From Microbacterium caowuchunii (GTDB lineage: Bacteria; Actinomycetota; Actinomycetes; Actinomycetales; Microbacteriaceae), in assembly GCF_008727755.1 (NCBI RefSeq), contig NZ_CP044231.1, positions 2,418,001 through 2,482,000 of the forward strand: 64,000 bases of DNA, written 5' to 3'. This document shows positions 1 through 64,000 of the stretch, one piece after another. Every line of letters starts with the position of its first letter. Within the stretch, counting starts at the first letter, position 1. Under the pieces are notes generated by a model. It saw only the letters and a program-made list of their open reading frames with translations. It was not told the origin of the DNA and searched no databases. Both the position numbers and the translations under genes were made by a program.

Positions 1-451
1 TCAGTCGCCGCAGCAGGTCCGTGGCCTCGGCCGGGGGCCGATCGCGCAGGAACGAGATGATGAGCCGGGTGGTGATGCCGTACCGCTCCTCGGCCACATC
101 CAGCGCGTCCCGGACACCGCCGAACGCCACCTCCAGCGGCACGCCGCGGGAGGTGTGCACCTGCAGGTCGAGGGACACCTCCGCGTGGCGCACCCCTGCC
201 GCCTGGGCACGACGCAGGTACTCGTACACCATCTGGCTGAAGTCCTCGCGCTCCCGCAGCACCGAGACGTTCGCGTAGTACAGGTCCAGGAACGACTGGA
301 GGTCGCTGAACTCGTAGCGGGCGCGGAGGTCCCCCACCGACGCCCAGGGCAGGTCGATCCCGTTCTTCTGCGCCGCACGCATGATGAACTCGGGCTCGAG
401 GGTGCCCTCCAGGTGGAGGTGCAGTTCGACGAGCGGGGGCGGGGTACTCAT
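1..451 (-). CDS. Adenosine/adenine deaminase-family protein, C-terminus cut off by window edge
   Basis: The first 150 codons are visible; the gene runs off the left edge. The N-terminus carries the metal-dependent amidohydrolase signature HLHLEGTLEPE (His11, His13), which binds zinc in the adenosine deaminase family. This family hydrolytically removes the amino group from purine nucleosides or bases. The ATG overlaps the stop of the ADP-ribosylglycohydrolase gene by four bases (ATGA), so it is the last visible gene of a leftward operon with GntR/UTRA and PurM-like genes. Substrate (adenosine, adenine or another aminopurine) cannot be decided from this fragment. The nucleoside-type BMP lipoproteins just upstream favour purine salvage. 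Confidence 0.85.
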   Translation of the reverse strand, partial: MSTPPPLVELHLHLEGTLEPEFIMRAAQKNGIDLPWASVGDLRARYEFSDLQSFLDLYYANVSVLREREDFSQMVYEYLRRAQAAGVRHAEVSLDLQVHTSRGVPLEVAFGGVRDALDVAEERYGITTRLIISFLRDRPPAEATDLLRRL

Positions 452-1530
452 CCGATCCCCTCCAGACGCGCCAGCCGGTAGTCGGCGAGCCGGTCCGCGA
501 GCGCGGTGAAGGAGAACCCGTTGACCGATTCGAGGGTCTCCACGAGCTCGTCCGGGATCCCCGAGCGCCCCGCGATCGCGCCGACGACGCCGACGGCCAT
601 GGCCCCGATGGTGTCGGTGTCCCCGCCGAGGTTGGCGCACAGGAGCGCCGCCTTGCGCGGGTCCCCGGCGGCCCTCGCCACGATCGAGAGAGCTGCGGGC
701 ACGGACTCGGTGGTCTCGGTGGAGGCTCCCACCACGTCGTACACCTGCTGCAGGAAGGCGTCGTCGGTGCCGGTCTCCCGTGCGTAGCGGATGCCGAGCT
801 CCGCCCGCGCCGTGAGCGAGGCGCCCGCCGCGTCCTGTCCGCGCGTCATGCCGATGTCGGCGGCACGCAGCGCGGCCGCGAGGGCGAGACTCGTGCGCTG
901 CACCGGGGATGCGGCGGCGGGGGCGCCGACCGCGGCCGAGATCGCCGCGGCGATCATGGCGGCACCGGCGACGGCGATGTTCGTGTGGTGGGCGATGCGG
1001 CAGCTCGCCTCGACCTCGTCCACCAGCGCCGGCAGGTCCTCGACGGGACACAGCACACCGACCGGCGCGATACGCATCGCGGCGCCGTTCGTGGTGCCGG
1101 CGACACCGGTCGCCGCGGGGTCCGCACCGGCGCGCAGCGCCGTGATCACCCGCGCACTCGTCGGTCCGAGGAAATGCCCCTCGGACGCCCCGACGCGGTC
1201 GGCCCAGGCCACCAGGTCGCGCCCGAGCCGGCGCACCTCGACGCGGCCGTCGGCGCCCACGATCGATTCGGCCAGCATCTCCATCTGCCCGGTGTCGTCG
1301 GTCACCTGTCCGGCGACGAAGCCGTCGACGACGAAGTGTCCATCCGGTCCCGCCAGGAACCGGTCGATGGCCCCGAAATGCGCGATGATGCGCGGGCGCG
1401 ACCAGAGCTCGCCCGGCATCCCCATCGCGTCGCCGAGCGCCACGCCGTACAGGGCGCCGGCCGCGCGATCGCGTGTCATCGCACGGACGGAACTGTCGAT
1501 ACTCACCACGGAGAGGTCCTCACTGTTCAT
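448..1530 (-). CDS. ADP-ribosylglycohydrolase-family protein
   Basis: A 360-residue protein of the ADP-ribosyl-glycohydrolase (DraG/ARH) fold. The N-terminal half has GALYGVALGDAMGMPGE (about residues 25-41) and the metal-site motif VTDDTGQ (Asp78, Asp79, Thr80). The C-terminal half has the second metal motif GGDTDTIGA (about 302-310). Both halves of the dimetal magnesium site are therefore present. Family members cleave ADP-ribose or related N-ribosyl bonds. In this operon, between a PurM/ThiL-like gene and an ADA-family deaminase, a role in splitting a ribosylated base or nucleoside is a reasonable inference. The start overlaps the upstream gene by 11 bases, which suggests translational coupling. 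Confidence 0.85.
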   Translation of the reverse strand: MNSEDLSVVSIDSSVRAMTRDRAAGALYGVALGDAMGMPGELWSRPRIIAHFGAIDRFLAGPDGHFVVDGFVAGQVTDDTGQMEMLAESIVGADGRVEVRRLGRDLVAWADRVGASEGHFLGPTSARVITALRAGADPAATGVAGTTNGAAMRIAPVGVLCPVEDLPALVDEVEASCRIAHHTNIAVAGAAMIAAAISAAVGAPAAASPVQRTSLALAAALRAADIGMTRGQDAAGASLTARAELGIRYARETGTDDAFLQQVYDVVGASTETTESVPAALSIVARAAGDPRKAALLCANLGGDTDTIGAMAVGVVGAIAGRSGIPDELVETLESVNGFSFTALADRLADYRLARLEGIG

Positions 1531-2302
1531 TGCTGTCGTACAGATCGGCGACCACGGTCACCGGAAGATCGGAGCGGATACGGCGGAGTTCCGGGAGATC
1601 GGCTTCGCGGAGCGACAGCAGCACGCACGTCGAGGGCCCGGCCGTCCGCGTCGGATCCATTCCCGGGGTCGCGCGCATCCGCGCGAGGAGACCGCTGGAG
1701 CCGGCGAGCTGCGCGGCTTCGTAGGCGACCCCACGGGAGCCCACCGGCAGCATCTCGTGGGTGGCGGGCAGATCCGACGCCCGGAGGGCCTCGGCCAGGG
1801 TGGGCATCCGCGGGTCGCCGGGGCGGAGGACGTCCTCCGGAGCGGACAGCGGCAGGCCAAGGCAGGCCACGACGTCTCCGGCGAGCGATCGTCCCAGGCG
1901 GAGTCCGCCGCGCGGGGCCGTGCCGATGATCGTGACGCCGAGTCCCGTGGCCCCGGTGGGGACGTTGTCCTCGGTGCTCCCCGTGACCCCCTCCTCCGGA
2001 TCGATGCCGATCTCCGCGGCGAGCCGCCGGATCTCCGCGATCATCGGGATGGCGGCGGGGTCCTTCTCGACGCTGAGGGTGTCGACGATGACCTGCGGCC
2101 GCGCGCCGGCCGCGATCACCTCGAGAAGCGGCACCCGCGCGGCGAAGTGGGTGACGACCTCCGCGGACGCCGCGAAGGCGTCGCCCGGCTTCGCCCCGAT
2201 GCCGCCCACGGAGTCGCAGGCGATGACGATGTCGCTGCGCTCACCCGACATGACGACGAGGTCCCGGAAACGACGAACGCTCCACTGCTCCCGATCGGTC
2301 AT
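1520..2302 (-). CDS. PurM/ThiL-like (AIR synthase-related) protein
   Basis: A 260-residue protein starting MTDREQWSVRRFRD; the ATG overlaps the GntR stop by four bases. It contains DIVIACDSVGGIGAKPGD near the N-terminus, resembling the Asp/Gly-rich ATP and metal loop of the PurM/ThiL/SelD superfamily. A later segment, GSTEDNVPTGATGLGVTIIG, is typical of AIR-synthase-related kinases. Members phosphorylate or activate small molecules with ATP; alpha-ribazole kinase CblS is one known relative. It sits between a UTRA-type GntR regulator and an ADP-ribosylglycohydrolase, so a kinase acting on a ribosyl compound is plausible but unproven. The exact substrate is unknown. Confidence 0.65.
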   Translation of the reverse strand: MTDREQWSVRRFRDLVVMSGERSDIVIACDSVGGIGAKPGDAFAASAEVVTHFAARVPLLEVIAAGARPQVIVDTLSVEKDPAAIPMIAEIRRLAAEIGIDPEEGVTGSTEDNVPTGATGLGVTIIGTAPRGGLRLGRSLAGDVVACLGLPLSAPEDVLRPGDPRMPTLAEALRASDLPATHEMLPVGSRGVAYEAAQLAGSSGLLARMRATPGMDPTRTAGPSTCVLLSLREADLPELRRIRSDLPVTVVADLYDSNEQ

Positions 2303-3126
2303 CGGTCGTCCGTCGCGAGGGTCTCGAAGCCGCCGAGCGGCTCGTCGGACCGGGCGGCGCGGGCCGGGGCCTGGAGCCGAGTGGAGTAGAGGAACCGGTC
2401 GCCGCGAAGGAGCGTGGTGGCGTATTCGATCGGCACCCCGTCCGCCGCGTAGGTCGTCCGGTCCACGAGGAAGCAGGCCGTGCCCACCGGGCACTCGAGT
2501 TCGCGCGCCTCGTCTTCTGCCAGGGTGCTCGCGCGCAGTCGCTCGGTGCCGTGATCGGGGCGTACGTCCGCGGTCTCGGCGAGCAGCCGGAACAGGGACA
2601 CGTCGCTGAGGTCGCGGCCCACGAGATGACCGGCGATGGCGGCCGGCATCCAGGAGATCTCGTAGGTGCTGGGGACGTCGTCGATGACGCGCACCCGGAT
2701 GAGGCGCACGGCGGACAGCGCGTCCGCCTCGACCCCGAGGGCCTTCTGGACCGTGATGTCGGGAGCGCAGAAACCGAACTGCAGCACCTTCGTCCGGGAA
2801 GTGCGCCGGTTCTGGGCGACGTCGTCGGTGAGCGCGGAGAGGACGTGCAGGTTGCCCTCGATCTTCGCGTTCGTGACGTAGGTGCCCGAACCGTGCCGGC
2901 GCAGCACCGAGCCTCGTCGCTCGAGACCTTCGAGCGCCTGACGCACCGTGGGACGGGACACCGACAGCGCCTCGGCCATCCGACGTTCCGGCGGCAGGCG
3001 GTCACCGTCGGCGAGGAGACCGGCGTCGATCAACTGGTCGATGCGATCCCGGAGCCGGACCGCAAGCGACAGACCGCCGTCGTCCTCGGCCAGGCGCAGC
3101 CGATCGAAGAGCTCCTGCTCCTCCAT
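2299..3126 (-). CDS. GntR-family regulator with UTRA ligand domain
   Basis: A 275-residue HutC/UTRA-type repressor. The winged helix covers about residues 20-85 (LADGDRLPPERRMAEALSVS, then RPTVRQALEGLERRGSVL and the wing HGSGTYV). The rest is a UTRA-like effector domain with the typical STYEISWMP and VDRTTYAADG segments. It is the first gene of the leftward operon (ATGA overlap to the PurM-like gene) and lies downstream of the BMP lipoprotein gene. A GGAGGGG Shine-Dalgarno sits 6 bases before the ATG. It probably senses a nucleoside or sugar-phosphate-type ligand and controls the adjacent uptake and salvage genes; the ligand is not visible from sequence. Confidence 0.85.
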   Translation of the reverse strand: MEEQELFDRLRLAEDDGGLSLAVRLRDRIDQLIDAGLLADGDRLPPERRMAEALSVSRPTVRQALEGLERRGSVLRRHGSGTYVTNAKIEGNLHVLSALTDDVAQNRRTSRTKVLQFGFCAPDITVQKALGVEADALSAVRLIRVRVIDDVPSTYEISWMPAAIAGHLVGRDLSDVSLFRLLAETADVRPDHGTERLRASTLAEDEARELECPVGTACFLVDRTTYAADGVPIEYATTLLRGDRFLYSTRLQAPARAARSDEPLGGFETLATDDR

Positions 3127-3149
3127 GCGTCACCCCTCCTCGTAGTGGA

Positions 3150-3183
3150 GACCGGCGGGGCACCCCGAGGCGCCCCGCCGGTC
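3150..3183 (-). terminator. Hairpin after the BMP lipoprotein gene
   Basis: A 12-bp perfect stem, GACCGGCGGGGC (3150-3161) pairing with 3172-3183, around a 10-base loop. It lies 4 bases after the stop of the leftward BMP lipoprotein gene and just before the GntR start. No strong T-run follows, so termination may be partial. Confidence 0.6.
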
Positions 3184-3187
3184 GGTC

Positions 3188-4249
3188 TCATGCGCGCGGG
3201 TCGATGTCCCCGCTGATGATGTCCGCGGCGATCTCCGCGAGTCGGTCACGCAGCTCGGGCGACACGGACTCCTCGAAATCGTGGAACGCGGACAGGCCCG
3301 TTCCCCCGTTGTCCAGATCACCGAGGTAGGCCTCCGAGGAGAAGTCCCCGGCAGCGGCCTCCGCGATGATGGCGACGACGGCATCCGTCATCCGCTTCTC
3401 CACCGAGACGAGCACGCTCGGAGCGTAGTCGGGGCTGGTGACGGCGACATCCGAATCGACACCCAGGAACACCGCGTCGGTGCCGGTGTCGGCGATCGCT
3501 GCCCCGACCGCGGCGAAGAGGGGACCCGCGACCGGGAAGAGCACGTCGGCCCCCTGGTCGAGCTGCGTCGCGGCGATGTTCTTCGCGGCGATCTGGTCCT
3601 CGAAGCCGCCGACGAACACGCCCTCCTGGGTCTCCGGGTCCCAGCCGAGCACGGTGGTCGGGGTCCCGGTCTCCTGCGCCCAGAACTCGGCGCCGTTCGT
3701 GTACCCGGTCATGAAGTCCGTGATGGCGGCGTTGTGGACCGCGCCGAAGGTCGCCACCGTGTGGGTGGTGCTGTGCGCCGCGGCGACATAGCCGCCGAGG
3801 AACGCCGACTGGGCCATGTCGTAGGCGACCGGCTTGAGGTTCGGGAGGGTGTCGTCGATGGCGAACCCGTCGACCGTCACGAAATCGATGCCCGGGTTCG
3901 CCGCGGCCGCGGCGTTGACCGCCTCGTTCGCGTCGAAGCCCACGCTGAAGACCAGGTCGCAGCCCTGGTCGATCAGGGACTCGAGCCCGGGGACGAAGTC
4001 GTCCGAGGTGCGCGACTCGAACGGCAGCACCTCGACACCGAGCTCGGCTTCGGCCTGCTCGAGACCGGCGAGGACCTGCTCGTTGAAGGACTTGTCGTTC
4101 CACCCACCGGCACCGGACATGGCGCAGGCGAGGTAGTCCCCGGCGGCGTCGGAGGACGTCTCCGCAGGAGCTGCGCTGCAGCCGGCCAGCGCGAGGGCGA
4201 GCGCCGCGGGGGCGAGCGCGAAGGAGGTAAGGGTACGGCGGGTGGTCAT
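3188..4249 (-). CDS. BMP-family ABC transporter substrate-binding lipoprotein (copy 1)
   Basis: 353 residues from the ATG at 4249 (MTTRRTLTSF), preferred over an upstream in-frame start because the signal peptide begins here. The signal ends in a lipobox (LALALAGC), so the mature protein is lipid-anchored outside the membrane. The body matches the Bmp/PnrA/Med family of nucleoside-binding proteins: SGAGGWNDKSFNE near the N-terminus, QGCDLVFSVGFDANEA, and late LGDLDNGGTGLSAFHDFE. These proteins deliver purine nucleosides or related compounds to an ABC importer. No ATPase or permease gene is in the window. The next gene upstream is a divergent paralogue, which suggests duplication. Confidence 0.9.
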   Translation of the reverse strand: MTTRRTLTSFALAPAALALALAGCSAAPAETSSDAAGDYLACAMSGAGGWNDKSFNEQVLAGLEQAEAELGVEVLPFESRTSDDFVPGLESLIDQGCDLVFSVGFDANEAVNAAAAANPGIDFVTVDGFAIDDTLPNLKPVAYDMAQSAFLGGYVAAAHSTTHTVATFGAVHNAAITDFMTGYTNGAEFWAQETGTPTTVLGWDPETQEGVFVGGFEDQIAAKNIAATQLDQGADVLFPVAGPLFAAVGAAIADTGTDAVFLGVDSDVAVTSPDYAPSVLVSVEKRMTDAVVAIIAEAAAGDFSSEAYLGDLDNGGTGLSAFHDFEESVSPELRDRLAEIAADIISGDIDPRA

Positions 4250-4300
4250 GCTCACGGTCTCCGGAAGGCTGGGGGGGTGTTCGGGTGCCTCCAACCTAAC

Positions 4301-4372
4301 CATTGGACGAATTGGTCAGGTCATCACCGCGGGAAGGTTTACCTGATCGTAACCACTTGCGCGATTGGTCAA
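4301..4372 (-). promoter_or_regulatory. Candidate promoter/operator of BMP lipoprotein copy 1
   Basis: On the minus strand TTGACC (4372-4367) is followed after 15 bases by TACGAT (4351-4346), a plausible though short-spaced -35/-10 pair. The region holds ATTGGTCA twice on the plus strand (4311-4318 and 4364-4371), CATTGGAC at 4301, and a near-palindrome GGTTTAC...GTAACC at 4335-4353. Such repeats are reasonable GntR/UTRA operator candidates. A CCATTGG-like motif recurs before copy 2 (5591-5648). Confidence 0.4.
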
Positions 4373-4386
4373 CCGCCTCCAACGCA

Positions 4387-4420
4387 GAGGGGGAACGGCG
4401 CACGTGCGCCGTTCCCCCTC
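4387..4420 (-). terminator. 34-bp perfect palindrome after BMP lipoprotein copy 2
   Basis: A perfect 17+17 bp inverted repeat centred on ACGT (left arm starts GAGGGGGAACGG). It lies 14 bases beyond the stop of the leftward lipoprotein gene at 4434. It probably forms the transcript-ending hairpin, separating the two lipoprotein units. Confidence 0.7.
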
Positions 4421-4433
4421 GTTTCGTGGGTTC

Positions 4434-5531
4434 TTACTGAGCGAGGTAGGACTCGATGGTGAGGTCACCGTCGATGATCGCCTGCTGCAGCTCCTCCACC
4501 TGGGTCATCAGGTCGGCCGGGACGTTGGCCTCCCAGTCGTGCAGCGGGGCCAGGCCCACACCGCCGTTGTCCAGCGTGCCGATGAAGGGGGTGACGTCGA
4601 AGTCCCCGCCGCCCGCGGCCATGATCGCGTCGTACACGCCCACATCGATCTGCTTGAGGATCGAGGTCAGCAGCAGCGAGGAGACGGACGGGTCGGTCTC
4701 GAAGACGTCGGCGTCGACGCCCAGGAGGGCGATGGTCTTGCCCGAGTCCTCGATCGCCGCGGCGGCCGACTGGTAGATGGGCCCACCGACCGGGAGCAGG
4801 ACGTCGACGTTCTGGTCGATCAGGCCCTGGGCGATCTGACGCGCGGTGTCGTTCGCCTCGAAGCCTCCCGTGAACGAGCCGTCCTCGGTCGCACGGTCCC
4901 AGCCCACGACCTTGACGTCGGTGCCGTTCTGCTCGTTGTAGTAGTCGACACCCTGGGCGAAGCCGTCCATGAAGATGGTGACGGTCGGGATGTTCATGCC
5001 GCCGAACGTGCCCACGACACCCGTCTCGGTGACCCCGGCGGAGAGGTAGCCCGCGAGGAACGCCGCCTGAGCGGTGTCGAAGATGATCGGCTTGATGTTG
5101 GGCTCGTCCGTGGTGCCGTCGAAGTCGAGGTCGACGGTGTCGTCGATCGAGACGAACTCGACGTCGGGGTTGGCGGCCGCTGCCTCGGCCGCGGCCGGGG
5201 CGAGGAGGAAGCCGACCGTGACGATCGTGTTGCAGCCCTGGTCGACCAGGCTCTGCAGGTTGGCGGCGTAGTCGGTCTCGGCGGCGGACTCGACGGTCTT
5301 GGGCTCGACGCCCAGCTCGTCGGCGGCCTTGGTGAGACCTTCGTAACCGAGCTGGTTGAACGACTTGTCGTCGAACCCACCGGCGTCGGAGACCATGCAG
5401 GGCAGGTAGTCGGATGCGTCGCCACCGGAGGTGCTCGAGCTCTCCGGAGCGGATCCGCATCCGGCCAGCAGTGCAGCGGTACCTGCGATCGCGAGGCCGC
5501 TGAGCATCGCCTTGGTAGTCGTCTTCTTCAC
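4434..5531 (-). CDS. BMP-family ABC transporter substrate-binding lipoprotein (copy 2)
   Basis: 365 residues with a signal peptide ending in the lipobox ALLAGC (Cys25) and a Ser/Gly-rich linker. Family motifs match copy 1: DAGGFDDKSFNQ, DQGCNTIVTVGFLLAPAA, and LDNGGVGLAPLHDWE near the C-terminus. It is an extracytoplasmic binding protein for an ABC importer of the nucleoside type. Neither an ATPase nor permeases are adjacent; they must be encoded elsewhere. GAGGACTC before the ATG supplies a Shine-Dalgarno. Its own terminator (4387-4420) and upstream region suggest a separate transcript from copy 1. The two copies clearly differ in sequence, so they may bind different ligands. Confidence 0.9.
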   Translation of the reverse strand: MKKTTTKAMLSGLAIAGTAALLAGCGSAPESSSTSGGDASDYLPCMVSDAGGFDDKSFNQLGYEGLTKAADELGVEPKTVESAAETDYAANLQSLVDQGCNTIVTVGFLLAPAAAEAAAANPDVEFVSIDDTVDLDFDGTTDEPNIKPIIFDTAQAAFLAGYLSAGVTETGVVGTFGGMNIPTVTIFMDGFAQGVDYYNEQNGTDVKVVGWDRATEDGSFTGGFEANDTARQIAQGLIDQNVDVLLPVGGPIYQSAAAAIEDSGKTIALLGVDADVFETDPSVSSLLLTSILKQIDVGVYDAIMAAGGGDFDVTPFIGTLDNGGVGLAPLHDWEANVPADLMTQVEELQQAIIDGDLTIESYLAQ

Positions 5532-5666
5532 GAGTCCTCCATCAAGAGACGTGGAAATGCCCCGGCGAGTCCAGGGCGGATGCAGTCACGTTACCCAATG
5601 TGTCGCTCCGCGACCGGCTCCGCAGACAGGCCGCAACCCAATGGTTACAAAGCCCGTGCACAATGC

Positions 5667-6782
5667 TCAGAGCACGTCCCCCCGGCCGGTGAGCTTGAGG
5701 GCGTCCACCACCTGCTTCACGCGCTGCGCGTGCTCCGTGGTCGTCACCAGCAGCGCATCGGGGGTGTCCACCACCACGATGTCCTGCACCCCGATCAGGC
5801 TGATCACCCGGGACGTCTGCGAGACCACGATGCCGCTCGAGGCGTCGGAGAGGATGCGCGCGTTCTCCCCCAGGATGGCCAGGTCGTTCTTGCGCCCGTT
5901 GGAGATGAGCTTGGTGAGGCTCGCGAAATCCCCCACGTCGTCCCAGTCGAAGTGCCCGGGCACGACCGCCAGCCGCCCCTTCGCCGCGGCCGGCTCCGCC
6001 ACGGTGTAGTCGATGGCGATCTTCTTCAGCTCGGGCCAGATCCGATCCACCGCCGGGCCCCGGAGGTCACGGTCGTCCCACGCCGCGGCCAGTTCCACGA
6101 GCCCGGCGTGCAGCTCGGGCTCGTTCGCGGCGATCTCGGCGAGGAGCACGTCGGCACGGGAGATGAACATGCCGGCGTTCCAGGAGTAGGAGCGGTCTGC
6201 GAAATAGGTGCGGGCGGTCTCGAGATCGGGCTTCTCGACGAAGCGCTCAACGAGAGCGGCCTCGGGTGCCCCCTCGACGATGAGCTCATCGGCCCGCTTG
6301 ATGTACCCGAACCCGGTGGATGCCTCGGTCGGCTGGATGCCGATCGTGCAGATGTACCCGGCACGCGCGACCTCCACGGCCTGCCGGACGGCGAAGTCGA
6401 ACACCCGGGCGCCGCGGATGACGTGGTCCGCGGCGAAGGATCCGATCACCACATCCGGTTCGCGCCGGACGAGGATCGCGGCGGCCAGGCCGATGGCGGC
6501 CGTGGAATCGCGCGGCTCGGATTCCAGGATCACGTTCGCATCCAGGATCCCCGGCAGCTGCTGCTCCACCGCGGCCCGGTGCGCCCGACCGGTCACCACG
6601 GCGATGCGCTCGATCCCGGCGAGCGGGGCGAGGCGGTCCCAGGTGTCCCGCAGGAGGGTCTGCCCCGAACCGGTCAGGTCGTGCAGGAACTTCGGCGCAT
6701 CCGCCCGGGAGAGCGGCCAGAGCCTGCTGCCGATGCCGCCGGCGGGGATCACGGCATAGAAGTCGTCGATGGGAGTCGCCAT
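5667..6782 (-). CDS. manC: Mannose-1-phosphate guanylyltransferase
   Basis: 371 residues from MATPIDDFYAVIPAGGIGSRLWPLSR. The nucleotidyltransferase motif AGGIGSRLWPLSR(A)DAPK at about 14-31 binds GTP. Further family hallmarks are VVIGSFAADHVI, SWNAGMFI and the metal-site segment VVPGHFDWDDVGD. It makes GDP-mannose from mannose-1-phosphate and GTP for glycan and cell-envelope synthesis. It lacks the C-terminal isomerase domain of bifunctional enzymes. TACGCT lies 6 bases upstream of the ATG (6794-6789), the spacing expected for a leaderless transcript, which supports this start over an in-frame ATG 159 bases upstream. It is divergent from sdhC. Confidence 0.93.
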   Translation of the reverse strand: MATPIDDFYAVIPAGGIGSRLWPLSRADAPKFLHDLTGSGQTLLRDTWDRLAPLAGIERIAVVTGRAHRAAVEQQLPGILDANVILESEPRDSTAAIGLAAAILVRREPDVVIGSFAADHVIRGARVFDFAVRQAVEVARAGYICTIGIQPTEASTGFGYIKRADELIVEGAPEAALVERFVEKPDLETARTYFADRSYSWNAGMFISRADVLLAEIAANEPELHAGLVELAAAWDDRDLRGPAVDRIWPELKKIAIDYTVAEPAAAKGRLAVVPGHFDWDDVGDFASLTKLISNGRKNDLAILGENARILSDASSGIVVSQTSRVISLIGVQDIVVVDTPDALLVTTTEHAQRVKQVVDALKLTGRGDVL

Positions 6783-6830
6783 GCGGCCAGCGTATCCGGC
6801 GGTCGCACGATCGCCGGTTTGGGCCACCGA

Positions 6831-6893
6831 TATCTCGACGTCGAGATAGTTAGGATCGCCTAAAGGGCGGGCTCCCGCCCGGCGGAATATGAT
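6831..6893 (+). promoter_or_regulatory. sdh operon regulatory region: palindrome, iron-box-like site, -10
   Basis: Three elements lie in series. TATCTCGACGTCGAGATA (6831-6848) is an 18-bp perfect palindrome. TTAGGATCGCCTAA (6850-6863) matches the TTAGG-N4-CCTAA core of DtxR/IdeR iron boxes. TATGAT (6888-6893) is a strong -10. The sdhC start is at 6981, leaving an 80-base leader. The elements are seen directly; regulator identity is inference. Confidence 0.55.
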
Positions 6894-6980
6894 GTCCCTC
6901 GCGCCCGAGTGACGCACTGGGGTGGATTTCCCGAGTGGCATCGACGGCCCCTCATACGTGTTCGATCAGGGAGGACGACC

Positions 6981-7415
6981 GTGTCGGCACCAGCACGCGT
7001 CACACCAACGGTGGCGGAGACCACCTCTAAAACCCCGCGGGGAACGCTCTACCGCGGCAACGAGGGAATGTGGTCGTGGGTCCTGCACCGGATCACCGGC
7101 GTCTCGATCTTCTTCTTCCTCCTCGTACACATCCTCGACACGGCGCTGATCCGGGTCTCCCCCGAGGCCTACAACGCCGTCATCGGGACGTACAAGAACC
7201 CGCTCATGGGGATCGGCGAGGTCGTGCTCGTGGCCGCCATCGCGTACCACGCGTACAACGGCCTGCGCATCATCCTGGTGGACTTCTGGGCCAAGGGCGC
7301 CCGCTACCAGCGCCAGTTGTGGTGGATCGTGCTCGGCGTCTGGGCCGTGACGATGCTCGGCTTCGCGCCGCGCCACCTCATGAATGTCTTCGCTGCGACA
7401 GGAGGCGGCCACTGA
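6981..7415 (+). CDS. sdhC: Succinate dehydrogenase cytochrome b556 subunit
   Basis: 144 residues from a GTG start preceded by GGGAGGA, chosen over an upstream ATG that lacks a Shine-Dalgarno. Three hydrophobic segments (about 34-56, 76-96, 107-126) and the SdhC motif MWSWVLHRITGV near residue 30 identify the membrane anchor that, with SdhD, holds heme b and the quinone site. The His in HRITG and those in YHAYNGLRI are candidate heme/quinone residues. First gene of sdhCDAB; its TGA overlaps the sdhD ATG by one base. Likely control sites sit upstream at 6831-6893. Confidence 0.92.
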   Translation: MSAPARVTPTVAETTSKTPRGTLYRGNEGMWSWVLHRITGVSIFFFLLVHILDTALIRVSPEAYNAVIGTYKNPLMGIGEVVLVAAIAYHAYNGLRIILVDFWAKGARYQRQLWWIVLGVWAVTMLGFAPRHLMNVFAATGGGH

Positions 7416-7858
7416 TGAGCACCACGATCGCCGCACCCCGCACCCCGCACTCCGCACCGCGCCGCAAGGGGCCGAACCTGGAGAAGTGGGGATGGATGTA
7501 CATGCGCGTCTCCGGCGTGCTCCTGGTCGTCCTCATCTTCGGCCACCTGTTCGTCAACCTCCTCACCGGTGACGGCATCCACCAGATCGACTTCGCCTTC
7601 GTCGCCGGCAAGCTCGCCTCCCCGTTCTGGCAGTGGTGGGACTTCCTCATGCTGACGCTGGCGATGATCCACGGCGCGAACGGCATGCGCACGATCGTCA
7701 ACGACTACGTCACCCACGGCGGAACCCGCCGGACGCTCGTCTGGGCGATCTGGATCGTCTCGGTGTTCCTCATCGTGCTCGGCACGCTGGTCGTCTTCAC
7801 CTTCGACCCGTGCCTGGGCGTCACGCCCGACAGCGTCCTCTGGGACCGCTGCCAGTAA
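7415..7858 (+). CDS. sdhD: Succinate dehydrogenase membrane anchor subunit
   Basis: 147 residues with three membrane spans (about 27-47, 64-86, 105-126). The segment MIHGANGMRTIVNDY is typical of actinobacterial SdhD and includes a His likely to contribute to heme binding. It pairs with SdhC to anchor the flavoprotein and iron-sulfur subunits and pass electrons to menaquinone. Start overlaps sdhC stop by one base. The N-terminal 25 residues are polar and basic and should be cytoplasmic. Confidence 0.9.
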   Translation: MSTTIAAPRTPHSAPRRKGPNLEKWGWMYMRVSGVLLVVLIFGHLFVNLLTGDGIHQIDFAFVAGKLASPFWQWWDFLMLTLAMIHGANGMRTIVNDYVTHGGTRRTLVWAIWIVSVFLIVLGTLVVFTFDPCLGVTPDSVLWDRCQ

Positions 7859-7894
7859 TCCGCTGCTCGAGACAAGACAAGAGGCATCCTTCAC

Positions 7895-9703
7895 GTGAGC
7901 GCTCATTCCACAGAGGACACCGTCGTCAAGGACGGCGTCTACTACCACCAGTTCGACATCGTCATCGTGGGCGCCGGCGGCGCCGGCATGCGGGCGGCGA
8001 TCGAGGCGGGCCCGGGTGCCCGCACCGCCGTCATCTCGAAGCTCTACCCCACCCGGTCCCACACCGGTGCGGCACAGGGCGGCATGGCCGCGGCACTGGC
8101 CAACGTCGAAGAGGACTCGTGGGAGTGGCACACCTTCGACACCGTCAAGGGCGGCGACTACCTCGTCGACCAGGACGCGGCGGAGATCCTCGCGAAGGAG
8201 GCCATCGACGCGGTCATCGACCTGGAGAACATGGGTCTCCCGTTCAACCGCACCCCCGAGGGCAAGATCGACCAGCGCCGTTTCGGCGGGCACACCTCGG
8301 ACCACGGCAAGAGCCCGGTCCGCCGCGCCTGCTACGCCGCCGACCGCACCGGTCACATGATCCTGCAGACGCTGTTCCAGAACTGCGTCAAGCTCGGCAT
8401 CAACTTCTACAACGAGTTCTACGTGCTCGACCTGATCACGGTCGAGGACGGCAGCGGCACCACGCAGGTCGCCGGGGTCGTGGCGTACGAACTGGCCACG
8501 GGCGACCTGCACGTCTTCCAGTCCAAGGCCGTCATCTTCGCCACCGGCGGATTCGGGAAGATCTTCAAGACGACCTCGAACGCGCACACCCTCACCGGTG
8601 ACGGCGTCGGCATCATCTGGCGCAAGCGCCTGCCGCTCGAGGACATGGAGTTCTTCCAGTTCCACCCGACCGGCCTGGCCGGGCTCGGCATCCTCCTCAC
8701 CGAGGGTGCGCGCGGCGAGGGCGCCATCCTCCGCAACGCCTCCGGCGAGCGGTTCATGGAGCGCTACGCCCCCACCATCAAGGACCTCGCCCCGCGCGAC
8801 ATCGTGAGCCGCTGCATGGTGCAGGAGGTCGCGGAGGGCCGCGGCGCCGGCCCGCACAAGGACTACGTGTACCTGGACTGCACGCACCTGGGTGCCGAGG
8901 TACTGGAGACGAAGCTCCCCGACATCACCGAGTTCGCCCGCACCTACCTCGGTGTGGACCCGGTCGTCGAGCCGGTCCCGGTCATGCCGACCGCCCACTA
9001 TGCGATGGGCGGGATCCCGACCAACGTCGAGGCCGAGGTGCTCAGCGACAACACGACCGTGGTCCCGGGCCTGTACGCCGCCGGAGAGTGCGCCTGCGTG
9101 TCCGTGCACGGCTCCAACCGTCTCGGCACGAACTCGCTCCTGGACATCAACGTCTTCGGCAAGCGCGCCGGCAAGAACGCCGTGAAGTACGTGCAGAACG
9201 CCGAATTCGTGCCGCTCCCGGAGGACCCCGCCAAGGAGGTCCGCGACATGATCGAGGGCCTGCGCAACAACGCCGGCACGGAGCGCATCGCCGTCCTGCG
9301 CAAGACGCTCCAGGAGGAGATGGACCGCAAGGCCCAGGTCTTCCGCACCGACGAGTCGCTCGGCGAGGTCATGACCGTCATCGAGGAACTGCGCGAGCGG
9401 TTCCGCAACATCCACGTCGACGACAAGGGCAAGCGCTACAACACCGACCTGCTCGAAGCGGTCGAGCTCGGGTTCCTCCTCGACATCGCCGAGGTCGTCG
9501 TCGTCGCCGCACGCAACCGCAAGGAGAGCCGCGGCGGCCACATGCGCGACGACTTCCCCCAGCGTGACGACGAGAACTACATGAAGCACACGATGGCGTA
9601 CCTGTCCGGCGACCCGCACTCGTCGCATCCGGAGGACCACATCCGCCTGGACTGGAAGCCCGTGGTCATCACCCGCTACCAGCCGATGGAGAGGAAGTAC
9701 TGA
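7895..9703 (+). CDS. sdhA: Succinate dehydrogenase flavoprotein subunit
   Basis: 602 residues from GTG. The Rossmann motif [16 protein letters not shown] (about 26-41) binds FAD, and [10 protein letters not shown] (about 53-62) holds the His that covalently carries it. [16 protein letters not shown], and [16 protein letters not shown] [17 protein letters not shown] complete the active site. It oxidises succinate to fumarate in the TCA cycle and is the catalytic subunit of complex II on the inner face of the membrane. Spaced 36 bases from sdhD; its stop overlaps the sdhB start by one base. Confidence 0.96.
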
Positions 9704-10476
9704 TGTCGACTCTCGTCGAAACCGAATCCGACGCTGCCGCGCCCGCACCCGCCGCTGACTCCGGCATCCAGGCGTTCCTGGTCACGTTCATCGTCCGCCG
9801 CTTCAACCCGGAGACCGATGAGGAGCCGCGCTGGGTGGACTACGACGTCGAGGTCTACTCGACCGACCGCGTCCTGGACGCCCTGCACAAGATCAAGTGG
9901 GAGGTCGACGGGTCGCTCAGCTTCCGTCGTTCCTGCGCGCACGGTATCTGCGGATCGGATGCCATGCGCATCAACGGTCGCAACCGCCTCGCCTGCAAGA
10001 CGCTGATCAAGGACCTCGACATCTCGAAGCCGATCTACGTCGAGGCGATCAAGGGCCTGCCGCTGGAGAAGGACCTCATCGTCGACATGGAGCCGTTCTT
10101 CGCCTCCTACCGCGACGTGCAGCCCTTCCTCATCTCCAACAGTGCCCCCACCCCGGGTAAGGAGCGCGTCCAGTCGATCGTCGACCGCGAGCGTTTCGAC
10201 GACACCACGAAGTGCATCCTGTGCGCCGCGTGCACGTCCTCCTGCCCCGTCTTCTGGACCGACGGCCAGTACTTCGGCCCGGCCGCCATCGTCAACGCGC
10301 ACCGCTTCATCTTCGACTCGCGCGACGACGCGGGCGACGTGCGCCTGGACATCCTCAACGACAAGGAAGGCGTGTGGCGCTGCCGCACCACCTTCAACTG
10401 CACCGAGGCGTGCCCCCGCGGCATCCAGGTCACGCAGGCGATCGCCGAGGTCAAGCAGGCGATCCTGCGCGGCTGA
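9703..10476 (+). CDS. sdhB: Succinate dehydrogenase iron-sulfur subunit
   Basis: 257 residues. The N-terminal plant-type ferredoxin domain has the [2Fe-2S] cysteines in SCAHGICGSDAM and RLACKTL. The C-terminal domain has CILCAACTSSCPVFW and CRTTFNCTEACPRGI for the [4Fe-4S] and [3Fe-4S] clusters. It relays electrons from SdhA to the quinone. The first 25 residues are Ala/Pro-rich and longer than in many homologues. It is the last gene of the operon; a strong hairpin follows 16 bases after the stop. Confidence 0.96.
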   Translation: MSTLVETESDAAAPAPAADSGIQAFLVTFIVRRFNPETDEEPRWVDYDVEVYSTDRVLDALHKIKWEVDGSLSFRRSCAHGICGSDAMRINGRNRLACKTLIKDLDISKPIYVEAIKGLPLEKDLIVDMEPFFASYRDVQPFLISNSAPTPGKERVQSIVDRERFDDTTKCILCAACTSSCPVFWTDGQYFGPAAIVNAHRFIFDSRDDAGDVRLDILNDKEGVWRCRTTFNCTEACPRGIQVTQAIAEVKQAILRG

Positions 10477-10492
10477 GCAGGCACCGAGACAC

Positions 10493-10534
10493 AGCGATGG
10501 AGGGATGCGGCATTCGCCGCATCCCTCCATCGCT
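10493..10534 (+). terminator. Terminator of the sdh operon
   Basis: A 19-bp perfect stem (AGCGATGGAGGGATGCGGC and its complement) closed by the tetraloop ATTC. The last base of the right arm is also the first base of the TACTCT -10 of the next gene, so terminator and promoter are directly joined. Confidence 0.85.
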
Positions 10535-10539
10535 ACTCT
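10534..10539 (+). promoter_or_regulatory. Leaderless-type -10 for the YihY-family gene
   Basis: TACTCT ends 6 bases before the GTG at 10546, which places the expected transcription start at or next to the start codon. It abuts the sdh terminator stem. Confidence 0.6.
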
Positions 10540-10545
10540 GGCAGG

Positions 10546-11769
10546 GTGAGCGACACACGTGACCGGTCCCCGTCCGGCGAGGCCGGCGCATCGCTCCGAC
10601 CCCTCGGCACGATCGCCGGTGGCACCACCGGCCCCACCCTCCGCGAGCTCCTGGACGAGCCGCTGGAGAGCGCCACGCGGATCACGCAGAAGACCCTCAC
10701 CTGGTTCCCGGTACGGGTGTGGCGTCACTTCCTCCAGCACAACGGATTCCTGCTCGCCGCCGGGATCAGCTATCAGGCGCTGTTCACGATCTTCGCCGCG
10801 ATCTACCTCGGTTTCGCCGTCGTCGGCGCGTGGCTGGGCGGCGACCCCGGCGCGGTGGAGCGCCTCATCACGATCATCAACAGCTACATCCCGAACCTCA
10901 TCAGCGAGCAGGGCCTCGTCAAGCCCGAGCAGGTGCGGGACATCGCGGACAGCTCCGGGAGCGTCCTGACGATCACCGGCATCGTGGCGCTCGTGGTGAT
11001 CGTGTGGACGGCGATCGGTTTCGTCACCTACACGCGCCGCGCCGTGCGGGACACGTTCGGACTCCCCTACGACAGCCGGAGCGTCGTCATCCTGAAGGCG
11101 CGGGACTTCGTCGCGGCCGTGACCTTCGGTGCCGCGCTGGTCGCCGGGGCCGTGCTCGTGCAGATCACCACCTGGGCGCTGGACCTCGTCCTGTCGCTGT
11201 TCGGCTGGCACGCCGACTCGGGATGGATGAACGCGGTGTTCCGCGCGCTCACGCTCCTCGTCGCCTTCGCGATCAACACCGCCGCGCTCGCCCTCCTGTT
11301 CCGATTCCTCACCGGCACGCTGCTGCTGTGGCGCCGGATCCTGCCGGGGTCGATCCTCGGCGGCGCGGCTCTCGCGCTCCTGCAGGTGGGCGCGGGCCTC
11401 CTGCTGCGCTACACGCCGAGCAATCCCCTCCTCGCGACCTTCGCGGTGCTCGTCGGCTTCCTGCTCTGGTTCCGCATCAACGGCATCGTGGTGCTCGTCG
11501 CGGCCGCCTGGATCGCGATCTCCACCTCCGACCGGGACCTCCCGCTCGTCGAACTCACCGATGAGGAACGACAGCGGATGGAGCGGCAGGCCCTGGTCAT
11601 CGCCGCGCACGTCCGCCTGCGCGAGGCCGAAGCGCAGCTCGCCGCGGCGCCCTGGTGGCGCAGGCCCCGCGCCCGGCGCGCGGCACGTGCCGCGCAGGAC
11701 GAGTTGGAACGGGCCGTCTCCGCCCCGGACTTCGCCGCGACACCGCGCGTACGCGACCTCCTCGGCTAG
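10546..11769 (+). CDS. YihY/BrkB-family inner-membrane protein
   Basis: 407 residues. After a polar N-terminus, FLQHNGFLLAAGISYQALFTIFAAI (about 63-87) is the hallmark of the YihY/UPF0761 (formerly ribonuclease BN) family. Further membrane spans follow at about 140-165, 185-215, 230-255, 265-290 and 295-325, including the typical LLLWRRILPGSILGGAALALLQ. The C-terminal 80 residues are charged and Arg-rich and should be cytoplasmic. The biochemical role is not established; permease-like and envelope functions have been proposed for the family. The GTG start is set by a -10 box 6 bases upstream. Confidence 0.85.
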   Translation: MSDTRDRSPSGEAGASLRPLGTIAGGTTGPTLRELLDEPLESATRITQKTLTWFPVRVWRHFLQHNGFLLAAGISYQALFTIFAAIYLGFAVVGAWLGGDPGAVERLITIINSYIPNLISEQGLVKPEQVRDIADSSGSVLTITGIVALVVIVWTAIGFVTYTRRAVRDTFGLPYDSRSVVILKARDFVAAVTFGAALVAGAVLVQITTWALDLVLSLFGWHADSGWMNAVFRALTLLVAFAINTAALALLFRFLTGTLLLWRRILPGSILGGAALALLQVGAGLLLRYTPSNPLLATFAVLVGFLLWFRINGIVVLVAAAWIAISTSDRDLPLVELTDEERQRMERQALVIAAHVRLREAEAQLAAAPWWRRPRARRAARAAQDELERAVSAPDFAATPRVRDLLG

Positions 11770-11776
11770 GTGCGGC

Positions 11777-11824
11777 GGCTACGGCTACGGCTACGGCTCC
11801 GGCTACGGCTCCGGCTACGGCTAC
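11777..11824. repeat. Eight tandem GGCTAC/GGCTCC hexamers
   Basis: GGCTAC x3, GGCTCC, GGCTAC, GGCTCC, GGCTAC x2, in perfect 6-base register, filling the gap between the YihY-family stop and the exonuclease III promoter. This is a simple repeat able to change length by slippage. It lies outside both genes, about 20 bases before the exonuclease -10. Confidence 0.9.
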
Positions 11825-11857
11825 GGACGGTCTGTGGCCCGGGTTAGGGTGAAACAC

Positions 11858-12706
11858 GTGCCTCGAACCGTCCGCATCGCCTCCGTCAATGTCAACGGCA
11901 TCCGTGCCGCCGTCCGCAACGGCATGGGCGGTTGGCTCGACCGGGCCGATGTCGACATCCTGACCCTGCAGGAGGTCCGCGCTGAACGGACCCACCTCGA
12001 AGACGCGCTGCCGGGCTGGAACATCGTGCACGACGAGTCGCTGAGCAAGGGCCGCTCCGGCGTCGCCGTCGCCTCCCGTCTGCCGATCGCGGGCTCCCGC
12101 ATCGAGCTCGGCGGCGAGGACGTCGACTCGCGCGGACGCTGGATCGAGGCGGACTTCGACGTCGACGGCGAGCGACTCACCGTCGTCAGCGCCTATGTGC
12201 ACTCCGGTGAGGTCGGCACGCCGCGGCAGGACGCCAAGTACGGCTTCCTCGACGCGATGAGCGAGCGCCTCCCCCGGCTGTCGGAAGACGGGGCTCTGGC
12301 ACTCGTGACGGGCGACCTCAACGTCGGGCACCGCGAGCTCGACATCAAGAACTGGAAGGGCAACGTGAAGAAGGCCGGCTTCCTGCCGCAGGAGCGGGCC
12401 TACTTCGATCGCTTCCTCGGCGAGAGCGGCACGGTCGTGACCGGTGTCGACGGCTCCACCGGCACGGGTCTCGGCTGGGTGGACATCGGCCGGCGCGCCG
12501 CCGGCGAGGTGCCCGGACCGTACACCTGGTGGTCGAACCGCGGTCAGGCCTTCGACAACGACACCGGCTGGCGGATCGACTATCACCTGGCCTCGCCGGA
12601 ACTGGCCACGCGGGTGTCCGGGTACCACGTGGCCCGGGCGGTCGCGTACGCGGAGCGGTGGAGCGACCACGCCCCCGTGGTCGCGGACTACGCGCTGGGG
12701 CTCTGA
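11858..12706 (+). CDS. xth: Exodeoxyribonuclease III-family AP endonuclease
   Basis: 282 residues of the endonuclease/exonuclease/phosphatase fold. Motifs in order are RIASVNVNGIRAA at the N-terminus, LTLQEVRAE (metal-binding Glu), GRSGVAVASR, the catalytic LVTGDLNVGHRELDIKNWKGN (Asp/Asn), WRIDYHLAS, and WSDHAPVVADY (catalytic His) at the C-terminus. It cleaves DNA 5' to abasic sites in base-excision repair. Two GTGs are possible (11849 and 11858). The second is preferred because TAGGGT at 11845-11850 is 7 bases upstream, as in other leaderless starts here. Confidence 0.9.
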   Translation: MPRTVRIASVNVNGIRAAVRNGMGGWLDRADVDILTLQEVRAERTHLEDALPGWNIVHDESLSKGRSGVAVASRLPIAGSRIELGGEDVDSRGRWIEADFDVDGERLTVVSAYVHSGEVGTPRQDAKYGFLDAMSERLPRLSEDGALALVTGDLNVGHRELDIKNWKGNVKKAGFLPQERAYFDRFLGESGTVVTGVDGSTGTGLGWVDIGRRAAGEVPGPYTWWSNRGQAFDNDTGWRIDYHLASPELATRVSGYHVARAVAYAERWSDHAPVVADYALGL

Positions 12707-12750
12707 CCCCGGGCCGCCACGCGCGGGCGGTCCGCCGCATCCGGCGCACC

Positions 12751-12756
12751 TAGAAT
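12751..12756 (+). promoter_or_regulatory. Leaderless-type -10 for trpS
   Basis: TAGAAT followed by exactly 6 bases and the GTG of trpS. The hexamer is close to the sigma-A consensus. Confidence 0.65.
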
Positions 12757-12762
12757 CGAAGC

Positions 12763-13767
12763 GTGAGCAAAGCGCGCCTGTACTCCGGAATGCAGCCCTC
12801 GGCGGATTCCCTCCAGATCGGCAACTACATCGGGGCGCTGCTGCAGTGGCGCGACCTGCAGGAGTCGTACGACGCGTTCTTCTCGGTCGTGGACCTGCAC
12901 GCGCTGACGCAGCCGAACGACCCGGCCGAGCTGCGCGCGAAGACCCGCCGGACCGCCGCGCAGTACATCGCCGCGGGGATCGAGCCGTCGAAGTCGACCC
13001 TCTACGTCCAGTCGCACGTGCCCGCGCACGCCGAGCTCGCCTGGGTCCTGTCCACGATCACCGGCTTCGGCGAGGCCGGCCGCATGACCCAGTTCAAGGA
13101 CAAGTCCAAGCGGTACGGAACCGATGCGACCAACGTCGGCCTGTTCACCTACCCGGTGCTGATGGCGGCCGACATCCTGCTCTACCATTCCGACGTCGTT
13201 CCGGTCGGTGACGACCAGAAGCAGCACGTCGAACTGACCCGTGACCTCGCCGAGCGGTTCAACGCCCGGTACGGGCAGACCTTCCAGGTGCCGATGCCGG
13301 TCATCCAGACCGAGACCGCGCGGATCTACGACCTGCAGAACCCGACCGCCAAGATGTCGAAGTCGGCGGAGTCCGATGCGGGTGTGCTGTGGCTGCTCGA
13401 CGACCCGGCCAAGAGCGCGAAGAAGATCATGCGCGCGGTGACCGACTCGGAGGGTGTGGTCCGCTACGACCGCGAGGCGAAGCCGGGGGTGTCGAACCTG
13501 CTCGTCATCTACGCCGCACTGACCGGCCGGCAGATCCCCGCGATCGAGGACGAGTACGCGGGGCGCGGCTACGGCGACTTCAAGAAGGGCCTCGCCGAGG
13601 TCGTGGTGAATGAGTTCGGTCCGGTGCGCGAGCGCGCCCTGGCCCTCCTCGACGACCCCGCAGAGCTCGACCGTACCCTGGCCGTCAACGCCGAGAAGGC
13701 CTCCGCCGTGGCGGAGCGCACGCTGGGCGACGTCTACGACCGGATCGGCCTGCTCCGCCGCCGCTGA
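12763..13767 (+). CDS. trpS: Tryptophanyl-tRNA synthetase
   Basis: 334 residues, normal length for a class I TrpRS. GMQPSADSLQIGNYIGAL (about 7-24) contains the HIGH-equivalent GNYIG. FSVVDLHALT binds ATP/Trp, and the KMSKS loop is exact at Lys197 (AKMSKSAES). It charges tRNA-Trp. The GTG start is fixed by TAGAAT 6 bases upstream, and the first residues (MSKARLYSGMQP) match the family. It stands alone: the gene before is exonuclease III and the region after holds repeats. Confidence 0.96.
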   Translation: MSKARLYSGMQPSADSLQIGNYIGALLQWRDLQESYDAFFSVVDLHALTQPNDPAELRAKTRRTAAQYIAAGIEPSKSTLYVQSHVPAHAELAWVLSTITGFGEAGRMTQFKDKSKRYGTDATNVGLFTYPVLMAADILLYHSDVVPVGDDQKQHVELTRDLAERFNARYGQTFQVPMPVIQTETARIYDLQNPTAKMSKSAESDAGVLWLLDDPAKSAKKIMRAVTDSEGVVRYDREAKPGVSNLLVIYAALTGRQIPAIEDEYAGRGYGDFKKGLAEVVVNEFGPVRERALALLDDPAELDRTLAVNAEKASAVAERTLGDVYDRIGLLRRR

Positions 13768-13815
13768 CCCGTCGGTCCGGCACTCTCTGGGCGCCGACGC
13801 GTCCGGCTTCCCCGC

Positions 13816-13955
13816 GCACGTCCGGCCTCACCGCATCCACCTGCACGTCCGGCCCCACCGCACAACTCCTGCACGTCCGGCCTCACCGCACAACTCGTGC
13901 ACGTCCGGCCTCACCGCACAACTCGTGCACGTCCGGCCTCACCGCACAACTCCTG
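13816..13955. repeat. 28-bp tandem repeat, five units, after trpS
   Basis: The phrase CACGTCCGGCC begins at 13817, 13844, 13872, 13900 and 13928, giving spacings of 27, 28, 28 and 28. The rest of each unit reads TCACCGCACAACTCsT with small changes. Units are contiguous with no spacers. The unit contains the CACAACTC arm of the nearby stem-loop family, so the array may have grown from one such arm. The stretch 13768-14429 (662 bases) has no credible gene; it holds this array and three stem-loops. Confidence 0.85.
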
Positions 13956-14011
13956 CAGACCCCGCTCGGCTGACGTCCCCTGCGGGTACGGGCCACGGTT
14001 CTGCAGGAGTT
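13948..14011. repeat. Family A palindromic element, copy 1
   Basis: AACTCCTGCAGA (13948-13959) pairs perfectly with TCTGCAGGAGTT (14000-14011) across a 40-base GC-rich loop. First of five related stem-loops between 13.9 and 18.2 kb. Confidence 0.8.
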
Positions 14012-14128
14012 CTGCCGCCCGCCCGCCTCTCCCTTCGCCTTCCGCAACCCTTCCGGTCCCATAAGCCGGCCGGCCCCGCCACCGGACCGGTTCGTCCTCC
14101 CTGCGGGCACCATCTGCCGTTTCAGCCC

Positions 14129-14200
14129 GCACAACTCCGGCAGATCTCTCCCGTCCGGGTGTGGCCGCGCCGTCCGGTTCCGATTCTGCAGGAGTTCTGC
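14129..14200. repeat. Family A palindromic element, copy 2
   Basis: GCACAACTCCGGCAGATC on the left and GATTCTGCAGGAGTTCTGC on the right form an imperfect version of the same stem, with an outer span close to that of the other copies. Confidence 0.65.
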
Positions 14201-14309
14201 CGTGTGTCCGCGTCCGACCCCGGGCCGCTCCGTGCGGTGCCGTGGGGGTTCCGTTCCAGTCCGGACACGGCACGGCACACAGATCACCCCTCCCCCGGTC
14301 AGACCCCGG

Positions 14310-14385
14310 CCGCACAACTCCGGCAGAACGCGCCGCCCGGGCGTCGCGGCGGGTCAACGGTGCCCGGTTTGCAGGAGTTGTGCGG
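14310..14385. repeat. Family A palindromic element, copy 3
   Basis: CCGCACAACTCC (14310-14321) pairs perfectly with GGAGTTGTGCGG (14374-14385). It lies 45 bases beyond the stop of the leftward AbiEi/DUF559 gene and may end its transcript. Confidence 0.8.
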
Positions 14386-14429
14386 TGCCGGAAGTGGAAG
14401 GACCAACGGGCGGAGGTCGTCGCGCGACG

Positions 14430-15284
14430 TCAGCGGGCCCCGGCGACGACGCGGCGCCGGGGCCGCGTCGAACGTCCGTGCAGGAGCCCCGTCAGTGCCG
14501 CACGGACGATCTCGGGGTGGAACAGGATGTCCTCGGCAATCGGACGGATGGTGACATACCCGTGCGTAGCGGCGGCCGCATCCCGCCGCCGATCCTCCCG
14601 ATGCTGCTGCCAGTCGCTGTGGAAGGCACGACTGTCGCACTCCACGATGAGCCACCCGTCGACGAGCAGATCCACTCTTCCGACTCCGGGGATGCGCGCC
14701 TGAACCTCCACCCGACAGCCCAGCTGACGGAGCATCAGTCGCACGATCGTCTCCGGGCCGGACTCGCTGCGCGGGTCGAGGAGCCTGCGCACGGCGCGGT
14801 ATTGCACGGGTAGCCGCGCGAACACCTCGGCGATCCCTGACTCGTCCACCACACCGAGATGCCAGGCGCTGTCGAGCGTCGCCACAGCGAGGCGGGGTCC
14901 TACACACCGGCACGCCTGCGCGAGTGCCTCCGTGATGTCGACGCAGAGGTCCCCGAACGCACTCCCGGAGACGCGCCAATGAGCGCGCACACCGTCACCA
15001 CGTTGCGGCAGCCTGCTCGCGACGCGGTCGAACTGCAGGTGCAGACCGTGGGCGCCGTGCACGAACACTCCGAGGAGGCGCAGCAGCGAGACGCAGTCGA
15101 GCCTTCCGCCGAGCCGCCCCGCCGCGAGCAGTTCGTCGCACAGCGCCCCGGAGACGTATCTTCCACGCCGCACCCGTACGAGCACCCCCGCTCGCAGCAT
15201 CCGCTCGAGCGCCGCCCTGCCCGTCCCGGCGGCGCGGAGTTCGGCGAACGTCACGAATTCGGCAGGTTCGGTCGCGGCCATCAT
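14430..15284 (-). CDS. AbiEi-like/DUF559 protein with Vsr-type nuclease domain
   Basis: 284 residues. The N-terminus (FVTFAELRAAGTGRAALERMLRAGVLVRVRRGRYV) resembles the AbiEi-antitoxin winged helix. The C-terminus (about 200-270) has the PD-(D/E)XK-like DUF559 core: GRVDLLVDGWLIVECDSRAFH with Asp about 205 and Glu215, then HREDRRRDAAAATHGYVTIRP. Such proteins are common as single genes in actinobacteria; their role is unproven and may be defence or DNA processing. No toxin partner is adjacent. CACGAT 6 bases before the first ATG supports a leaderless start at 15284. Stem-loops of one repeat family flank it on both sides. Confidence 0.75.
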   Translation of the reverse strand: MMAATEPAEFVTFAELRAAGTGRAALERMLRAGVLVRVRRGRYVSGALCDELLAAGRLGGRLDCVSLLRLLGVFVHGAHGLHLQFDRVASRLPQRGDGVRAHWRVSGSAFGDLCVDITEALAQACRCVGPRLAVATLDSAWHLGVVDESGIAEVFARLPVQYRAVRRLLDPRSESGPETIVRLMLRQLGCRVEVQARIPGVGRVDLLVDGWLIVECDSRAFHSDWQQHREDRRRDAAAATHGYVTIRPIAEDILFHPEIVRAALTGLLHGRSTRPRRRVVAGAR

Positions 15285-15415
15285 GCGGCGATCGTGCGGT
15301 ACGCGCCGCAGGGCACGGATGCCGTCGGCACCGGATCGGGATGAAACCGCTGCATCGCAGGATGGGGAGGACGGATGCCCGGCGCCGGCTCGACCGTGCC
15401 GGCGGAGAGCACAGG

Positions 15416-15486
15416 GCACAACTCCTGCAGATCCCCTCGGAATCGTGCCGGTTCCGGCGGACGTGGTCCGATCGCCGGAGTTGTGC
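15416..15486. repeat. Family A palindromic element, copy 4
   Basis: GCACAACTCC (15416-15425) pairs with GGAGTTGTGC (15477-15486); next to the arms, TGCAGATC and GATCGCC continue the family pattern imperfectly. It lies about 130 bases upstream of the AbiEi/DUF559 gene. Confidence 0.7.
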
Positions 15487-15906
15487 ACGGACTCACGCGC
15501 CGCCAGCGGTCAGAGAGTCCGTCCAGGAGGGTCAGCGGCTCCGCGTCGCGGCGGCGGGGCGGGGCGGGGCGGCTCCACACAACGAACCCGGTCCGATACC
15601 CGCAACCGCCCGGAGCGGCCGACCCGGCAGCGGCGCCGGAACCCCCTCGGGAGGACCGGCACCGGCTGGCAAGCGAGCTCGGTCCGTGCGACGGGGCACC
15701 GCTCCGAAGGGCGAGCCCAGCGCCGGGAGACGGCACCGACCCTCGGGCACGCCCGCAACCCCACCCGGCCCGGGCCCGAGGGCGAGCCCAGCCCCGCGAG
15801 CAGACGCGGGCAGCGAGAAGGCTCCGTCCCTTGGCCGCGCCAACCCGGGCGACACGGCACCGTCCCGCGGCCGAGCCGGGCCCGGGCCGCACGGAACCGG
15901 CCCACG
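15487..15906. other. GC-rich stretch without a supportable gene
   Basis: Open frames exist on both strands but encode only Arg/Pro/Gly-rich text with no family motif and no ribosome site or -10 at a start. GGGCGAGCCCAG occurs twice, and CGGGCCCG-type runs are frequent. It could be the remains of an old gene or plain low-complexity spacer; nothing else is seen. Confidence 0.5.
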
Positions 15907-15928
15907 CACGAGGGCGCCCTCCCTCGTG
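15907..15928 (-). terminator. Hairpin after the FadR-type regulator
   Basis: CACGAGGG (15907-15914), 6-base loop, CCCTCGTG (15921-15928), just past the stop of the leftward regulator gene at 15935. Confidence 0.55.
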
Positions 15929-15934
15929 TCGCGC

Positions 15935-16669
15935 TCAGGCGAGGGCGGGGAGCTCCGCGCCGGCGAAGCGGATGTGCTGCTCGGCGAGGTCGGCGGCAGC
16001 GTCCGCCTCCCGCCGGGAGATGGCCGCGAAGATGTCCTGGTGCTGGGCATGCAGGCGTGCAGCGAGCTGGGTCCAGTCGGGATGCGCGTGCAGGGACTGG
16101 AGGATGCGGGCGCTCAGCGACTCGCGGATGGCGACGGTGATCGACGACACGAGCCGGTTGCCGCCGGCCTCGGCGATGGCCACGTGGAACGCGGTGTCCG
16201 CATCGTTGAACAGGGCGGGCGAGATCCCCGGCGCTCCCCCGCGGTCGAGCGCCTCCTCGATGGACGCGAGAGCGGCGGCATCCGCGTTCCGTGCAGCCAA
16301 CGCGGCACTGGACCGTTCGAGCGTGACCCGTGCGTCCACCACGTCGCTGAGGGGGAAGTTGGCGAGGGCGACGTGCAGGCGGAGGAAGCGCGTCAGCGCG
16401 GCATCCGGAAGCGCGGCGACGAAGGTCCCGGCCTCGGCACCGGAGCCCACCCGGGCCCGGAGGACACCCTGTCCCTCCAGCACCCGCACGGCCTCCCGCA
16501 CCCCGGCACGGCTGACCTCGAGCCGGGCGGCGAGTTCACGTTCGGGCGGAAGCGGGTCGCCCACGACGAGGGCGCCGGACATGATCTGGTCCTCGATGGC
16601 CTGGATCACGAGTTCGTGCGCGCGGCTGCGGGCGACGGGAGCCCAGTCGGGAGTTCGCACATCGGTCAC
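15935..16669 (-). CDS. GntR/FadR-type (FCD) regulator, probably of lactate oxidation
   Basis: 244 residues. The winged helix at about 15-80 has [31 protein letters not shown]. The C-terminal FCD domain (about 95-230) contains the metal/ligand residues Asp (VDARVTLE), His ([14 protein letters not shown]) and His (HQDIFAAI). It is divergent from lldD with 131 bases between the starts. That gap holds a good promoter and a FadR-like palindrome, so it most likely represses lldD and responds to lactate or a similar hydroxy-acid, as LldR does. The ligand is inferred from the neighbour. Confidence 0.82.
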
Positions 16670-16706
16670 GTATTCATCCTCCTGCCGCGGGCCCCTCCCG
16701 CGTCGG

Positions 16707-16761
16707 ATTGACGCGGTCGGTGCGCGTCCATAGTCTATCTGCAGAGGTCAGACCACCTGAC
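16707..16761 (+). promoter_or_regulatory. lldD promoter with overlapping GntR operator
   Basis: TTGACG (16707-16712), a 17-base spacer, then TAGTCT (16730-16735). Just downstream, GGTCAGACC (16746-16754) is a perfect palindrome of the FadR type, and GTCAG-N5-CTGAC (16747-16761) is a second overlapping one. A repressor here would cover the transcription start. Confidence 0.7.
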
Positions 16762-16800
16762 GGCGCTCGTCGGGCGCTCGTCTCCGATCGAAAGAAGTCC

Positions 16801-18063
16801 ATGAGCGCCATCCGCCGGCAGCTGCCCAAACCCGCCGAACTGCTGGAGGTCATGCAGTTCAAGAAGCCCGACTTCAACGGCAAACGGCGCAGGCTCTCCT
16901 CGGCGCTGACCATCGAGGACCTCCAGCGGATCGCGAAGCGCCGCACCCCGGCCGCGGCGTTCGACTACACGGATGGCGCCGCCGACGGCGAGATCTCGCT
17001 CAGCCGTGCTCGCCAGGCCTTCGAGGACGTGGAGTTCCACCCCTCGATCCTGCGCGACGTCTCCACGGTGGACACGTCCACCACGATCTTCGGCGGTCCC
17101 TCCGCCCTCCCCTTCGGCATCGCCCCGACCGGTTTCACCCGTCTGATGCAGACCGAGGGCGAGATCGCGGGCGCCGGCGCGGCCGGTGCGGCGGGGATCC
17201 CCTTCACCCTCTCGACTCTGGGGACGAGCTCCATCGAGGACGTCAAGGCGGCCAACCCCCACGGACGCAACTGGTTCCAGCTGTACGTCATGCGCCAGCG
17301 CGAGATCTCGTACGGACTGGTCGAGCGCGCGGCCAAGGCCGGTTTCGACACACTGTTCTTCACCGTCGACACCCCCGTCGCCGGCGCACGCCTGCGCGAC
17401 AAGCGCAACGGCTTCTCCATCCCGCCGCAGCTGAGCCTCGGCACGATCATCAACGCGATCCCCCGCCCCTGGTGGTGGTTCGACTTCCTGACGACCCCGA
17501 AGCTCGAGTTCGCGTCGCTCTCCGCGACGGGCGGGACCGTCGGCGAACTGCTCGACGCCGCCATGGACCCGTCCATATCGTTCGAGGACCTCGACATCAT
17601 CCGGTCGCTCTGGCCCGGGAAGATCGTCGTCAAGGGCGTGCAGAACGTCGAGGACTCCCGCAAGCTCGTCGACCTCGGCGTCGACGGCATCGTGCTCTCG
17701 AACCACGGCGGACGCCAGCTCGACCGTGCCCCCGTCCCGTTCCACCTCCTCCCGGACGTCGTGCGCGAGGTCGGCCGGGACACCGAGATCGCCATCGACA
17801 CCGGCATCATGAACGGCGCGGACATCGTCGCCTCGATCGCGATGGGGGCGAAGTTCACCCTCATCGGGCGCGCCTACCTGTACGGGCTCATGGCCGGTGG
17901 CCGTGCCGGCGTCGACCGCACGATCGCGATCCTCACCGAGCAGGTGGAGCGCACCATGAAGCTCCTGCAGGTGAAGGAACTGGCAGAGCTCACCCCGGCG
18001 CACGTCACGCAGCTGCAGCGGCTCAGCCCGCGCGCGACCTCCGGCGCGCAGATCTCCGCCTGA
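16801..18063 (+). CDS. lldD: L-lactate dehydrogenase (FMN, quinone-linked) / alpha-hydroxy-acid oxidase family
   Basis: 420 residues from the ATG at 16801 with GAAAGAAG upstream. The FMN alpha/beta barrel motifs occur in order: [69 protein letters not shown], and the active-site [12 protein letters not shown] carrying the catalytic His with FMN/substrate Arg. The C-terminus has [35 protein letters not shown]. It oxidises L-lactate (or a related hydroxy-acid) to pyruvate and passes electrons to the quinone pool. Divergent from a FadR-type regulator. Confidence 0.88.
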
Positions 18064-18083
18064 CCTCGAATAGACCAGCACGC

Positions 18084-18150
18084 ACAACTCCTGCACTCCC
18101 CGCCCCCTCCCGGCCCTCGCGCCGCTCGGACGGCGGAGTGCAGGAGTTGT
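18084..18150. repeat. Family A palindromic element, copy 5 / terminator of lldD
   Basis: ACAACTCCTGCACTCC (18084-18099) pairs perfectly over 16 bases with 18135-18150, around a 35-base loop. It ends the lldD unit. The last base of its right arm is the first base of the TAGCGT -10 of the next gene. Confidence 0.8.
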
Positions 18151-18155
18151 AGCGT
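18150..18155 (+). promoter_or_regulatory. Leaderless-type -10 for the GNAT gene
   Basis: TAGCGT, then 7 bases, then the ATG at 18163. Its first base belongs to the stem of the upstream hairpin. Confidence 0.55.
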
Positions 18156-18162
18156 TTCCGGC

Positions 18163-18735
18163 ATGGATCCCGTGACGCTGCGCACCGCTCGGCTGGAGCT
18201 GTCCCCGCCCACCCGGGACGACATCGACGCCATCCACGACGCCTGCCAGGATGCGGACATCCAGCGCTACACGACCGTGCCCTCGCCCTACACCCGGGAT
18301 GATGCGGAGTCCTTCATCGACCGCGTCGCCGAACAGTGGCAGGAGGGCGTCCACCTCACCTGGGGCATCCACCAGGACGGCCTGCTCGTGGGAACGGTGG
18401 GCCTCTACCGGATGGATCGGGCCGGCACCGGCGCCGCGGAGATCGGGTACTGGGTCGCCCCCGGCGCCCGCGGCCACGGGGTGCTCAGCGAGGCCGCGAA
18501 CGCCGTGCTGGACTGGGGATTCTCCGCGGCGGGCCCGGATCTCGCCCGGGTGGAATGGCGGGCGGTCGTGGGGAACGTCGCCTCCGCCCGCGGGGCGCGC
18601 TCGGTCGGCTTCCGCTACGAGGGCACCCTGCGTCAGGCGATCCGCAACGGCTCGGGCGTGCGCTCGGACGCGTGGATCGGCGGCATCCTGCCCGCCGACC
18701 CGCGCACCCCCGTCCGCTGGCCCGTGCTGGGGTGA
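18163..18735 (+). CDS. GNAT-family N-acetyltransferase (RimJ/RimL type)
   Basis: 190 residues. LRTARLELSPPTRDDIDAIHDACQD at the N-terminus is typical of RimJ-like acetyltransferases. The acetyl-CoA site follows as AAEIGYWVAPGARGHGVLSEAANAVLDWGF (about 90-120), and the C-terminal NVASARGARSVGFRYEGTLRQAIRNG is also standard. Substrate may be a protein N-terminus, an antibiotic or a small amine. The start is set by the -10 at 18150. It stands between lldD and a DNA glycosylase gene with no obvious link to either. Confidence 0.85.
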   Translation: MDPVTLRTARLELSPPTRDDIDAIHDACQDADIQRYTTVPSPYTRDDAESFIDRVAEQWQEGVHLTWGIHQDGLLVGTVGLYRMDRAGTGAAEIGYWVAPGARGHGVLSEAANAVLDWGFSAAGPDLARVEWRAVVGNVASARGARSVGFRYEGTLRQAIRNGSGVRSDAWIGGILPADPRTPVRWPVLG

Positions 18736-18875
18736 GGACCATGCACCGCTGAGCGGGTGCACGCAGAACGACCCCGCGAAACCCCGCGAGACCCCGCAGG
18801 CCGAGCGCCCAGCGCAGGACCCCGGTGGAGCGCAAGACCGGTGCCGCCACGGAAGCCCCGTGGCAGGATGTGCGC

Positions 18876-19748
18876 ATGCCCGAGATGCCCGAGGTGGAAG
18901 GCCTGGCCGCGTTCCTCGCGACGAGACTCCCCGGCCGGGAGATCATCCGCGCCCAGATCGTCGCCATCTCCGCGCTGAAGACGTACGACCCGCCCATCGA
19001 CCTCCTCCGGGGAAAGGTGGTGCGCGCTGTGGCACGCCACGGGAAGTTCCTCGACATCGCCACCGGCGACGAGGGCGACCCCCTGCACCTCGTCTTCCAC
19101 CTCGCCAAGGCGGGTTGGCTGCGCTGGTACGACACCGTCCCGGCCACCCCGGTCAAGCCCGGGCGTACCCCGATCGCGCTCCGGGTGGGGCTCGATGACG
19201 GCAGCGGGTTCGACCTGACCGAGGCCGGCACCAAGAAGTCCCTCGCCGTCTACGCGGTGCGCTCGCCCGGCGAGGTCCCCGGCATCGCGCGACTCGGACC
19301 CGACCCGCTCGACCCGGGCTTCACGCGGGACGCACTGGCCGGCATGCTCGCGGGGCGGCGGACGCAGATCAAGGGCGTCCTCCGCGACCAGTCGGTCATC
19401 GCGGGCATCGGCAACGCGTACTCGGACGAGATCCTGCACGTGGCCAGGCTCTCCCCCTACGCACTCGCCGCCAACCTCACCGACGCCGAGATCGACACCC
19501 TGTACGCCGCGACGGTCGACACGCTGACGGATGCAGTGGCCACGGCATCCGGCAAGCCTCCGGCCGACCTGAAGGACGCCAAGCGCCGAGGGATGCGGGT
19601 GCACGGCCGGCGCGGGGAGGCCTGTCCGGTGTGCGGGGACGAGGTGCGCTCGGTGTTCTTCGCGGACAACTCCCTGGAGTACTGCGCCACCTGTCAGACC
19701 GGCGGCAAGATCCTCGCCGACCGCCGCCTGTCGCGCTTGCTCAAGTAG
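18876..19748 (+). CDS. Fpg/Nei-family DNA glycosylase/AP lyase
   Basis: 290 residues starting [10 protein letters not shown]. Pro2 (the Schiff-base nucleophile after Met removal) and Glu3 are present, which fixes the start. Other conserved parts are the HGKFLDI lysine, [21 protein letters not shown] (helix-two-turn-helix with Asn), and a C-terminal zinc finger CPVC...CATC. About 18 residues extend beyond the finger. It removes oxidised bases such as 8-oxoguanine or damaged pyrimidines and nicks the abasic site. CAGGAT lies 6 bases before the ATG. The gene end overlaps the convergent glpK by 8 bases. Confidence 0.9.
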
Positions 19749-21282
19749 CGGGCTCGTCCGTCGTCCCCATGAGGATGCGGGCGTCCTCATCGACCCAGTC
19801 GAACGAGCGCCGGACGGCCTTGCGCCACATCCGGATGCGGCGATCGCGCTCCTCCCCGGGCATCTGCGGCTCCCACCGCTGCGCCTCGCGCCAGTGCCCG
19901 CGCAGTTCGTCGAGCGTCGTCCACACCCCCGTGGCGAGCCCCGCCGAGTACGCCGCTCCCAGCGCCGTGGTCTCGATGACCTCCGGGCGGACGACCGGGA
20001 TGCCGAGGATGTCCGACTGGAACTGCATCAGCAGCCCGTTCCGGGTCATCCCGCCGTCCACGCGCAGCTCACCGAGCGAAGTTCCGGTGTCGGCGACCAC
20101 CGCGTCGATGACGTCGAGGGTCTGGAACGCGGTCGCCTCCAGCACCGCCCGGGCGATGTGGCCGCGGTTGACGTACCGCGTGAGTCCGACGAGCGCGCCG
20201 CGGGCGTCGGGACGCCAGTACGGCGCGAAGAGCCCCGAGAACGCGGGCACGAAGTACGCACCGCCGTTGTCCGGCACCGAGGCGGCGAGGGGGCCGACCT
20301 CGTCCGATTCGGCGATCATCCCGAGGTTGTCCCGCAGCCACTGGACGAGCGAACCGGTCACCGCGATGGATCCTTCGACGGCGTAATGCGCCGGTTCGTC
20401 GCCGATGCGGTAGCCGACCGTGGTGATCAGTCCGTGCGGCGAGCGCACGATGCGCTCGCCCGTGCCGACGAGCAGGAAGTTCCCGGTGCCGTAGGTGTTC
20501 TTGGACTCGCCGGGCCGGAACGCCGCCTGTCCGAAGGTCGCGGCCTGCTGGTCGCCGAGGATGCCGGCGATCGGCGTGCCGCGCAGCGGGGCGAAGGTGG
20601 TGATGTCCGCCACGACCGCGGAGGAGGACACGATCTCCGGCAGCATCGCCCGCGGGATGCCGAAGACCTCGAGCATCCGATCCGACCACTCCAGCGCGGC
20701 GAGGTCCATCAGGAGCGTGCGGCTGGCGTTGGTGACGTCGGTGATGTGGCGTTCGCCGCCGGTGAGGTTCCATACGAGCCAGGTGTCAGGTGTCCCGAAC
20801 AGCAGGTGACCGGCTTCCGCGTCGGCGCGCGCCCCGGGCACGTGATCGAGGATCCAGGCGATCTTCGACGCGGAGAAGTAGGTCGCCAGGGGAAGCCCGG
20901 TCAGGTCGGCGAAACGGTTGTAGTCCGCGTGCTCCCCGGCGAGGCGGTCGATGGCGGGCTGCGTGCGCGTGTCCTGCCAGACGATGGCGTTGTGCACCGG
21001 CCGCCCGGTGCGCCGGTCCCAGACGACGGCGGTCTCCCGCTGGTTCGTGATGCCGAGGGCGGCGATCGCCGAGGCGTCCAGACCGCTGTCGGCGAGGGCG
21101 CGTTCGAGCACGTCCTGGGCCGCCGTCCAGATCTCCGCGGCATCGTGCTCGACCCATCCCGCCCGCGGGAAGATCTGCGCGTGCTCGCGCGCCGCGCTGG
21201 CGACGATCCGTCCGCCGGCGTCGAAGACGATCGCGCGCGTCGACGTCGTGCCCTGATCCAGGGCGATCACATGCTCGGCCAC
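19741..21282 (-). CDS. glpK: Glycerol kinase
   Basis: 513 residues from a GTG preceded by GGAAGGAACC. FGGY-kinase motifs are clear: [17 protein letters not shown] at the N-terminus, [45 protein letters not shown], and FGGY-type [23 protein letters not shown] plus [16 protein letters not shown]. It phosphorylates glycerol to glycerol-3-phosphate for GlpD. Encoded on the same strand as glpD, 158 bases downstream. Its last 8 bases overlap the convergent glycosylase gene, with no terminator between. Confidence 0.96.
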
Positions 21283-21385
21283 GTCGCCGGTTCCTTCCCG
21301 GGCGCGTTCGTTCGTCGCCCCTGCTCGATTATGCCGTCCGGGACGTGCCGGCATCGGCACGGGACGACCCGGGCGGCCGCCGGGT

Positions 21386-21455
21386 GGCCCCGGGATGCGA
21401 GCTCGTCAGCCGCGTCCGCTGGCCCCGGGATGCGAGCTCGTCAGCCGCGTCCGCT
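21386..21455. repeat. Perfect 35-bp tandem duplication across the glpD stop codon
   Basis: Bases 21386-21420 are repeated exactly at 21421-21455. The second unit carries the last codons and TGA of glpD (stop at 21441-21443); the first unit is a copy of that gene end in the glpD-glpK gap. Confidence 0.95.
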
Positions 21456-23216
21456 CGCCGCGGCCTCCGGTGCGGCCCCGCCCACCGTCGTCCCGCGCGC
21501 TCCGGCGTCCGCGACGGCGCCGTCCGGCTCCGCGCGCCGGACGGCGGCGATGCCCGCGGCGACCTCGTGCGCGATCCTCGGCTCGTCCCAGTCGAGCACG
21601 TCGGCCACGGTACGGGCGACCTCCTCGGCCGCGTCCACGGCGCCGCCGGTGAAGGCCAGCGAGGTCCGTCGCATGAGCAGATCGGCGAGGTGCACGACGT
21701 GCTCGGTGCCGGCCAGATGCCGGAGCTCCGCGGTGGAGTACGCCGCAGCGGTCCGCAGCGGCGCGTCGGACGGGTCCCGGGTGATCGCGTCGATCACCTC
21801 GACCGCCCGCGTGCCGTAGCGGCCGAGCAGTTCCGCCGCCCGGGCGCGGGACAGTCCGCGCGCGTGCTCGTCCAGCCAACGCGCCCGCTGGCGCTCGGAG
21901 GTCGGGTATCCCCGGCCCCCACCGATGGGGACGCCCGCCGTGCTCTGGCGACGCGTCGCCCCGAGCGATTCCAGGGTCCGGTCGGCGAGCCGCGCAGCGA
22001 GCGCCCGGAACGTCGTCCATTTACCGCCGACCAGGCTCAGCACGGTGACCCGGCCGTCCGATCCGGGCAGCGGGGCACTCTCGATCCGGTAGTCGCGCGA
22101 GACGAAGCCGGGCGCGATGTCACCGTGCCCGGGGAGGGGTCGCACGCCGGCGAAGCGGTACACGATGTGATCGCGGGAGACCGGGATGCCGGGGAAGACG
22201 TGCCGGACGAGGTCGAAGAAGTAGTCCACCTCTGCCTCGGTGCACACGATCTCCTCGCGCATGTCGTGCTCGAGATCCGTCGTCCCCACCAGCACGCGGC
22301 CCTTCAGGGGGTAGATCAGCACGATCCGGCCGTCACTGTTCTCGAAGAAGATCTCCCGGCCTCCGGTCGCCGCGAGCAGCTCCGGGTGGTCCAGCACGAT
22401 GTGCGACCCCTTCGTCCCGCCCAGGTACCGCGTGCCGTCGCCGAGCGCCTCGTTGGTGAGGTCCGTCCACGGCCCCGACGCGTTCACGACGACGGATGCG
22501 GTGAACTCCACCTGCTCCCCGGTCTCCGCATCCTCGAGCACGATCGCTCCCGACCTGCTGCCGACCGCGGACACGTAGTTCGCCGCGCGGGCCCGCCCGG
22601 CGCTGCCCTCGAGGGCGTCGTGCAGGACGTCCAGCGCCAGCCGTTCGGGGTCGAGCAGCGAGGCGTCCCAGTAGGTCGCGGTGTACTTCACGCCGGGGTT
22701 GAGCGCGGGGAGCAGCTCCCGCGACCGGCGGCGCCCGTGGAACGCGTGCCGGGGCACCCGGCCGCCGCCGCGGGAGAAGGAGTCGTAGATCTCCAGTCCG
22801 ATCTTGATCAGCACCGCTCCGCGTTCCCGCGGAGCCCCGGCGCCGTGCCGCAGGAACCGCAGGGGGGCGGCGAGGATGCCGGAGAACGTCGAGAAGATGG
22901 GGATCGACGTCTGCAGCGGACGCACGTAGTGCGGCGCGATCCGCAAGAGTCCGTTGCGCTCGACCACCGCTTCGTGCACGAGCCGGAACTCGCCGTTCTC
23001 GAGGTAGCGGATCCCGCCGTGGATCATGTGCGAGCTCGCGGCGGACGCACCGGCGACGAAGTCGTCCCGCTCCACGAGCGCCACGTCGACACCCTGCATC
23101 GCGAGGTCCCGGAACGTGGCGAGGCCGTTGATGCCCCCGCCGATGACCAGCACGTCGGCGTGCGGCCGATCCACCAGATCGCTCCATACCGTTCGTGCGC
23201 TGCGCTCGGTCTGCAT
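21441..23216 (-). CDS. glpD: Glycerol-3-phosphate dehydrogenase (FAD, membrane-associated)
   Basis: 591 residues from the ATG at 23216 with GGAGGGAACCCC upstream. ADVLVIGGGINGLATFRDLAMQG (about 21-43) is the FAD-binding fold. ASAASSHMIHGGIRYLE, the long FAD/substrate segment VVNASGPWTD, GTKGSHIVLDHPEL, ENSDGRIVLIYPLKGRVLVGTTD and FAGVRPL are diagnostic. It oxidises glycerol-3-phosphate to dihydroxyacetone phosphate and feeds the quinone pool. With glpK it forms a glycerol-use unit opposite a SorC-type regulator. The last codons lie in a 35-bp duplication. Confidence 0.95.
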   Translation of the reverse strand: MQTERSARTVWSDLVDRPHADVLVIGGGINGLATFRDLAMQGVDVALVERDDFVAGASAASSHMIHGGIRYLENGEFRLVHEAVVERNGLLRIAPHYVRPLQTSIPIFSTFSGILAAPLRFLRHGAGAPRERGAVLIKIGLEIYDSFSRGGGRVPRHAFHGRRRSRELLPALNPGVKYTATYWDASLLDPERLALDVLHDALEGSAGRARAANYVSAVGSRSGAIVLEDAETGEQVEFTASVVVNASGPWTDLTNEALGDGTRYLGGTKGSHIVLDHPELLAATGGREIFFENSDGRIVLIYPLKGRVLVGTTDLEHDMREEIVCTEAEVDYFFDLVRHVFPGIPVSRDHIVYRFAGVRPLPGHGDIAPGFVSRDYRIESAPLPGSDGRVTVLSLVGGKWTTFRALAARLADRTLESLGATRRQSTAGVPIGGGRGYPTSERQRARWLDEHARGLSRARAAELLGRYGTRAVEVIDAITRDPSDAPLRTAAAYSTAELRHLAGTEHVVHLADLLMRRTSLAFTGGAVDAAEEVARTVADVLDWDEPRIAHEVAAGIAAVRRAEPDGAVADAGARGTTVGGAAPEAAASGRG

Positions 23217-23290
23217 GGGGTTCCCTCCGGGCGCGCTCGGGCATGCGCCTTCCCCATCGTCGCCCGGGAGACACATCGTTGCAATGCGCC

Positions 23291-23308
23291 TGCACGAACG
23301 TGCACACT
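23291..23308. promoter_or_regulatory. Operator palindrome and -10 between glpD and its regulator
   Basis: TGCACG-AA-CGTGCA (23291-23304) is a perfect 6+6 palindrome. It overlaps CACACT (23303-23308), the -10 located 6 bases before the regulator ATG, and is 75 bases from the glpD start. Binding here would give autoregulation and could control glpD. Confidence 0.6.
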
Positions 23309-23314
23309 GGCGGG

Positions 23315-24313
23315 ATGACGGCCGACCGAGCGCGCGACGACCTGATGCTCGCCGCAGCGACGGCGCACTACCTGCACGACGAGACCATGGAGTCCATCGC
23401 CGCGCGACTCGGCGTCTCCCGATCGACCGTATCCCGGCTGCTGTCCCGCGCCCGGGCACAGGGACTGGTGGAGATCCGCATCCGCTCGCGACTGGACGCG
23501 CCGCGCGTGCTGGCCGCAGAACTCGGCGCCCGCCACGGCATCACCGTCCACACCGCCCCGGTCCGCGAGGACGCCACGGATGTGGAGAGGCTCGACATCG
23601 TCGCGGCCACCGCCGCCGAGGTGGTCGGCTCGCACATCGGGTCGCACATGACGGTGGGCATCGCCTGGGGTTCCACGCTCGCCGCCGTGAGCAGGCTGCT
23701 CGTCCCCCGGCCCACGACGGGTACGCGCTTCGTGCAGGTCAACGGCTCCGGCAACACACGCACCACGGGACTCGGGTACGCGAGCGACATCCTGCGCAGG
23801 TTCGGGCGCGCCTTCACCGCGCAGGTGCAGCAGTTCCCCGTGCCCGCGTTCTTCGACGACCCCGCCACGAAGACCGCACTGTGGCGTGAACGCAGCATGC
23901 GTCGCATCCTCGACGCGCAGACGGGGATGGATGCCGTCGTCTTCAGCGTGGGCGCCAGCGGCTCATCCGTGCCCAGCCATGTCTACGCCGGCGGCTACCT
24001 GGAGGAGGCCGACCTGCGCGAGCTCGAGCGCGAACACGTCGTCGGCGACGTCGCGACGGTCTTCTACCGCGCCGACGGCTCCAGCGCCGACATCGCGCTC
24101 AACGCCAGGGCGTCGGGTCCCGCCCTGGCCGATCTCGCCCGGGTGCCGCGGCGGATCTGCATCGTCTCCGGCGAAGGCAAGCTCGCGAGCGTGCGGGGCG
24201 CCCTCGCCGCCGGCCTCGTGACGGACCTCGTGATCGACGAGCCGTCGGCACGCGCACTCGCCGACGGGGATGGGAGCGCGGCCCCGCGGGCGGTCGACAC
24301 CGGCATACGGTGA
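23315..24313 (+). CDS. SorC-family transcriptional regulator, probable glycerol regulator
   Basis: 332 residues. The N-terminal helix-turn-helix has ATAHYLHDETMESIAARLGVSRSTVSRLLSRARAQGLV. The sugar-phosphate-binding domain follows, with VGIAWGSTLAAVSRLL, VQVNGSG, VFSVGA and the C-terminal RRICIVSGEGKLASVRGALAAGLVTDLVIDE typical of SorC/DeoR sensors. Divergent from glpD with 98 bases between starts and a clear palindrome in the gap, so it most likely controls glpD/glpK and senses a glycerol-pathway phosphate. A CACACT -10 six bases upstream fixes the ATG. Confidence 0.85.
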   Translation: MTADRARDDLMLAAATAHYLHDETMESIAARLGVSRSTVSRLLSRARAQGLVEIRIRSRLDAPRVLAAELGARHGITVHTAPVREDATDVERLDIVAATAAEVVGSHIGSHMTVGIAWGSTLAAVSRLLVPRPTTGTRFVQVNGSGNTRTTGLGYASDILRRFGRAFTAQVQQFPVPAFFDDPATKTALWRERSMRRILDAQTGMDAVVFSVGASGSSVPSHVYAGGYLEEADLRELEREHVVGDVATVFYRADGSSADIALNARASGPALADLARVPRRICIVSGEGKLASVRGALAAGLVTDLVIDEPSARALADGDGSAAPRAVDTGIR

Positions 24314-24361
24314 GTCCGGTGCGCCGCCGGCGGGAGCGCGCCGAGCACCCCCGCGATTCGC

Positions 24362-24367
24362 TAGACT
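24362..24367 (+). promoter_or_regulatory. -10 box of the riboflavin operon
   Basis: TAGACT, 10 bases before the FMN riboswitch begins, consistent with a transcript starting at about 24374. Confidence 0.55.
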
Positions 24368-24377
24368 TCCCACAGAA

Positions 24378-24530
24378 ACGTGCTCCGGGGTCGGTGTGAA
24401 TCCGAACCGGCGGTGACAGTCCGCGAGCGTTCCCGGTCCGAGAGGACGGGGGATGCCGATCCGGTGGAATTCCGGGACCGACGGTGATGCGACATCTCGA
24501 TGTCGCGAGTCCGGATGGGAGGCAGCACGC
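24378..24530 (+). ncRNA. FMN riboswitch (RFN element)
   Basis: Conserved RFN blocks appear in order: GCTCCGGGGTCGGTGTGAA, CCGAACCGGCGGTGACAGTC, GGTGGAATTCCGGGACCGAC, GGTGATGCGACA and GAGTCCGGATGGGAGGCAGC. The final GGGAGGCAGCACG pairs back to the opening ACGTGCTCC. It senses FMN and shuts off ribDEBAH when flavin is plentiful. A variable arm (GCGACATCTCGATGTCGC) forms a stem. It ends 60 bases before ribD, where a Shine-Dalgarno-sequestering switch is likely. Confidence 0.95.
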
Positions 24531-24590
24531 GCGTTCGACGACGTCGTACCGCCCTGCCCCCTCCCCCGGAACCGCCCGAGGGGAGAAGCG

Positions 24591-25628
24591 ATGACGGTGA
24601 GCGAAACGGAGCGACGTGCCATGGCACGCGCGCTCGAACTCGCCGCCCGCGGCCCGCGCGGCGTGAACCCCCAGGTGGGCGCGATCCTGCTGAGCCCGAG
24701 CGGCGACATCCTCGCGGAGGGATGGCACCACGGGGCCGGGACCGCGCACGCGGAGGTCGACGCGCTCTCGAAGCTGACGCCGGGAGCGGCGCACGGCGCG
24801 ACCGCCGTCGTGACGCTGGAGCCGTGCAACCACACCGGGCGCACGGGTCCGTGCGCGGCTGCGCTCATCGACGCGGGCGTGGCCCGGGTGGTCTACGCCC
24901 TCCCCGATCCCACGCCGGTCGCCCGCGGTGGCGCCGACCGACTCCGCTCGGCGGGGGTCTCGGTGGAGCCCGGAGTGCTCGCCGACGAGGCACGCGACCT
25001 GCTCCGCTCCTGGACGACCGTGCAGCGCCTGGGCCGGCCGCACGTCACGCTGAAATGGGCGCAGAGCATCGACGGCCGCGCCGCGGCCGCGGACGGCACC
25101 AGCCAGTGGATCACGGGACCCGACGCCCGCGCCGACGTGCACGAGCGCCGTGCGCAGGCCGATGCGATCGTGGCCGGCACCGGCACCGTGCTCGCCGACG
25201 ACCCCGCCCTCACCGCACGTGCGGCGGACGGGTCGCTGCTGGCCCATCAGCCCCGGCCGGTGGTGATCGGTTCGGCGGAGATCCCCGCGGATGCGGCCGT
25301 CCGCCGTCATCCGATCACCCTGCAGCAGTTCCGTACCCGCGACCTGGGCGCCGTCCTCGCACGGCTGCGCGCCGACGGCGTGCACCGCGTCTTCGTCGAG
25401 GGCGGCCCCACCCTGCAGAGCGCCTTCCTGCGCGAGGGCCTCGTCGACGAGCTGCTCGTCTATCTCGGCCCCGTGCTCCTGGGCGGCCCGGGACTCGCCG
25501 TCGGCGACCTCGCGGTGCCGACCATCGCCGACGCGCATCGTCTCGACATCCGGGACGTCCACCGGCTCGGCGCCGACGTCCTGCTCGTCGCCCGCCCCGC
25601 ATCCCCCGCACAGCAAGGAGACCTGTGA
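24591..25628 (+). CDS. ribD: Bifunctional pyrimidine deaminase/reductase of riboflavin synthesis
   Basis: 345 residues. The N-terminal deaminase (about 1-145) has the zinc motif HAEV (His53, Glu55) and PCNHTGRTGPC (Cys79, Cys88). The C-terminal reductase (about 150-340) has VTLKWAQSIDGR, SQWITGPDAR, ADAIVAGTGTVLADDPALTAR and VFVEGGPTLQSAFL. It carries out steps two and three of riboflavin formation from GTP. GAGGGGAGAAGCG precedes the ATG. First gene of the operon behind the FMN riboswitch; its stop overlaps ribE by one base. Confidence 0.95.
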   Translation: MTVSETERRAMARALELAARGPRGVNPQVGAILLSPSGDILAEGWHHGAGTAHAEVDALSKLTPGAAHGATAVVTLEPCNHTGRTGPCAAALIDAGVARVVYALPDPTPVARGGADRLRSAGVSVEPGVLADEARDLLRSWTTVQRLGRPHVTLKWAQSIDGRAAAADGTSQWITGPDARADVHERRAQADAIVAGTGTVLADDPALTARAADGSLLAHQPRPVVIGSAEIPADAAVRRHPITLQQFRTRDLGAVLARLRADGVHRVFVEGGPTLQSAFLREGLVDELLVYLGPVLLGGPGLAVGDLAVPTIADAHRLDIRDVHRLGADVLLVARPASPAQQGDL

Positions 25629-26287
25629 TGTTCACCGGCATCGTCGAGGAGATCGGCACCGTGAGCGGTGTCGCACCGTCGGGTGACGGCATCCGCCTCA
25701 CCGTCCGAGCCCCGCTGGCCGTATCCGACGCCGGTCACGGCGACTCCATCTCCATCTCGGGTGTCTGCCTCACCGTGGTCGACCGCGGCGAGGACTGGTT
25801 CACGGCGGACGTCATGCGCCAGACGCTCGAGATGTCGACCCTCGACGGAATCGCCGACGGTTCCGCGGTCAACGTGGAACGGGCGATGGCCGCGCACGGT
25901 CGCCTCGGCGGGCACATCGTGCAGGGACACATCGACGGCACCGGCGTCGTGCGTGAGGTCCGCCCCGGCGACCAATGGCAGGTGCTGCGCATCTCGCTCG
26001 GCGAGGACATCGCCCCCCTCGTCGTGGACAAGGGATCGATCGCCGTCGACGGGGTCTCCCTCACGGTCAGCTCCGTCAGCGCGGCGGATGCCGACGAGCA
26101 GTGGTTCGAGGTGTCCCTCATCCCGGAGACGCTCGCGGCCACGACCCTCGGCGCGCGTGCGGTGGGCGATCGCGTCAACCTCGAGACCGACATCCTCGCG
26201 CGCCACGTCCGGCGCCTTCTGGCTTTCCCCGAGGCAGCGGCCATCGCCACTGCCGCCCCCATCCCGAACGAAGGAGGCTCCCGATGA
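25628..26287 (+). CDS. ribE: Riboflavin synthase alpha subunit
   Basis: 219 residues, two lumazine-binding barrels. MFTGIVEEIGTV begins the first; SISISGVCLTV and LGGHIVQGHIDGTG are substrate motifs. The second barrel repeats them as SIAVDGVSLTVSSVS and ends with NLETDILARHVRRLL. It dismutates two lumazines into riboflavin. The last 20 residues are an Ala-rich tail beyond the usual end. Coupled to ribBA by an ATGA overlap. Confidence 0.95.
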   Translation: MFTGIVEEIGTVSGVAPSGDGIRLTVRAPLAVSDAGHGDSISISGVCLTVVDRGEDWFTADVMRQTLEMSTLDGIADGSAVNVERAMAAHGRLGGHIVQGHIDGTGVVREVRPGDQWQVLRISLGEDIAPLVVDKGSIAVDGVSLTVSSVSAADADEQWFEVSLIPETLAATTLGARAVGDRVNLETDILARHVRRLLAFPEAAAIATAAPIPNEGGSR

Positions 26288-27558
26288 GCCTTTCCCCCAT
26301 CACCGAGGCCCTCGAGGCGCTCCGCGCAGGCAAGCCTGTCATCGTCGCCGACGATGAGAACCGGGAGAACGAGGGCGATGTCATCATCTCCGCCCAGCTC
26401 GCGACCCCGCAGTGGATCGCGTGGACGGTGCGCCACTCCAGCGGTTTCATCTGCGCCCCCATGCCCGCCGACTGGGCGGACCGGCTCGATCTGCCCCCCA
26501 TGGTGGAGGTCAACCAGGACGCGCGCGGAACCGCCTACACGGTCAGCGTGGACGCGGCCTCGGGTGTGACGACCGGCATCAGCGCCGCGGACCGCGCACA
26601 CACCCTGAACGTCCTGGCCGACCCCACGGCCGTCCCGACGAGCCTGATCCGGCCGGGGCACGTGCTTCCCCTGCGCGCGGTCGACGGCGGGGTCCGGGAA
26701 CGCAGCGGCCACACCGAGGCGGCCGTGGACCTGATGCGACTCGCCGGCCTCGAACCGGTCGGCGCGATTGCGGAGATCGTGGCGGAGGACGGCAGCATGA
26801 TGCGCCTGCCGGGGCTCATGGAGCTCGGCGCACGCGACGGCATCCCCGTCATCACGATCGAGCAGCTGATCGCGCACCTCGATGAGACCGAGCCCCGCGA
26901 AACCCTCGCGCACCCTCCGCACCGCCGCCGGGTGAGTCTGCGCGCCGAAGCCGCCGTGCCCACCACGCACGGCGATTTCCGGATCCTGGCGTACAAGGAC
27001 CGGGTCACCGGGACCGATCACGTGGCGATCGTCTCCGGCGACCTCGAGGATGCGCCGCTCGTGCGCGTGCACTCCGAGTGCCTGACCGGTGAGGCCTTCG
27101 GGTCGACCAAGTGCGAGTGCGGGCCGCAGCTGAACGCGGCGCTCGACCGCATCGCGAAGGACGGCGGCGTGGTCGTGTACATGCGCGGTCATGAAGGACG
27201 CGGCATCGGCCTGATCAACAAGCTGCGCGCGTACAACCTGCAGGAGCGCGGGCTCGACACCGTCGACGCGAACCTGGCCCTCGGCCTCCCCGCGGACGCA
27301 CGGGACTACGCCGCGGCGGCCGGCATCCTGGCCGATCTCGGCGTGGAGCGGGTCCGCCTGCTCACCAACAACACCGACAAGACGTCGCAACTGCGCGCAC
27401 TCGGGCTCGACGTGGTCGAGCAGGTGCCGCTGCTGGTGGGCATCGGTCCCAACAACCACCAGTACCTCGCCACGAAGCGCGACCGGATGGGTCACGTGAT
27501 CGCGGACGCGGATCTTTCCGACGCACTCGCACAGATGAAGGAGGCCACCGGCCAATGA
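26284..27558 (+). CDS. ribBA: DHBP synthase / GTP cyclohydrolase II fusion
   Basis: 424 residues. The N-terminal part (about 1-200) is 3,4-dihydroxy-2-butanone-4-phosphate synthase with VIVADDENRENEGD, TGISAADRAHT, and RSGHTEAAVDLMRLAG. The C-terminal part (about 215-420) is GTP cyclohydrolase II with the zinc cysteines Cys266, Cys277 and Cys279 (SECLTGEAFGSTKCECG) and YMRGHEGRGIGL. It supplies both precursors of riboflavin. Both active sites look complete. ATGA overlaps at each end tie it to ribE and ribH. Confidence 0.96.
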   Translation: MSLSPITEALEALRAGKPVIVADDENRENEGDVIISAQLATPQWIAWTVRHSSGFICAPMPADWADRLDLPPMVEVNQDARGTAYTVSVDAASGVTTGISAADRAHTLNVLADPTAVPTSLIRPGHVLPLRAVDGGVRERSGHTEAAVDLMRLAGLEPVGAIAEIVAEDGSMMRLPGLMELGARDGIPVITIEQLIAHLDETEPRETLAHPPHRRRVSLRAEAAVPTTHGDFRILAYKDRVTGTDHVAIVSGDLEDAPLVRVHSECLTGEAFGSTKCECGPQLNAALDRIAKDGGVVVYMRGHEGRGIGLINKLRAYNLQERGLDTVDANLALGLPADARDYAAAAGILADLGVERVRLLTNNTDKTSQLRALGLDVVEQVPLLVGIGPNNHQYLATKRDRMGHVIADADLSDALAQMKEATGQ

Positions 27559-28028
27559 GCGGACACGGCGCACCCAAGACCGAGATCGTCGACGCCACGG
27601 GCCTCCGTGTCGTGGTCGTCGCCGGCACCTGGCATGAGGTCATCACCGAAGGCCTTATCTCCGGAGCCGAGCGGGTGCTCACCGCATCCGGCGCCGACTA
27701 CACCGTCGTGCGCGTCGCGGGCTCCTTCGAGCTGCCGGTGACGGCGAAGACGGCCCTCGAGGCCGGGGCGGATGCGGTGATCGCGCTCGGCGTGATCATC
27801 CGCGGCGGCACCCCGCACTTCGAGTTCGTCTCGGCCGCCGCGACGGACGGGCTGACCCGCGTCGCCCTCGACACGGGCAAGCCGGTGGGCTTCGGTGTGC
27901 TGACGCTCGACGACGAACAGCAGGGCATCGACCGCGCCGGTTTCGACGGGTCGCGGGAGGACAAGGGCGCCGAGGCGGCGGATGCAGCACTCCGCACCGC
28001 GCTGACCCTCCGCGCTCTCCGCGGCTGA
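27555..28028 (+). CDS. ribH: 6,7-dimethyl-8-ribityllumazine synthase
   Basis: 157 residues. VVVVAGTWHEVITEGLISGAERVL opens the fold. VRVAGSFELPVTAKTAL, VIALGVIIRGGTPHFEFVSAAATDGL (with the catalytic His of the PHFEFV segment) and KPVGFGVLT follow. It condenses the two precursors made by RibBA and RibD and forms icosahedral or pentameric shells. Last gene of the operon; a family B palindrome starts 14 bases after the stop. Confidence 0.95.
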   Translation: MSGHGAPKTEIVDATGLRVVVVAGTWHEVITEGLISGAERVLTASGADYTVVRVAGSFELPVTAKTALEAGADAVIALGVIIRGGTPHFEFVSAAATDGLTRVALDTGKPVGFGVLTLDDEQQGIDRAGFDGSREDKGAEAADAALRTALTLRALRG

Positions 28029-28041
28029 CGAGGAACTGCCC

Positions 28042-28118
28042 TCCCGCGAGACTGCATAGGAGGCACGAGACAGCGCGTGAGAACGTCCGTCTCGTAGCGC
28101 CTATGCAGTCTCGCGGGA
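28042..28118. repeat. Family B palindromic element, copy 1 (after ribH)
   Basis: Outer arms of 19 bases (TCCCGCGAGACTGCATAGG, 28042-28060) pair perfectly with 28100-28118. A nested pair ACGAGAC (28065-28071) and GTCTCGT (28089-28095) lies inside. It probably ends the rib transcript. Confidence 0.9.
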
Positions 28119-28159
28119 AGGGAACGCCCGAAGGCCGGAACCTTCAGTAAGGCGCAAGG

Positions 28160-28165
28160 TATGCT
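28160..28165 (+). promoter_or_regulatory. Leaderless-type -10 for the small membrane protein
   Basis: TATGCT followed by 7 bases and the ATG at 28173. It contains an in-frame ATG (28161), which would have to be read from the -10 itself and is therefore unlikely to be the start. Confidence 0.6.
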
Positions 28166-28172
28166 GGGCGGC

Positions 28173-28526
28173 ATGGAGACCCTGCGCGACATCGTCGTAT
28201 ACATCCACCTCATCGGCTTCGCCGTGCTCTTCGGCGCCTGGCTCGTCGAGGCGGTGGCGCGCCGCATCCGCTTCACCCGCCTGATGAGCGTCGGCATGAC
28301 CATCGCCGCGCTCACGGGCTTCGCCCTCGCCGCTCCGTGGGGCATCGAGTACGAGCTCAACTATGTGAAGATCACGGTCAAGCTGGTCGTCCTGCTCGTC
28401 ATCGGCGCCCTGCTCGGTATCGGCGGCGGCCGCCAGAAGCGCACCGGATCGCTGCCGCCCGCACTGTTCTGGGCCGTCGGCGTCCTGACCCTGCTGAACG
28501 CGGGACTCGCCGTCATCTGGCGCTGA
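28173..28526 (+). CDS. Small four-span membrane protein of unknown function
   Basis: 117 residues, no family recognised with certainty. Four hydrophobic segments are seen at about 7-28, 37-58, 66-85 and 97-116, separated by short charged loops (EAVARRIRFTR, GGGRQKRTG). Two His-containing and acidic positions (YIHLIGF, WLVEAVARR) lie near membrane faces. It has its own -10 and a terminator directly after, so it is a single-gene unit. The topology would fit a small transporter or a redox-partner subunit, but nothing in the sequence decides this. Confidence 0.7.
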   Translation: METLRDIVVYIHLIGFAVLFGAWLVEAVARRIRFTRLMSVGMTIAALTGFALAAPWGIEYELNYVKITVKLVVLLVIGALLGIGGGRQKRTGSLPPALFWAVGVLTLLNAGLAVIWR

Positions 28527-28540
28527 CGCCCCTCGCTCGA

Positions 28541-28575
28541 GAACGCCGCGCGACCCCACCGGTCGTGCGGCGTTC
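28541..28575 (+). terminator. Terminator after the small membrane protein
   Basis: GAACGCCGC-G-CGACC pairs with GGTCG-T-GCGGCGTTC (one G-T pair) around a 5-base loop, 14 bases after the stop. Confidence 0.7.
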
Positions 28576-28774
28576 CGCGTCTCATCCACAGCTCTGACCA
28601 GGCCATTGCGCGCGCAGGCGTAGACTTTTCCCCTGCGCGCCGCCGATCAACGCCGGCGCGCTCCGGTGATCCAAGGACGTGACGCCCGCCGCATCATCCC
28701 TGCCCGGACGCCCGCCTCACCGGTGCGTCTCACGAGGACGCCCTCCGCTTCTCTTCGGGACAGGTCCCCCCCGC

Positions 28775-30214
28775 ATGTCATCCGCTTCCCCCGCCGCACC
28801 GGTCAACTCCCGCTCTCGCGTGATCACCGCGAGCCTCGTCGGCACGACGATCGAGTTCTACGACTTCTACGTCTACGCGACCGCCGCGGTCCTCGTCTTC
28901 CCCGCCCTCTTCTTCCCCACCGGCGACGACACGACGGCGCTGCTGTCGTCCTTCGCCGTCTTCGGCGCCGCGATGGTCGCTCGCCCCATCGGTGCGGTCA
29001 TCTTCGGCCATTTCGGCGACCGCTTCGGCCGCAAGGCCACGCTCGTCGCGTCCCTGCTCACGATGGGCGTCGCCACCTTCCTGATCGGCTGCCTGCCGAC
29101 CTACCAGGACATCGGATGGTGGGCCGCCCTCATCCTGCTGTTCCTGCGCCTCGCCCAGGGCTTCGCCCTCGGTGGCGAGTGGTCCGGCGCCGCCCTCGTG
29201 GCGACCGAGAACGCACCGAAGGGAAAGCGTGCCTGGTACGGCACGTTCCCGCAGCTCGGCGCCCCGATCGGTTTCATCATCGCCAACGGAGTGTTCCTCA
29301 TCATCAACTTCGCCCTGCCGCATCCGGACGGCGGCGCGCAGCGTTCCGAGGAGTTCCTGGCCTGGGGATGGCGCGTGCCCTTCCTGTTCTCGGCGGTCAT
29401 GGTCATCGTCGGGCTCTGGGTGCGTCTGCGCCTGGTCGAGTCCGCCGCCTTCACGAAGGCCGAGAAGACCGGCGCGATCCGCAAGTTCCCGCTGGGCGCG
29501 GTGCTGCGCATGCACTGGTGGCACCTGATCCTCGGCACGTTCATCATGCTGGCGACCTACGTGCTCTTCTACCTGATGACGAGCTTCACCCTCTCCTACG
29601 GCACGAAGGCGGCGACGGATGCGGCGCAGGCCGCGGCCGAGGCCGCCGGAACCCCGTTCGATGCCGCGACGTACGTGCCCGGACTCGGCTTCGGGTACAC
29701 CGACTTCGTGATCATGCAGATCATCGGCGTCGTGTTCTTCGGCATCTTCACGCTGCTGTCCGGCCCGGTCGCGGACGCGATCGGGCGCCGACGCCTGCTG
29801 ATCTGGGTGACCGTCGCGATCATCGTGTTCGGCTGCACGTTCAACGTGTTCCTGCTGCCGCAGGTGGACCCGAAGTTCACCGGGGCGCTCGTCCAGGGGT
29901 TCCTGATCATCGGGTTCGTGCTCATGGGCGCGACGTTCGGCCCGATGGGGGCGATCCTGCCGGAGCTTTTCCCGACGAACGTCAGGTACACCGGCTCGGC
30001 GATCTCGTACAACGTCTCGTCGATCCTCGGCGCCGCCCTCGCCCCGATCATCGCGGTCGCGCTCTGGGCCGCCGCCGACGGATCCCCGTGGCTGGTCGGC
30101 ATCTACCTCAGCGGTGCGGGCGTGCTCACCCTCATCGCGCTGGTGCTCTCCAAGGAGACGAAGGACGTCGACTACGACGAGGGCGCGGCGCTGCAGGAGA
30201 CCGCGTCGCTCTGA
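28775..30214 (+). CDS. MHS-family (MFS) metabolite:H+ symporter
   Basis: 479 residues with twelve expected membrane spans. SLVGTTIEFYDFYVYATAAVLVFP opens the first span. The MFS loop GHFGDRFGRKATLV between spans two and three, and LRLAQGFALGGEWSGAALVATENAP are signatures of the metabolite:H+ symporter subfamily (citrate, shikimate, proline/betaine carriers). A central insert of about 25 residues (YGTKAATDAAQ...) is found in many actinobacterial members. It imports a small organic acid or osmolyte; which one is unknown. A TAGACT box at 28621 with a 150-base leader may be the promoter. Confidence 0.88.
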   Translation: MSSASPAAPVNSRSRVITASLVGTTIEFYDFYVYATAAVLVFPALFFPTGDDTTALLSSFAVFGAAMVARPIGAVIFGHFGDRFGRKATLVASLLTMGVATFLIGCLPTYQDIGWWAALILLFLRLAQGFALGGEWSGAALVATENAPKGKRAWYGTFPQLGAPIGFIIANGVFLIINFALPHPDGGAQRSEEFLAWGWRVPFLFSAVMVIVGLWVRLRLVESAAFTKAEKTGAIRKFPLGAVLRMHWWHLILGTFIMLATYVLFYLMTSFTLSYGTKAATDAAQAAAEAAGTPFDAATYVPGLGFGYTDFVIMQIIGVVFFGIFTLLSGPVADAIGRRRLLIWVTVAIIVFGCTFNVFLLPQVDPKFTGALVQGFLIIGFVLMGATFGPMGAILPELFPTNVRYTGSAISYNVSSILGAALAPIIAVALWAAADGSPWLVGIYLSGAGVLTLIALVLSKETKDVDYDEGAALQETASL

Positions 30215-30229
30215 CCTCGTCCTGACCGC

Positions 30230-30268
30230 GAGCGCCGGGCCGGAGGCATCCCCTTCGGCCCGGCGCTC
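30230..30268 (+). terminator. Terminator after the MHS transporter
   Basis: GAGCGCCGGGCCG (30230-30242) pairs perfectly with 30256-30268 across a 13-base loop. Confidence 0.7.
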
Positions 30269-30411
30269 TCCCGTTCGCGGGCGGGCGGATGGCGGGCGAC
30301 GTCACTCCCCTCCGCGTGACCGGCGACGGTTCGCATCCGGTCTGACACCCGTTCCTGGGTTCGGGGCGGGTACGGTCGATACGACCCCCTCTTCCGGACC
30401 GAGGAACCCCC

Positions 30412-32304
30412 ATGAGCTCCCCCCTCTCCGGCCGCCGCGCCCGCGGCCGCACCGACGGCCCCCGCGCGAGCTTCCGCCAGCTGCTGCCGTTCCTGTTCGA
30501 ACACAAGCGCACCCTCGTGGTCGTCGCGATCCTCAGCGTCATCGCCGCCGTCACGACGCTCGGCCAGCCACTCGTCGTCGGCGAGGTGATCTCGCGCGTG
30601 CAGGCCGGCGACACCCTCGGAGTGCTCGTCTGGGCATTGGTGGCCCTCGTCGTCGCCTCCTCGGTGATCTCGGGTTACCAGCACTATCTGCTGCAGCGCA
30701 CCGGGACAGCGGTCGTGTTCTCCAGCCGCCGGCGGCTCATCGCCCGCATCCTGCATCTGCCGATCCGCGAGTTCGACGCCCGCCGCACGGGGGACATCGT
30801 CTCCCGTGTCGGCACGGACACGACCCTCCTCTACGCGGTGCTCACCCAGGGGCTGGCGGACTCCATCGGCAACGTCCTGATCTTCGTGGGCGCGATCATC
30901 GCGATGCTGGTGATCGACCCGCTGCTGCTCCTGCTCATCCTCGTGGTCATCGGCGCCTCCTTCGGCGTGGTCGGTGCCCTCAGCGGCCGCATCCGTCGTC
31001 ACACCAGCGCCCAGCAGGAGAAGGTCGGCGAGCTCGCCTCCGCCGTGGAGCGCGCGGTCGGATCGATCCGGACGGTGCGGGCCGCGGGCGCCGCCGAACG
31101 CGAGCAGGCCGGGATCACGCAGACCGCGACCGAGGCGTACGGCATCGGCGTCGCCATCGCGAAGGCGTCGGCGCTGATCGTGCCGATCGCCGGCATCGCC
31201 CTGCAACTGTCCCTGCTCGTGGTCCTCGGTGTCGGCGGCTACCGGGTCGCCTCGGGCGCGATCACGATCGCGAGCCTCGTCACGTTCGTGATGTTCCTCT
31301 TCTTCCTCATCCAGCCGCTCGGCTCCTTCTTCGGCGCCATCACCTCGGTGAACCAGGCACTCGGCGCGCTCGGCCGCATCCAGGAGGTCCTCGACCTGCC
31401 CACCGAGACGGAGGACGACGCGGCGATCGCCGCCCGGATCACGGATGCGGATGCCGCCGTGGCCCCGGCGGACACCGCGATCGAGTTCCGCGACGTGCAC
31501 TTCACCTACCCCGCCGCGGTCGTCGCCGCCCGGCAGAAGACCGAGGCCGAGGCGAAGGCGATGCTCGCCAGCGCGCACGTCGACACGTCCGCCCTCCAGG
31601 CGATCGAGGCGGAGGAGACCGAGGGGCACGTGCTGCGCGGCGTCTCCTTCCGGGTCCCGCGCGGCGCGCGCGTGGCGCTCGTCGGCCCGTCCGGCGCCGG
31701 CAAGAGCACCACGCTGTCACTCATCGAGCGGTTCTACGACCCGACCGACGGCGCGATCCTGCTGGACGGCCGCGACATCCGGACCCTCGATCGCGACGAT
31801 CTGCGCGCCCACCTCGGATACGTCGAGCAGGACGCCCCGACCCTCGCCGGCACGATCGGCGACAACCTGCGGCTGGCGTCTCCCGAGGCGACGGATGCGG
31901 AGTGCGAGCGGGTCCTCCGCGAGGTCAATCTCGGCGAGGTATTGGACCGGTCTCCGCTGGGCCTCGACGCGCCGGTCGGAGAGGCCGGGGTCATGCTGTC
32001 GGGGGGCGAGCGTCAGCGCCTCGCCATCGCCCGCGCGCTGCTGGCCGCGCCGCCCATCCTGCTGCTGGACGAGTCGACGTCCTCGCTCGACGGCCTGAAC
32101 GAGCAGCGGATGCGGGAGGCCATCGACTCGGTGGCCGAGGGGCGCACCCTCATCGTCATCGCCCACCGCCTGTCCACGGTCGTCGACAGCGACGTCATCG
32201 TCGTCCTCGAGGGCGGTCGGGTGGTCGGCCAGGGCACGCACTCCGAGCTCGTCGCGACCGTGCCGCTGTACCGGGACCTCGCCAAGCACCAGCTCCTCGT
32301 CTAG
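30412..32304 (+). CDS. ABC exporter, membrane and ATPase domains fused, with unusual insert
   Basis: 630 residues. Six-span type-1 exporter domain at about 20-320, then an ATPase domain with A-loop FTYP (about 364), Walker A GPSGAGKST (about 426), signature LSGGERQ (about 529), Walker B ILLLDE (about 550) and H-loop IVIAHR. Between FTYP and VLRGVSF, where homologues have only a few residues, lies an insert of about 35 residues rich in Ala, Glu, Lys and Gln (AARQKTEAEAKAM...). It is probably a homodimeric lipid or drug exporter. AACCCCC precedes the ATG and gives no strong Shine-Dalgarno. Confidence 0.9.
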   Translation: MSSPLSGRRARGRTDGPRASFRQLLPFLFEHKRTLVVVAILSVIAAVTTLGQPLVVGEVISRVQAGDTLGVLVWALVALVVASSVISGYQHYLLQRTGTAVVFSSRRRLIARILHLPIREFDARRTGDIVSRVGTDTTLLYAVLTQGLADSIGNVLIFVGAIIAMLVIDPLLLLLILVVIGASFGVVGALSGRIRRHTSAQQEKVGELASAVERAVGSIRTVRAAGAAEREQAGITQTATEAYGIGVAIAKASALIVPIAGIALQLSLLVVLGVGGYRVASGAITIASLVTFVMFLFFLIQPLGSFFGAITSVNQALGALGRIQEVLDLPTETEDDAAIAARITDADAAVAPADTAIEFRDVHFTYPAAVVAARQKTEAEAKAMLASAHVDTSALQAIEAEETEGHVLRGVSFRVPRGARVALVGPSGAGKSTTLSLIERFYDPTDGAILLDGRDIRTLDRDDLRAHLGYVEQDAPTLAGTIGDNLRLASPEATDAECERVLREVNLGEVLDRSPLGLDAPVGEAGVMLSGGERQRLAIARALLAAPPILLLDESTSSLDGLNEQRMREAIDSVAEGRTLIVIAHRLSTVVDSDVIVVLEGGRVVGQGTHSELVATVPLYRDLAKHQLLV

Positions 32305-32313
32305 CGCGCCCGC

Positions 32314-32360
32314 TCACCTGTCGCGAAGACGCGGTCCGAGCCGACGGACGCGACAGGTGA
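32314..32360. repeat. Stem-loop after the ABC exporter
   Basis: TCACCTGTCGCG (32314-32325) pairs perfectly with CGCGACAGGTGA (32349-32360). It has the same layout as the two dispersed families but a different arm sequence; only this copy is in the window. Confidence 0.65.
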
Positions 32361-32377
32361 ACGCAGGGCGACGGCGG

Positions 32378-32421
32378 ACGTGGAAACGCCCCGCACCGGA
32401 GGGTGCGGGGCGTTTCCACGT
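32378..32421. terminator. Bidirectional terminator between ABC exporter and pckG
   Basis: A 20-bp perfect stem (ACGTGGAAACGCCCCGCACC) with the loop GGAG, ending 8 bases from the pckG stop. It can serve both converging genes. Confidence 0.85.
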
Positions 32422-32429
32422 GGGCGGGG

Positions 32430-34310
32430 TCAGGCGTTGGCCTTCTGCCCCAGCCGGTAGCGCAGCGACGCGAGCTCGGCGCGCAGCGCAGAGGGCACCT
32501 TGTCGCCGAAGGTGTCGTAGAACTCCTCCGTGAGCCGGGCCTCCGTGAGCCAGGACTCCGTGTCGATCGAGAACAGCTCGTCGAGGTCCTCCTGCGGGAC
32601 GGTGATGCCGTCCAGGTTCAGGTCGGAGGTGCGCGGCACGCGACCGATCGGCGTGTCCACCGCCGGGACCTTGCCCTCCACGCGGCGGATGATCCAGTCG
32701 ATGACGCGGGCGTTGTCGCCGAATCCCGGCCACAGGAACCGGCCGTCGGCGCCGCGGCGGAACCAGTTCACCTGGAAGATCCGCGGTGCGCGGTCGAAGC
32801 GCAGCTTCTGGCCGACCTTGACCCAGTGGCCGAAGTAGTCGGCCATGTTGTATCCGCAGAACGGCAGCATCGCGAACGGGTCACGGCGCAGCTCCCCGAC
32901 CGTGCCTTCTGCGGCGGCGGTGCGCTCGGACGAGATGGTCGAGCCGAGGAACACCCCGTGTGTCCAGTCCGTGGCCTCGACGACGAGCGGCACGTTCGTG
33001 GCGCGACGTCCGCCGAAGAGGATGGCATCCAGCGGCACGCCCTCCGGCGCATCCCAGTCCTCCGCGATCTGCGGGCACTGGGCGGCGGCGACCGTGAAGC
33101 GCGAGTTCGGGTGCGCGGCCGGACGACCGGATGCCGGGGTCCAGGGGTTGCCCTCCCAGTCCTCGAGCTCAGCCGGGGCCTCGTCCGTCAGACCCTCCCA
33201 CCAGACATCGCCGTCGGGGCGGAGTGCGACGTTCGTGAAGATCGTGTTGCCCCACAGCGTCTCGACGGCCGTCACGTTGGTCGACTCGCCGGTGCCCGGT
33301 GCCACGCCGAAGAAGCCCGCCTCGGGGTTGATCGCCCACAGGCGCCCATCCTCCCCCGGACGCAGCCAGGCGATGTCGTCGCCGAGCGTCTCGACCCGCC
33401 AGCCGGGGATGGTGGGGCGCAGCATCGCAAGGTTCGTCTTGCCGCATGCCGACGGGAACGCCGCGGCCACGTGGTAGGCCTTGCCCTCCGGGCTGATGAC
33501 GCGGATGAGCAGCATGTGCTCGGCGAGCCAGCCCTCGTTGCGGCCGATCACCGAGGCGATCCGCAGCGCGAAGCACTTCTTGGCGAGGATCGCGTTGCCG
33601 CCGTAGCCGGAGCCGTAGGACCACACCTCGAGGGTGTCCGGGAAGTGCACGATGTACTTGTCGTCGTTGCAGGGCCATGCCACATCCGCCTCGCCCGGTG
33701 CGAGCGGGGCGCCGACGGAGTGCACCGTCTTCACCCAGGGGGACCCAGCGGCGATCTGCTCCACGACGTGGGTGCCCACGCGGGTCATGATGCCGATGGA
33801 GGTGACCGCGTAGGCGGAGTCGGTGACCTGCACCCCGATGTGCGAGAGGGGGCCACCGACGGCACCCATCGAGAACGGCACCACGTACATCGTGCGGCCG
33901 CGCATCGATCCGTCGAAGATGCGGTTCATCGTGCCGCGCATCTCGGCCGGGTCGGCCCAGTTGTTGGTGGGACCGGCGTCCTCTTCACGCTCGGACGCGA
34001 TGAAGGTACGACCCTCGGTGCGCGCCACGTCGCTCGGGTGGGACCGGGCCAGGTAGGAGCTCGGCCGCCATTCCGGGTTCAGCTTGATGAGCTTGCCCTC
34101 GTCGACCATCTCTCGCAGCAGCGCGTCGTTCTCGGCACGGGAGCCGTCGACCCAGTGGATGCGGTCGGGCTTGGTGAGCGCGGCGATCTCCTCGACCCAT
34201 TCGACGAGTGCGGCCATGCCGGGGCCCTCGATCTCGGGACGCTGGCCATACGCGCTCGAAGCGACGATGCGGTTCGGTGCGGTACGGGTGTAGGTCTCGG
34301 CCAGTGCCAT
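32430..34310 (-). CDS. pckG: Phosphoenolpyruvate carboxykinase (GTP)
   Basis: 626 residues from the ATG at 34310. AGGAG sits 5 bases before it, so it is preferred over the in-frame GTG that abuts this site. GTP-type hallmarks are present: the P-loop FPSACGKTN (about 285-293, reactive Cys about 289), [25 protein letters not shown], and FGGRR and NWFRRG. It converts oxaloacetate to PEP and is central when growing on lactate, acetate, succinate or aromatics, all of which this window's genes can supply. Divergent from a ramB-like regulator; a 15-bp direct repeat sits in the gap. Confidence 0.96.
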
Positions 34311-34332
34311 GATCACTCCTGTGTGAGGGATG

Positions 34333-34391
34333 TCGGACGTTCAGAACCCCGTCGTCCGAACCACTCCGAAGAGATTTCGGACGTTCAGAAC
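34333..34391. repeat. 15-bp direct repeat upstream of pckG
   Basis: TCGGACGTTCAGAAC occurs at 34333-34347 and again at 34377-34391, 44 bases apart (about four helical turns). Position in the pckG/ramB gap suggests a regulator-binding pair. Confidence 0.7.
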
Positions 34392-34444
34392 TGAGTTCCC
34401 TCCTAGCTTGGCGAGCGTCCTCGTGTTCTTTCCAGCCCTTGACG

Positions 34445-34474
34445 CTGAAAGAGTCGCGGTTCTTTCAGTATGAT
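34445..34474 (+). promoter_or_regulatory. Inverted repeat and -10 of the ramB-like gene
   Basis: CTGAAAGA (34445-34452) and TCTTTCAG (34461-34468) are perfect inverted arms 8 bases apart. TATGAT (34469-34474) follows at once, 6 bases before the ATG. The site is placed for autorepression. Confidence 0.65.
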
Positions 34475-34480
34475 CAAGGA

Positions 34481-35917
34481 ATGCCGTCGAGCACGATCGA
34501 ACTCACCACCCTGGGGCACCGCATCCGTCACTACCGGACGAGCGCCGGCCTGACCCTGGACGAACTCGGGCTCGCGGTGGGCGTCGCCGGAAGCCACCTG
34601 AGCCTGATCGAGAACGGCAAGCGGGAGCCGAAGCTCTCCCTCCTCCAGGAGATCGCGACCGCCACCGGAGCGCAGCTGAGCGACCTGCTCTCCAGCGAGC
34701 CGCCCAACCGCCGGGCCGCCCTCGAGATCGAGCTCGAGCGGGCGCAGTCCGCCCACGCGTTCCGGCGCCTCGGGCTCCCCCCCATCCGCGTGACCAAGGG
34801 GCTCAGCGACGAGACCATCGAGACCGTCCTGGGGCTGCACCACGAGCTGCAGCGTCGCGAGCGGGAGGCGATCGCGACGCCGGAGGAGGCTCGGCGCGCC
34901 AACACCGAACTGCGCCTGCGGATGCGGGAGCGCAACAACTATCTGCCCGACATCGAGAAGCTGGCCGAGAAGCAGTTGAAGGCGGCCGGGCACACCGCGG
35001 GCGCGCTCACCCACCGCACCGTCAGCATCATGGCCGCGCAGCTCGGGTTCGAGCTCATCTACGCGAGCGATCTGCCGCAGTCGACCCGGTCCATCACCGA
35101 CCTGGAGAACGGCCGCATCTACCTCCCGCCGGCGTCGATCCCCGGCGGCCACGGGCTCCGTTCGATGGCGCTGCAGGCGATGGCGCACCGACTGCTCGGA
35201 CACCAGCCGCCCAGCGACTACGCCGACTTCCTGCAGCAGCGCCTGGAGATCAACTACTACGCCGCGTGCTGCCTGATGCCTCTGACGAACTCGGTGGCCT
35301 TCCTGCAGCAGGCCAAGAAAGAGCGCGACCTCGCGGTGGAGGACTTCCGCGACGCGTTCGGCGTCACCCACGAAGCGGCCGGGATGCGGATGACGAACCT
35401 CCTCACCGAGCATGTCGGCATCCCGCTGCACTTCCTGCGCGTGGACGGCGACGGGGCGATCTCGCGGGTGTTCGAGAACGACGACCTGCCCCTGCCGATG
35501 GATGTCACCGGTGCGGTGGAGGGGCAGATCGTGTGCCGCAAGTTCTCCGCCCGCTCCGCCTTCGCCGAGCAGAACCGCACGACCGAGCACTACCAGTACA
35601 CCGACACCCCCTCCGGCACGTTCTGGTGCTCCACCCAGACCGGGTCCACCCCGGAAGGCGAGTTCTCCATCACGGTGGGGGTGCCGTTCGACGACGCGAA
35701 GTGGTTCCGCGGACGGGAGACCACCCAGCGGGCGACCTCGACGTGCCCGGACGAGGCGTGCTGCCGCCGCCCGGCGGCGGAGGCCGCGAACCGCTGGGAG
35801 GGCAAGGCGTGGCCGAGCGCGCGCGTGCACATGCAGATGTTCACGCCGCTGCCGCGCGGCGCCTTCCCCGGTGTCGACGACAACGAGGTGTACGCCTTCC
35901 TCGACCGGCACCTCTAG
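34481..35917 (+). CDS. ramB: RamB/ScfR-type XRE regulator of acetate/carbon metabolism
   Basis: 478 residues. Cro/C1 helix-turn-helix at about 8-65 (LGHRIRHYRTSAGLTLDELGLAVGVAGSHLSLIENGKREPK). The middle resembles the IrrE/ImmA-like domain, with GGHGLRSMALQAMAHRLLGH in place of a full HExxH. The C-terminal short-chain-fatty-acyl regulator domain has CRKFSARSAF, CPDEACCRRPAA and the Cys-rich stretch typical of this family. RamB of Corynebacterium controls acetate and glyoxylate genes. Position opposite pckG suggests control of gluconeogenesis. Leaderless-type start. Confidence 0.82.
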   Translation: MPSSTIELTTLGHRIRHYRTSAGLTLDELGLAVGVAGSHLSLIENGKREPKLSLLQEIATATGAQLSDLLSSEPPNRRAALEIELERAQSAHAFRRLGLPPIRVTKGLSDETIETVLGLHHELQRREREAIATPEEARRANTELRLRMRERNNYLPDIEKLAEKQLKAAGHTAGALTHRTVSIMAAQLGFELIYASDLPQSTRSITDLENGRIYLPPASIPGGHGLRSMALQAMAHRLLGHQPPSDYADFLQQRLEINYYAACCLMPLTNSVAFLQQAKKERDLAVEDFRDAFGVTHEAAGMRMTNLLTEHVGIPLHFLRVDGDGAISRVFENDDLPLPMDVTGAVEGQIVCRKFSARSAFAEQNRTTEHYQYTDTPSGTFWCSTQTGSTPEGEFSITVGVPFDDAKWFRGRETTQRATSTCPDEACCRRPAAEAANRWEGKAWPSARVHMQMFTPLPRGAFPGVDDNEVYAFLDRHL

Positions 35918-35953
35918 GCCGGGCCCGCTCGCGCGCCGGAAGCGCTGCCCGCG

Positions 35954-37186
35954 TCAGGTGTAGAGCGAGATCGGTTGCACCGCGCCGGTCAGGAAGTTCG
36001 CGCCGACCTCGAGCTTCTTGTAGTCCACCGGGTCGTGCAGCGAGTGCGTGCGGACGTTGCGCCAGTGCAGGTCGAGACCCACCCTGGTCGCGGTGGAACT
36101 CGTCCCGGTGGCCTCGAACACGCGTGTCGTGACGTCGACCGCGGTGTCGCTGGAGACCACCTTGAGCCGGGCGACCTCGATCTCGAGCGCCGCCCGGGCC
36201 TCGGCGTCGACACCGCCGGGCGATCCGATGACCTCGTCGAACCGGCGGTTCACGCGGTCGGCGAGCGCCTCCACCGCGGCCACCCGGGAGACGAGCTCCC
36301 CGTACAGCCGCTGCACGAACGGGTCCTCCCGGTAGGTGTCCGCCGTGCTCAGGAACCACGCGTTGGGGCGGGCGTTGGTCAGCGCCCTCGCCTGGGCGAG
36401 AGCCCCCTGGGCGATGCCGAGGTAGAGGTTGCCGAACACCAGCTGGATGCCCGGGGTGATGAGGCTCTGCACCGGCTCGTCGGTCCCGAAGCCGAGCAGG
36501 TGCCGCGCCTCCACCCGGACGTCGCGATAGGTCACGGTGTTGCTCGCCGACAGGCGCTGTCCGAGGTTGTCCCAGTCGTCCACCAGTTCCACCCCCGGAT
36601 GCCCGAACGGCAGGACGAGGAATGCGAACCGGCCGTGTTCGGCTCCCCCCTCGACGACCGCGTTGACCAGCAACGCCTCCCCCACGCCGGAGCCGGTGGA
36701 GTAGCGCTTGAACCCGTTCAGCCGGTAGCCGTCGCCGTCGACCGTGAGCGTCAGGTTCGGATCGACCGGGTTGACCGAGTCGCCCCAGATCCAGCGCCCG
36801 GCGATGCTCTCCCGATACCAGCGCTCGCGCTCCCCGTGCGGCGCGACCAGGGCGATGTTCGCGGAGTTGATGTAGTGGTAGCCGAGCAGTTGCGCGATCG
36901 AGCCGTCGGTGCGGGAGAGGATGCGGACGGCGCGCAGCGCGGATTCCCAGTGCGCCCCGCCGCCGCCCCACTCGGCGGGATCCAGGAGCGTGGTCAGGCC
37001 CGAGCCCTTCAGGAGCTCGACCTCCGCGAAGGGCTGCGCGTTCGCCCGGTCCCGGGCCAGGGCGTCCTCGCCGAGGACCGCGGCGACCCGTTCTGCCTCC
37101 GCGTCCCAGCGGTCGATCTCCTGGTGGTCTGCGCTGCCGCTCCAGTGCGTCCGGGCGGTGGTGGCGGGGGTCTCGACGATGGTCAT
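35954..37186 (-). CDS. Acyl-CoA-dehydrogenase-fold monooxygenase (DszC/SfnC type)
   Basis: 410 residues of the acyl-CoA dehydrogenase fold. It has LLDPAEWGGGGAHWESALRAVRILSRTDGSIAQLLGYHYINSA, WIWGDSVNP, DGYRLNGFKRYSTGS and a C-terminal RNVRTHSLHDPVDYKKLEVGA close to DszC and SfnC. These are reduced-flavin-dependent monooxygenases acting on organosulfur compounds rather than true acyl-CoA dehydrogenases. The catalytic Glu of dehydrogenases is not apparent. It follows a DszA/NtaA-type monooxygenase on the same strand (gap 19 bases), giving a two-enzyme oxidative unit. Substrate unknown. Confidence 0.8.
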   Translation of the reverse strand: MTIVETPATTARTHWSGSADHQEIDRWDAEAERVAAVLGEDALARDRANAQPFAEVELLKGSGLTTLLDPAEWGGGGAHWESALRAVRILSRTDGSIAQLLGYHYINSANIALVAPHGERERWYRESIAGRWIWGDSVNPVDPNLTLTVDGDGYRLNGFKRYSTGSGVGEALLVNAVVEGGAEHGRFAFLVLPFGHPGVELVDDWDNLGQRLSASNTVTYRDVRVEARHLLGFGTDEPVQSLITPGIQLVFGNLYLGIAQGALAQARALTNARPNAWFLSTADTYREDPFVQRLYGELVSRVAAVEALADRVNRRFDEVIGSPGGVDAEARAALEIEVARLKVVSSDTAVDVTTRVFEATGTSSTATRVGLDLHWRNVRTHSLHDPVDYKKLEVGANFLTGAVQPISLYT

Positions 37187-37205
37187 GATGCTCCTCGGTG
37201 ATCGA

Positions 37206-38624
37206 TCAGACGGTCGCGGGCAGGACGGATGCGCCGCCGTCGGCGGCGCTGTGCAGACCCGAATACGCTCCGCGGTATGCGTGCGCGGGATGCCAGGAGG
37301 GGACGACGGCGCTTCCGCTCAGCCGCTCGCGCAACGTCGCCCCCTCGTAGTCGTCCCAGACCCGCCCGCGCCGGCGGAGCTCCGGGATGAGGTACTCGAC
37401 GATGTCCTCGAAGGTTCCCGGTGTCGTCACGTAGGCGAGGTTGAATCCGTCGATCCCGCCCACCTCGATCCACCGCTCCAGCTCGTCGGCGACGGTCGCG
37501 GGTCCCCCGACGAGCACCGGTCCGATCCCGCCGATCCCGACGTACTCGGCGATGTCGCGAGGGGTCCAGGTCCGGGTGGGGTCCGCGAGGGTGAAGATCG
37601 ACAGCGCCGAGCGCGCCGCATCCGTGTCCACGTACTCGAGCGGCTCGTCGGGGTCGAGCTCGGCCAGATCGATTCCGGACCAGCCGCCGTACAGTGCCAG
37701 AGCGCCCTCGACGGATACGTACCGCCGGTAGTCGGCGTAGGCGGCGTGCGCCGCCTCATCCGTCTCGGCGACGATCACGGTCGCGAGCGTGAGGATCTTG
37801 ACCGAGTCGCGGGGCCGGCCGATCCGTTCCGCCTTGTCCCGGATACCGTCGGTCACGGTGCGCGTCAGTTCCGGCACCAGACCGTTGATGAAGATCGCCT
37901 CCCCGTGCCGGGCGGCGAACTCCTGGCCCCGGGGCGATGCGCCCGCCTGGAAGATGACCGGGGTGCGCTGGGGTGACGGTTCGGCCAGGTGGATCCCGGG
38001 GACGTCGAAGAACCGGCCGTGGTGCTGGATCGGGTGCACGCGCTCGGGGTCGGTGAACACTCCGGCTGTCCGGTCGCGGACGGCCGCGCCGTCCTCCCAC
38101 GAGCCTTCCCAGAGCTTGTAGGTCACGTCGAGGAACTCGTCCGCGATGGCGTAGCGGTCGTCATGGGCGATCTGTTCGCCGAGGCCGAGATTGCGGGCGG
38201 CGCTGTCCAGATAGGACGTCACGACGTTCCATCCCACCCGGCCGTCGGTGAAGTGATCGAGCGTCGAGAGCGTGCGGGCGAGCGCGTACGGCTGCGCGTA
38301 GGTGGAGGCGATGGTGACCCCGAAGCCGAGCCCGCGGGTGACTGCCGCCATGGCGGGGATCTGCAGCAGCGGGTCCCCGACCGGGATCTGGGCCGCGTCC
38401 CGCAGGGCGGGCGCCGCCGAATCGCGGTAGACGTCGTAGACGCCCAGCACGTCCGCGAGGAAGACGGCGTCGAACGTGCCGCGCTCGAGGAGCTTCGCCA
38501 GGTCCGTCCAGTAGTCCAGGCGGTTGTAGCGATCGGCGTCGTTGTCCGGATGGCGCCAGAGGCCGGGCGCCTGGTGGGTGACGCAGCTCATCTCGAACGC
38601 GTTGAGGATGATGCGGGAGCTCAT
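37206..38624 (-). CDS. NtaA/SnaA/DszA-type FMN-dependent monooxygenase
   Basis: 472 residues of the luciferase-like TIM barrel. Family hallmarks are MSCVTHQAPGLWRHPDND, WTDLAKLLERGTFDAVFLADVLGVYD, GFGVTIASTYAQPYALARTLSTLDHFTDGRVGWNVVTSYLDSAARN, and PVIFQAGASPRGQEFAARHGEAIF. Members use FMNH2 from a separate reductase to open aminopolycarboxylates or sulfones. No reductase gene is adjacent. First of a leftward pair with the DszC-like gene and divergent from an ABC importer, which probably brings in the substrate. Confidence 0.85.
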   Translation of the reverse strand: MSSRIILNAFEMSCVTHQAPGLWRHPDNDADRYNRLDYWTDLAKLLERGTFDAVFLADVLGVYDVYRDSAAPALRDAAQIPVGDPLLQIPAMAAVTRGLGFGVTIASTYAQPYALARTLSTLDHFTDGRVGWNVVTSYLDSAARNLGLGEQIAHDDRYAIADEFLDVTYKLWEGSWEDGAAVRDRTAGVFTDPERVHPIQHHGRFFDVPGIHLAEPSPQRTPVIFQAGASPRGQEFAARHGEAIFINGLVPELTRTVTDGIRDKAERIGRPRDSVKILTLATVIVAETDEAAHAAYADYRRYVSVEGALALYGGWSGIDLAELDPDEPLEYVDTDAARSALSIFTLADPTRTWTPRDIAEYVGIGGIGPVLVGGPATVADELERWIEVGGIDGFNLAYVTTPGTFEDIVEYLIPELRRRGRVWDDYEGATLRERLSGSAVVPSWHPAHAYRGAYSGLHSAADGGASVLPATV

Positions 38625-38852
38625 GGCCGTTCCTTCCTGCGCCGGTCTCGACGCCCGAGCAACGTAATCGCGCTGGGGCCGTCACCTCACCCCCCGGCGA
38701 CACACGCCGACACGCGATGACGGCAGGTGTCGGTGTGCGACGTCGCATGTCGCCGTCTTACGCACCGGAGGGCGGGCACGGCGTGCCGCCTCCCACACTG
38801 GCCACCGAGCGGCCCCGCGGCCGCCCCGAACACGACCGCACCGGAGGCCCTC

Positions 38853-40172
38853 ATGTCCGTTCCCCCGTCCCGCCCGCGCATCCTGCGCCGACTCGCCGCG
38901 CCCGCAGCGCTCGCCGTGACCGCCCTCGCCCTGGCGTCCTGCGCCGGGGGCGCGGCGTCCGCATCCGACGACGCCGAGGAGCTGACCGTCCTGCTCATCT
39001 CCTCGCACGAGGGCGCCTCGAAGGTCCTCGCCGAGGAGTACGAGGCGAAGACCGGCGTCAAGATCAACCCGGTGATCGTCCCCTACGACGAGATCGGCAA
39101 CACGTTGGCGCTCGATCAGCAGTCCGGCGCGAACACGATCGACGTCGCCGCGCCCTGGTACGTCTCGATCGGCGACCTCGCCGCCTCCGGTGCGATCCAG
39201 GACCTCACCGAGTGGATCGAGGAGACGCCGGCGCTGGAGACGGACGACTTCATCCCCGCCGTCTACGACCCGTACACCCTGGTGGACGGGAAGCGGTACG
39301 GGCTGCCGTTCGACGGCGACACCCACGTGCTCTTCTACAACACCGAGATCCTGGCACGGAACGGTTTCACCGCACCGCCCGCCACCTGGGACGAGTACGT
39401 CGAGCAGTCCCGGGTGATCACCGAGAACGAGAGCGCGAACGGCGTCTACGGCAACGTGATCTTCGGACAGAAGTCGCCGCTGATCCTGGGCGCGAGCTTC
39501 GCGAACCGGCTGGCCGGGTTCGGCGGCGCGTTCGTGGACGAAGACGGTGCCCCCACGATCAACTCGCCGGAAGCGATCGCCGCGGCGCAGTCCCTGGCCG
39601 ACTCCATCGCGTCGGCCTACCCGACGGCGGCGGAGACCGCCTTCGGCGAGGGTAACTCCGCCTGGTACGCCGGCAGGGCCGCGTTCATCGAGAACTGGAC
39701 CGACCTCGGCGTCGGCTCGCAGACGAACCCCGACTCGACCGTCGTCGACAGGTGGGGCGTGACATTCCTGCCCGTGGGCGGCGGCAACACCGAGCCCCGC
39801 GCGTCGCTCGTGGCCGGCTTCACCTGGGTGATCGCGGAGAACACCGAGAAGACCGAGCTCGCTCGCGACTTCATCCAGTGGGCCGCATCCAGCGAGGTCA
39901 ACGAGCAGCTGCTCGTCGCCGACCCGCAGACCGGCATCGATCCGAACCGGATCTCGTCCCTCGAGAGCGACGCGTACGGCACCGCGTACCCGGAGCTGCA
40001 GCGGGTCAACCGCGCCACGCTCGACGGCGCTCTGGCGTGGCCGACCGGGAAGAACGCCACGCAGGCGGCGGAGGTGCTGACCGACGAGCTCGCGAAGCTC
40101 ATCGCCGGAGAGGTCACCGCGAAGGAAGCGCTCGACGCGACGCAGGCGGAGTGGGAAGAACTCCTTGGCTGA
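38853..40172 (+). CDS. ABC importer substrate-binding lipoprotein (family 1)
   Basis: 439 residues from the ATG at 38853 with CGGAGG upstream. Signal peptide MSVPPSRPRILRRLAAPAAL... ends in lipobox LALASC (Cys30). The body is a family-1 (maltose-type) solute-binding protein: VLLISSHEGASKVLAEEYEAKTGVKINPVIVPYDE, AAPWYVSIGDLAASGAIQDLT, and YGLPFDGDTHVLFYNTEIL. It probably delivers a sugar-like or other polar ligand to the next two permeases. Divergent from two flavin monooxygenases, which may act on the imported compound. Confidence 0.9.
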   Translation: MSVPPSRPRILRRLAAPAALAVTALALASCAGGAASASDDAEELTVLLISSHEGASKVLAEEYEAKTGVKINPVIVPYDEIGNTLALDQQSGANTIDVAAPWYVSIGDLAASGAIQDLTEWIEETPALETDDFIPAVYDPYTLVDGKRYGLPFDGDTHVLFYNTEILARNGFTAPPATWDEYVEQSRVITENESANGVYGNVIFGQKSPLILGASFANRLAGFGGAFVDEDGAPTINSPEAIAAAQSLADSIASAYPTAAETAFGEGNSAWYAGRAAFIENWTDLGVGSQTNPDSTVVDRWGVTFLPVGGGNTEPRASLVAGFTWVIAENTEKTELARDFIQWAASSEVNEQLLVADPQTGIDPNRISSLESDAYGTAYPELQRVNRATLDGALAWPTGKNATQAAEVLTDELAKLIAGEVTAKEALDATQAEWEELLG

Positions 40173-41157
40173 GTCCGCCGTCCTCGCCCGCCCGCGCCGG
40201 TCCCGGGAGTCGTCCCGCGGACCGGAGCGGGCGCGCCGCCCGTCCCCCGTTCCGGGGCAGGCGCCGATCCGCCGTGCGCCCCGGAGTCCGGCGTGGGCGC
40301 ATCGCCTCTTCGTCGGACCGAGCGTCCTCACGCTGCTGGTGCTCGGCGTCTATCCGCTGGTCTTCATCCTGCTCGCCGCCTTCACCGAGTCGTCGCTCGG
40401 CAAGCCCTTCCAGGAATGGGTGGGCACGGAGACGTTCCAGAAGGTGCTCGCGGATGCGGATGCGGTGTCCTCACTCGGACGCACTCTCGTCTCCTCGCTC
40501 GGGGTGTCGGTGGCGAGCCTCGCCCTCGGCGTCGTCGCGGCGCTCGCCCTGCACGGCGCGGTGCGCAGCGGCTCCCTCGTCCGGACCCTGCTGCTGCTCC
40601 CGCTCATCACTCCGCCGGTGATCGTCGGCACGCTGTGGAAGCTCATCTACAACCCGGGCGGCGGGCTGCTCGCGACCGTGCTGGGATTCTTCGGCGTCCC
40701 CGCGCAGACGATCGCGCCGCTGTCGTCGACGACCTGGGCGCTGCCCGCGGTCGCCGTGGCCGACGTCTGGGAGTGGACCCCCCTGATCGTGCTCCTCGTG
40801 TTCACCGCGCTCCTCTCGCAGGACCCGCAGACCCTGGAGGCCGCGCGGCTGGACGGCGCGCACGGATGGCGGCTGTTCCGCTACGTGACCCTGCCGGCGA
40901 TCGCGGGCGTCGTCGCCGCGGCATTCTTCATTCGTCTCGTGCTGGCCTTCAAGGTCTTCGATCTGGTCTTCATGATGACCTCGGGCGGACCGGGGCAGTC
41001 CACCACGACGACCTCCTACCTGATCTACCAGGCGGCTCTGCGCGAGTTCGACCTGGGAAAGGCGGCCGTGATCACCCTCCTCCTGGCGGTCCTCGTCACG
41101 GTCATCACCATCCCGGTCGCGCTCATCGCGCGCAGATTGCAGGCGAACCATGAGTGA
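40165..41157 (+). CDS. ABC importer permease, MalF-like
   Basis: 330 residues from a TTG that overlaps the binding-protein stop by 8 bases; GGAAG lies 6 bases before it. A basic, Pro/Arg-rich 45-residue N-terminus precedes six membrane spans. The EAA loop DPQTLEAARLDGAHGWRLFRYVTLPAI contacts the ATPase. It pairs with the next gene to form the channel. The unusual long basic tail and TTG start differ from most CUT1 permeases. Confidence 0.88.
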   Translation: MAESAVLARPRRSRESSRGPERARRPSPVPGQAPIRRAPRSPAWAHRLFVGPSVLTLLVLGVYPLVFILLAAFTESSLGKPFQEWVGTETFQKVLADADAVSSLGRTLVSSLGVSVASLALGVVAALALHGAVRSGSLVRTLLLLPLITPPVIVGTLWKLIYNPGGGLLATVLGFFGVPAQTIAPLSSTTWALPAVAVADVWEWTPLIVLLVFTALLSQDPQTLEAARLDGAHGWRLFRYVTLPAIAGVVAAAFFIRLVLAFKVFDLVFMMTSGGPGQSTTTTSYLIYQAALREFDLGKAAVITLLLAVLVTVITIPVALIARRLQANHE

Positions 41158-41998
41158 AACCCTCCCCCGGCCCCGCCACAGATCCTCCACCGATCACCGC
41201 AGCGTCCTCGCCACGGTGGTCCTCGGCATCCTCCTCGTCTTCTTCGTCGTGCCGCTGCTGTACCTCGTCTCGGTCTCGCTCATGGGACGCAACGAGACCG
41301 GCCAGGGGGTGCTGATCCCCGCCATCCCGCAATGGTCGAACTGGCTCGACGTGCTCACCGGGTCGGACCTGCTGCACGGCATCACCAACTCGCTGGTCGC
41401 CGCGATCGGCGGCGCCGCCCTGACGATCGTGCTCGCCATCCCCGGCGCGTGGGCCATCGTGCGCTTCCGGACCGGTGGCGCGACCCTGGCCGGCACCCTG
41501 ATGAGCCCGTGGCTGCTGCCGCCGATCGTCGCAGTGGTCCCGCTGTTCACCCTGCTGCGGGTCATCGGGCTCACCAACACGCTGCTCGGGCTCACCCTGG
41601 TCTACGCGCTCGTCAACGTGCCGGTGGCGATCTGGCTGCTCGAGGGATTCCTGCGCAGACTCCCCGTGGAGATCGAGGAGGCCGCCCGCATCGACGGCGC
41701 CGGTTCGTTCCGGCTGCTGCTCTCGATCGTCGCGCCCCTCATCGCCCCGGCGATCGTCGCGGTGGCAATCATCGCGGGGGTACTGAACTACAACGAGTTC
41801 CTGCTTGCGACCTTCCTGACCCAGAGCCCGGACGCGCAGACCCTGCCGGTCGTGCTCTCACTGTTCTACGGGGAGCGCACTCCGCACGTCGGCAAGATCG
41901 CCGCCGCCTCCGTGATCGGTCTCATCCCGGTGTTCGCCGCCGCGGTGTTCCTGCAGCGCTGGCTGATCGGCGGGCTCACGAACGGCAGCGTGCGATAG
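41150..41998 (+). CDS. ABC importer permease, MalG-like
   Basis: 282 residues, six spans. EAA loop VEIEEAARIDGAGSFRLLLSIVAPLIAPAIVA is intact. The ATG overlaps the previous gene by 8 bases, so all three importer genes are coupled. No ATPase follows: the next gene is convergent and starts 4 bases away. The importer must use an ATPase encoded elsewhere, as is common for CUT1 systems in actinobacteria. Confidence 0.88.
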   Translation: MSETLPRPRHRSSTDHRSVLATVVLGILLVFFVVPLLYLVSVSLMGRNETGQGVLIPAIPQWSNWLDVLTGSDLLHGITNSLVAAIGGAALTIVLAIPGAWAIVRFRTGGATLAGTLMSPWLLPPIVAVVPLFTLLRVIGLTNTLLGLTLVYALVNVPVAIWLLEGFLRRLPVEIEEAARIDGAGSFRLLLSIVAPLIAPAIVAVAIIAGVLNYNEFLLATFLTQSPDAQTLPVVLSLFYGERTPHVGKIAAASVIGLIPVFAAAVFLQRWLIGGLTNGSVR

Positions 41999-42001
41999 GC
42001 A

Positions 42002-43087
42002 TCAGCCGCGGATGAACTCGGCATACCGGTCCAAGGCGGCCTGGACGGCGACCTCGTCGACCGGATCCGCACCGGATGCGGCGGGGAAGAGCTCGGCCCG
42101 GGCAGCCACCTCGTGGCGGCCCACGGCCCGCGAATGCGTCCAGACCCCCGCGATACGCCCTCGGACGAGGATCGTGGGCCGAACCATGCCGTTCGCGCCC
42201 GGGCCGATGAGGGCCCGGTGCGCGGTCGTAGCCGCCGCACTGCGGTCGGCGTAGGAGATGTAGTACTCGTCGAAGGCGGGCAGCGCGACGACCTCGGGGC
42301 GCCCCGGGTCCGGCCGGGGCGCCCCGATCGACGCATAGAGCGGGACGTCGCGGTCCGCCACCGTGACGCGCCCCTCGGCTGCGGCGGCCGCCGTCCGGGC
42401 GACGCCGAGCGGGAGCCCGGTCCACCACGCGAAGTCCGCGGCCGTCGCGGGTCCGTGCCCATCGATGTACCGGACGAAGAGCTCCGCGAGCGGATCCACA
42501 GGGGTCACCGGATCCGGGATCCACTCCTCGGACAGCACGATGTACTGCTCCCGGGTCACCGCGCCCGGCCGCGGCACGACCGGGCCGTGGCAGACGATGC
42601 CGCGCAGGCTGAGCGACTGCAGCAGGTGCAGGCCGCGCTGGCCGGCGGTCCGCTCCCCCACCCGCTCGAGCACCCCGGCCACCTCGGCGCGGGTGAGCCG
42701 GCCGCCCCCGCGCAGCGCCGACCGCACGGCCCGCTCGGCGCGGCGGAGCGCGTCCGCGTCGATCTCGAGCTGACGGTGACGGGAGGCCGCGCTGCGCAGC
42801 TGCCGCTCGCCCGTGATGCCGAGGAGCCAGCCGAGGTCTGCGGCCGGGCAGATGTGGATGGTGCCGCGCATCGTCCACGAACGCACCAGGCGCCCGTCGT
42901 CGAACGCCGCGTCCAGGCGGGACAGCCCGGGCGCCCTCGACGACCGCACCGCGAGGGCCCAGCGTCCGCCCCAGAATTCCTGCGCCTGCGTCGCGAGCAT
43001 GTGCCGGGCGGCGGCGACCGGGTCGGCGGCCGGCGCGGTGAGCCGGTGCGACCGCATCCGCTCCCGCGACCTCGTCGCGTCGTTCAT
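42002..43087 (-). CDS. Winged-helix DNA-binding protein (HTH_42/AlkX-like)
   Basis: 361 residues from MNDATRSRERMRSHRL. It matches the winged-helix family related to YcaQ/AlkZ: HMLATQAQEFWGGRWALAVRS, RSWTMRGTIHICPAADLGWLLGITGER, and ALPAFDEYYISYADRS with GMVRPTILVRGRIAGVW. Relatives unhook DNA interstrand crosslinks or protect glycosylases; function here is not proven. In-frame starts exist at 43096 and 43087; CACGAT seven bases before the latter favours it. Convergent with the importer genes with only three bases between stops. Confidence 0.75.
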   Translation of the reverse strand: MNDATRSRERMRSHRLTAPAADPVAAARHMLATQAQEFWGGRWALAVRSSRAPGLSRLDAAFDDGRLVRSWTMRGTIHICPAADLGWLLGITGERQLRSAASRHRQLEIDADALRRAERAVRSALRGGGRLTRAEVAGVLERVGERTAGQRGLHLLQSLSLRGIVCHGPVVPRPGAVTREQYIVLSEEWIPDPVTPVDPLAELFVRYIDGHGPATAADFAWWTGLPLGVARTAAAAAEGRVTVADRDVPLYASIGAPRPDPGRPEVVALPAFDEYYISYADRSAAATTAHRALIGPGANGMVRPTILVRGRIAGVWTHSRAVGRHEVAARAELFPAASGADPVDEVAVQAALDRYAEFIRG

Positions 43088-43107
43088 GCCCACCATCGTG
43101 GAGCGTT

Positions 43108-44580
43108 TTACGCGAACGGGTCGGCCGTGAGCGTGTACTTCGTCTGCAGGTACTCGTGGATGCCCTCTGCGCCGCCCTCGCGGCCGAGGCCGGAGAACTT
43201 CCAGCCGCCGAAGGGGGCCGCCGCGTTCGACACGACGCCCATGTTCAGGCCCATCATCCCCGTCTCGAGCCGCTCGATCATGCGCTGCCCGCGAGCGAGG
43301 CTCTCCGTGTAGACGTAGGACACGAGGCCGTACTCGGTGTCGTTCGCGAGCCGCACGGCGTCGTCCTCGTCGTCGAAGGGGATGATGGCGAGGACCGGTC
43401 CGAAGATCTCCTCGCGCAGGATGTCGCTACCCGCGGGCACGTCGCTGATGACGGTGGGCTCGTAGAAGGTCCCGGGACGGTCGATCGCCCGGCCGCCGGT
43501 GCGGAGGGTGGCACCGCGCCCGACGGCGTCCTCGACCAGCTGCGCCGCCTTCTCGACCGCGCGGTCGTCGATGAGCGGACCGATCGTGACGCCGTCCTCG
43601 GTACCCCGGCCGATGCCGAAGCCGTTCACGCGCTCCGTCACACGGCGGGCGAACTCGTCGGCCACCGCACGATGCACGATGAACCGGTTGGCTGCTGTGC
43701 AGGCCTGGCCGATGTTGCGGAACTTCGCGGCGATCGCCCCCTCGACCGCCTTGTCCAGGTCCGCGTCGTCGAACACCACGAACGGCGCGTTCCCGCCGAG
43801 CTCCATCGAGGTGCGGAGCACACCCGATGCGGCCTGCTCCAGCAGTCGCTGTCCCACCGGCGTGGACCCGGTGAAGGAGAGCTTCCGCAGACGCGGATCC
43901 CGGATGATCTCCTCGGACACGGAACCCGAGGACGTGGTGGTCACCACGTTCACCACGCCTGCGGGAAGCCCCGCGTCCTCCAGCAGCTTCGCGAACGCGA
44001 GGGTGGTCAACGGGGTCAGCCCGGCAGGCTTGACCACGACCGTGCACCCGGCGGCGAGGGCGGGGGCGATCTTCCGTGTCGCCATCGCCAGCGGGAAGTT
44101 CCACGGGGTGATCAGGTAGCACGGCCCCACCGGATGCTGCGACACGATCATGCGGCCGGTGCCTTCCGGGTTCGGGCCGTACCGCCCCTGGATGCGGGAC
44201 GCCTCCTCGCTGAACCAGCGCAGGAACTCGCCACCGTAGGCCACCTCCCCACGCGCCTCCGCGAGCGGCTTGCCCATCTCCAGCGTCATCAGCAGCGCGA
44301 AGTCCTCCTTGCGCTCCTGCAGCAGGTCGAAGGCGCGACGCAACAGCTCCGCACGCTCGCGCGCCGGGGTCGCCGCCCACGCCGGGAACGCGTCGACCGC
44401 AGCATCCAGGGCGGCCTTCCCGTCCGCCACGGACGCCGAGGCGATCGTCTTGATCGTCTCGCCGTTCGACGGATCCTGGACGGTGAACGTCGCCCCGTCC
44501 TGGGCGGGACGCCACCGTCCGCCGATGAACAGTCCGTCGGGCACATCCGCCAGCAGCTCGGTCTCCCTGTTCGGGGTCAT
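43108..44580 (-). CDS. gabD: NAD(P)-dependent succinate-semialdehyde dehydrogenase
   Basis: 490 residues of the aldehyde dehydrogenase family. TPWNFPLAMATRKIAPALAAGCTVVVKPA binds the cofactor, MELGGNAPFVVFDDAD carries the general-base Glu, and IGQACTAANRF has the catalytic Cys294. The pattern GNAPF rather than GKSP is typical of GabD. It oxidises succinate semialdehyde to succinate. This is exactly the aldehyde made by HpaI (54198-55001), so it can complete the homoprotocatechuate pathway even though it is 9.6 kb away and leftward. Confidence 0.88.
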   Translation of the reverse strand: MTPNRETELLADVPDGLFIGGRWRPAQDGATFTVQDPSNGETIKTIASASVADGKAALDAAVDAFPAWAATPARERAELLRRAFDLLQERKEDFALLMTLEMGKPLAEARGEVAYGGEFLRWFSEEASRIQGRYGPNPEGTGRMIVSQHPVGPCYLITPWNFPLAMATRKIAPALAAGCTVVVKPAGLTPLTTLAFAKLLEDAGLPAGVVNVVTTTSSGSVSEEIIRDPRLRKLSFTGSTPVGQRLLEQAASGVLRTSMELGGNAPFVVFDDADLDKAVEGAIAAKFRNIGQACTAANRFIVHRAVADEFARRVTERVNGFGIGRGTEDGVTIGPLIDDRAVEKAAQLVEDAVGRGATLRTGGRAIDRPGTFYEPTVISDVPAGSDILREEIFGPVLAIIPFDDEDDAVRLANDTEYGLVSYVYTESLARGQRMIERLETGMMGLNMGVVSNAAAPFGGWKFSGLGREGGAEGIHEYLQTKYTLTADPFA

Positions 44581-44841
44581 GGCACTCCTTCGTCGGTTCC
44601 GTCACCGTCGCCCCATTGTCGCTCCGCCGTCCGCGGACGTCAGTCTCCCCGCCGTCCACTGGGCGACGCGGTGATCGCCACGGCGTACAGTCGCGATCCC
44701 ACCCCTCGGCCCCGGCGGACTTCGCGGCTATCATCGAGCCGTCCGGCGCGTCCAGAACGAGGGCCGGTGCCCGCAAAAGGGGCACGAAGCACACCGCGAG
44801 ACACATACGGAACCCTCCGTCCTGTCCGAAAGGTCTCGCCG

Positions 44842-46494
44842 ATGCCCACCGTCTCCGCCCATGTCGCCATCACCCTGGCCCGCCACATCCGAGAGGTCTT
44901 CGGGGTGATGGGAAACGGCAACGCCTACTTCCTCGATGCGCTGGAGCGGGAGACCGACGCGACGTACACCGCCGTGCGGCACGAGGCCGGTGCGGTCATC
45001 GCCGCGGACGCGTACCACCGGACCGGCGGAGGCCTCGGCGCGGCGACCGCGACGTACGGAGCCGGGTTCACGAACACCCTGACCGCCCTCGCCGAGGCGG
45101 TGCAGGCCCACGTGCCGCTGGTGCTCGTGGTGGGCGATGAACCGACATCGGGGCCGCGTCCCTGGGATGTGGACCAGATCGCCCTGGCCTCCGCGGTCGG
45201 CGCCCGCACCTACACCGTGGGGCGTACGGATGCGGCCGCCACCACCGCCATCGCGATCGAGCACGCGCTCTCCTACCGGGTACCCACCGTGCTCGCCATC
45301 CCCTACGACGTCGCGCGGCTGGAGGCGGGGCCCGTGCCGGCCACCCCCGCACCCGCCCTGCCCCCGGCGCACGGCATCGAGGGCGAGTTCGCGGCGCACG
45401 CCGTCCGTGAGCTCGCCGGCGCCCTCGCCCTGGCCGAGCGCCCGGTGCTGATCGCGGGCCGCGGCGCGTGGCTGTCCGGGGCGGGCGAGGCGCTCGGCGC
45501 ATTGGCCGACGCCACCGGGGCGCTGACGGCGACCACGGCGCTCGGGCGCGGGGTCTTCCCGGACGACCGGTTCGACCTCGGGGTCACCGGCGGATTCGGG
45601 GCGGAGGGCGCGATGGCCCTCGTCCGCTCTGCCGACGTCGCCGTCGTCTTCGGGGCCTCGCTGAACCAGTTCACGATGCGGTTCGGGGAACTCTTCGACC
45701 CGCGCACGCGCGTCGTCCAGGTCGATCTCGCCCCCGCCGCGACGCATCCGCACGTCGGGGGGTTCATCCGCGCCGACGCCGCCGTGGTCGCGCAGGAGCT
45801 CGTCCAGGAGCTGCGCCGGACCGGCGCATCCGCGTCCGGGTGGCGGGAGACGGTGGATGTGGCGGCCGCCCGGAGGCAGGACGGCGCCGCGGAGTTCGCC
45901 CCGGACGGCCGGCTGGATCCGCGCGCGGCCGCGATCCGCATCGCCGAGCTCCTCCCCGAGGACCGGGTGGTCGTCTCCGACGGGGGGCATTTCATCGGGT
46001 GGGCGAACATGTACTGGCCGGTGGCGGCATCCGACCGGATGGCGATGATCGGCACCGCGTACCAGTCCATCGGCCTGGGGATGGCGAGCGTCCCGGGCGC
46101 CGCCCGCGCACGCCGGGATGCCACGATCGTCCTGACCACGGGCGACGGGGGCGCACTGATGGCGTTGGCGGACCTCGAATCCGCCGTGCGGGTCGCGGCG
46201 GGACGGGGCATCGGCGTCGTCTGGAACGACGCCGCGTACGGCGCGGAGGTGAACCTCTACGGGCTGAAGGGTCTCGCGACCGAGCCCATGCTGATCCCCG
46301 AGGTGGACTTCGCGGGGCTCGCGACCGCCGTGGGGGCGGAGGGCGTCGTCGTGCGCCGGCTCGACGACCTCGGCGTCCTGCGCGACTGGGCCGGGCGCCC
46401 CGCCTCCGAACGGCCCTTCCTCCTGCTCGACCTGCGCATCTCGGGCTCGGTCATCGCGCCGTACCAGCAGGAGGTCATCCGGGTGAACTCCTGA
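44842..46494 (+). CDS. Thiamine-diphosphate-dependent enzyme (decarboxylase/synthase type)
   Basis: 550 residues with the three POX/AHAS-type domains. The catalytic Glu48 lies in RHEAGAVIAADAYHRT. The cofactor motif TTGDGGALMALADLE...IGVVWNDAAYGAEVN (about 432-475) is complete. It resembles acetolactate synthase, benzoylformate decarboxylase and phenylpyruvate decarboxylase; the sequence alone does not choose. Next to an aromatic-degradation cluster, decarboxylation of an aromatic 2-oxo-acid would fit. The start at 44842 (MPTVSAHVAITLARHIREVFG) matches the family N-terminus; the frame stays open upstream only as an antisense shadow of gabD. Confidence 0.82.
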   Translation: MPTVSAHVAITLARHIREVFGVMGNGNAYFLDALERETDATYTAVRHEAGAVIAADAYHRTGGGLGAATATYGAGFTNTLTALAEAVQAHVPLVLVVGDEPTSGPRPWDVDQIALASAVGARTYTVGRTDAAATTAIAIEHALSYRVPTVLAIPYDVARLEAGPVPATPAPALPPAHGIEGEFAAHAVRELAGALALAERPVLIAGRGAWLSGAGEALGALADATGALTATTALGRGVFPDDRFDLGVTGGFGAEGAMALVRSADVAVVFGASLNQFTMRFGELFDPRTRVVQVDLAPAATHPHVGGFIRADAAVVAQELVQELRRTGASASGWRETVDVAAARRQDGAAEFAPDGRLDPRAAAIRIAELLPEDRVVVSDGGHFIGWANMYWPVAASDRMAMIGTAYQSIGLGMASVPGAARARRDATIVLTTGDGGALMALADLESAVRVAAGRGIGVVWNDAAYGAEVNLYGLKGLATEPMLIPEVDFAGLATAVGAEGVVVRRLDDLGVLRDWAGRPASERPFLLLDLRISGSVIAPYQQEVIRVNS

Positions 46495-46515
46495 GCCGGC
46501 GACCTCTCCCGGGGG

Positions 46516-48399
46516 TCAGACCGCGGCACTCTCGCGCGCCGGCACCATCTGCTGCGCGAAGAAGTCGGCGAGTTCGGTCGTCGCCCCCAGCGGAAGCACG
46601 TGCGCGACGTACTGGTCCGGGCGCACCACCACGACCGCTCCGGAGGGAGCGATGCCCCGCAGTGCGAAGATGTCGGCATCGGGATGGACGGCGTAGATCT
46701 TCTCGTAGTCGACGAGTCCGAACGGCCCCACCCGGGGCAGGAAGATCGGCGGGATCCCGCTCATCTCGACGTCGGCATGCGACCGCGGGTACACGACCTT
46801 GACGTCGAAGACGCTGTCGATGTCGGCGCCCTCGGGAGTGAACCTGCGTACAGGCGATCCGTCCGCCGTCGCCAGCCACTGCGCCCATCCGGCGAGCGCC
46901 ACCGCGTCCCGGTCGGCGAAGGCGTAGATCCGCCAGCGGCCGTCGGCGCGGGCGTGGTGTCCGAGATGGGCCGGCACCGCGTCGCCGATGCGGACGACCG
47001 GCGCGGACTTCAGGCGTTTACCGATCGGGAACCCGGAGGCGAGTTCCTGATGCGTCGCCTCGCCCACGATCATGGAGGGCGGATACTGGGTCATGAAGCC
47101 CGCGGGGAACTCGGCGGTGCGCGTGTAGAACTCGGCGAGATCCTCGGGGCTGTTGAACTCCTCCGGCTTCTTCGCCATCAGCGTCGACCATTCCCGGTCG
47201 AAGTCGATGAGGTTCTGTGCGATCACCTGCCGCTCGGCGGAGTAGGTGCCCAGGAGCGACTCGGGTGCACGCCCGCTCAGCACCGAGCCGAGTTTCCAGC
47301 CCAGGTTGAAGCCGTCCTGCATGGACACGTTCATCCCCTGCCCCGCCTTCGCACTGTGGGTGTGGCATGCGTCACCGCAGATGAACACGTGCGGGGTGCG
47401 CGACGAACCCGAGCCCACGTCGTCGAACCCGTCGGTGACCCGGTGCCCGACTTCGTAGACGCTCCACCACGCGACGTCCTTCACGTCCAGCGCATAGGGA
47501 TGCAGGATGTCGTTCGCCTTCGCGATGATGGCCGCGAGCGGCGTCGCGCGGATCCGCCCGTCGTCACCTTCCGGCACCTCGCCGAGGTCCACGTACATCC
47601 GGAAGAGATGACCGCCTTCGCGGGGGATGTGGAGGATGCTGCCGGCACGGGACTGGATCGCGCACTTGATGCGGATGTCGGGGAAGTCGGTGACGGCCAG
47701 CACGTCCATGACGCCCCACGCGTGGGCGGCCTGCCCCCCGATGTGCCGACGCCCGATGGCCTCGCGCACGCGACTGCGCGCGCCGTCGCAGCCGACGACG
47801 TAGCCGGCACGGATCGTGCGCTCCCGTCCCTCGTGTTCCCCTGCGACGTCGCGCAGTGTGACAGACACGGGGCGATCCCCCTCGCCGACGGTGAGCCCGA
47901 CGAACTCGACACCGTAGTCGGGGGTGACCCGGGCGGGAGCGACCGCCGCGACCTCGGCGAAGTAGTCCAGCACACGGGCCTGATTGACGATCAGGTGCGG
48001 GAACTCGCTGATGCCGTGCGGATCGTCCGCCGCCCGCGCGGTACGGACGATGTTCTCGGGACGCTCGGGGTCCGGGGTCCAGAAGTTCATCTCGCAGATG
48101 CGGTACGCCTCGGCGGCGATGCGCTCGGCGAACCCGAAGGCCTGGAAGGTCTCGACGCTGCGCGCCTGGATCCCATCCGCCTGACCGATCGCGAGGCGCC
48201 CCGGACGCTTCTCGACGAGGCGGGTGGTGAGGGAGGGATACTGCGCGAGCTGGGCCGCGAGGAGCATGCCGGCCGGTCCCGACCCCACGATGAGGACGTC
48301 GACCTCCTCCGGGATCTCCTCCGGGCGCTCGACGCCGGTGCCGGCGGCAGGCTGCACCCGCGGATCGGTGGAGACGTAACCGTGGTGGTGGAACTGCAT
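46516..48399 (-). CDS. mobA: Aromatic FAD monooxygenase, MobA (3-hydroxybenzoate 4-monooxygenase) type
   Basis: 627 residues. MQFHHHGYVS at the start, VLIVGSGPAGMLLAAQLA (FAD, about 35-52), AIGQADGIQARSVETFQAFGFAERI, SEFPHLIVNQARVLDY, GAWGVMDVLAVTDFPD-like AWGVMDVLAVTDFPDIR, and ICGDACHTHSAKAGQGMNVSMQDGFNLGWKL (about 340) match MobA of Comamonas closely from memory. The thioredoxin-like C-terminal domain of phenol hydroxylases is present. It adds an ortho hydroxyl to a phenol. In this cluster the product may be 3,4-dihydroxyphenylacetate rather than protocatechuate. AAGGA is 8 bases before the ATG; MPM at 48405 is an alternative. Divergent from the FAH-RraA gene. Confidence 0.85.
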   Translation of the reverse strand: MQFHHHGYVSTDPRVQPAAGTGVERPEEIPEEVDVLIVGSGPAGMLLAAQLAQYPSLTTRLVEKRPGRLAIGQADGIQARSVETFQAFGFAERIAAEAYRICEMNFWTPDPERPENIVRTARAADDPHGISEFPHLIVNQARVLDYFAEVAAVAPARVTPDYGVEFVGLTVGEGDRPVSVTLRDVAGEHEGRERTIRAGYVVGCDGARSRVREAIGRRHIGGQAAHAWGVMDVLAVTDFPDIRIKCAIQSRAGSILHIPREGGHLFRMYVDLGEVPEGDDGRIRATPLAAIIAKANDILHPYALDVKDVAWWSVYEVGHRVTDGFDDVGSGSSRTPHVFICGDACHTHSAKAGQGMNVSMQDGFNLGWKLGSVLSGRAPESLLGTYSAERQVIAQNLIDFDREWSTLMAKKPEEFNSPEDLAEFYTRTAEFPAGFMTQYPPSMIVGEATHQELASGFPIGKRLKSAPVVRIGDAVPAHLGHHARADGRWRIYAFADRDAVALAGWAQWLATADGSPVRRFTPEGADIDSVFDVKVVYPRSHADVEMSGIPPIFLPRVGPFGLVDYEKIYAVHPDADIFALRGIAPSGAVVVVRPDQYVAHVLPLGATTELADFFAQQMVPARESAAV

Positions 48400-48467
48400 C
48401 GGCATGGTCCTTCCCGGGGAGGACTCCGTCGTCCCTTCCCCGCCGCTCCGCGGTCCGCCGGGACGGT

Positions 48468-48512
48468 TGCCGCAGATGCCCCAGATCATATACGATCCTC
48501 TGCAACACGCAA
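48468..48512. promoter_or_regulatory. Back-to-back promoters sharing one GntR-type operator
   Basis: Rightward: TTGCCG (48468-48473), 17 bases, TACGAT (48491-48496). Leftward: TTGCGT (48512-48507), 16 bases, TATGAT (48490-48485). The two -10 boxes sit side by side and together make ATCATATACGAT (48485-48496), a near-perfect palindrome with the TATA(C/T) core common for FCD-GntR sites. One bound repressor would block both the hydroxylase and the catabolic operon. Confidence 0.7.
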
Positions 48513-48526
48513 GAGCGAGGGAGCTC

Positions 48527-50008
48527 ATGACCTCAGACGGCATCGACGCGGATGCGGCGGACCCGCGCTTCCGCGCGCTCCCCCGGCGTCCCGGCAAGAT
48601 CATCGCCGTCCACCTCAACTACGCGTCCCGCGCGGACCAGCGCGGACGACGTCCGGCGCACCCCTCGTACTTCCTGAAACCCTCGAGCTCCGTCGCGGCC
48701 ACCGGAGGGACGGTCGAGAGACCCGCAGGCACCGAGTTGCTCGCCTTCGAGGGGGAGATCGCCCTCGTCATCGGAGACCCGGCCCATCGCGTCGACTCCG
48801 GATCCGCCTGGGATCATGTCGCATGGGTGACGGCGGCGGACGACCTGGGCCTCTACGACCTCCGCGCGAACGACAAGGGGTCGAACCTGCGCTCCAAGGG
48901 CCGCGACGGCTTCACGCCCCTCGGACCGGGCCTGATCGACGCGCGCACCGTCGATCCCGCGATGCTCCGGGTGCGCACCTGGCTGAACGGGGAGATCGTG
49001 CAGGAGGACACCACCGCCGGTCTCCTGTTCCCGCTTCCGCAGCTGGTCGCGGACCTCTCCCAGCACCTGACCCTCGAGACCGGGGACGTCATCCTCACCG
49101 GCACCCCGGCCGGCTCCTCCGTGGCCGCGCCCGGTGACGTCATCGAGGTCGAGGTGGACGTCCCGGGCGGACCCCGCACGGGACGACTCGTCACCACGGT
49201 GGTCGACGGCGACCGGGGATTCGACCCCGGGCTGGGCTCGCTGCCGAGCACGGACGACGCGCAACGCGAGGACGCCTGGGGATCCCGTGCCGCGGCGGGA
49301 CTGCCGCCCATCGGCCCGACGCTCTCCCCGGCCCTCCGCGCGAAGCTCGAGCAGGTGCCGGTCGCCGCCCTCTCGCAACAGCTGCGCAGACGCGGTCTCG
49401 ACGACGTGACCATCGACGGGGTCCGTCCGATGCATCCTGACCGCCGGCTCATCGGCACGGCCCGAACACTGCGGTTCGTCCCGCTGCGGGCGGACCTGTT
49501 CGCCGCGCACGGGGGCGGGTACAACGCGCAGAAGCGCGCCTTCGACGCGGTGGGCGCGGGTGAGGTCATCGTGATCGAGGCCCGCGGGGAGACGGGATCC
49601 GGCACGCTCGGCGACATCCTCGCCCTCCGCGCACACGCCCGCGGAGCAGCGGGCATCGTGACCGACGGCGGCGTCCGGGACCACGACGCCGTCGCGGCGG
49701 TCGGCCTCCCCGTCTACAGCGCGGGCGCGCACCCCGCGGTGCTCGGACGCAAGCACGTTCCCTGGGATCTCGACGTGACGATCGGATGCGGCGGCACCAC
49801 GGTGCAGCCGGGTGACATCATCGTCGGCGACGCGGACGGGGTCATCGTGGTGCCGCCCGCCCTCGCCGAAGAGGTCGTGGACGCCGCGCTCGCCCAGGAG
49901 TCGGAGGACGCCTGGATCGCCGCCCGCGTCGCCGAGGGGAATCCGATCGAGGGACTCTTCCCGATGAACGCCGCCTGGCGCGCCCGCTACGACGGGGAGC
50001 GGCGGTGA
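48527..50008 (+). CDS. Fusion of fumarylacetoacetate-hydrolase-type and RraA-type domains
   Basis: 493 residues from the ATG with GAGGGAGCTC before it. Residues about 20-260 are a FAH/HpaG-type domain: KIIAVHLNYASRA, KPSSSVAATGG, LLAFEGEIALVIG, and metal ligands around ANDKGSNLR and LETGDVILTGTPAGSS. Residues about 290-490 are an RraA/HMG-aldolase-type domain: GTARTLRFVPLR, GEVIVIEARGETGSGTLGDILALRA, GAAGIVTDGGVRDHDAV, and GDADGVIVVPPALAEEV. HpaG enzymes normally have two FAH halves that decarboxylate and isomerise the pathway intermediate. RraA relatives decarboxylate beta-keto acids. This pairing may replace a missing step. Confidence 0.85.
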   Translation: MTSDGIDADAADPRFRALPRRPGKIIAVHLNYASRADQRGRRPAHPSYFLKPSSSVAATGGTVERPAGTELLAFEGEIALVIGDPAHRVDSGSAWDHVAWVTAADDLGLYDLRANDKGSNLRSKGRDGFTPLGPGLIDARTVDPAMLRVRTWLNGEIVQEDTTAGLLFPLPQLVADLSQHLTLETGDVILTGTPAGSSVAAPGDVIEVEVDVPGGPRTGRLVTTVVDGDRGFDPGLGSLPSTDDAQREDAWGSRAAAGLPPIGPTLSPALRAKLEQVPVAALSQQLRRRGLDDVTIDGVRPMHPDRRLIGTARTLRFVPLRADLFAAHGGGYNAQKRAFDAVGAGEVIVIEARGETGSGTLGDILALRAHARGAAGIVTDGGVRDHDAVAAVGLPVYSAGAHPAVLGRKHVPWDLDVTIGCGGTTVQPGDIIVGDADGVIVVPPALAEEVVDAALAQESEDAWIAARVAEGNPIEGLFPMNAAWRARYDGERR

Positions 50009-50691
50009 CCGGCATCGTGCTCAGCAAGTCCGAACGCGCCTATCAGTGGGTGCGCGGCCGGATCACCGGGCGCGAGTACGCCGCCGGACACCGTCTGGTG
50101 CTCGGCACCATCGCCGACGAGCTCGAGATGAGCGTCGTCCCGGTGCGTGAGGCCATCCGGCGCCTCGAGGCGGAAGGGCTGGTGAGCTTCGAGCGCAACG
50201 TCGGCGCACGCGTGGTGTTCCTCGATGAGAGCGAGTACGTCTTCGCGATGCAGACCCTCGGCCTCGTGGAGGGATCCGCCACCGCACTCTCGGCGCCCCT
50301 GCTCACGGCGGAGGACCTGGATCGTGCCCTGGCCGTCAACGACCGGATGCAGGCGCTCCTCGACGACTTCGACCCGCACGAGTTCACCCGCCTCAATCAG
50401 CGGTTCCACTCCGTCCTCTACGAACCGTGCCCGAATCCGCACCTGCTGGATCTCGTGCACCGCGGATGGGGGCGGCTCGCGCACCTGCGGGACAGCTCCT
50501 TCGCCTTCGTGCCCGGTCGCGCACGGCACTCCGTCGCCGAGCACGTCGAGATCATCCGGCTCATCCGCTCCGGTGCCGATCCGCTCGAGATCGAGCTGGC
50601 GGCACGCAACCACCGCTGGCGCACGATGGACGCCTTCCTCGCCGCTCGTCGTGACGACGGGACCGCACCGAACCCCTCGGAGACACCATGA
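50005..50691 (+). CDS. FCD-type GntR regulator of the homoprotocatechuate cluster
   Basis: 228 residues from a GTG in a GTGA overlap. Winged helix at about 8-72 (AYQWVRGRITGREYAAGHRLVLGTIADELEMSVVPVREAIRRLEAEGLV). The FCD domain follows with Asp (NDRMQALLDDFD region), His (NQRFHSVLYEP), His (HVEIIRLI) and His (AARNHRWRT) in the usual ligand positions. It lies inside the operon it probably represses and most likely binds the palindrome at 48485-48496. The effector should be a pathway acid. Confidence 0.85.
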   Translation: MTGIVLSKSERAYQWVRGRITGREYAAGHRLVLGTIADELEMSVVPVREAIRRLEAEGLVSFERNVGARVVFLDESEYVFAMQTLGLVEGSATALSAPLLTAEDLDRALAVNDRMQALLDDFDPHEFTRLNQRFHSVLYEPCPNPHLLDLVHRGWGRLAHLRDSSFAFVPGRARHSVAEHVEIIRLIRSGADPLEIELAARNHRWRTMDAFLAARRDDGTAPNPSETP

Positions 50692-52250
50692 CCGACAGCT
50701 CCGCACCGGCCCCTGGGCGGCACGTCCCCGAGGGGCTTCCGGAACGCATCCGGCACTACATCGACGGGGCCCTCGTCGACTCGATCGACGGCGCCACATT
50801 CGACGTGCTGGAGCCCGTGTCGAACGAGGTGTACGTCCGGGCCGCCGCCGGCCGGGAGGCCGACATCGCGTCGGCCGTCGCTGCCGCCACGCGGGCCTTC
50901 GACGAGGGGCCCTGGCCCCGGATGCTGCCCCGCGAACGCTCCCGCATCCTGCACCGCATCGCGGACATCGTCGAGTCCCGCGACGCCCGGCTCGCCGAGC
51001 TGGAGTCGTTCGACTCGGGCCTGCCGATCACGCAGGCCCTCGGCCAGGCCCGCCGCGCAGCCGAGAACTTCCGCTTCTTCGCCGATCTGATCGTGGCCCA
51101 GGCCGACGACACGTTCAAGGTGCCGGGTCGGCAGATCAATTACGTCAACCGCAAGCCGATCGGCGTGGCCGGACTCATCACGCCGTGGAACACGCCGTTC
51201 ATGCTCGAGTCGTGGAAGCTCGGCCCCGCGCTCGCGACGGGCAACACCGTGGTGCTCAAACCCGCCGAGTTCACGCCGCTGTCCGCATCCCTCTGGCCGG
51301 AGATCTTCGAGGAGGCGGGGCTGCCGCGGGGCGTGTTCAACCTCGTCCACGGGCTGGGCGAGGAGGCCGGCGACGCACTCGTGCGGCACCCCGGCGTGCC
51401 GCTCATCTCCTTCACCGGCGAGAGCCGCACGGGCCAGCTCATCTTCGCCAACGCCGCCCCGTTCCTCAAAGGCCTGTCGATGGAGCTCGGCGGCAAGAGC
51501 CCCGCGATCGTGTTCGCCGACGCCGATCTGGACGCCGCGATCGACGCCACGATCTTCGGCGTGTTCTCGCTCAACGGCGAGCGCTGCACCGCCGGATCCC
51601 GCATCCTCGTCCAGCGGGAGGTGTACGACGAGTTCGTCGAGCGGTACGCCGCCCAGGCGGAACGCGTCAGAGTCGGCTACCCGCACGACCCGGAGACCGA
51701 GGTCGGCGCGCTCGTGCACCCGGAACACTTCGCGAAGGTCATGCGCTACGTCGAGATCGGCAAGTCCGAAGGGCGGCTGGTCGCCGGCGGCGGACGGCCG
51801 GAGGGCTACGCGTTCGGCAACTTCGTCGCCCCCACGGTCTTCGCGGATGTCCCTCCGGACGCGCGGATCTTCCAGGAGGAGATCTTCGGCCCGGTCGTGT
51901 CGATCACCCCGTTCGACACCGAGGAGGAGGCGCTCGCCCTCGCGAACGACACGAAGTACGGTCTCGCCGCCTACGTGTGGACGAACGACCTGAAACGGGC
52001 GCACAACGTCGCTCAGGCGATCGAGGCCGGCATGGTGTGGCTGAACTCGAACAACGTCCGTGACCTGCGCACACCGTTCGGCGGGGTGAAGGCCTCGGGT
52101 CTCGGCCACGAGGGCGGATACCGCTCGATCGACTTCTACACCGACCAGCAGGCCGTGCACATCACGCTCGGCGACGTGCACAACCCCACCTTCGGCAAGC
52201 ACCCGTCCCCGGACGAGGTCGCCGCCGCATCCGCGGATGCCGAGAGCTGA
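50688..52250 (+). CDS. hpaE: 5-carboxymethyl-2-hydroxymuconate semialdehyde dehydrogenase
   Basis: 520 residues. Aldehyde dehydrogenase motifs: LITPWNTPFMLESWKLGPALATGNTVVLKPAE, MELGGKSPAIVFADADLD with the Glu, and FSLNGERCTAGSRILV with catalytic Cys300. NGERCTAGSR and the C-terminal NVRDLRTPFGGVKASGLGHEGG are typical of HpaE. It oxidises the ring-cleavage semialdehyde to the tricarboxylate. ATGA overlap with the regulator shows tight coupling. The tail of about 20 residues is Ala/Ser-rich. Confidence 0.92.
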   Translation: MTDSSAPAPGRHVPEGLPERIRHYIDGALVDSIDGATFDVLEPVSNEVYVRAAAGREADIASAVAAATRAFDEGPWPRMLPRERSRILHRIADIVESRDARLAELESFDSGLPITQALGQARRAAENFRFFADLIVAQADDTFKVPGRQINYVNRKPIGVAGLITPWNTPFMLESWKLGPALATGNTVVLKPAEFTPLSASLWPEIFEEAGLPRGVFNLVHGLGEEAGDALVRHPGVPLISFTGESRTGQLIFANAAPFLKGLSMELGGKSPAIVFADADLDAAIDATIFGVFSLNGERCTAGSRILVQREVYDEFVERYAAQAERVRVGYPHDPETEVGALVHPEHFAKVMRYVEIGKSEGRLVAGGGRPEGYAFGNFVAPTVFADVPPDARIFQEEIFGPVVSITPFDTEEEALALANDTKYGLAAYVWTNDLKRAHNVAQAIEAGMVWLNSNNVRDLRTPFGGVKASGLGHEGGYRSIDFYTDQQAVHITLGDVHNPTFGKHPSPDEVAAASADAES

Positions 52251-52273
52251 GCCCAGAGAGCAAGGACGCTGAC

Positions 52274-53431
52274 ATGACCCGTCTCGACGCCCGCACCCCC
52301 ACCTCGTCGGGCTTCTCCGTCTCGCAGGAGGCGCCGATCCACTCCGACGACCCGATCCCGACGCCGATGGCACCGGCGCCCGACATCCTCCGCTGCGCCT
52401 ACATGGAACTCGTCGTCTCCGATCTCGCCGCATCCCGCTCGTTCTACGTGGACGTCCTCGGGTTGTACGTCACGGAGGAGGATGCGGATGCGGTGTACCT
52501 GCGTACCACCGAGGAGTTCATCCACCACAACCTCGTGCTGCGCCGGGGACCGGTGCCCGCCGTCGCGGCGTTCTCCTACCGGGTGCGCACCCCGGAGGAC
52601 CTCGACCGGGCGGTCGCGTTCTACACCGAACTCGGCTGCCGCGTCGTGCGTCGCCCGGACGGCTTCACCCGCGGCATCGGCGACTCCGTGCGTGTGGAGG
52701 ACCCGCTCGGCTTCCCCTACGAGTTCTTCCACGACACCCGGCACGTCGAACGGCTCTCCTGGCGCTACGACCTGCACACCCCGGGCGAGCTGGTGCGGCT
52801 GGACCACTTCAACCAGGTCACCCCCGACGTGCCGCGGGCGGTGAAGTTCATGCAGGACCTGGGCTTCCGGGTGACCGAGGACATCCAGGACGACGAGGGC
52901 ACCGTGTACGCGGCCTGGATGCGGCGCAAGCCCACCGTGCACGACACCGCGATGACCGGTGGGGACGGACCGCGGATGCACCACATCGCGTTCGCCACCC
53001 ACGAGAAGCACAACATCCTCGCGATCTGCGACAAGCTCGGCGCGCTGCGCATGTCGGACCGCATCGAGCGTGGCCCGGGCCGCCACGGCGTGTCCAATGC
53101 GTTCTACCTGTATCTGCGCGACCCCGACGGACACCGCGTGGAGATCTACACGCAGGACTACTACACCGGCGACCCGGACAACCCGGTCATCACCTGGGAC
53201 GTCCACGACAACCAGCGTCGCGACTGGTGGGGAAACCCCGTCGTGCCCTCCTGGTACACCGAGGCCTCCCTGGTGCTCGACCTGGACGGCGAACCGCAGC
53301 CGGTGACCACTCGCACCGACGCCAGCGAGATGGCGGTCACGATCGGTGCGGACGGCTTCTCCTACACCCGCCCCGAGCCTGCGGCACCCGTGGTCGCGCA
53401 GGGCGAGTACAAGCTCGGGAACCAGCTCTGA
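52274..53431 (+). CDS. hpaD: 3,4-dihydroxyphenylacetate 2,3-dioxygenase (type I extradiol)
   Basis: 385 residues of the vicinal-oxygen-chelate fold, close in length to the Brevibacterium and Arthrobacter enzymes. Metal ligands are His178 (LDHFNQVTPD), one of His236/His237 (MHHIAFAT), and Glu290. The extradiol signature HGVSNAFYLYLRDPDGHRVE is complete, beginning at His271. It opens the ring of homoprotocatechuate between C2 and C3, using Fe(II) or Mn(II). The 35-residue N-terminal extension is Pro/Ser-rich. AAGGA precedes the ATG; stop overlaps hpaH by one base. Confidence 0.93.
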   Translation: MTRLDARTPTSSGFSVSQEAPIHSDDPIPTPMAPAPDILRCAYMELVVSDLAASRSFYVDVLGLYVTEEDADAVYLRTTEEFIHHNLVLRRGPVPAVAAFSYRVRTPEDLDRAVAFYTELGCRVVRRPDGFTRGIGDSVRVEDPLGFPYEFFHDTRHVERLSWRYDLHTPGELVRLDHFNQVTPDVPRAVKFMQDLGFRVTEDIQDDEGTVYAAWMRRKPTVHDTAMTGGDGPRMHHIAFATHEKHNILAICDKLGALRMSDRIERGPGRHGVSNAFYLYLRDPDGHRVEIYTQDYYTGDPDNPVITWDVHDNQRRDWWGNPVVPSWYTEASLVLDLDGEPQPVTTRTDASEMAVTIGADGFSYTRPEPAAPVVAQGEYKLGNQL

Positions 53432-54213
53432 TGGATGCCGGGACGATCGCGTCGATCGCGGCGGAACTCGCCGAGGCCGACCGCACCCGGGGCGTGATCC
53501 CGCGCATCACCGCGCGCCACCCGGACGCGACCGTCGATGACGCGTACGCGATCCAGGCGGTGTGGCGGGACTCCCGGATCGCCGCGGGCCGTCGCCTGGT
53601 CGGCCGGAAGATCGGCCTCACGTCCAAAGCCATGCAGCAGGCGACCGGGATCAGCGAGCCGGACTACGGCGTCATGTTCGACGACACCGTCTGGCAGAAC
53701 GGGTCCGTCATCCCGTTCGACGACTTCTCGAACGTGCGGGTCGAGGTCGAGCTCGCCTTCGTCCTCAAGGAGCCGCTGGAGGGTCCGGACTGCTCGCTGT
53801 TCGACGTGCTGCGGGCGACGGAGTACGTGACCCCCGCGCTCGAGGTGCTGAATTCGCACGTCGCGCTCGAGGGCCGGACGATCGTCGACACGATCGCCGA
53901 CAACGCCGCGTACGGGGGGATGGTGCTCGGCGGCAACCCGATGCGCCCGGACCGGATCGACCTGCGCTGGGTGTCCGCGCTGCTGTACCGCAACGAGTCG
54001 ATCGAGGAGACCGGTGTCGCCGCCGGCGTCCTCAACCACCCCGCCACCGGCGTGGCCTGGCTGGCGGACAAGTTCCACCAGCACGGCGCGCGCCTGGAGG
54101 CCGGCGAGATCATCCTGGCCGGGTCGTTCACCCGGCCGATCGCGGTCTCCCGCGGTGACAGCATCCTGTGCGACTACGGACCGATGGGGACCATCACATG
54201 CCGCTTCACCTGA
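53431..54213 (+). CDS. hpaH: 2-oxo-hept-4-ene-1,7-dioate hydratase
   Basis: 260 residues of the FAH-related hydratase family (MhpD/HpaH). DDAYAIQAVWRDSRIAAGRRLVGRKIGLTSKAMQQATGISEPDYGVMFDD is diagnostic, followed by VEVELAFVL (metal-binding Glu pair) and GEIILAGSFTRPIAVSRGD. It adds water to the dienoate to give 4-hydroxy-2-oxoheptanedioate, the substrate of HpaI. Overlaps hpaD by one base and hpaI by 16 bases. Confidence 0.92.
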   Translation: MDAGTIASIAAELAEADRTRGVIPRITARHPDATVDDAYAIQAVWRDSRIAAGRRLVGRKIGLTSKAMQQATGISEPDYGVMFDDTVWQNGSVIPFDDFSNVRVEVELAFVLKEPLEGPDCSLFDVLRATEYVTPALEVLNSHVALEGRTIVDTIADNAAYGGMVLGGNPMRPDRIDLRWVSALLYRNESIEETGVAAGVLNHPATGVAWLADKFHQHGARLEAGEIILAGSFTRPIAVSRGDSILCDYGPMGTITCRFT

Positions 54214-55001
54214 GCGCGACCCTGCGTCACCGCATCGCCGCATCCGACCGCCCCCTCTTCGGCGGGTGGATCTGCTCCGGGTCACCGGTGCTGGCCGAGA
54301 TCATGGCGGGATCCGGTCTCGACTGGCTGATGATCGACATGGAGCACGGGCCGAACTCGCTGGAGAGCGTGCAGGTGCTGCTTCAGGTGACCGCCGCGTA
54401 CCCGGTCACGACGGTCGTGCGCGTACCCGCGAACGACGCCGTGTGGATCAAGCGGGTGCTGGACGTCGGCGCCCAGACGATCATGGTGCCGATGGTGTCC
54501 ACCGCCGAGCAGGCGGCCGAGGCCGTCGCGCACGCGTCGTACCCGCCGAGGGGGCACCGGGGAGTCGGCAATGCCCTCGCCCGATCCGGCCGCTGGAACC
54601 GCGTGGCCGACTATCTCGCGAACGCGGCCGAATACACGTCGGTGATCGTGCAGATCGAGACGGCGGAGGGCGTCGAGAACGCCGAGGCGATCGCGGGGAC
54701 GCCCGGGGTCGACGGGGTGTTGATCGGCCCCAGTGACCTCGCCGCATCCATGGGCCTCATCGGGCAGCAGACGCATCCGGATGTCGTCTCCGCGGTCGAG
54801 CGCGCCTTCGCCGGCGTACGGGCCGCCGGGAGACCCGTCGGCGTGAACGCGTTCGCCGAGTCCGCGGCGAAGGGCTACGCCGCCGCCGGCGCGGAGTTCC
54901 TGCTCGTCGGAGCCGATGTGAGCCTGGTCGCGCGCGGCGCGGAGTCCCTCGCCCGCACGTTCCTCCCCGCCGCCGACCCCACCCCCCACCCCTCGTCCTG
55001 A
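54198..55001 (+). CDS. hpaI: 4-hydroxy-2-oxoheptanedioate aldolase
   Basis: 267 residues of the HpcH/HpaI class II aldolase family. FGGWICSGSPVLAEIMAGSGLDWLMIDMEHGPN, VRVPANDAVWIKRVLDVGAQTIMVPMV, YPPRGHRGVG, VQIETAEGVENAEAIAGTPGVDGVLIGPSDLAASMG are the metal and pyruvate-binding motifs in order. It cleaves the C7 hydroxy-oxo-diacid to pyruvate and succinate semialdehyde. The ATG at 54198 lies within the hpaH end. Last gene of the operon; a family B palindrome starts 15 bases later. Confidence 0.93.
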   Translation: MPLHLSATLRHRIAASDRPLFGGWICSGSPVLAEIMAGSGLDWLMIDMEHGPNSLESVQVLLQVTAAYPVTTVVRVPANDAVWIKRVLDVGAQTIMVPMVSTAEQAAEAVAHASYPPRGHRGVGNALARSGRWNRVADYLANAAEYTSVIVQIETAEGVENAEAIAGTPGVDGVLIGPSDLAASMGLIGQQTHPDVVSAVERAFAGVRAAGRPVGVNAFAESAAKGYAAAGAEFLLVGADVSLVARGAESLARTFLPAADPTPHPSS

Positions 55002-55015
55002 GCGCCCCTTTTTCC

Positions 55016-55090
55016 CGCGAGACTGCATAGGCGGCACGAGACTGCGGCTGGTTACATCCGTCTCGTGGCGTGCGTGCAGTCTCGCGGGGG
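55016..55090. repeat. Family B palindromic element, copy 2 (after hpaI)
   Basis: CCCGCGAGACTGCA (55016-55029) pairs perfectly with 55077-55090; inner ACGAGAC (55038-55044) with GTCTCGT (55062-55068). A TTTTT run sits just before the left arm. The loop GGCTGGTTAC is the reverse complement, nearly, of copy 4. Confidence 0.9.
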
Positions 55091-55180
55091 GCGGCGGGGG
55101 TGGCGGGGCGGGGGGCGGCATACGGCGGCATGGGTGTCAACGGACGCGGGGCGGGGATCCGGGCGTGACACGCTGAGGGT

Positions 55181-55993
55181 ATGAAGAGGGATGTCTCGGC
55201 GACCATCGCCCTGTCCGTGACCGAACCGGCGGACCTCGTCTTCGCCGTCGCGGTGAGCGCCGGCATCCCGGCACGGGAGAGCCTGCGGGTCACGGTCGAC
55301 GACGCCGAGCTGGACGTCGCGGAGATCCCCGACCTGCACGGCACCCGGCTGCACCGCGTGCTCGCCCCCGTCGGCGGACTCGTCCTGACCTACTCCGCGA
55401 CGGCGGACCCCGACGCGGCGCCGGACGCGGGGACGCCTGTCGCGGGGACGGATGCGGCTGACCGCATCCGCTACATCCGTCCGAGCCGGTATGCGGAGTC
55501 CGACGTCCTCGCCGCGACCGCCGCCGCTGAGTTCGGCGGGATCGAGCGGCCCGCGGACCTCCTCGCGGCCGTGTCGTCCTGGGTGGGCACGCGCCTCGCG
55601 TACCTCGCCGGGGCGTCCCTGCCGACCGACGGGGCGGAGCGGACGCTGCTCGCCCGGCGCGGGGTGTGCCGTGACTTCGCGCACCTGTGCGTCGCGCTGC
55701 TGCGGGCACGCGGCATCCCGGCCCGGCTGGTGTCCGTCTACGCGCCCGGGCTGAGTCCGATGGACTTCCACGCGGTGGCGGAAGCGTGGGTCGACGGCGC
55801 ATGGCGGGTCGTCGATGCGACCGCGTTGGCACCCCGGCAGACGCTCGTGCGGATCGCGACCGGACGGGATGCGGCGGACACGGCGTTCCTCACCGTGCTC
55901 TCCGGCCGCGCCGAGTTCGACGGGCTCATGGTGACCGCCGTCGCCGAGTCACTCCCCGCCGACGACGTCACCCGCCTCGTATCCCTCCCCTGA
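55181..55993 (+). CDS. Transglutaminase-like (cysteine-protease-fold) protein
   Basis: 270 residues. The C-terminal half has the transglutaminase-core triad in LLARRGVCRDFAHLCVALLRARGIPARLVSVYAPG (Cys), DFHAVAEAWVDGAWRVVDATA (His, then Asp). The N-terminal 90 residues form the beta-rich domain usual for bacterial members. No signal peptide, so cytoplasmic. Such proteins may act as peptidases or amidases. It has no operon partner and lies between two family B palindromes. Confidence 0.82.
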   Translation: MKRDVSATIALSVTEPADLVFAVAVSAGIPARESLRVTVDDAELDVAEIPDLHGTRLHRVLAPVGGLVLTYSATADPDAAPDAGTPVAGTDAADRIRYIRPSRYAESDVLAATAAAEFGGIERPADLLAAVSSWVGTRLAYLAGASLPTDGAERTLLARRGVCRDFAHLCVALLRARGIPARLVSVYAPGLSPMDFHAVAEAWVDGAWRVVDATALAPRQTLVRIATGRDAADTAFLTVLSGRAEFDGLMVTAVAESLPADDVTRLVSLP

Positions 55994-56007
55994 CCGCCAT
56001 CCGCTCC

Positions 56008-56101
56008 GCGCGAAACTGCATCCTGCGCACGAGACTGCATCCTGCGCACGAGACAGCGCGTGGCACGGTCCGTCTCGTGCCCGGCGTGCAGTCTCGCGGG
56101 A
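56008..56101. repeat. Family B palindromic element, copy 3, with internal 19-bp duplication
   Basis: Left arm GCGCGAAACTGCA carries one mismatch to the family. The 19 bases ACTGCATCCTGCGCACGAG occur twice in tandem (from 56015 and 56034). Inner ACGAGAC pairs with GTCTCGT at 56071-56077, and the right arm TGCAGTCTCGCGGGA is 56087-56101. It lies right after the transglutaminase-like gene. Confidence 0.85.
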
Positions 56102-56200
56102 ACGGCGCAGCCCGGGCCGGGCATGTCGACCGCGCGGTGGGGCACCGGCACGGTCGTCACCGGACCTCCGCAACCGGCCCGATCGTGCCAGGGTGGAGGG

Positions 56201-56812
56201 ATGAAGACCTGGATCGTCCGCTTCGTCTCCCTCTACGTGTTCAACCTCGTCGTCCTGGTGCTGATCGGCGTACTGCTGACGAGCGTCCGGGTCGGCTGGG
56301 CGGCGTTCTGGGCCGCGCTCGTCCTCACCGCCGCGACGATCTGGCTGAAACCCCTCGTGCAGAGGATGTTCCGGAGCATCGCAGCCCGCTCGGCGGAACG
56401 CCGCACCCGGCTCGGTGAGAAGCTCGTCCAGGGGCTCGTCGTCTTCGTGGTGGAGGTCGTGGTGTGGATCGCCGTCGTCCTGCTCTCCGGCGTGGACGTC
56501 CGCGGATTCCTGTGGGGATGGATCATCCCGCCGCTCGCCCTGCTCCTCGCGTTCGCCGCCTACGACCTCATCGACGACCGCATCGAGGCGCGCGCCGGCG
56601 CGCTCTACGATCGCGCGCTCGGCGGTCGCCGCGGCAGCACGGATGGCGCGACCACCCGCGGGACGGCGGCGCCGCCGATCCCCGAGCCCGCCGGACGGCC
56701 CGCCGCCGCAGCGCCCCGCCCGGCCGCATCCCGGGCCGAGGAGACCCCGCGCAAGGACCGCTACGACGGACTCACCGAGGAGCAGCGCCGGATGCTCGAC
56801 GACCTCGGCTGA
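56201..56812 (+). CDS. Membrane protein of unknown function with basic, Pro/Ala-rich tail
   Basis: 203 residues. Four membrane spans are likely at about 8-30, 32-52, 80-103 and 108-128. The tail after residue 130 is hydrophilic, Ala/Pro/Arg-rich and low in complexity, ending KDRYDGLTEEQRRMLDDLG, a short acidic, possibly helical peptide. I do not recognise a family with a known function. CAGGGT six bases before the ATG and an embedded GGAGGG could serve as -10 and Shine-Dalgarno. It lies between two family B palindromes with no partner. Confidence 0.7.
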   Translation: MKTWIVRFVSLYVFNLVVLVLIGVLLTSVRVGWAAFWAALVLTAATIWLKPLVQRMFRSIAARSAERRTRLGEKLVQGLVVFVVEVVVWIAVVLLSGVDVRGFLWGWIIPPLALLLAFAAYDLIDDRIEARAGALYDRALGGRRGSTDGATTRGTAAPPIPEPAGRPAAAAPRPAASRAEETPRKDRYDGLTEEQRRMLDDLG

Positions 56813-56874
56813 TCGGACCGTCGGCACGCCACCCCGCACCGCCCGCGATGCCCCGGTTCCCCCGCCCCGGAACA

Positions 56875-56947
56875 CCGCGAGACTGCACGCACACCACGAG
56901 ACGGACGTAACCAGCCGCTGTCTCGTGCTGCCTATGCAGTCTCGCGG
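56875..56947. repeat. Family B palindromic element, copy 4 (opposite orientation)
   Basis: CCGCGAGACTGCA (56875-56887) pairs perfectly with 56935-56947; inner CACGAGAC (56895-56902) with GTCTCGTG (56920-56927). Its loop is the reverse complement of the copy 2 loop, so it is the same element inverted. It sits between two converging genes. Confidence 0.9.
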
Positions 56948-56962
56948 GAAAGAGAAGGCGGC

Positions 56963-57844
56963 TCAGGATGCGGCGCGCTCGGCCGCCTCGACCACGTTCA
57001 TCATGAGCAGGGCCACCGTCATCGGACCCACGCCGCCCGGGTTCGGCGAGAGCCACCCGGCGACCTCGGCCACCGCGGGGTCGACGTCGCCGAACACCCG
57101 GGACTTGCCCGTCTCCGGGTCCGCCTCGCGGGTCACGCCGACATCCAGTACCGCGGCGCCGGGCTTGACGTCCTCGGCCCGGACGAGGTGCTTGACCCCG
57201 GCCGCGGCCACGACGACGTCCGCCTCACGGATGTAACGGGGCAGATCCACTGTTCCCGTGTGCGTGAGGGTCACGGTCGCGTTGATATCGCGGCGGGTCA
57301 GGAGCAGGCCGATCGACCGGCCGATCGTGACCCCGCGGCCCACGACCACGACGTGCTTGCCGGCGAGGTCGTAGCCGTTGCGCTGCAGCAGTTCGATGAC
57401 GCCGCGCGGCGTGCACGGCAGCGGCGTCGTGATCGGGGCGTTCACGTTCAGCACGAGCCGCCCGAGGTTCACCGGGTGCAGCCCGTCGGCATCCTTGGCC
57501 GGATCGATCCGCTCCAGGATCGCGTCCGTATCGAGGTGCTTCGGGAGCGGCAGCTGCACGATGTAGCCGTGGCAGGTGGGGTCCGCGTTCAGCTCGTCGA
57601 TGAGCGCTTCGACCTGCTCCTGCGTGGCGTCCGCGGGGAGCTCACGCTGGATGGAGTTCATCCCGATCGCCTCGGACTGCTTGTGCTTCATCCCGACGTA
57701 GAGCTGGGATGCCGGGTCCGCCCCGACGAGCACGGTCGCGATGCCGGGGGTCGTCCCCTTCTCCACGAGCGCCGCGACGCGTGCGCGCAGCTCGTCCTTG
57801 ATCGCGGCCGCCGTGGCGGTGCCGTCGAGTTTCTGAGCAGTCAT
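56963..57844 (-). CDS. folD: Methylene-THF dehydrogenase / methenyl-THF cyclohydrolase
   Basis: 293 residues. [23 protein letters not shown] holds the catalytic Tyr and Lys. [34 protein letters not shown] and [35 protein letters not shown] (NADP-binding) are standard FolD signatures. It interconverts one-carbon forms of tetrahydrofolate. The gene follows glyA, which makes the methylene-THF it uses, with a 169-base gap containing its own promoter. GAGAGGGA is near the ATG. Confidence 0.95.
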
Positions 57845-57993
57845 GCCGTCCCTCTCTTCACGTCGTCGTGCGTCTTGACCGGGGCATCGGATGCCGACCG
57901 GATGTCCGGGCCGGTGCGGGCACGGGTTCGCACCCGCACCGCACCGACCACACGACCCAAATCACTATGCCCGTAGGTATCTACGGTTGGCAA
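57845..57993 (-). promoter_or_regulatory. folD promoter with palindrome between -35 and -10
   Basis: On the minus strand TTGCCA, an 18-base spacer and CATAGT form a promoter. CCGTAG-ATAC-CTACGG (57986-57971), a perfect inverted repeat, fills the spacer and is well placed for a repressor. Downstream, the leader has a GTGCGGG...CCCGCAC hairpin. Confidence 0.55.
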
Positions 57994-58013
57994 CCGCGTT
58001 TCCGGTCAGCGGA

Positions 58014-59288
58014 CTACTGCTGGAGGCCGGGGTACAGCGGGAACGCCGCGGTCAGGGCCGCGACGCGCGCCCGCAGCGCCTCGACATCCGCGTCCGGGAG
58101 GAGCGCCCGGGCGATGATGTCGGCCACCTCGGTGAACTCCGCGTCACCGAAACCACGGGTCGCGAGCGCGGGGGTGCCGATCCGCAGCCCCGAGGTCACC
58201 ATCGGCGGCCGCGGGTCGTTGGGCACCGAGTTTCGGTTGACGGTGATGTGGATCTCGTGCAGGAGGTCCTCCGCCTGCTTGCCGTCGATCGCGGCGTCGC
58301 GCAGGTCCACGAGGACGAGGTGCACCTCGGTGCCGCCCGAGCGCAGCGTGATGCCCGCCTCGGCGACGTCGGGCTGGCTCAGCCGCTCGGCGAGGATCGC
58401 CGCGCCGCGGACGGTCCGCTCCTGGCGCTCCCGGAACGCGGGCGTCGCCGCCAGTTTGAAAGCGGTCGCCTTCGCCGCGATCACGTGCATGAGCGGGCCG
58501 CCCTGCTGCCCCGGGAAGACGGCGGAGTTGATCTTCTTCGCGATGTCGGCGTCGTTGGTGAGGATGAAGCCGGAGCGCGGACCGCCGATGGTCTTGTGCA
58601 CGGTCGAGGACACGACGTGCGCGTGCGGGACCGGGTTCGGGTGCAGACCCGCCGCCACGAGACCGGCGAAGTGCGCCATGTCGACCCAGAGCAGGGCGCC
58701 CACCTCGTCGGCGATCGCGCGGAACGCGGCGAAGTCCAGCTGGCGCGGGTAGGCCGACCACCCGGCGATGATGACCTTCGGCTTGTGCTCGAGGGCCAGA
58801 CGACGGACCTCGTCCATGTCGACGAGCGACGTCTCCGCATCCACGCCGTAGGCGACGATGTCGTACAACCGGCCGGAGAAGTTCAGCTTCATCCCGTGCG
58901 TGAGGTGACCGCCGTGGTCGAGCGAGAGGCCGAGCAGGGTGTCGCCGGGGCGGGCGATGGCGTGGAGCACCGCGGCGTTCGCGGAGGCGCCCGAGTGCGG
59001 CTGAACGTTCGCGAAGCCGGCGCCGAACAGCGACTTCGCGCGTTCGATGGCGAGCTCCTCGGCCACATCGACCTCTTCGCAGCCGCCGTAGTAGCGACGA
59101 CCGGGGTAGCCCTCGGCGTACTTGTTGGTCAGCACCGAGCCCTGCGACTGCAGGACGGAGACGGGCACGAAGTTCTCCGAGGCGATCATCTCGAGGTAGC
59201 CGCGCTGACGCTCGAGCTCGCGCTCGAGGACCTGGGCGATCTCGGGATCGACTTCGGCGAGAGGGGCGTTGAAGACGGGGTCGGTCAT
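58014..59288 (-). CDS. glyA: Serine hydroxymethyltransferase
   Basis: 424 residues from the ATG with AAGGAG before it. [66 protein letters not shown], and [14 protein letters not shown] with the PLP lysine Lys232 identify it. It makes glycine and methylene-THF from serine, feeding FolD directly downstream. A ZTP riboswitch in the leader suggests that low folate or purine stress raises expression. Confidence 0.96.
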
Positions 59289-59329
59289 GGCTCTCCTTGA
59301 CGGCGGCATCGGACGAATGGGATTCCGCA

Positions 59330-59405
59330 CCGGCCCAGGCGTACGGCCGGATACCGTGTCGGTCGCTCCCCGGTGGTAGCCCACCTCAACGCCAGTCGCG
59401 ACGCG
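59330..59405 (-). ncRNA. ZTP riboswitch (pfl motif) upstream of glyA
   Basis: On the minus strand the leader has GCGACTGGCG, GAGGTGGGCTACCACCGGGGAGCG, and after a variable region CCGTACGCCTGGGC, matching the conserved pfl/ZTP blocks and pairing. A TATGCT -10 at 59415-59410 puts the transcript start just before it. The aptamer senses ZMP/ZTP, which build up when 10-formyl-THF is scarce, and turns on one-carbon genes such as glyA. Confidence 0.88.
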
Positions 59406-59500
59406 AACGAGCATACCGGATGCGGACCGCTGCCACCCGAGCGGGTGCGCGCGAACCCGCGAACCGGACGACGGTCCTGGAGCGCGCGACGCGGTCTTGT

Positions 59501-59506
59501 TAGCGT
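59501..59506 (+). promoter_or_regulatory. Leaderless-type -10 for the GH20 gene
   Basis: TAGCGT, 6 bases, then the ATG at 59513. Confidence 0.6.
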
Positions 59507-59512
59507 CGGGAC

Positions 59513-61114
59513 ATGCCCCTCGGACTGATCCCGTATCCGCGTTCCGTGCAGATGCGCCGAGGCACCCTCCCCCTCGACCCGGGATCGTCCGTGTCCGGGA
59601 TCGGCGAGACGGCCTCCGCGGCAGCGCAGCGCCTCGTCGGGGAGCTGGCCGACCGCACCGGGATCCCGCTGTCCGTCGCCCCACCCGCAGCAGAGGGCGG
59701 TGCCGGAACGACGATCACCCTCCGCCTCGACGACACCGCGGGACGCGCCCCGGAGTCGTACCTGCTGGAGGCCGGGCCCGAGGGCGCGACGATCGAGGCC
59801 GCGGACGCCGCCGGTCTCCAGTACGCCACCCGCACGCTCGTCCAGCTGCTCTCCCCCGGCCGGCCGGAGGATCCGGCGGCATCCGGATGGCATCTCCCGG
59901 CGGTACGGATCGAGGACGCGCCGCGCTTCCGCTACCGCGGGCTCATGCTCGACGTCGCCCGGCACTTCTTCCCGGTGGAGGTCGTCCTGCGCGTCATCGA
60001 CCGGGCCTGCGCACTCGGACTCAACCATCTGCACCTGCATCTGAGCGACGACCAGGGCTGGCGGCTGGCGCTCGCCTCCCGCCCCGAACTCGCCGAGCGG
60101 GCCTCCGCCGGTGCGGCGCAGGGGGACCGCGGCGGTTTCTACACGCGCCGGGACTGGGACCGGATCATCGCGCACGCAGCCGCGCGCCGGATGACGGTGG
60201 TCCCCGAGATCGACATGCCCGGGCATACGCATGCCATGGGGCTGGCGTATCCGGAGATCGCCGCCGAACCGGTCATCACCAACGAGGTCCGCGCGGCCGT
60301 GACCGAGTTCGGCGGAGGGATCCCGACGCCCGGACGGCCGTATCCGGGTTTCGCGGTGGGGTTCTCCTCGCTCCGCATCCACGAGGAGGCGACGTACGAC
60401 GTCCTCGCCGATGTGTTGTCGGAGCTGGCCGGGATGACGCCGGGCCCTTATCTGCACATCGGCGGGGACGAGGCGCTCGGCACCCCGCCGGAGGACTACG
60501 CCGTGTTCATGGCGCGGGTCACGGGGATGGTCGCGGAGCTCGGCAAGACCCCGATCGCCTGGCACGATGCCGGAACCGTCGCCACCCTCGCACCGGGGAC
60601 CGTCGGCCAGTACTGGGGGTTCGTCCGCCCGGCCCCCGGCTCGGCGGAGGCAGCGCGCGGCTTCCCCGCCCGCGGAGGCGGATTGGTCCTCTCCCCCGCG
60701 GATACCGCCTACCTCGACATGAAGGTCGAACCGGGTGACCCCCTCGGTCTGGACTGGGCGAACGGCCCCACCAGCACGGAGGCGTCATACCGATGGGAGC
60801 CGACGGACGTGATCCCGGGGATCACCGAGTCGGACATCCTGGGGGTCGAGGCGGCCCTGTGGACGGAGACGATCGCGACGGAGGCCGACATCGAGGCGAT
60901 GCTGTTCCCGCGCCTGGCCGCGGTGGCGGAGATCGCCTGGTCGCCGGCGAGCGGACCGGAGCGCACCTGGGAGTCCTTCCGAAGCCGCCTCGCGGTGCTC
61001 GCCGAGGGGTGGGCGGCGACCGGACTGCGCTTCACCCGCACCCCCGGCGTCCCCTGGCACAGCCCCGGGACCGGGCCGGCCGTGGACCGCGACGCTCGTA
61101 GACTGGACGCGTGA
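59513..61114 (+). CDS. Beta-N-acetylhexosaminidase, GH20
   Basis: 533 residues, no signal peptide. An N-terminal GH20b-type domain (about 1-130, with [29 protein letters not shown]) precedes the catalytic barrel. [47 protein letters not shown] and [10 protein letters not shown] lead to the catalytic HIGGDEA with Asp319 and Glu320. WTETI and [10 protein letters not shown] follow. It releases terminal GlcNAc or GalNAc from oligosaccharides, probably inside the cell in cell-wall or chitin-oligomer recycling. A cytoplasmic location is inferred from the missing signal. Confidence 0.92.
61099..61104 (+). promoter_or_regulatory. Leaderless-type -10 for yrdB inside the GH20 gene end
   Basis: TAGACT followed by 6 bases and the GTG at 61111. 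It lies within the last codons of the GH20 gene, so yrdB may have its own transcript as well as the overlap. Confidence 0.6.
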
Positions 61115-61533
61115 CCGACCCGAACTCCGTGCCCGCACCGTCCGACCCGCAGCCCCGCGGCGAGCGGGACGTGGACGACGCCCTGCCCGCCGGTACACGG
61201 CCGCCGCTGCGAGCGCTGGACCTCCTCGGGTTCCTCTGCCAGATCGTCGCCTTCGGCGTCCTCGCCGTGTGGGGCTTCGCCATGTGGCCGTTCCCGTGGA
61301 ACATCGTCGTCGGGATCGCGACGCCGCTCGCCGCCATCCTGATCTGGGCGCTGTTCGTCTCGCCGCGCGCGGTCTTCTCGGTGCATCCGTTCGTCCGGGC
61401 GGTCGTGGAGCTGCTCGTCTACGCCGCCGCCACCGCCGCACTGTGGGCCATGGACCTCACCTGGGTGGGTGTCGGCTACGCGGTGGTGGCTATCGCGGTG
61501 GGTGCCGTGTCGGGACGCCGCCGCTTCGCATGA
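61111..61533 (+). CDS. YrdB-family (DUF2568) membrane protein
   Basis: 140 residues. After a 33-residue polar N-terminus, four spans (about 37-57, 62-82, 94-112, 114-134). The arrangement GFLCQIVAFGVLAVWGF, PLAAILIWALFVSPRA and HPFVRAVVELLVYAAATAALW is typical of the small YrdB family, whose function is unknown. The GTG overlaps the GH20 stop (GTGA) and the stop overlaps the next ATG (ATGA), linking three otherwise unrelated genes. Confidence 0.78.
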   Translation: MTDPNSVPAPSDPQPRGERDVDDALPAGTRPPLRALDLLGFLCQIVAFGVLAVWGFAMWPFPWNIVVGIATPLAAILIWALFVSPRAVFSVHPFVRAVVELLVYAAATAALWAMDLTWVGVGYAVVAIAVGAVSGRRRFA

Positions 61534-62900
61534 CCGCCCCCGACGTGGTCGTCGCCCGGCTCACCGAAGCACTCGGGGAGCGCGTCGACACGTCGGATGC
61601 GGCACGTCACGCCGCCCGTGCCGACAAGTCCGGGCACTCCTCCGCAGGGCCCGCCCTGGCCGTGGTGAACGCCCGGTCGGCCGCCGACGTGCAGGAGACC
61701 CTCCGGATCGCCACCGCCACCGGCACGCCCGTCGTCACCCGGGGCGCCGGGACCGGACTGGCCGGCGCCGCCAACACCGGCCCGGGCGAGATCGCCCTGT
61801 GCGTGCGCGCGATGGACCGCATCCTCGAGATCCGACCGGACGACCTCCTCGCCGTGGTGGAGCCGGGGATCCTCAACGCCGACCTCAACGACGCCCTCGC
61901 CCGCGAGGGGCTCTGGTGGGCGCCCGACCCCGCCAGCCGGTCGATCTCCACGGTCGGCGGCAACATCGCCACGGGCGCCGGGGGCTTGCTCTGCGCCAAG
62001 TACGGGGTCGTCCGGGATGCCGTCCTCGGGCTCCAGGTGGTGCTCGCCGACGGCCGTCTCCTGAGCCTCGGCCACCGCAGCGTCAAGGGCGTGACCGGGT
62101 ACGACCTCACCTCGCTCATGATCGGCTCGGAAGGCACCCTCGGCGTGGTCGTGCAGGCGACGCTCAAGCTCCGCCGGCTGGTCGCGGGTGACGTGTGCAC
62201 GCTGACCGCCGTGTTCGCGGACGTCCGTGCTGCTGCCGCAGGCTCGGCAGCGGTCACCGCCTCCGGCATCCAGCCCGCCGTCATGGAGCTGATGGACGCC
62301 GCCAGCCTCTCGGCCGTGCACGACCTCCTGGGCCTGGACTCCCCGCTCGCCGGCGCGGCCCAGCTCACGATCCAGACCGACGGCCCGGCCGCGGTCCCCG
62401 AGGCCGAAGCGATCTCGCGCATTCTGCGGGAGCGGGGAGCCGCCGTCGTCGTCTCGGGCGACCCCGCCGAGGGCGAACGTCTCCTGGACGTGCGGCGCGC
62501 CATGCACCCGGCCATGGAACGACTGGGGACGACGCTGATCGAGGACGTGTCGGTGCCGCGCTCGGCGCTCCCCGCGATGTTCGAGGAGATCGCCCGCATC
62601 GAGCGCGCCTACGGGATCGTCATCCCCACCGTGGCCCATGCCGGCGATGGCAATCTCCACCCGAACTTCGTCTTCGACGGCCCCGACGTCCCGGACGCGA
62701 TCTGGGCCGCGGCCGCGGAGCTGTTCCACGCCGCGCTCCGCCTCGGCGGCACCCTCACCGGGGAGCACGGGATCGGCGTGTTGAAGCGGCGCTGGCTCGG
62801 CGAGGAGCTCGGCGACGACCAGTGGGAGCTGCAACGCCGGATCAAGCAGGTGTTCGACCCCGCCGGCATCCTGAATCCCGGCAAGGTCTTCACCCCCTGA
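61530..62900 (+). CDS. FAD-linked oxidase, GlcD/D-lactate-dehydrogenase type
   Basis: 456 residues. The FAD domain of the vanillyl-alcohol-oxidase fold has PVVTRGAGTGLAGAANTGPGEIALCV, PDPASRSISTVGGNIATGAGGLLCAKYG, and SLMIGSEGTLGVVVQATLKL. The C-terminal domain has PTVAHAGDGNLHPNFVFD (substrate/metal His) and GGTLTGEHGIGVLKRRWL. It oxidises a 2-hydroxy acid such as glycolate or D-lactate. No GlcE/GlcF or Fe-S partner is adjacent, so it may act alone. With lldD (L-lactate) it would cover the other stereoisomer; this is inference. Confidence 0.88.
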   Translation: MTAPDVVVARLTEALGERVDTSDAARHAARADKSGHSSAGPALAVVNARSAADVQETLRIATATGTPVVTRGAGTGLAGAANTGPGEIALCVRAMDRILEIRPDDLLAVVEPGILNADLNDALAREGLWWAPDPASRSISTVGGNIATGAGGLLCAKYGVVRDAVLGLQVVLADGRLLSLGHRSVKGVTGYDLTSLMIGSEGTLGVVVQATLKLRRLVAGDVCTLTAVFADVRAAAAGSAAVTASGIQPAVMELMDAASLSAVHDLLGLDSPLAGAAQLTIQTDGPAAVPEAEAISRILRERGAAVVVSGDPAEGERLLDVRRAMHPAMERLGTTLIEDVSVPRSALPAMFEEIARIERAYGIVIPTVAHAGDGNLHPNFVFDGPDVPDAIWAAAAELFHAALRLGGTLTGEHGIGVLKRRWLGEELGDDQWELQRRIKQVFDPAGILNPGKVFTP

Positions 62901-62941
62901 CCAGGAATCGGCCCGAGCGGGAGCACGCAACGCCCTTTCCA

Positions 62942-62969
62942 CCCTGTTCCGAGCCGCCCTGTTCCGAGC
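62942..62969. repeat. 13-bp direct repeat
   Basis: CCCTGTTCCGAGC occurs at 62942-62954 and 62957-62969, 15 bases apart, in the gap after the GlcD-like gene. Confidence 0.8.
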
Positions 62970-63091
62970 GAGGTTCCCGCCGCACCTCCGGTACACCGTC
63001 GAACGGTTGTGGATCCGTGATATGAACCCGACCCCGTTCGGACGGCTCTCCCTTACCATGAAAGGACTTATCATTCGCAGGGGGTGAGCGC

Positions 63092-64000
63092 GTGACCGAT
63101 CTGGTTACCGGGCCGACGTCGCAGGCCGAGACGACCAACGCGGTGTCGTCCGCCGGATCAGGCGACGCCGAGACGACGGCGTATGCCTGGGCGCCGGAGG
63201 AACCGGCTCCCAAGAAGCGACGCCTGGGACTCTGGATCGGCATCCCCTCCGCGGCCGTCGCGATCGCAGCCGTCGCCGCGTCCCTCATCCTGATCGCTCC
63301 CGGCACGGCCGTGGCCGGAGTGCCCGTCGGCGGGCTCACCGTCGGCGGCGCTGCGGACGCCCTGCAGAGCCGGCTCGCGTCCACGACCATCGAGGTGGAG
63401 ACGCCCGCCGGCACGGCGCAGATCACCGGCGCCGACCTCGGTGCTTCCGTCGACGCGCGCGCTCTGGCCGAGAGCGCGTTCGCCGCGCACCCGATGTGGA
63501 ACATCACGCAGTGGAACTCCGCCCCGATGGAGGCCGAGATCACCGTCGATCCGGTCCTCACCGAGCAGGCGCTCCGGGATGCGGCCGGCAGCGCGTACTC
63601 CGCGCCGGTCGACGCCTCGGTCGCCTTCGACGCGGCCTCCGCCTCGTACACCACGACCCCGGCGGTCGAGGGCCAGGGTCTCGACCCCGCCACCGTCACC
63701 GCCGCCCTGGAGGACGCGTTCACGAGCGGGACCGGCCGCACGACGATCGACGGCACCTTCGTACCGATCGAGGCGGCGCTCACCACCGCGGAGGCCGACG
63801 CGGCCGTCGGACAGCTCAACGGCATGCTCGACACGGTCGGCTTCTACGTCGGCGAAGAGCGCACGGTCCCGATCGACCGCGCGGTCGCCGCATCCTGGCT
63901 CACCGTGACGGATCTCGACGGCAGCATTGCGCTGTCCGCCGACGCCGCCGCCATCCAACCCTCGGTCGACGCGCTGCCCGGTCTGGTCGACCGCTCCCCG
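63092..64000 (+). CDS. Peptidoglycan-binding / L,D-transpeptidase-type membrane protein, C-terminus beyond window
   Basis: 303 codons read from GTG at 63092; GGGGGTGAGCGC is just upstream and TTATCATT at 63068 could be the -10. The N-terminal 40 residues are polar, with PKKRRLG before one membrane anchor at about 44-70. Then AGVPVGGLTVGGAADALQSRLASTTIEVETPAGTAQITGADLGASVDARALAESAFA has the pattern of the PG-binding-4 domain seen before L,D-transpeptidase (YkuD) domains. A second, similar repeat follows. The catalytic domain, if any, is outside the window. Role: cross-linking or remodelling of peptidoglycan. Confidence 0.75.
   Translation, partial: MTDLVTGPTSQAETTNAVSSAGSGDAETTAYAWAPEEPAPKKRRLGLWIGIPSAAVAIAAVAASLILIAPGTAVAGVPVGGLTVGGAADALQSRLASTTIEVETPAGTAQITGADLGASVDARALAESAFAAHPMWNITQWNSAPMEAEITVDPVLTEQALRDAAGSAYSAPVDASVAFDAASASYTTTPAVEGQGLDPATVTAALEDAFTSGTGRTTIDGTFVPIEAALTTAEADAAVGQLNGMLDTVGFYVGEERTVPIDRAVAASWLTVTDLDGSIALSADAAAIQPSVDALPGLVDRSP

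Follow-up and report, generated by a model that had tools for sequence, protein, structure and literature searches.

The MobA-type single-component FAD hydroxylase encoded beside homoprotocatechuate (hpa) genes in the window (the whole 64,000-nucleotide stretch of DNA that was analysed) very probably makes 3,4-dihydroxyphenylacetate (homoprotocatechuate), as judged from gene content and gene context. This role was assigned because the enzyme co-occurs with HpaD, shares an operator region with the hpa operon, displaces hpaCB in a few loci and is encoded in a genome without HpaB. It probably provides the entry to the homoprotocatechuate pathway in place of HpaBC, with 4-hydroxyphenylacetate as its main substrate. 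A class A flavoprotein of the phenol-hydroxylase/MobA fold would thus perform the entry step instead of the two-component HpaBC. In class A enzymes FAD reduced by NAD(P)H forms a C4a-hydroperoxide, which hydroxylates ortho to the phenol OH; here the FAD C4a-hydroperoxide would hydroxylate hydroxyphenylacetate ortho to its OH group, supplying 3,4-dihydroxyphenylacetate to HpaD. Tyrosine would be the source of the 4-hydroxyphenylacetate: it would be transaminated, then decarboxylated, perhaps by a TPP enzyme encoded nearby, and the resulting aldehyde would be oxidized. We infer the reaction and its substrate, and the parts played by the TPP enzyme and an aldehyde dehydrogenase (ALDH), for a locus with the following features.

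43108..44580, − strand: aldehyde dehydrogenase whose candidate substrates are succinate semialdehyde and hydroxyphenylacetaldehyde (TIGR01780, SSADH, is the best-scoring NCBIfam model at 580.2 bits, below the cut-off of 646.35)
44842..46494, + strand: TPP enzyme, candidate aromatic 2-oxoacid decarboxylase (PF02776/PF00205/PF02775 on fragment P0003)
46516..48399, − strand: MobA-type single-component FAD hydroxylase (PF01494 and PF07976; NF006144, 991 bits; alternative start 48405)
48400..48526, no strand: divergent intergenic region common to the hydroxylase gene and the hpa operon (from the sequence; its length varies with the hpaG start)
48485..48496, no strand: GntR-type palindrome ATCATATACGAT, predicted operator (motif class found upstream of hpaG-like genes)
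48527..50008, + strand: HpaG-like fusion of a fumarylacetoacetate (FAA) hydrolase and an RraA-like domain (PF01557, PF03737; NF009399 above cut-off; alternative upstream start 48476)
50005..50691, + strand: GntR/FCD transcriptional regulator (PF00392, PF07729)
50688..52250, + strand: HpaE (TIGR02299, 652.8 bits, cut-off 638.35)
52274..53431, + strand: HpaD, 3,4-dihydroxyphenylacetate 2,3-dioxygenase (TIGR02295, 431 bits, cut-off 321.4)
53431..54213, + strand: HpaH, 2-oxohept-4-ene-1,7-dioate hydratase (TIGR02312, 357.1 bits, cut-off 351.5, scanned from 53464)
54198..55001, + strand: HpaI-like aldolase (PF03328; TIGR02311, 278.5 bits, below the cut-off of 368.8)

The operon order is hpaG-gntR-hpaE-hpaD-hpaH-hpaI, with the hydroxylase gene (48399-46516) divergent. 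The earlier note had recognized HpaE, HpaD, HpaH and HpaI; the first three scored above their NCBIfam equivalog cut-offs and HpaI below its own. Its map was amended by adding the HpaG-like fusion and the GntR/FCD regulator to the operon, and the TPP enzyme and ALDH genes were found to adjoin the cluster outside the stretch that it had covered. HpaG, HpaE, HpaD, HpaH and HpaI-like genes are likewise present in known homoprotocatechuate (hpa/hpc) meta-cleavage clusters; the present case differs in the genome lacking HpaB and in HpaG being an FAA–RraA fusion. The HpaF/CHMI isomerase family (PF02962) gave no matches genome-wide, nor did it match any control genome.

The hydroxylase starts at 48399 or 48405 and not at the open-frame end, 48618. 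The intergenic region between it and the operon contains the GntR-type palindrome, and the hpaG start at 48527 is favoured as more likely than that at 48476 because the palindrome lies in this common region. Palindromes of this class precede 52 of 90 hpaG-like genes (mean for shuffled sequences 0.0, 50 shuffles), the search pattern having been composed only after the window's own site was known. A putative IclR operator, ATACGTA, near the hydroxylase gene was rejected: no sites remained once the coding bases included were cut from 30 to 20, and the motif is most likely the coding start (Gly-Tyr-Val).

The absence of HpaB, noted earlier for the window, extends to the complete 3.26 Mb genome, in which PF03241 (the HpaB family) gave no matches and 4 of 14 control genomes matched; HpaB elsewhere in the source genome was thereby excluded, and with it the HpaB part of what the earlier note had named as speaking against its proposal, a complete HpaBC plus a protocatechuate pathway at another place. 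HpaBC, the two-component 4-hydroxyphenylacetate 3-monooxygenase, has the same proposed product, pathway slot and related IclR/ALDH neighbours, but belongs to an unrelated family: it consists of a PF03241 protein (all three HpaB proteins tested pass TIGR02309) and a flavin reductase, whereas the window enzyme is one class A flavoprotein. A homoprotocatechuate cluster listed for Rhodococcus ruber includes a flavin oxidoreductase together with a 4-hydroxyphenylacetate 3-monooxygenase (PMC6498646), so an HpaBC-like system is in use in other actinobacteria.

The family assignment of the hydroxylase was borne out by PF01494 (207.2 bits) and PF07976 (177.7 bits; Phe_hydrox_dim), both above cut-off, by 50% identity to Comamonas MobA and by a predicted fold (model mean pLDDT 75.9) closest to 2DKI/2DKH (TM 0.85/0.87, r.m.s.d. 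6.1). It shares fold, domains, length and the residues binding the phenol OH and the carboxylate with MobA, the 3-hydroxybenzoate 4-hydroxylase of Comamonas testosteroni (PDB 2DKH), and differs from it in half of its sequence, in near-fixed residues, in its hpa context and in lying across a supported branch. The suggested comparison of the pocket with MobA, using residues as described in PMC3546652 and PMC9304392, gave both identity and difference: the clamp and anchor residues D75, H135, K247, I260 and Y271 are identical in 146/146 hpa-side sequences (D75, H135, K247 and Y271 are kept in the window protein), and A78Q, M84T, V136L and Q321H are near-fixed differences. Usable sequence was obtained from 160 of 181 loci for the alignment; the tree was built from 77 of 162 rows by a quick method without bootstrap, with groups named from the alignment. 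The branch separating the hydroxylase clade from the MobA clade has an SH-aLRT of 100; on its MobA side are Comamonas MobA and 13 locus sequences, including a second paralogue from the window's own genome, which lies elsewhere inside a different ring-cleavage cluster. Two rows of the hpa side, L207 and L210, have long or odd branches and come from genomes without HpaD.

The position of the enzyme beside hpa genes is not a local oddity. Among 249 genomes of the window's family, HpaD was found in 84 of the 85 with the MobA-type enzyme, and the enzyme in 84 of the 92 with HpaD (Fisher p 1e-55, kinship ignored). HpaD was counted at ≥67% identity, leaving out nine matches of about 40% (the sole match in three genomes) and one match among the named genomes; the enzyme was counted at ≥57%, leaving out five genomes with 50-56% matches alone and including a few split or partial genes (G142, G222, G227, G240). 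Of the eight HpaD genomes without the enzyme, three are incomplete and five encode HpaB at a distance of about 8 kb from HpaD. In an order sample of 297 genomes, which overlaps the family sample, the enzyme was present in 78/79 HpaD genomes (59/60 beyond the window's family) and HpaD in 78/83 enzyme genomes, at a threshold (E ≤ 1e-120) that admits four genomes with matches of ≤58% (G392, G410, G528, G533); in G411, the fifth without HpaD, the contig is cut beside hpaG and dapA. HpaBC adjoins HpaD in the only order-level HpaD genome lacking the enzyme. Close HpaD is missing from three of 50 named enzyme genomes: two have none and Phytohalomonas has one of 46% identity. Where HpaB lies within 10 kb of HpaD the enzyme is missing in 5/7 genomes, and otherwise it is present in 82/85 (Fisher p 2e-5); HpaB as such is not anticorrelated with HpaD, which occurs in 25 of the 29 PF03241 genomes of the family sample. 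The enzyme is present with no PF03241 member at all in 66/92 HpaD genomes.

In a few loci either the MobA-type gene or hpaCB occupies one equivalent site, flanked by an IclR gene and an ALDH gene that are related from locus to locus. A divergent IclR gene precedes hpaC-hpaB-ALDH in four loci (L087-L090; L091 lacks the ALDH) and MobA-type-ALDH in two Georgenia loci (L187, L195), the same-slot comparison covering six loci. Mean IclR identity is 56.1% across hydroxylase types, 54.1% among MobA-type neighbours and 67.2% among HpaBC neighbours; the values for ALDH are 74.2, 81.0 and 80.7%. The TPP gene likewise accompanies both types (L114 with HpaBC, L115 with the MobA-type enzyme), and HpaD was found in 67 of the 73 genomes with the TPP enzyme at E ≤ 1e-90, the other six being without it. 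An assignment of the TPP substrate from solved structures was rejected, the best matches being mixed TPP enzymes near 100 bits. The ALDH was also rejected as proof of a hydroxyphenylacetaldehyde route, its best fit being SSADH; it is possibly a succinate-semialdehyde dehydrogenase and would then be uninformative on the hydroxylase substrate.

The Gram-positive tyrosine degradation route via homoprotocatechuate has been known since the 1970s. The earlier note had proposed an alternative entry to 3,4-dihydroxyphenylacetate, for instance from 3-hydroxyphenylacetate. The product is very probably right; as substrate, 4-hydroxyphenylacetate fits better because of the exchange with HpaBC, the TPP gene nearby and this tyrosine route, although the clamp keeps the 3-isomer alive. 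The carboxylate of 3-hydroxybenzoate is meta to the anchored OH, a geometry shared by 3- and not 4-hydroxyphenylacetate, and the conserved MobA clamp, together with genomes having both hydroxylases, therefore counts against the 4-isomer. On these grounds a 3-hydroxyphenylacetate 4-hydroxylase, with 4-hydroxyphenylacetate, where used, entering through HpaBC or another route, is an unlikely rival. The invariant clamp and anchors would suit a meta-substituted substrate, a PF03241 protein also occurs in 18/84 family genomes with HpaD and the enzyme and in 24/50 named genomes with the enzyme, and one cluster (L045) has both hydroxylases side by side, the pattern expected if there are two substrates. 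In this reading, however, 4-hydroxyphenylacetate, the commoner metabolite of tyrosine, would have no known way into the pathway in the 66 HpaD genomes mentioned above, and the reading does not sit well with the finding that an IclR gene of related sequence, like the TPP gene, accompanies either hydroxylase. A broad enzyme accepting both isomers, or one whose substrate is the preceding intermediate, 4-hydroxyphenylpyruvate or the aldehyde, is more doubtful still: it would agree with the linked TPP enzyme and with those 66 genomes having yielded no other candidate hydroxylase for the pathway, but the carboxylate clamp disfavours an aldehyde. A true MobA converting 3-hydroxybenzoate to protocatechuate and lying beside hpa genes by chance is very improbable despite the 50% identity, the identical anchors and some database entries so named, and was rejected on the tree, the HpaD co-occurrence at both levels, the MobA-clade paralogue elsewhere and the gene context: in the 13 MobA-clade loci no neighbour is an hpa enzyme or an IclR, TPP or MFS protein, and a 42% match to GntR occurs in one of them.

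The related TvMNX3, TvMNX4 and AnPhhA convert the para-substituted p-coumarate to caffeate (PMC12915361), so members of this group can accept para-substituted acids. The Trametes TvMNX3/TvMNX4 and Trichosporon phenol hydroxylase have the Phe_hydrox_dim fold in common with the window enzyme, which is 33-34% identical to the solved structures of phenol hydroxylase and TvMNX3; those enzymes are fungal and serve other pathways. Consistent with 4-hydroxyphenylacetate as the main substrate, Arthrobacter sp. Rue61a is described as growing on tyrosine, on homoprotocatechuate and on 4-hydroxyphenylacetate, as not growing on 3-hydroxybenzoate and as not hydroxylating phenol (PMC3534580). For the tyrosine-using A. 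arilaitensis, 4-hydroxyphenylacetate 3-monooxygenase and 4-hydroxyphenylpyruvate oxidase genes are reported as 'not located' (PMC2991359).

We give roughly even chances to the fuller proposal that the clade is the missing Gram-positive 4-hydroxyphenylacetate 3-hydroxylase, a non-orthologous replacement of HpaBC whose MobA clamp binds a para-substituted acid, and that the decarboxylase lacking for 4-hydroxyphenylpyruvate is the TPP enzyme encoded nearby. Many soil actinobacteria appear, from their gene content, to begin hydroxyphenylacetate breakdown with a single flavin enzyme and not with HpaBC. In the accessible portions of the open-licence literature, no paper was found assigning a MobA/phenol-hydroxylase-type enzyme to hydroxyphenylacetate. 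If the proposal is true, a single candidate fills the hydroxylase gap in the Gram-positive tyrosine route, reported for at least one tyrosine user (PMC2991359), a one-protein alternative to HpaBC becomes available for catechol production, and many proteins whose present names refer to other substrates receive a corrected annotation. At E ≤ 1e-60 at least 8000 proteins matched (8000/8000 scored candidates), some of which may belong to the MobA clade. Database names for such enzymes are phenol 2-monooxygenase or 3-hydroxybenzoate 4-monooxygenase.

The complete genome is a single contig of 3,262,719 bases, of which the window is part. The hpa operon has the order hpaG-like gene, GntR/FCD regulator, hpaE, hpaD, hpaH, hpaI. 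HpaE, HpaD and HpaH, recognized in the earlier note, all scored above their NCBIfam cut-offs; HpaI scored below its own. The divergent flavoprotein consists of 627 residues with PF01494 and PF07976 domains and shares 97% identity with a Microbacterium caowuchunii protein, making Microbacterium the probable genus. Two genes beyond it, outside the region covered by the earlier note, are included here:

43108–44580, aldehyde dehydrogenase (ALDH) gene
44842–46494, TPP enzyme gene
46516–48399, minus strand, MobA-type hydroxylase gene
48485–48496, palindrome ATCATATACGAT in the intergenic region of the hydroxylase and the hpa operon

No IclR gene adjoins the hydroxylase in the window. The hpaG-like product (48527–50008) is a fusion of FAA hydrolase and RraA, the RraA part of which might carry out an isomerase or decarboxylase step that is otherwise missing; no match to CHMI isomerase was found in the genome, in a search run without a working control.

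The palindrome class of ATCATATACGAT was located upstream of 52/90 hpaG-like genes, whereas 50 shuffles gave 0.0 on average. The region upstream of the hydroxylase carried it at 22/52 loci with hpaG within 2.5 kb, at 1/18 with hpaG farther away and at 2/76 lacking hpaG. By these counts the palindrome is part of the promoter of the hpa genes, shared by the hydroxylase mainly where the two are adjacent.

Co-occurrence with HpaD was assessed across 249 genomes from the family to which the window belongs, using identities of at least 67% for HpaD and at least 57% for the enzyme. HpaD was found in 92 genomes, the enzyme in 85 and both in 84 (Fisher p 1e-55, not corrected for kinship). Eight HpaD genomes lacked the enzyme: five (G019, G075, G103, G138 and G170) contain a PF03241 (HpaB family) protein 8.0–8.4 kb from HpaD, and three (G012, G206 and G113) are only 77–82% complete, two of them with a PF03241 protein on another contig. 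The only genome with the enzyme but without HpaD (G156) is 88% complete, its enzyme lying on a 5.3 kb contig. In the order sample (n = 297) the counts were 79, 83 and 78, respectively (60, 64 and 59 after subtraction of the window's family); the sole HpaD genome without the enzyme, G463, has hpaBC beside hpaD. By manual count over both samples, at least ten genera (g1, g6, g7, g8, g12, g18, g49, g54, g74 and g78) include both a genome with the two genes and one with neither. Among 50 named genomes selected for carrying the enzyme, HpaD was detected in 47 at 73% identity or more and weakly (46%) in one; two had none.

The PF03241 search, which was positive in 4/14 control genomes, gave no match anywhere in this genome, settling the HpaB part of the earlier note's question of HpaBC elsewhere. 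The two hydroxylases are nevertheless not strictly exclusive, since some genomes hold both and PF03241 accompanies HpaD in the family sample (25/29 genomes). Genomes with the enzyme in which HpaB lies near HpaD are G064 (enzyme adjacent), G190 (enzyme far away) and, at order level, G443, and some PF03241 protein occurs in 24 of the 50 named genomes. In G064 (locus L045) the MobA-type gene and hpaBC stand side by side in one cluster, a natural test of whether each hydroxylase takes a different isomer.

Loci L087–L090 read hpaD-hpaE-dapA-gntR-hpaG-iclR, then divergent hpaC-hpaB-ALDH (L091 lacks ALDH). The Georgenia loci L187 and L195 read hpaH-hpaD-hpaE-gntR-hpaG-MFS-iclR, then divergent MobA-type-ALDH, with a TPP gene between MFS and iclR in L195. 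L114 (HpaBC) and L115 (MobA-type) have hpaG, dapA, hpaE, hpaD, TPP and iclR in common. All three HpaB proteins tested passed TIGR02309. Mean IclR identity was 56.1% between HpaBC-adjacent and MobA-type-adjacent proteins (258 pairs), 54.1% among the latter (903 pairs) and 67.2% among the former (15 pairs); by this measure the IclRs of HpaBC loci are as similar to those of MobA-type loci as the latter are to one another. A DapA-family gene lies within the hpa cluster of L087–L092, L114, L115, L117 and L183, where HpaH and HpaI were not found within the fetched stretch; these loci possibly use a different lower pathway.

In the fetched flanks of 80 named loci selected by the enzyme alone, the neighbours were HpaD (36), IclR (17), ALDH (14) and TPP enzyme (8). 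At 71 enzyme loci without HpaD, neighbours recurring in at least five loci were IclR (18), MFS (7), TPP (6), an ABC-transporter ATPase (five, about 5 kb off) and four further genes confined to L118–L123. At the 13 MobA-clade loci, no neighbouring gene encoded an hpa enzyme, IclR, TPP enzyme or MFS protein; a GntR match (42%) was present at one. HpaD linkage, absence of HpaB from the genome and displacement of hpaCB at a few loci indicate that the alternative pathway entry proposed in the earlier note is very probably right and holds generally across the order as sampled. On a gammaproteobacterial contig (L194, Phytohalomonas tamaricis), the enzyme, 74% identical to the Paenarthrobacter query and with no hpa genes in its fetched flank, was likely acquired by horizontal transfer.

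In a 77-row tree, a branch with SH-aLRT 100 separated MobA and 13 locus sequences from the window enzyme and 62 others. The genome encodes two PF07976 proteins; the second, 56% identical to the window enzyme, groups with Comamonas MobA.

L003 346–10270 (G000:C1, about 3034346–3044270), second MobA-like locus

Its neighbours are PIG-L, PrpF, a glyoxalase-fold (extradiol dioxygenase-like) protein and two GCV_T proteins, with no hpa genes at the locus. The neighbourhood resembles a gallate or methylgallate cluster, in which this enzyme might hydroxylate a benzoate.

The MobA substrate residues were taken from passages of PMC3546652 and PMC9304392. Asp75, His135, Lys247, Ile260 and Tyr271 are invariant in 146/146 hpa-side and 14/14 MobA-side sequences (Leu258, 145/146 and 13/14). 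Near-fixed differences between the sides include A78Q, M84T and V136L, the last adjoining clamp residue His135. Given these residues, the enzyme probably acts on a phenolic acid, although they do not tell which one.

The product suggested in the earlier note, 3,4-dihydroxyphenylacetate, is very probably correct; of the candidate substrates, 4-hydroxyphenylacetate is placed ahead of its example, 3-hydroxyphenylacetate. It is favoured because the MobA-type gene takes the place of hpaCB beside a related regulator and because the TPP enzyme (73/249 family-sample genomes, 67 of them with HpaD) accompanies both hydroxylase types. It is favoured also by the tyrosine route via homoprotocatechuate reported for Gram-positives (Sparnins and Chapman 1976 and Blakley 1977, as cited in passages of PMC2991359 and PMC3534580) and by the gap in A. 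arilaitensis, whose hydroxylase gene for this route is described in a passage of PMC2991359 as 'not located'. Arthrobacter Rue61a, which according to PMC3534580 uses tyrosine and 4-hydroxyphenylacetate and not 3-hydroxybenzoate, would fit this substrate if it carries the enzyme; among three named Paenarthrobacter relatives, a PF03241 protein occurs in the L118 and L120 genomes and none in that of L122. A meta-substituted acid such as 3-hydroxyphenylacetate would suit the conserved clamp geometry and the presence of both hydroxylases in the single cluster of L045, yet seems less likely than 4-hydroxyphenylacetate. Para-substituted acids are possible for the enzyme because fungal relatives hydroxylate p-coumarate to caffeate, as stated in part of PMC12915361.
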